From: Candidatus Lithacetigena glycinireducens | GTDB taxonomy: Bacteria; Coprothermobacterota; HKB111 | Reading direction: 5' to 3' | Assembly (NCBI GenBank): GCA_018725485.1 | Contig: QLUP01000072.1 | Location: 1-5,365, forward strand | Length of the DNA stretch: 5,365 nt | Part shown: piece by piece, positions 1-5,365 of the stretch | Position numbering within the stretch: the first letter of the stretch is position 1 | Layout: every line of letters begins with the position of its first letter | Made by a program: the position numbers and the translations under genes | Notes under the pieces: generated by a model | Databases searched by the model: none | What the model was told of the DNA's origin: nothing | What the model saw: the letters and a program-made list of their open reading frames with translations, nothing else

Positions 1-2
1 CA

Positions 3-149
3 TTAAAAAAAATAATTGAAGAGGCAGAAACAGATAGAGAGAAAAAAGAAATATATGACATACTTGGGAAAAGAGGTAGTGAATTAGGAATTATAGATAA
101 AGCAGGTAAATTTATAGAGGAGTGGAAAAGGCAGTCCGTTGGTAGGTAG
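3..149 (+). CDS. 3' end of an unidentified plus-strand gene
   Basis: An open plus-strand frame runs from the left edge to a TAG at 147-149, giving 48 visible residues. There is no in-frame ATG, so the start lies outside the window. The peptide is highly charged and probably helical (KKIIEEAETDREKKEIYDIL, then a segment ending FIEEWKRQSVGR). Its Lys/Glu-rich composition and use of ATA, AGA and AGG codons match the other genes here, which supports it being real coding sequence. It converges on the minus-strand operon, with 156 bases between the two stop codons, and so probably belongs to a separate transcription unit. I recognise no family; too little is visible to assign a function. Confidence 0.6.
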   Translation, partial: LKKIIEEAETDREKKEIYDILGKRGSELGIIDKAGKFIEEWKRQSVGR

Positions 150-178
150 TTGACTTTACTTTCACTTGCGGTTATGTG
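150..178 (+). promoter_or_regulatory. weak candidate plus-strand promoter
   Basis: TTGACT (150-155) matches the bacterial -35 consensus at 5 of 6 positions. It is followed after 17 bases by TATGTG (173-178), a poor -10 matching at 3 of 6. Transcription from here would produce a short RNA through element R1, ending near the T run at 288-292. The -35 overlaps the end of the preceding gene's stop region. The weak -10 makes this tentative. Confidence 0.2.
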
Positions 179-205
179 TTAAATCAAGGAAATGCCACCA
201 GACGC

Positions 206-233
206 AAAAAAACCCATCAAATTAAGGGATTTG
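206..233 (-). terminator. probable terminator of the nuclease/methyltransferase operon
   Basis: Read on the minus strand, AAA-T-CCC pairs with GGG-T-TTT across a 10-base loop, with one mismatched position in the stem, and runs into seven T residues (complement of 206-212). CAAAT/ATTTG offers an alternative inner pairing. It lies about 75-100 bases beyond the stop at 306. The stem is short and AT-rich, so strength is uncertain, but the same architecture recurs in R2 with a longer stem. Confidence 0.5.
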
Positions 234-270
234 AGTTTTTCGGGCAACTACCCCTATGCTAACCCCCTTT

Positions 271-292
271 TGTTGAAATTTGATAGGTTTTT
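271..292 (+). terminator. probable plus-strand terminator in R1
   Basis: On the plus strand TGTTGA (271-276) pairs with TTTGATA-side bases 280-285 around an AAT loop. The pairs are U-A, G-U, U-A, U-G, G-U and A-U, followed by GG and five T residues (288-292). Because three pairs are G-U wobbles, the hairpin can form in plus-strand RNA but not in the minus-strand transcript. It would end transcription of the plus-strand gene that stops at 149. Confidence 0.4.
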
Positions 293-305
293 AGAAAAAT
301 TTACC

Positions 306-710
306 CTATTTTAGGGGAGTGTCTCTACCCGTTTTGTAGAATAATACTTTCCCCCTCTGTATCTCCGCAACTATTGTTAACTCCTTTCCGTCATACTCTA
401 ATATTCTTATCCTGCTTTCCTGAACCTTCTGCCATACCTGAACCTTACAATGTTGAAAGGGGAATTTATATTTAGCGAGTTTATCAAGTTTTTTCTTTAT
501 ATCGCTGTGATAGGTCGCTTGGATAAATAATACTTTTTCCTCTGGGTGTAGTGCAACTATATCGCAACCAAAGAAGTCATTGCCAACAAACCTTACCGCA
601 CCACCAATGTATAACGCTTTTTTACCAGCAAGATGGACTTGATAACCCTGCTTCTCTAACCACTCCTTGACATAGTATTCAAATCTTCTTCCTTTCTCTT
701 TTTTATTCAT
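306..710 (-). CDS. small PD-(D/E)XK-like nuclease or resolvase-like protein
   Basis: This 134-residue protein resembles the PD-(D/E)XK nuclease fold seen in Hjc-type resolvases and small phage nucleases. An N-terminal helix carries KGRRFE (E11), then comes a Gly-rich turn, a strand with GCDIVAL (D50), and a strand with LFIQAT (62-66) where the classical E-x-K would be. In this protein the third motif reads Q-A-T, a variant I associate with some phage nuclease-like proteins; whether it cuts DNA is therefore uncertain. The start at 710 is supported by AGGAGGT about five bases upstream; that site begins within the methyltransferase stop region, 10 bases away. It is the last gene of its operon. 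Pairing with the methyltransferase could mean a restriction-modification-like unit, but a phage DNA-processing enzyme is equally plausible. Confidence 0.6.
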   Translation of the reverse strand: MNKKEKGRRFEYYVKEWLEKQGYQVHLAGKKALYIGGAVRFVGNDFFGCDIVALHPEEKVLFIQATYHSDIKKKLDKLAKYKFPFQHCKVQVWQKVQESRIRILEYDGKELTIVAEIQRGKVLFYKTGRDTPLK

Positions 711-720
711 CTATCACCTC

Positions 721-1500
721 CTAAAATAAATTACCCTGTCCACAATTTATACTTGATAACTCACAATACCTCTTTGATATATCAACCAAAATTGCCTTTC
801 TTTTTAATCTTTTTGCAACTACTCCTGTAGTTCCTGACCCAGCAAAGGGGTCTAATATAGTATTCCCAACATACGAATATAATTTTATTAACCTGTAAGG
901 CAACTCCTCTGGAAATGCCGCCGGATGATTTGATATTGCTTCTCTTGTAGGATGAATAGTCCAAACATTAGTTGAAAACCGTAAAAACTCTTTTGTTGTT
1001 ATATCAATTTTTTCTTTATCCCCTTCTAAATCATATTTTTCTTTTGACATTATTACGACATACTCTGAGCCATCTCGCAAATAAGGATTTGAGGGGCTTT
1101 TCCACGAACCCCAAGCCGTAGAATGACCAGGAACTACCCCACCCTCCATTTTAACCCAAGTAAGCCACTCCCTGTCAAGAAAACCAATCCTTCTTAGCAT
1201 AAGAGTTAAATCTAATGCTAGAAATGCTATTCTCGTATAGGTGTGTTGTTTAATACAAGAGGGAACATTTACGCATAACCTACCACCAGAAACCAAAACA
1301 CGATGACACTCCCTAAAAACATTTTCTAACATCTCAAAATATTTATTCATTGACATCCTATCATAATGATTATCATAACCAATTCCAGTGTTGTAGGGCG
1401 GTGAAGTAATTACTAAATGCACAGAAGCATCTTCAATAAAACTTAAATCTTGGCTATCAGTATTGTAAATTTTAATTAGGTCATCTTGATAATATGTCAT
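721..1500 (-). CDS. beta-class DNA amino-methyltransferase (N4-cytosine or N6-adenine)
   Basis: This 259-residue protein transfers a methyl group from S-adenosylmethionine to an exocyclic amino group in DNA. The catalytic motif IV, TSPPYN (32-37), precedes the cofactor-binding motif I, LDPFAGSGTT (216-225), which is the permuted beta-class order (N6_N4_Mtase family). FPEELPYRLIKL (196-207), just before motif I, fits motif X. VWTIHP (179-184) and the RDGSEYVVIMSK strand (142-152) are also typical. SPPY favours N4-cytosine, but family members with this motif can methylate adenine. Length is normal and no key motif is missing. The start at 1500 overlaps the upstream stop as ATGA, with GAGGGG six bases before it. 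It is followed by the nuclease-like gene. No target-recognition domain can be read by eye, so the recognition site is unknown. Confidence 0.92.
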   Translation of the reverse strand: MTYYQDDLIKIYNTDSQDLSFIEDASVHLVITSPPYNTGIGYDNHYDRMSMNKYFEMLENVFRECHRVLVSGGRLCVNVPSCIKQHTYTRIAFLALDLTLMLRRIGFLDREWLTWVKMEGGVVPGHSTAWGSWKSPSNPYLRDGSEYVVIMSKEKYDLEGDKEKIDITTKEFLRFSTNVWTIHPTREAISNHPAAFPEELPYRLIKLYSYVGNTILDPFAGSGTTGVVAKRLKRKAILVDISKRYCELSSINCGQGNLF

Positions 1501-1871
1501 TTTGTCCCCTCTATGTCTGGCAAAGGAATAATCCCATCAAATTCAATATCCTCCCCAACTGGCAAATTGCGAATTACACTCCTGAACCCTTCGCACTCGT
1601 TATATTGCTTAATGCATTTGTCAAGGGCAATTTTCTGCCCCCTGATTATACCCTCACCTGCTATGTTCTTTGCCTGCAACACTTCAACTGCCTGTTTGCA
1701 ATCCTTCAACTCTCTATTTAAGCGGGTGATATACATCGCTATTTGGCTGATAATAATTGCTATCATAAGACAAATGGTAATGGCGAAGAGAACCTTGAAA
1801 AACTTGTCCTCCATCCGATACCAGCGTTCCCTTGTATTCCTCCAAAACCTTTTTAACCTTCTACTCATCAT
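1497..1871 (-). CDS. small one-pass membrane protein with coiled coil
   Basis: This 124-residue protein has a very basic N-terminus (RRLKRFWRNTRERW), one hydrophobic segment at about 25-48 (KVLFAITICLMIAIIISQIA), and a charged helical stretch at about 50-92 that looks like a coiled coil. A short tail rich in Pro, Ile and Asp follows. Cysteines fall at 58, 86 and 93. Positive-inside reasoning puts the N-terminus in the cytoplasm and most of the protein outside. The shape resembles an inner-membrane spanin, but no lysis genes are visible, so I do not call it one. GGGAGGTGAAGG precedes tandem ATG codons at 1871 and 1868; I take the first, and the second lies at the same junction sequence used by the upstream paralogs. 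It overlaps the methyltransferase start by four bases. I recognise no family. Confidence 0.75.
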   Translation of the reverse strand: MMSRRLKRFWRNTRERWYRMEDKFFKVLFAITICLMIAIIISQIAMYITRLNRELKDCKQAVEVLQAKNIAGEGIIRGQKIALDKCIKQYNECEGFRSVIRNLPVGEDIEFDGIIPLPDIEGTK

Positions 1872-2310
1872 CCTTCACCTCCCTTGCGTCTCCTTCATCG
1901 CAACTTCCTTTCGGCATCTCCCATATAGAGAATGCTGTATGCTTTACTATATTCTCACCATCAAAATCCCTTATATCTTCCCCTGTATAATCCCCTGTAA
2001 ATACGGGAATAATCCATTCTTCATCCTTACTCTTTGAAATAGCAAGATAACCTGCCCCGTCACGGTAATATGCTTCTGGACAGATTTGAATAAGAAGGGC
2101 AAAAAGTTTTATGTCCCATTCCACCATTGCTTCCTTCCACTCTGTCCACACCTTTTCTGCCGTTATCTTATTTGACTCTGTCATTACCTTTCTCCACTCA
2201 GCCATTACCTCTTCCAACCTTGCTTCTAACAAAGGAAAACTCCTTTCCCCTAACCTGCTTATCTCGTCTCTTACTCTCCTTACCTCTTCAAGTGTGTAGT
2301 GTTTACTCAT
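1861..2310 (-). CDS. coiled-coil repeat paralog 3 (149 aa, unknown function)
   Basis: This is the third full-length member of a tandem family I do not recognise. It starts MSKHYTLEEVRRVRDEISRL, has heptad units at 30-69, then WDIKLF and a globular-looking part with CPEAYYRD (78-84), GYLAI (87-91), WIIPVFTGDY (99-108) and KHTAFSIW (123-130), and ends SCDE..DAREVKDDE. Five seven-residue units are visible plus one short five-residue unit (AEKVW, 51-55), which shifts the heptad register. The start at 2310 is supported by AAGGAGGT and by the eight-base overlap with the 44-aa gene. There is no signal peptide or membrane segment, so it is probably cytoplasmic. Unlike paralog 2 it keeps the central GYLAI/WIIPVFTG block, and it is the copy next to the membrane-protein gene. 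Confidence 0.85.
   Translation of the reverse strand: MSKHYTLEEVRRVRDEISRLGERSFPLLEARLEEVMAEWRKVMTESNKITAEKVWTEWKEAMVEWDIKLFALLIQICPEAYYRDGAGYLAISKSKDEEWIIPVFTGDYTGEDIRDFDGENIVKHTAFSIWEMPKGSCDEGDAREVKDDE
1868..1887 (-). repeat. junction repeat, copy 4 (RBS plus start)
   Basis: On the minus strand these 20 bases (GCAAGGGAGGTGAAGGATGA) are identical to 2858-2877. They hold the end of paralog 3 (AREVKD) and the ribosome binding site and start of the membrane-protein gene. A three-base duplication (GATGAT) after them makes this overlap 11 bases instead of 8. Confidence 0.85.
2104..2223 (-). repeat. heptad-encoding repeats in paralog 3
   Basis: The stretch encodes residues 30-69 as 21-bp units (ARLEEVM, AEWRKVM, TESNKIT, then AEKVW, TEWKEAM, VEWDIKL). 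Large hydrophobics sit at unit position 3 and smaller ones at position 6, a 3-4 spacing expected of a coiled coil. The fourth unit is two codons short. Confidence 0.6.
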
Positions 2311-2326
2311 CTTTTACCTCCTTTGC
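2302..2326 (-). repeat. junction repeat, copy 3 (RBS plus start)
   Basis: On the minus strand this 25-base junction contains AAGGAGGT followed by ATGAGTAA. It encodes the KEVKDE tail of the 44-aa gene and provides the ribosome binding site and start of paralog 3. It matches 2429-2453 at 24 of 25 bases. Confidence 0.85.
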
Positions 2327-2437
2327 CCCAAGCATTATTTTAACCAACTGCACATAATATTTTACTGCCTCCTTATCTGCCTCACTCCCAAATATCTTAA
2401 ACCACATACCTTTTAATTTATCATAGTATTTACTCAT
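2303..2437 (-). CDS. 44-aa gene with paralog-like ends, unknown function
   Basis: A short gene fills the whole space between paralogs 2 and 3. It begins MSKYYDKLKGMWFKIFGSEA, continues through KEAVKYYVQLVKIMLG and ends AKEVKDE. AAGGAGGT lies five bases or so before the ATG at 2437, and it overlaps both neighbours by eight bases (ATGAGTAA), which argues strongly that it is translated. The first five and last six residues match the paralogs because they are encoded by the shared junction sequence. The middle (about 33 residues) shows no clear similarity to them. It is predicted helical, with a hydrophobic, aromatic face. It could be a collapsed paralog or an unrelated small gene captured between two junctions; I favour the latter since no paralog core motif remains. 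Confidence 0.75.
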   Translation of the reverse strand: MSKYYDKLKGMWFKIFGSEADKEAVKYYVQLVKIMLGAKEVKDE

Positions 2438-2453
2438 CTCTTACCTCCTTTGC
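2429..2453 (-). repeat. junction repeat, copy 2 (RBS plus start)
   Basis: On the minus strand AAGGAGGT and ATGAGTAA join paralog 2 to the 44-aa gene. The KEVRDE tail of paralog 2 is the coding reading of the ribosome binding site. Differs from copy 3 by one base and from copy 1 (2853-2877) by four. Confidence 0.85.
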
Positions 2454-2861
2454 ATCTTCCTCATCACAACTTCCTCTCGGCATAGTCCATATAGAAAACG
2501 CTTTGTGCTTTATACCCTTCTCACGGTAATGTGCCTCCGGACAAACTGAAGTAAGAATATCAAAAAGTTTTATGTCCCACTCCGCCACTGCTCTATTCAA
2601 CTTTGCTTTTATCTCATCCAACTCTGCACCCATCTTGTCCCACTCCGCCACTGCCTTACTATACTCCGCCTTTGTCTCATACCATCCTACCCCTGTCTTG
2701 TTCCACTCTGCCATTGCCTTATCACACTCTGCTCTTGTCTTATTATACTTCGCCTCCATCCTATTCTGCTCCGCCTTCAACTCATCAAACCTCCTCTCAC
2801 CTAACCTGCTTATTTCATCTCTAACATTTTTTATCTCTTCAAGCGTGTAATATTTACTCAT
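2430..2861 (-). CDS. coiled-coil repeat paralog 2 (143 aa, longest repeat array)
   Basis: This member shares the N-terminus (MSKYYTLEEIKNVRDEISRL, GERRF) and C-terminus (KHKAFSIWTMPRGSCDEEDA, then KEVRDE) of the family. It has ten seven-residue units at 30-99, twice as many as paralog 1, such as AKYNKTR, AECDKAM, AEWNKTG and AEWDKMG. The GYLAI and WIIPVFTG segment found in paralogs 1 and 3 is absent: CPEAHYREKG (107-116) joins almost directly to KHKAFSIW. So the coil has grown while the following domain has shrunk. The start at 2861 is set by GGGAGGT and the eight-base overlap with paralog 1. It appears soluble. No known family is recognised; an oligomeric scaffold or binding protein is possible but unproven. 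Confidence 0.85.
   Translation of the reverse strand: MSKYYTLEEIKNVRDEISRLGERRFDELKAEQNRMEAKYNKTRAECDKAMAEWNKTGVGWYETKAEYSKAVAEWDKMGAELDEIKAKLNRAVAEWDIKLFDILTSVCPEAHYREKGIKHKAFSIWTMPRGSCDEEDAKEVRDE
2565..2774 (-). repeat. ten 21-bp units encoding heptads in paralog 2
   Basis: Residues 30-99 divide exactly into ten units of seven codons with the consensus A-E-W-x-K-x-x. Position 3 is Trp, Tyr or Leu in most units (Cys or Gln in two), and position 6 is Ala, Thr, Met or Ile. On the plus strand the units repeat motifs such as CACTCCGCCACTGCC (seen near 2580 and 2641). The divergence between units suggests old expansion rather than recent slippage. Confidence 0.8.
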
Positions 2862-2877
2862 CCTTCACCTCCCTTGC
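2853..2877 (-). repeat. junction repeat, copy 1 (RBS plus start)
   Basis: On the minus strand AGGGAGGTGAAGG precedes ATGAGTAA. It encodes the AREVKDE tail of paralog 1 and supplies the ribosome binding site and start of paralog 2, with an eight-base stop/start overlap at 2854-2861. Confidence 0.85.
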
Positions 2878-3252
2878 TTTATTTATATCGTAAATGTATT
2901 TCAAAATAGTCCATATGGAAAATGCTTTATGTTTCATATCTTTGTAATTCCCTGTAAATACTGGGATAATCCAATTCTCATTATCATCTTTGGGAATAGC
3001 AAGATAACCGTTCCAATCATGATAATGTGCTTCTGGGCAAATTGGAATAAGAAGAGTAAAAAGTTTCACATCCCATCCCGCTCTTGCTTTACTCCATTTT
3101 GCATGTGCCCTACCCCACTTTGCCCTTGCTTTACTTAACTTCTCCCTTGCTTTACTTAACTTCGCCTCCAGCTGGGGGAAACTCCTCTCCCCCAACTTGC
3201 TCACCTTATTTCTAATTGCTCTTACTTTTTTAAGTGTGTAATATTTACTCAT
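2854..3252 (-). CDS. coiled-coil repeat paralog 1 (132 aa, unknown function)
   Basis: First gene of the second operon. It has the family N-terminus (MSKYYTLKKVRAIRNKVSKL, GERSF), five seven-residue units at 30-64 (two of them near-identical KLSKAR units), WDVKLF, CPEAHYHD (72-79), GYLAI (82-86), WIIPVFTGNY (94-103) and KHKAFSIW (107-114), and ends AREVKDE. The SCDE motif of its sisters is replaced by ILKYIYDIN. I chose the ATG at 3252 because GGGGAGGAG lies just upstream and the N-terminus then aligns with paralogs 2 and 3. An in-frame ATG at 3324 lies within element R2 and has no such support. No known family is recognised. Helical repeats followed by a compact domain suggest a self-assembling protein, which is inference. 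Confidence 0.85.
   Translation of the reverse strand: MSKYYTLKKVRAIRNKVSKLGERSFPQLEAKLSKAREKLSKARAKWGRAHAKWSKARAGWDVKLFTLLIPICPEAHYHDWNGYLAIPKDDNENWIIPVFTGNYKDMKHKAFSIWTILKYIYDINKAREVKDE
3061..3165 (-). repeat. five 21-bp units in paralog 1
   Basis: The units encode AKLSKAR, EKLSKAR, AKWGRAH, AKWSKAR and AGWDVKL. A 19-base plus-strand string (CCCTTGCTTTACTTAACTT) occurs exactly at 3123-3141 and again at 3144-3162, one unit apart. This is the best sign of recent duplication in the array. Confidence 0.8.
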
Positions 3253-3311
3253 TTTTCTCCTCCCCTTTCTGCAAAACCCTATTAAAACCAAGAAAACCCC
3301 ACCAGACGCAC

Positions 3312-3337
3312 AAAAACCCCCCAAATTCGGGGATTTT
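3312..3337 (-). terminator. probable terminator of the replication operon
   Basis: On the minus strand AAAA-T-CCCC pairs with GGGG-T-TTTT around an eight-base loop with one mismatched position, and the 3' arm ends in five T residues. It lies about 90-115 bases after the stop of the zinc-ribbon gene. Compared with R1, both arms are one G/C pair and one A/T pair longer, so the stem is preserved. Confidence 0.5.
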
Positions 3338-3374
3338 GAGTTTTGTAGTTAAACACCCTATCCTGACCCCTTTT

Positions 3375-3396
3375 CGTTAAAATTTAACGGGTTTTT
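3375..3396 (+). terminator. plus-strand terminator-like hairpin in R2
   Basis: CGTTAA (3375-3380) and TTAACG (3384-3389) form six Watson-Crick pairs around AAT, followed by GG-G and TTTTT (3392-3396). The six pairs correspond one to one with those in R1 at 271-285. Confidence 0.4.
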
Positions 3397-3428
3397 ATGC
3401 ATCTGACAGGTATCCCAGAAAAAATCCC

Positions 3429-3674
3429 CTACTTATTTCTTATCCTTCCGCACACCAGACACTCCCCGTCTACCACTTCTTCTGCGTGTGCTCCGCAGGT
3501 GCAATGCCCACCTGCTTCCAACATTTCCCTAATCGTTTCAAGTCCTTCTCCCTGCTCTAATCTCTCGCTTTCACGCAATAGGGAGTTATCAACTACTGGT
3601 CGCTCTGGTGTAAAACGCGGCCCTGTTTCATATAATCCCATTACTCTAAAAACTTGTGCTGTTAAATCAAACAT
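3429..3674 (-). CDS. small zinc-ribbon-like protein
   Basis: This 81-residue protein starts MFDLTAQVFRVMGLYETGPR and has a charged helical middle (SLLRESERLEQGEGLETIRE). It ends in a probable metal site: HCTC (57-60), then ECLVC (71-75), that is C58-x-C60-x11-C72-x2-C75, with His57 and His63 nearby. Four cysteines in two close pairs are typical of zinc ribbons, although CxC in the first knuckle is less usual than CxxC. AAGGAGGAGG precedes the start at 3674, which overlaps the upstream gene by eight bases (ATGTTTGA). Last gene of the replication operon. A DNA- or protein-binding role is reasonable but unproven; I recognise no named family. Confidence 0.7.
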   Translation of the reverse strand: MFDLTAQVFRVMGLYETGPRFTPERPVVDNSLLRESERLEQGEGLETIREMLEAGGHCTCGAHAEEVVDGECLVCGRIRNK

Positions 3675-3924
3675 TTTCCTCCTCCTTTTTTTTGTTTTGT
3701 TTTTGCTCTGCTTCCTCGTCTTTTTTTACGAGTTTGGTAAGATAAGTTATCTGTGGACAGTGCTGAAAACAATCCCACCAGCAATCAATGAAGCAACACT
3801 CGGAATAGATGCCCCTACTACACTTCTCACTCCGCTCCAAATTTTGGAGACACTTTCCCTTTATTAAATCGGGGCACTCCTTTTTTGCTTGGACTTGTAG
3901 CAATTTTCTTGTAAAATCAAACAT
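3667..3924 (-). CDS. small eight-cysteine protein, unknown function
   Basis: This 85-residue protein has cysteines at 17, 25, 35, 43, 44, 48, 52 and 56, with His55. The last four spacings give C44-x3-C48-x3-C52-x3-C56, a run of cysteines one helical turn apart. The C-terminus (about 65-85) is a Lys/Glu-rich tail that also encodes the next gene's ribosome binding site. No signal peptide is visible, so a cytoplasmic metal or iron-sulfur site is more likely than disulfides. The cysteine pattern does not match a family I know. AAGGAGGT supports the start at 3924, which overlaps the previous stop as ATGTTTGA. Its first residues (MFDFT) match those of the next gene (MFDLT) and share the surrounding bases. 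Confidence 0.7.
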   Translation of the reverse strand: MFDFTRKLLQVQAKKECPDLIKGKCLQNLERSEKCSRGIYSECCFIDCWWDCFQHCPQITYLTKLVKKDEEAEQKQNKKKEEENV

Positions 3925-4246
3925 CTGACACCTCCTTTAATTTTTTTTCTCTCTCTTCTTTCACCTCCTTGTAGGTCCTAACTCCTTCAATCCTTCTCAC
4001 GAGTTCGTCAAGTTCCAAGTCAGAATACGGGAACCTCGCCTCTAATTCCTCCTCTGATATGCCTTCGTTCTGCAACCATTTCTGGTAAACTGAATAACAC
4101 AAATCATCAATAGGGTAGCCAGCGAGAGACATTACGGTTTTCCAAGTTTTGAAGAGTGTAAATCTTATTCTTCCTATCCGCTGTATTAGGTCGTAAGTAT
4201 ATTTCAAGTCCGCATTTTTATTTACTTCTTTCTCTTCTTTTTTCAT
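3917..4246 (-). CDS. 109-aa replication-operon protein, unknown function
   Basis: A charged N-terminus (MKKEEKEVNKNADLKYTYDL) is followed by predicted helices with hydrophobic positions (IGRIRFTLFKTWKTVMSLAG, GISEEELEARFPYSDLELDE) and a very charged tail (YKEVKEEREKKLKEVSDV). No catalytic motif, cysteine cluster or membrane segment is seen. It starts within the stop of the DnaC-like gene (four-base ATGA overlap) with AGGAGG about eight bases before, so the two are probably made together. Position suggests a helper in phage DNA replication, but I recognise no family. The KEVSDV ending corresponds to the AAGGAGGT of the next gene. Confidence 0.75.
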   Translation of the reverse strand: MKKEEKEVNKNADLKYTYDLIQRIGRIRFTLFKTWKTVMSLAGYPIDDLCYSVYQKWLQNEGISEEELEARFPYSDLELDELVRRIEGVRTYKEVKEEREKKLKEVSDV

Positions 4247-4797
4247 TGCTCTACCCTCCTATCCTCTCCCCCTATTTTTACAACTTCAAAATTCCCCACT
4301 ATCCGAGACGCTATCCTATCGCTCACCCTATCCATCATTTCACTTATGCTGTAATTTGATGTTATCATTATTTTTTTTCTCTCCATTACTTCTACCAAGT
4401 CAAAAAAGTCATACACCTTTTCAAAAACAAACTCAGTTAGTTTTTCAGTTCCGAAGTCATCAATGAAAAATGGCTTCTCACTATCAAGTAGGTCTCTTAT
4501 TATCTCGTGGTCATCAGCCATAACTCTTTCTCTTATCATATTTAGGAAATCAATCATCCGATAAAACAAAATCCGCTCCTCTTTTCTTACCTCATTAGCA
4601 ACTGCACAAAGTAGATGTGTTTTACCACATCCCGCTTTTCCCCAGAGGTATATGTTTGTATCTTTTTTGTTAAGGAAGTCCCCGCACTTCTCTACTGCTT
4701 CTTTATTTTTGTTGTTAACAGTAAAGTTGTCAAAGGTCTTACTGATATGTTTATCATACATAAAACTTCCATTTCCAAAGTTAATTATATTTGTCAT
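4243..4797 (-). CDS. DnaC/IstB-like AAA+ helicase loader
   Basis: This 184-residue ATPase is expected to load the replicative helicase at the phage origin. It carries Walker A GKAGCGKTH (53-61), Walker B FFIDDFG (110-116), a sensor-1-like ITSNYS (145-150) and the DRIASRI box (160-166), whose Arg165 corresponds to the arginine finger of the DnaC family. It is shorter than E. coli DnaC and lacks a long N-terminal helicase-binding region, as many phage loaders do. I chose the ATG at 4797 because GGAGGT lies just upstream; an in-frame ATG at 4881 would lengthen it by 28 residues inside the preceding gene. It overlaps that initiator gene by 17 bases. The helicase itself is not in the window and may be supplied by the host or lie elsewhere. 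Confidence 0.92.
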   Translation of the reverse strand: MTNIINFGNGSFMYDKHISKTFDNFTVNNKNKEAVEKCGDFLNKKDTNIYLWGKAGCGKTHLLCAVANEVRKEERILFYRMIDFLNMIRERVMADDHEIIRDLLDSEKPFFIDDFGTEKLTEFVFEKVYDFFDLVEVMERKKIMITSNYSISEMMDRVSDRIASRIVGNFEVVKIGGEDRRVEQ

Positions 4798-5365
4798 ATT
4801 TACCTCCTTCCTCCTCGTTTGTAGAGAATTCATCTTCCCATTCTCCTCTATCGTATTTAGCATATTTGCCTGCATCCTCATTTATGGTTAGTTCATCTTC
4901 CCATCTCTTGTTGTTAAGATAAGTAGATGGGTGGGGTATGAATTGTCCTTTGTCTTTTCTCCACTCATCGCTTTTTTTTGCTCTATTAACTGCTGATATA
5001 ATAGTGTCTACTAATTCTTGCGATGGTTTTAGTTTATTCCATACTTTTATGGCGTATGCTTTATTTACTTTTTTAGGATATGTTTTCCAAAAAAGGTCAA
5101 AATCGCACATGTTTATTTCCTTTACTTCCTTTACTTTACTTTCTTTTACTTTACTTCCTTTACTTTGTCTGAAAATGTTAACATCTTGAGTGCACGATGT
5201 TAACATAATGTTATCATCGTGAGTGAAAATGTTGTCATTTTGGGGTAATAACAGATACTCTATGTATACTGTAATTCCCTTCCTTCTCTTAGTTGCCTCA
5301 AAAAAACGCTTTTGTATTCCTCTTGATGTAAGTATTTTATATTTTTCGTATAGGTCTTTATCAAA
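4781..5365 (-). CDS. phage replication initiator, Lin1244/DUF4373-like, 5' end missing
   Basis: The frame is open to the right edge, giving 194 visible residues; an internal ATG at 5206 is not the start. The first 40 residues (with ILTSRGIQKRFFEATKRRKG) resemble the end of the Lin1244/DUF4373 N-terminal domain of phage replication proteins. A low-complexity linker follows (about 41-87), with QSKGSKVKESKVKEVKE. Then comes the C-terminal domain widespread in phage replication proteins: FDLFWKTYPKK (89-99) and GQFIPHPSTYLNNKRWEDEL (140-159). It probably binds the origin, which seems to lie inside its own linker, and recruits the DnaC-like loader encoded next. The tail contains a duplicated segment starting WEDEL and WEDEF. 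The gene overlaps the loader gene by 17 bases. Confidence 0.85.
   Translation of the reverse strand, partial: FDKDLYEKYKILTSRGIQKRFFEATKRRKGITVYIEYLLLPQNDNIFTHDDNIMLTSCTQDVNIFRQSKGSKVKESKVKEVKEINMCDFDLFWKTYPKKVNKAYAIKVWNKLKPSQELVDTIISAVNRAKKSDEWRKDKGQFIPHPSTYLNNKRWEDELTINEDAGKYAKYDRGEWEDEFSTNEEEGGKYDKYN
5112..5166. other. G-free AT-rich tract, possible DNA unwinding element
   Basis: These 55 plus-strand bases contain no G and are built from TTTACTT(C) units. On the coding strand they give the SKVKESKVKEVKE linker. The tract abuts the iteron cluster, as an AT-rich region abuts the iterons inside lambda gene O. An alternative is simple low-complexity coding sequence, which is common in such linkers. 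Confidence 0.35.
5171..5242. other. iteron cluster, candidate replication origin
   Basis: Four copies of a ten-base core occur: ATGTTAACAT (5175-5184 and 5197-5206, perfect palindromes), ATGTTATCAT (5208-5217) and ATGTTGTCAT (5229-5238). Start spacings are 22, 11 and 21, close to whole turns of DNA. Copies 1 and 3 share a wider match (17 of 19 bases, ending TGAGTG), and copies 1 and 4 share GAAA before the core. Location in the initiator gene linker is the classic place for a phage origin. Confidence 0.6.

Follow-up and report, generated by a model that had tools for sequence, protein, structure and literature searches.

A Coding Shine-Dalgarno Junction Is Repeated Along a Variable Paralogue Array in Candidate Phage Elements of Candidatus Lithacetigenota

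In overlapping gene pairs of Escherichia coli, removal of the Shine-Dalgarno sequence (SD) usually cuts reinitiation by 60-90% (PMC6728339; PMC2784483). Repeated sequences next to gene starts are known from cluster K mycobacteriophages, where many non-structural genes carry a repeated phage-specific sequence, the SAS, at the position of the SD, with 17-bp inverted repeats upstream in about half of the cases (PMC3203893). For phage mosaicism, short conserved sequences at gene boundaries have been discussed as points of recombination (PMC3029335), and Red Gam recombines genes that are 22% diverged (PMC2327257). The locus described here touches on each of these systems: a single short junction recurs between the members of a paralogous gene array and joins unrelated genes as well.

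The window, i.e., the whole stretch of 5,365 nt that was analyzed, is the entire contig C175 of a 1.24-Mb MAG consisting of 204 contigs. An MreB-like protein of this MAG is 93% identical to its counterpart in Candidatus Psychracetigena formicireducens, whose phylum, Candidatus Lithacetigenota, was described from serpentinite-hosted springs (PMC9751293). Among the genes on the minus strand of the window are those for a replication-initiation protein, a DnaC-like helicase loader, and a DNA methyltransferase, and because of their presence C175 is likely to be the early region of a phage or prophage. No structural gene was found on the 5,365 nt of the window; portal-like, capsid, and tape-measure genes lie on C1, a different contig and the largest that we examined in the bin. 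A search of the MAG using one array protein as query revealed homologues on three more contigs, C79, C151, and C132. The phage identity of all four array contigs is based on their replication genes and methyltransferases. The flanks of C132, C151, and C175 are roughly 75-85% identical to each other at the DNA level. All array copies come from this single MAG and represent at most four independent elements.

Table 1. Features of the array region in the window; coordinates on another sequence are marked.
Feature	Position	Strand	Basis
Single-pass membrane-protein gene, array end	1497..1871	-	alignment across elements
Array gene D, 149 aa	1861..2310	-	orthologue C151_3949
Junction D/membrane protein, ATGATGAGTAG variant	1861..1887	-	sequence
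44-aa gene, second small family	2303..2437	-	homologue in C151
Junction 44-aa gene/D	2303..2326	-	sequence
Array gene B, 143 aa, chimera	2430..2861	-	family alignment and breakpoint comparison
Junction B/44-aa gene	2430..2453	-	sequence
Array gene A, 132 aa, first in array	2854..3252	-	ORF, family alignment and pair comparison
Junction A/B, coding-frame SD and ATGAGTAA overlap	2854..2877	-	sequence
Leader SD of first array gene, GGGGAGGAGAAAA	3253..3268	-	non-coding upstream
Cys-rich gene, 81 aa, upstream of array	3429..3674	-	alignment; flank conserved in 4/4 elements
Zn-ribbon-like ORF/array gene run-on (C151)	L010 894-1577 (5534-6217 on reversed contig)	-	reading frame

The first-pass annotation had reported four successive gene junctions made of nearly the same bases, and all four are present at these positions on the minus strand (Table 1). 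Each consists of a near-perfect SD (AAGGAGGTRARRG), which is read in frame as [KR]EV[KR]D, followed by an overlapping stop and start. The junctions at 2853-2877, 2429-2453, and 2302-2326 have the form GGAGGTRARRG-ATGAGTAA with an overlap of 8 nt (ATGAGTAA); the one at 1861-1887 reads GGGAGGTGAAGG-ATGATGAGTAG and overlaps by 11 nt if the membrane-protein gene starts at 1871 or by 8 nt if it starts at 1868. In 4/4 cases, GGAGG lies 11-16 nt 5' of the ATG and inside the upstream coding sequence. The corresponding proteins end in AREVKDE, AKEVRDE, AKEVKDE, and AREVKDDE. Thus, the proposal that the conserved tail is the coding reading of the next ribosome binding site, with the stop lying over the next start, was confirmed at every junction, and the same sequence does join the membrane-protein gene (1861-1887) and the 44-aa gene (2429-2453 and 2302-2326), as had also been claimed. 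Co-directional genes with a stop/start overlap likewise follow one another elsewhere in the arrays. The first array gene has an SD and start of the same type, preceded by non-coding DNA.

The conserved junction DNA is a near-perfect complement of the usual 3' end of bacterial 16S rRNA; a 16S gene was not found in the MAG. Allowing up to one mismatch, GGAGGTRARRGATGMGTA occurs at 17 sites in the 1.24-Mb MAG, and every one of them marks the start either of an array gene or of the membrane-protein gene that follows the array. The motif had no match in eight further genomes of the phylum, and the reversed control gave none either. The junction motif is therefore far beyond chance. Among 61 close co-directional gene pairs on about 125 kb of other MAG contigs, none carries the [KR]EV tail and 15 have GGAGG. 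Unrelated coupled genes upstream in the array-bearing elements end in KEVSDV, KEVSNV, and KEVSV, KEV being the obligatory translation of a full SD in that frame. In C151, an unrelated 66-aa gene precedes the membrane-protein gene and reads its SD in another frame, and GGGGAGGTGAAAGATGCGTAG is nonetheless kept. The double frameshift of C79_7676, which returns to frame at REVADE, was considered as evidence for coupling and set aside, because the gene would end at ATGA and still be coupled without the second shift.

Codon choice in the tail follows the use of the DNA as a ribosome binding site. The third base of the tail K/R codons is G in 19 of 19 cases, whereas the bodies of the genes have G in about half (P=2.7e-6), the glutamate codon is GAG in 18 of 19 (P=0.003), and GTR is found in 19 of 19 (P=0.007). 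The comparison of synonymous sites that the first-pass annotation had suggested is weakly positive: conservation is 0.79 in the tail and 0.65 in the body, but the tail windows are among the highest rather than unique. Alternatively, the EVKDE tail might be conserved for the sake of the protein, with the SD overlap being secondary. The two uncoupled copies point in this direction, as both keep AKEV; C79_5126 ends in AKEV-stop and C79_11334 in AKEVKDDIRV, where GAA replaces GAG, which is synonymous but disrupts the SD. Furthermore, REV forms the final strand in the AlphaFold model. Against this, the 44-aa protein ends like the main family without being related to it, unrelated coupled genes end in KEV, codon choice tracks the SD, and KDE is lost or changed where no coupled gene follows, which makes this reading improbable. 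Conservation of the tail in uncoupled proteins had been named as an argument against a role of the junction as a cassette, and the two available cases point both ways, with KDE lost or changed but AKEV retained. Because AKEV is kept in uncoupled genes and modelled as a terminal strand, SD use is not its sole constraint, and AKEV probably also has a role in the protein. Together with the codon bias, this suggests, tentatively and with two uncoupled cases, that AKEV is under both SD and protein constraints and KDE mainly under that of the coupled junction.

Flanking genes are collinear across the elements, and the array genes between them vary in number and order. C132 carries one copy, C175 three copies and the 44-aa gene, C151 five copies together with a 43-aa homologue of the 44-aa gene, a Zn-ribbon ORF, and the 66-aa gene, and C79 eight copies, with one further complete and one cut copy downstream. 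According to best between-contig matches, the order of shared genes is a-b-c-d in C175, b-d-e-f-c-g in C151, and g...e...a in C79. Array gene A matches the final array gene of C79 at 89% identity, and the C151 homologue of the 44-aa gene, 88% identical, occupies a different array position. The membrane-protein gene closes the array in 4/4 elements, with 78-81% amino acid identity to the window copy. Within this MAG, the four related elements thus show what had been predicted of a cassette, i.e., gene content and order that vary (1, 3, 5, and 8 copies, shuffled) while the boundary stays constant.

Several further features were noted around the arrays. An intergenic repeat of ~110 nt, with copies 77-80% identical, was found at 3285-3397 and 181-293 of the window, at L011 6123-6234, and at L010 3682-3766. 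It is exclusive to three element contigs, where it lies 5' of the array (C175, C132, and C151), with the second copy in C175. One copy folds better than shuffled sequences (z -2.3), and a terminator-like stem is present at 3318-3333 on the minus strand of the window. An RNA element upstream of the array was rejected, as folding is unconvincing save for that one copy and Rfam gave no match. In C151, the reading frame of the Cys-rich Zn-ribbon-like ORF continues into that of an array gene, possibly as a 227-aa fusion. Downstream of the membrane-protein gene in C79 (L009 8835-12728) are genes for a phage COOH-NH2 ligase type 2 (PF14395), a protein weakly resembling glutamine amidotransferases, and an R2K ATP-grasp ligase; two further array-family genes flank the ATP-grasp gene, one on each side. 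A gap between two array genes at L009 5560-5815 contains the short direct repeats AAAGTCAAAAGGA and GGGTGAATTTTGACGAA, and a QSxSGD-repeat protein is encoded at L011 6499-7032 between two genes that are adjacent in other elements.

Comparison of individual copies revealed mosaic genes. C175_2114 and C79_8073 share 68% identity over the first 75 nt and 93% thereafter (P=5e-8), and C79_6720 and C79_7174 show the reverse pattern, 95% followed by 72% (P=6e-6). Since mosaic pairs go in both directions, uneven conservation along the gene is ruled out as the cause. Array gene B (C175_2505) has a middle part close to C151_3459, reaching 97% identity at the start of the C-terminal domain, whereas at the domain end it agrees with C79_6720 (95% over the last about 66 aligned nt); its beta domain is partly deleted. 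Where breakpoints are clear, they fall within genes, close to the LGER motif and in the C-terminal domain. Among the array copies of the four elements, none was mapped to a junction, and none of the clade tests on the N-terminal 75-nt block was significant (p 0.13-0.30). The best junction-spanning tract was found in the neighbours C79_6720 and C79_7174, where an identical run of 78 nt extends from the preceding gene's tail across the N-terminus; exchange or duplication tracts therefore do cross junctions. Runs of 58 identical nt at the ends of genes were not used because they are an artefact of the overlapping flanks of neighbouring genes.

The 78-nt tract is also expected from ordinary tandem duplication or gene conversion, and the arrays could in principle have arisen by simple duplication alone, each new copy inheriting its junction without special selection. 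We regard this as quite improbable: copies are 20-30% diverged elsewhere and synonymous changes are near saturation in many pairs, yet the SD positions are fixed, and the codon bias of the tail already weakens the idea. At the other extreme, selection might keep the junction as short homology, a dedicated module for inserting or swapping any gene family. Unrelated genes do have 14-20 identical junction bases in common, the 44-aa gene occupies different places in C175 and C151, and C151 has gained the Zn-ribbon ORF and the 66-aa gene at its junctions. However, full use of the SD is sufficient to explain junction constancy, the located breakpoints are inside genes, and the identity between copies is often short (runs through the ATG have a median length of 10 nt), which is below usual homology needs. 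A dedicated module is thus unlikely. The original proposal that the junction both couples translation and serves as homology stands in so far as tail codons follow ribosome binding site use and gene order and number vary; that the junction itself is the site of exchange is a possibility, with the clear breakpoints inside genes and one 78-nt identical tract across a junction.

The array proteins form a family of their own. Orthologous pairs have dN/dS values of 0.15-0.40, and the copies are therefore working genes under purifying selection. The predicted structure (pLDDT 86) comprises N-terminal helices, a long heptad helix, and a small beta domain; modelled alone, the C-terminal domain was poor (pLDDT 69). 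The length of the heptad coil varies between copies, and coils of 29, 36, 50, 57, 64, and 71 residues all leave a remainder of 1 when divided by 7, with 8 of 18 copies off this series. Relatives outside the MAG were not detected in IMG/VR, GTDB genome contigs, INPHARED phages, or nine genomes of the phylum, and the C-terminal domain, the membrane protein, and the 81-aa flank had none in up to 290 genomes. Pfam gave no match above cut-off, PHROGs, NCBIfam, and PADLOC only weak coiled-coil matches, and a fold search of PDB and BFVD no match at E<=0.001. Matches by VIA-align (Z up to 6.5) were dismissed, as they cover the helical part only (residues 1-80) and are common for coils. As a guess, the proteins might act as oligomeric, interchangeable adaptors or binders in the early phase of phage infection.

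The junction, the codon bias of its tail, the variable gene number and order between collinear flanks, the mosaic genes, and the purifying selection are directly visible in the DNA. They are probably best accounted for by a translationally coupled paralogue array in phages of Candidatus Lithacetigenota which expands and shuffles by homologous recombination. The dual-coded junction, AAG/AGG GAG GTR AAR GAT GAG TAA, would provide the end of one gene and the SD, spacer, and start (ATGAGTAA) of the next, and a ribosome finishing one gene would restart on the following one in the cell. With the same overlap at both ends of every gene, recombination could add, remove, or replace whole genes and leave the frame intact. 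The exchange presumably proceeds by homologous recombination in the phages, and the junction together with the conserved N-terminal 75 nt would supply some of the homology. C7, a separate contig of the bin, carries genes for a RecT-like annealing protein and an exonuclease. More speculatively, the array may serve to generate diversity: the frame-preserving junction would let the coiled-coil family grow, shrink, and reshuffle between co-resident phages, with coil steps largely of 7 residues (21 nt), giving each phage its own set of binders or adaptors.

With this locus, the phages of Candidatus Lithacetigenota gain a protein family that had not been described. It is also a compact natural case in which one short stretch ends a protein, acts as a ribosome binding site, and joins two genes, and the four co-resident elements illustrate how such a joint keeps a gene array rearrangeable with the frame kept. 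As in known termination-reinitiation coupling (PMC6728339; PMC2784483), stop and start overlap and the SD lies inside the upstream coding sequence, but here one junction is repeated along a paralogue array and shared with unrelated genes, and the overlap is 8 nt (ATGAGTAA) instead of the common 4 (ATGA) or 1 (TGATG). Like the SAS of cluster K phages (PMC3203893), it is a repeated, start-adjacent, phage-specific sequence, with its 17 sites all at starts of the array cluster; in contrast, the SAS (consensus GGGATAGGAGCCC, here AAGGAGGTRARRGATGAGTAA) is found on unrelated right-half genes and does not encode the end of the preceding gene. Similar to the boundary sequences discussed for phage mosaicism (PMC3029335), a constant short sequence separates exchangeable genes, but this boundary has an evident translational function and the located breakpoints are inside genes. 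The 22% divergence tolerated in Red-type recombination (PMC2327257) is about that of the array copies, and the MAG has a candidate RecT-like protein. Coupling by SD overlap is already known; the unusual point here is that it recurs throughout a reshuffled, mosaic paralogue array, unrelated genes included, in several co-resident elements.
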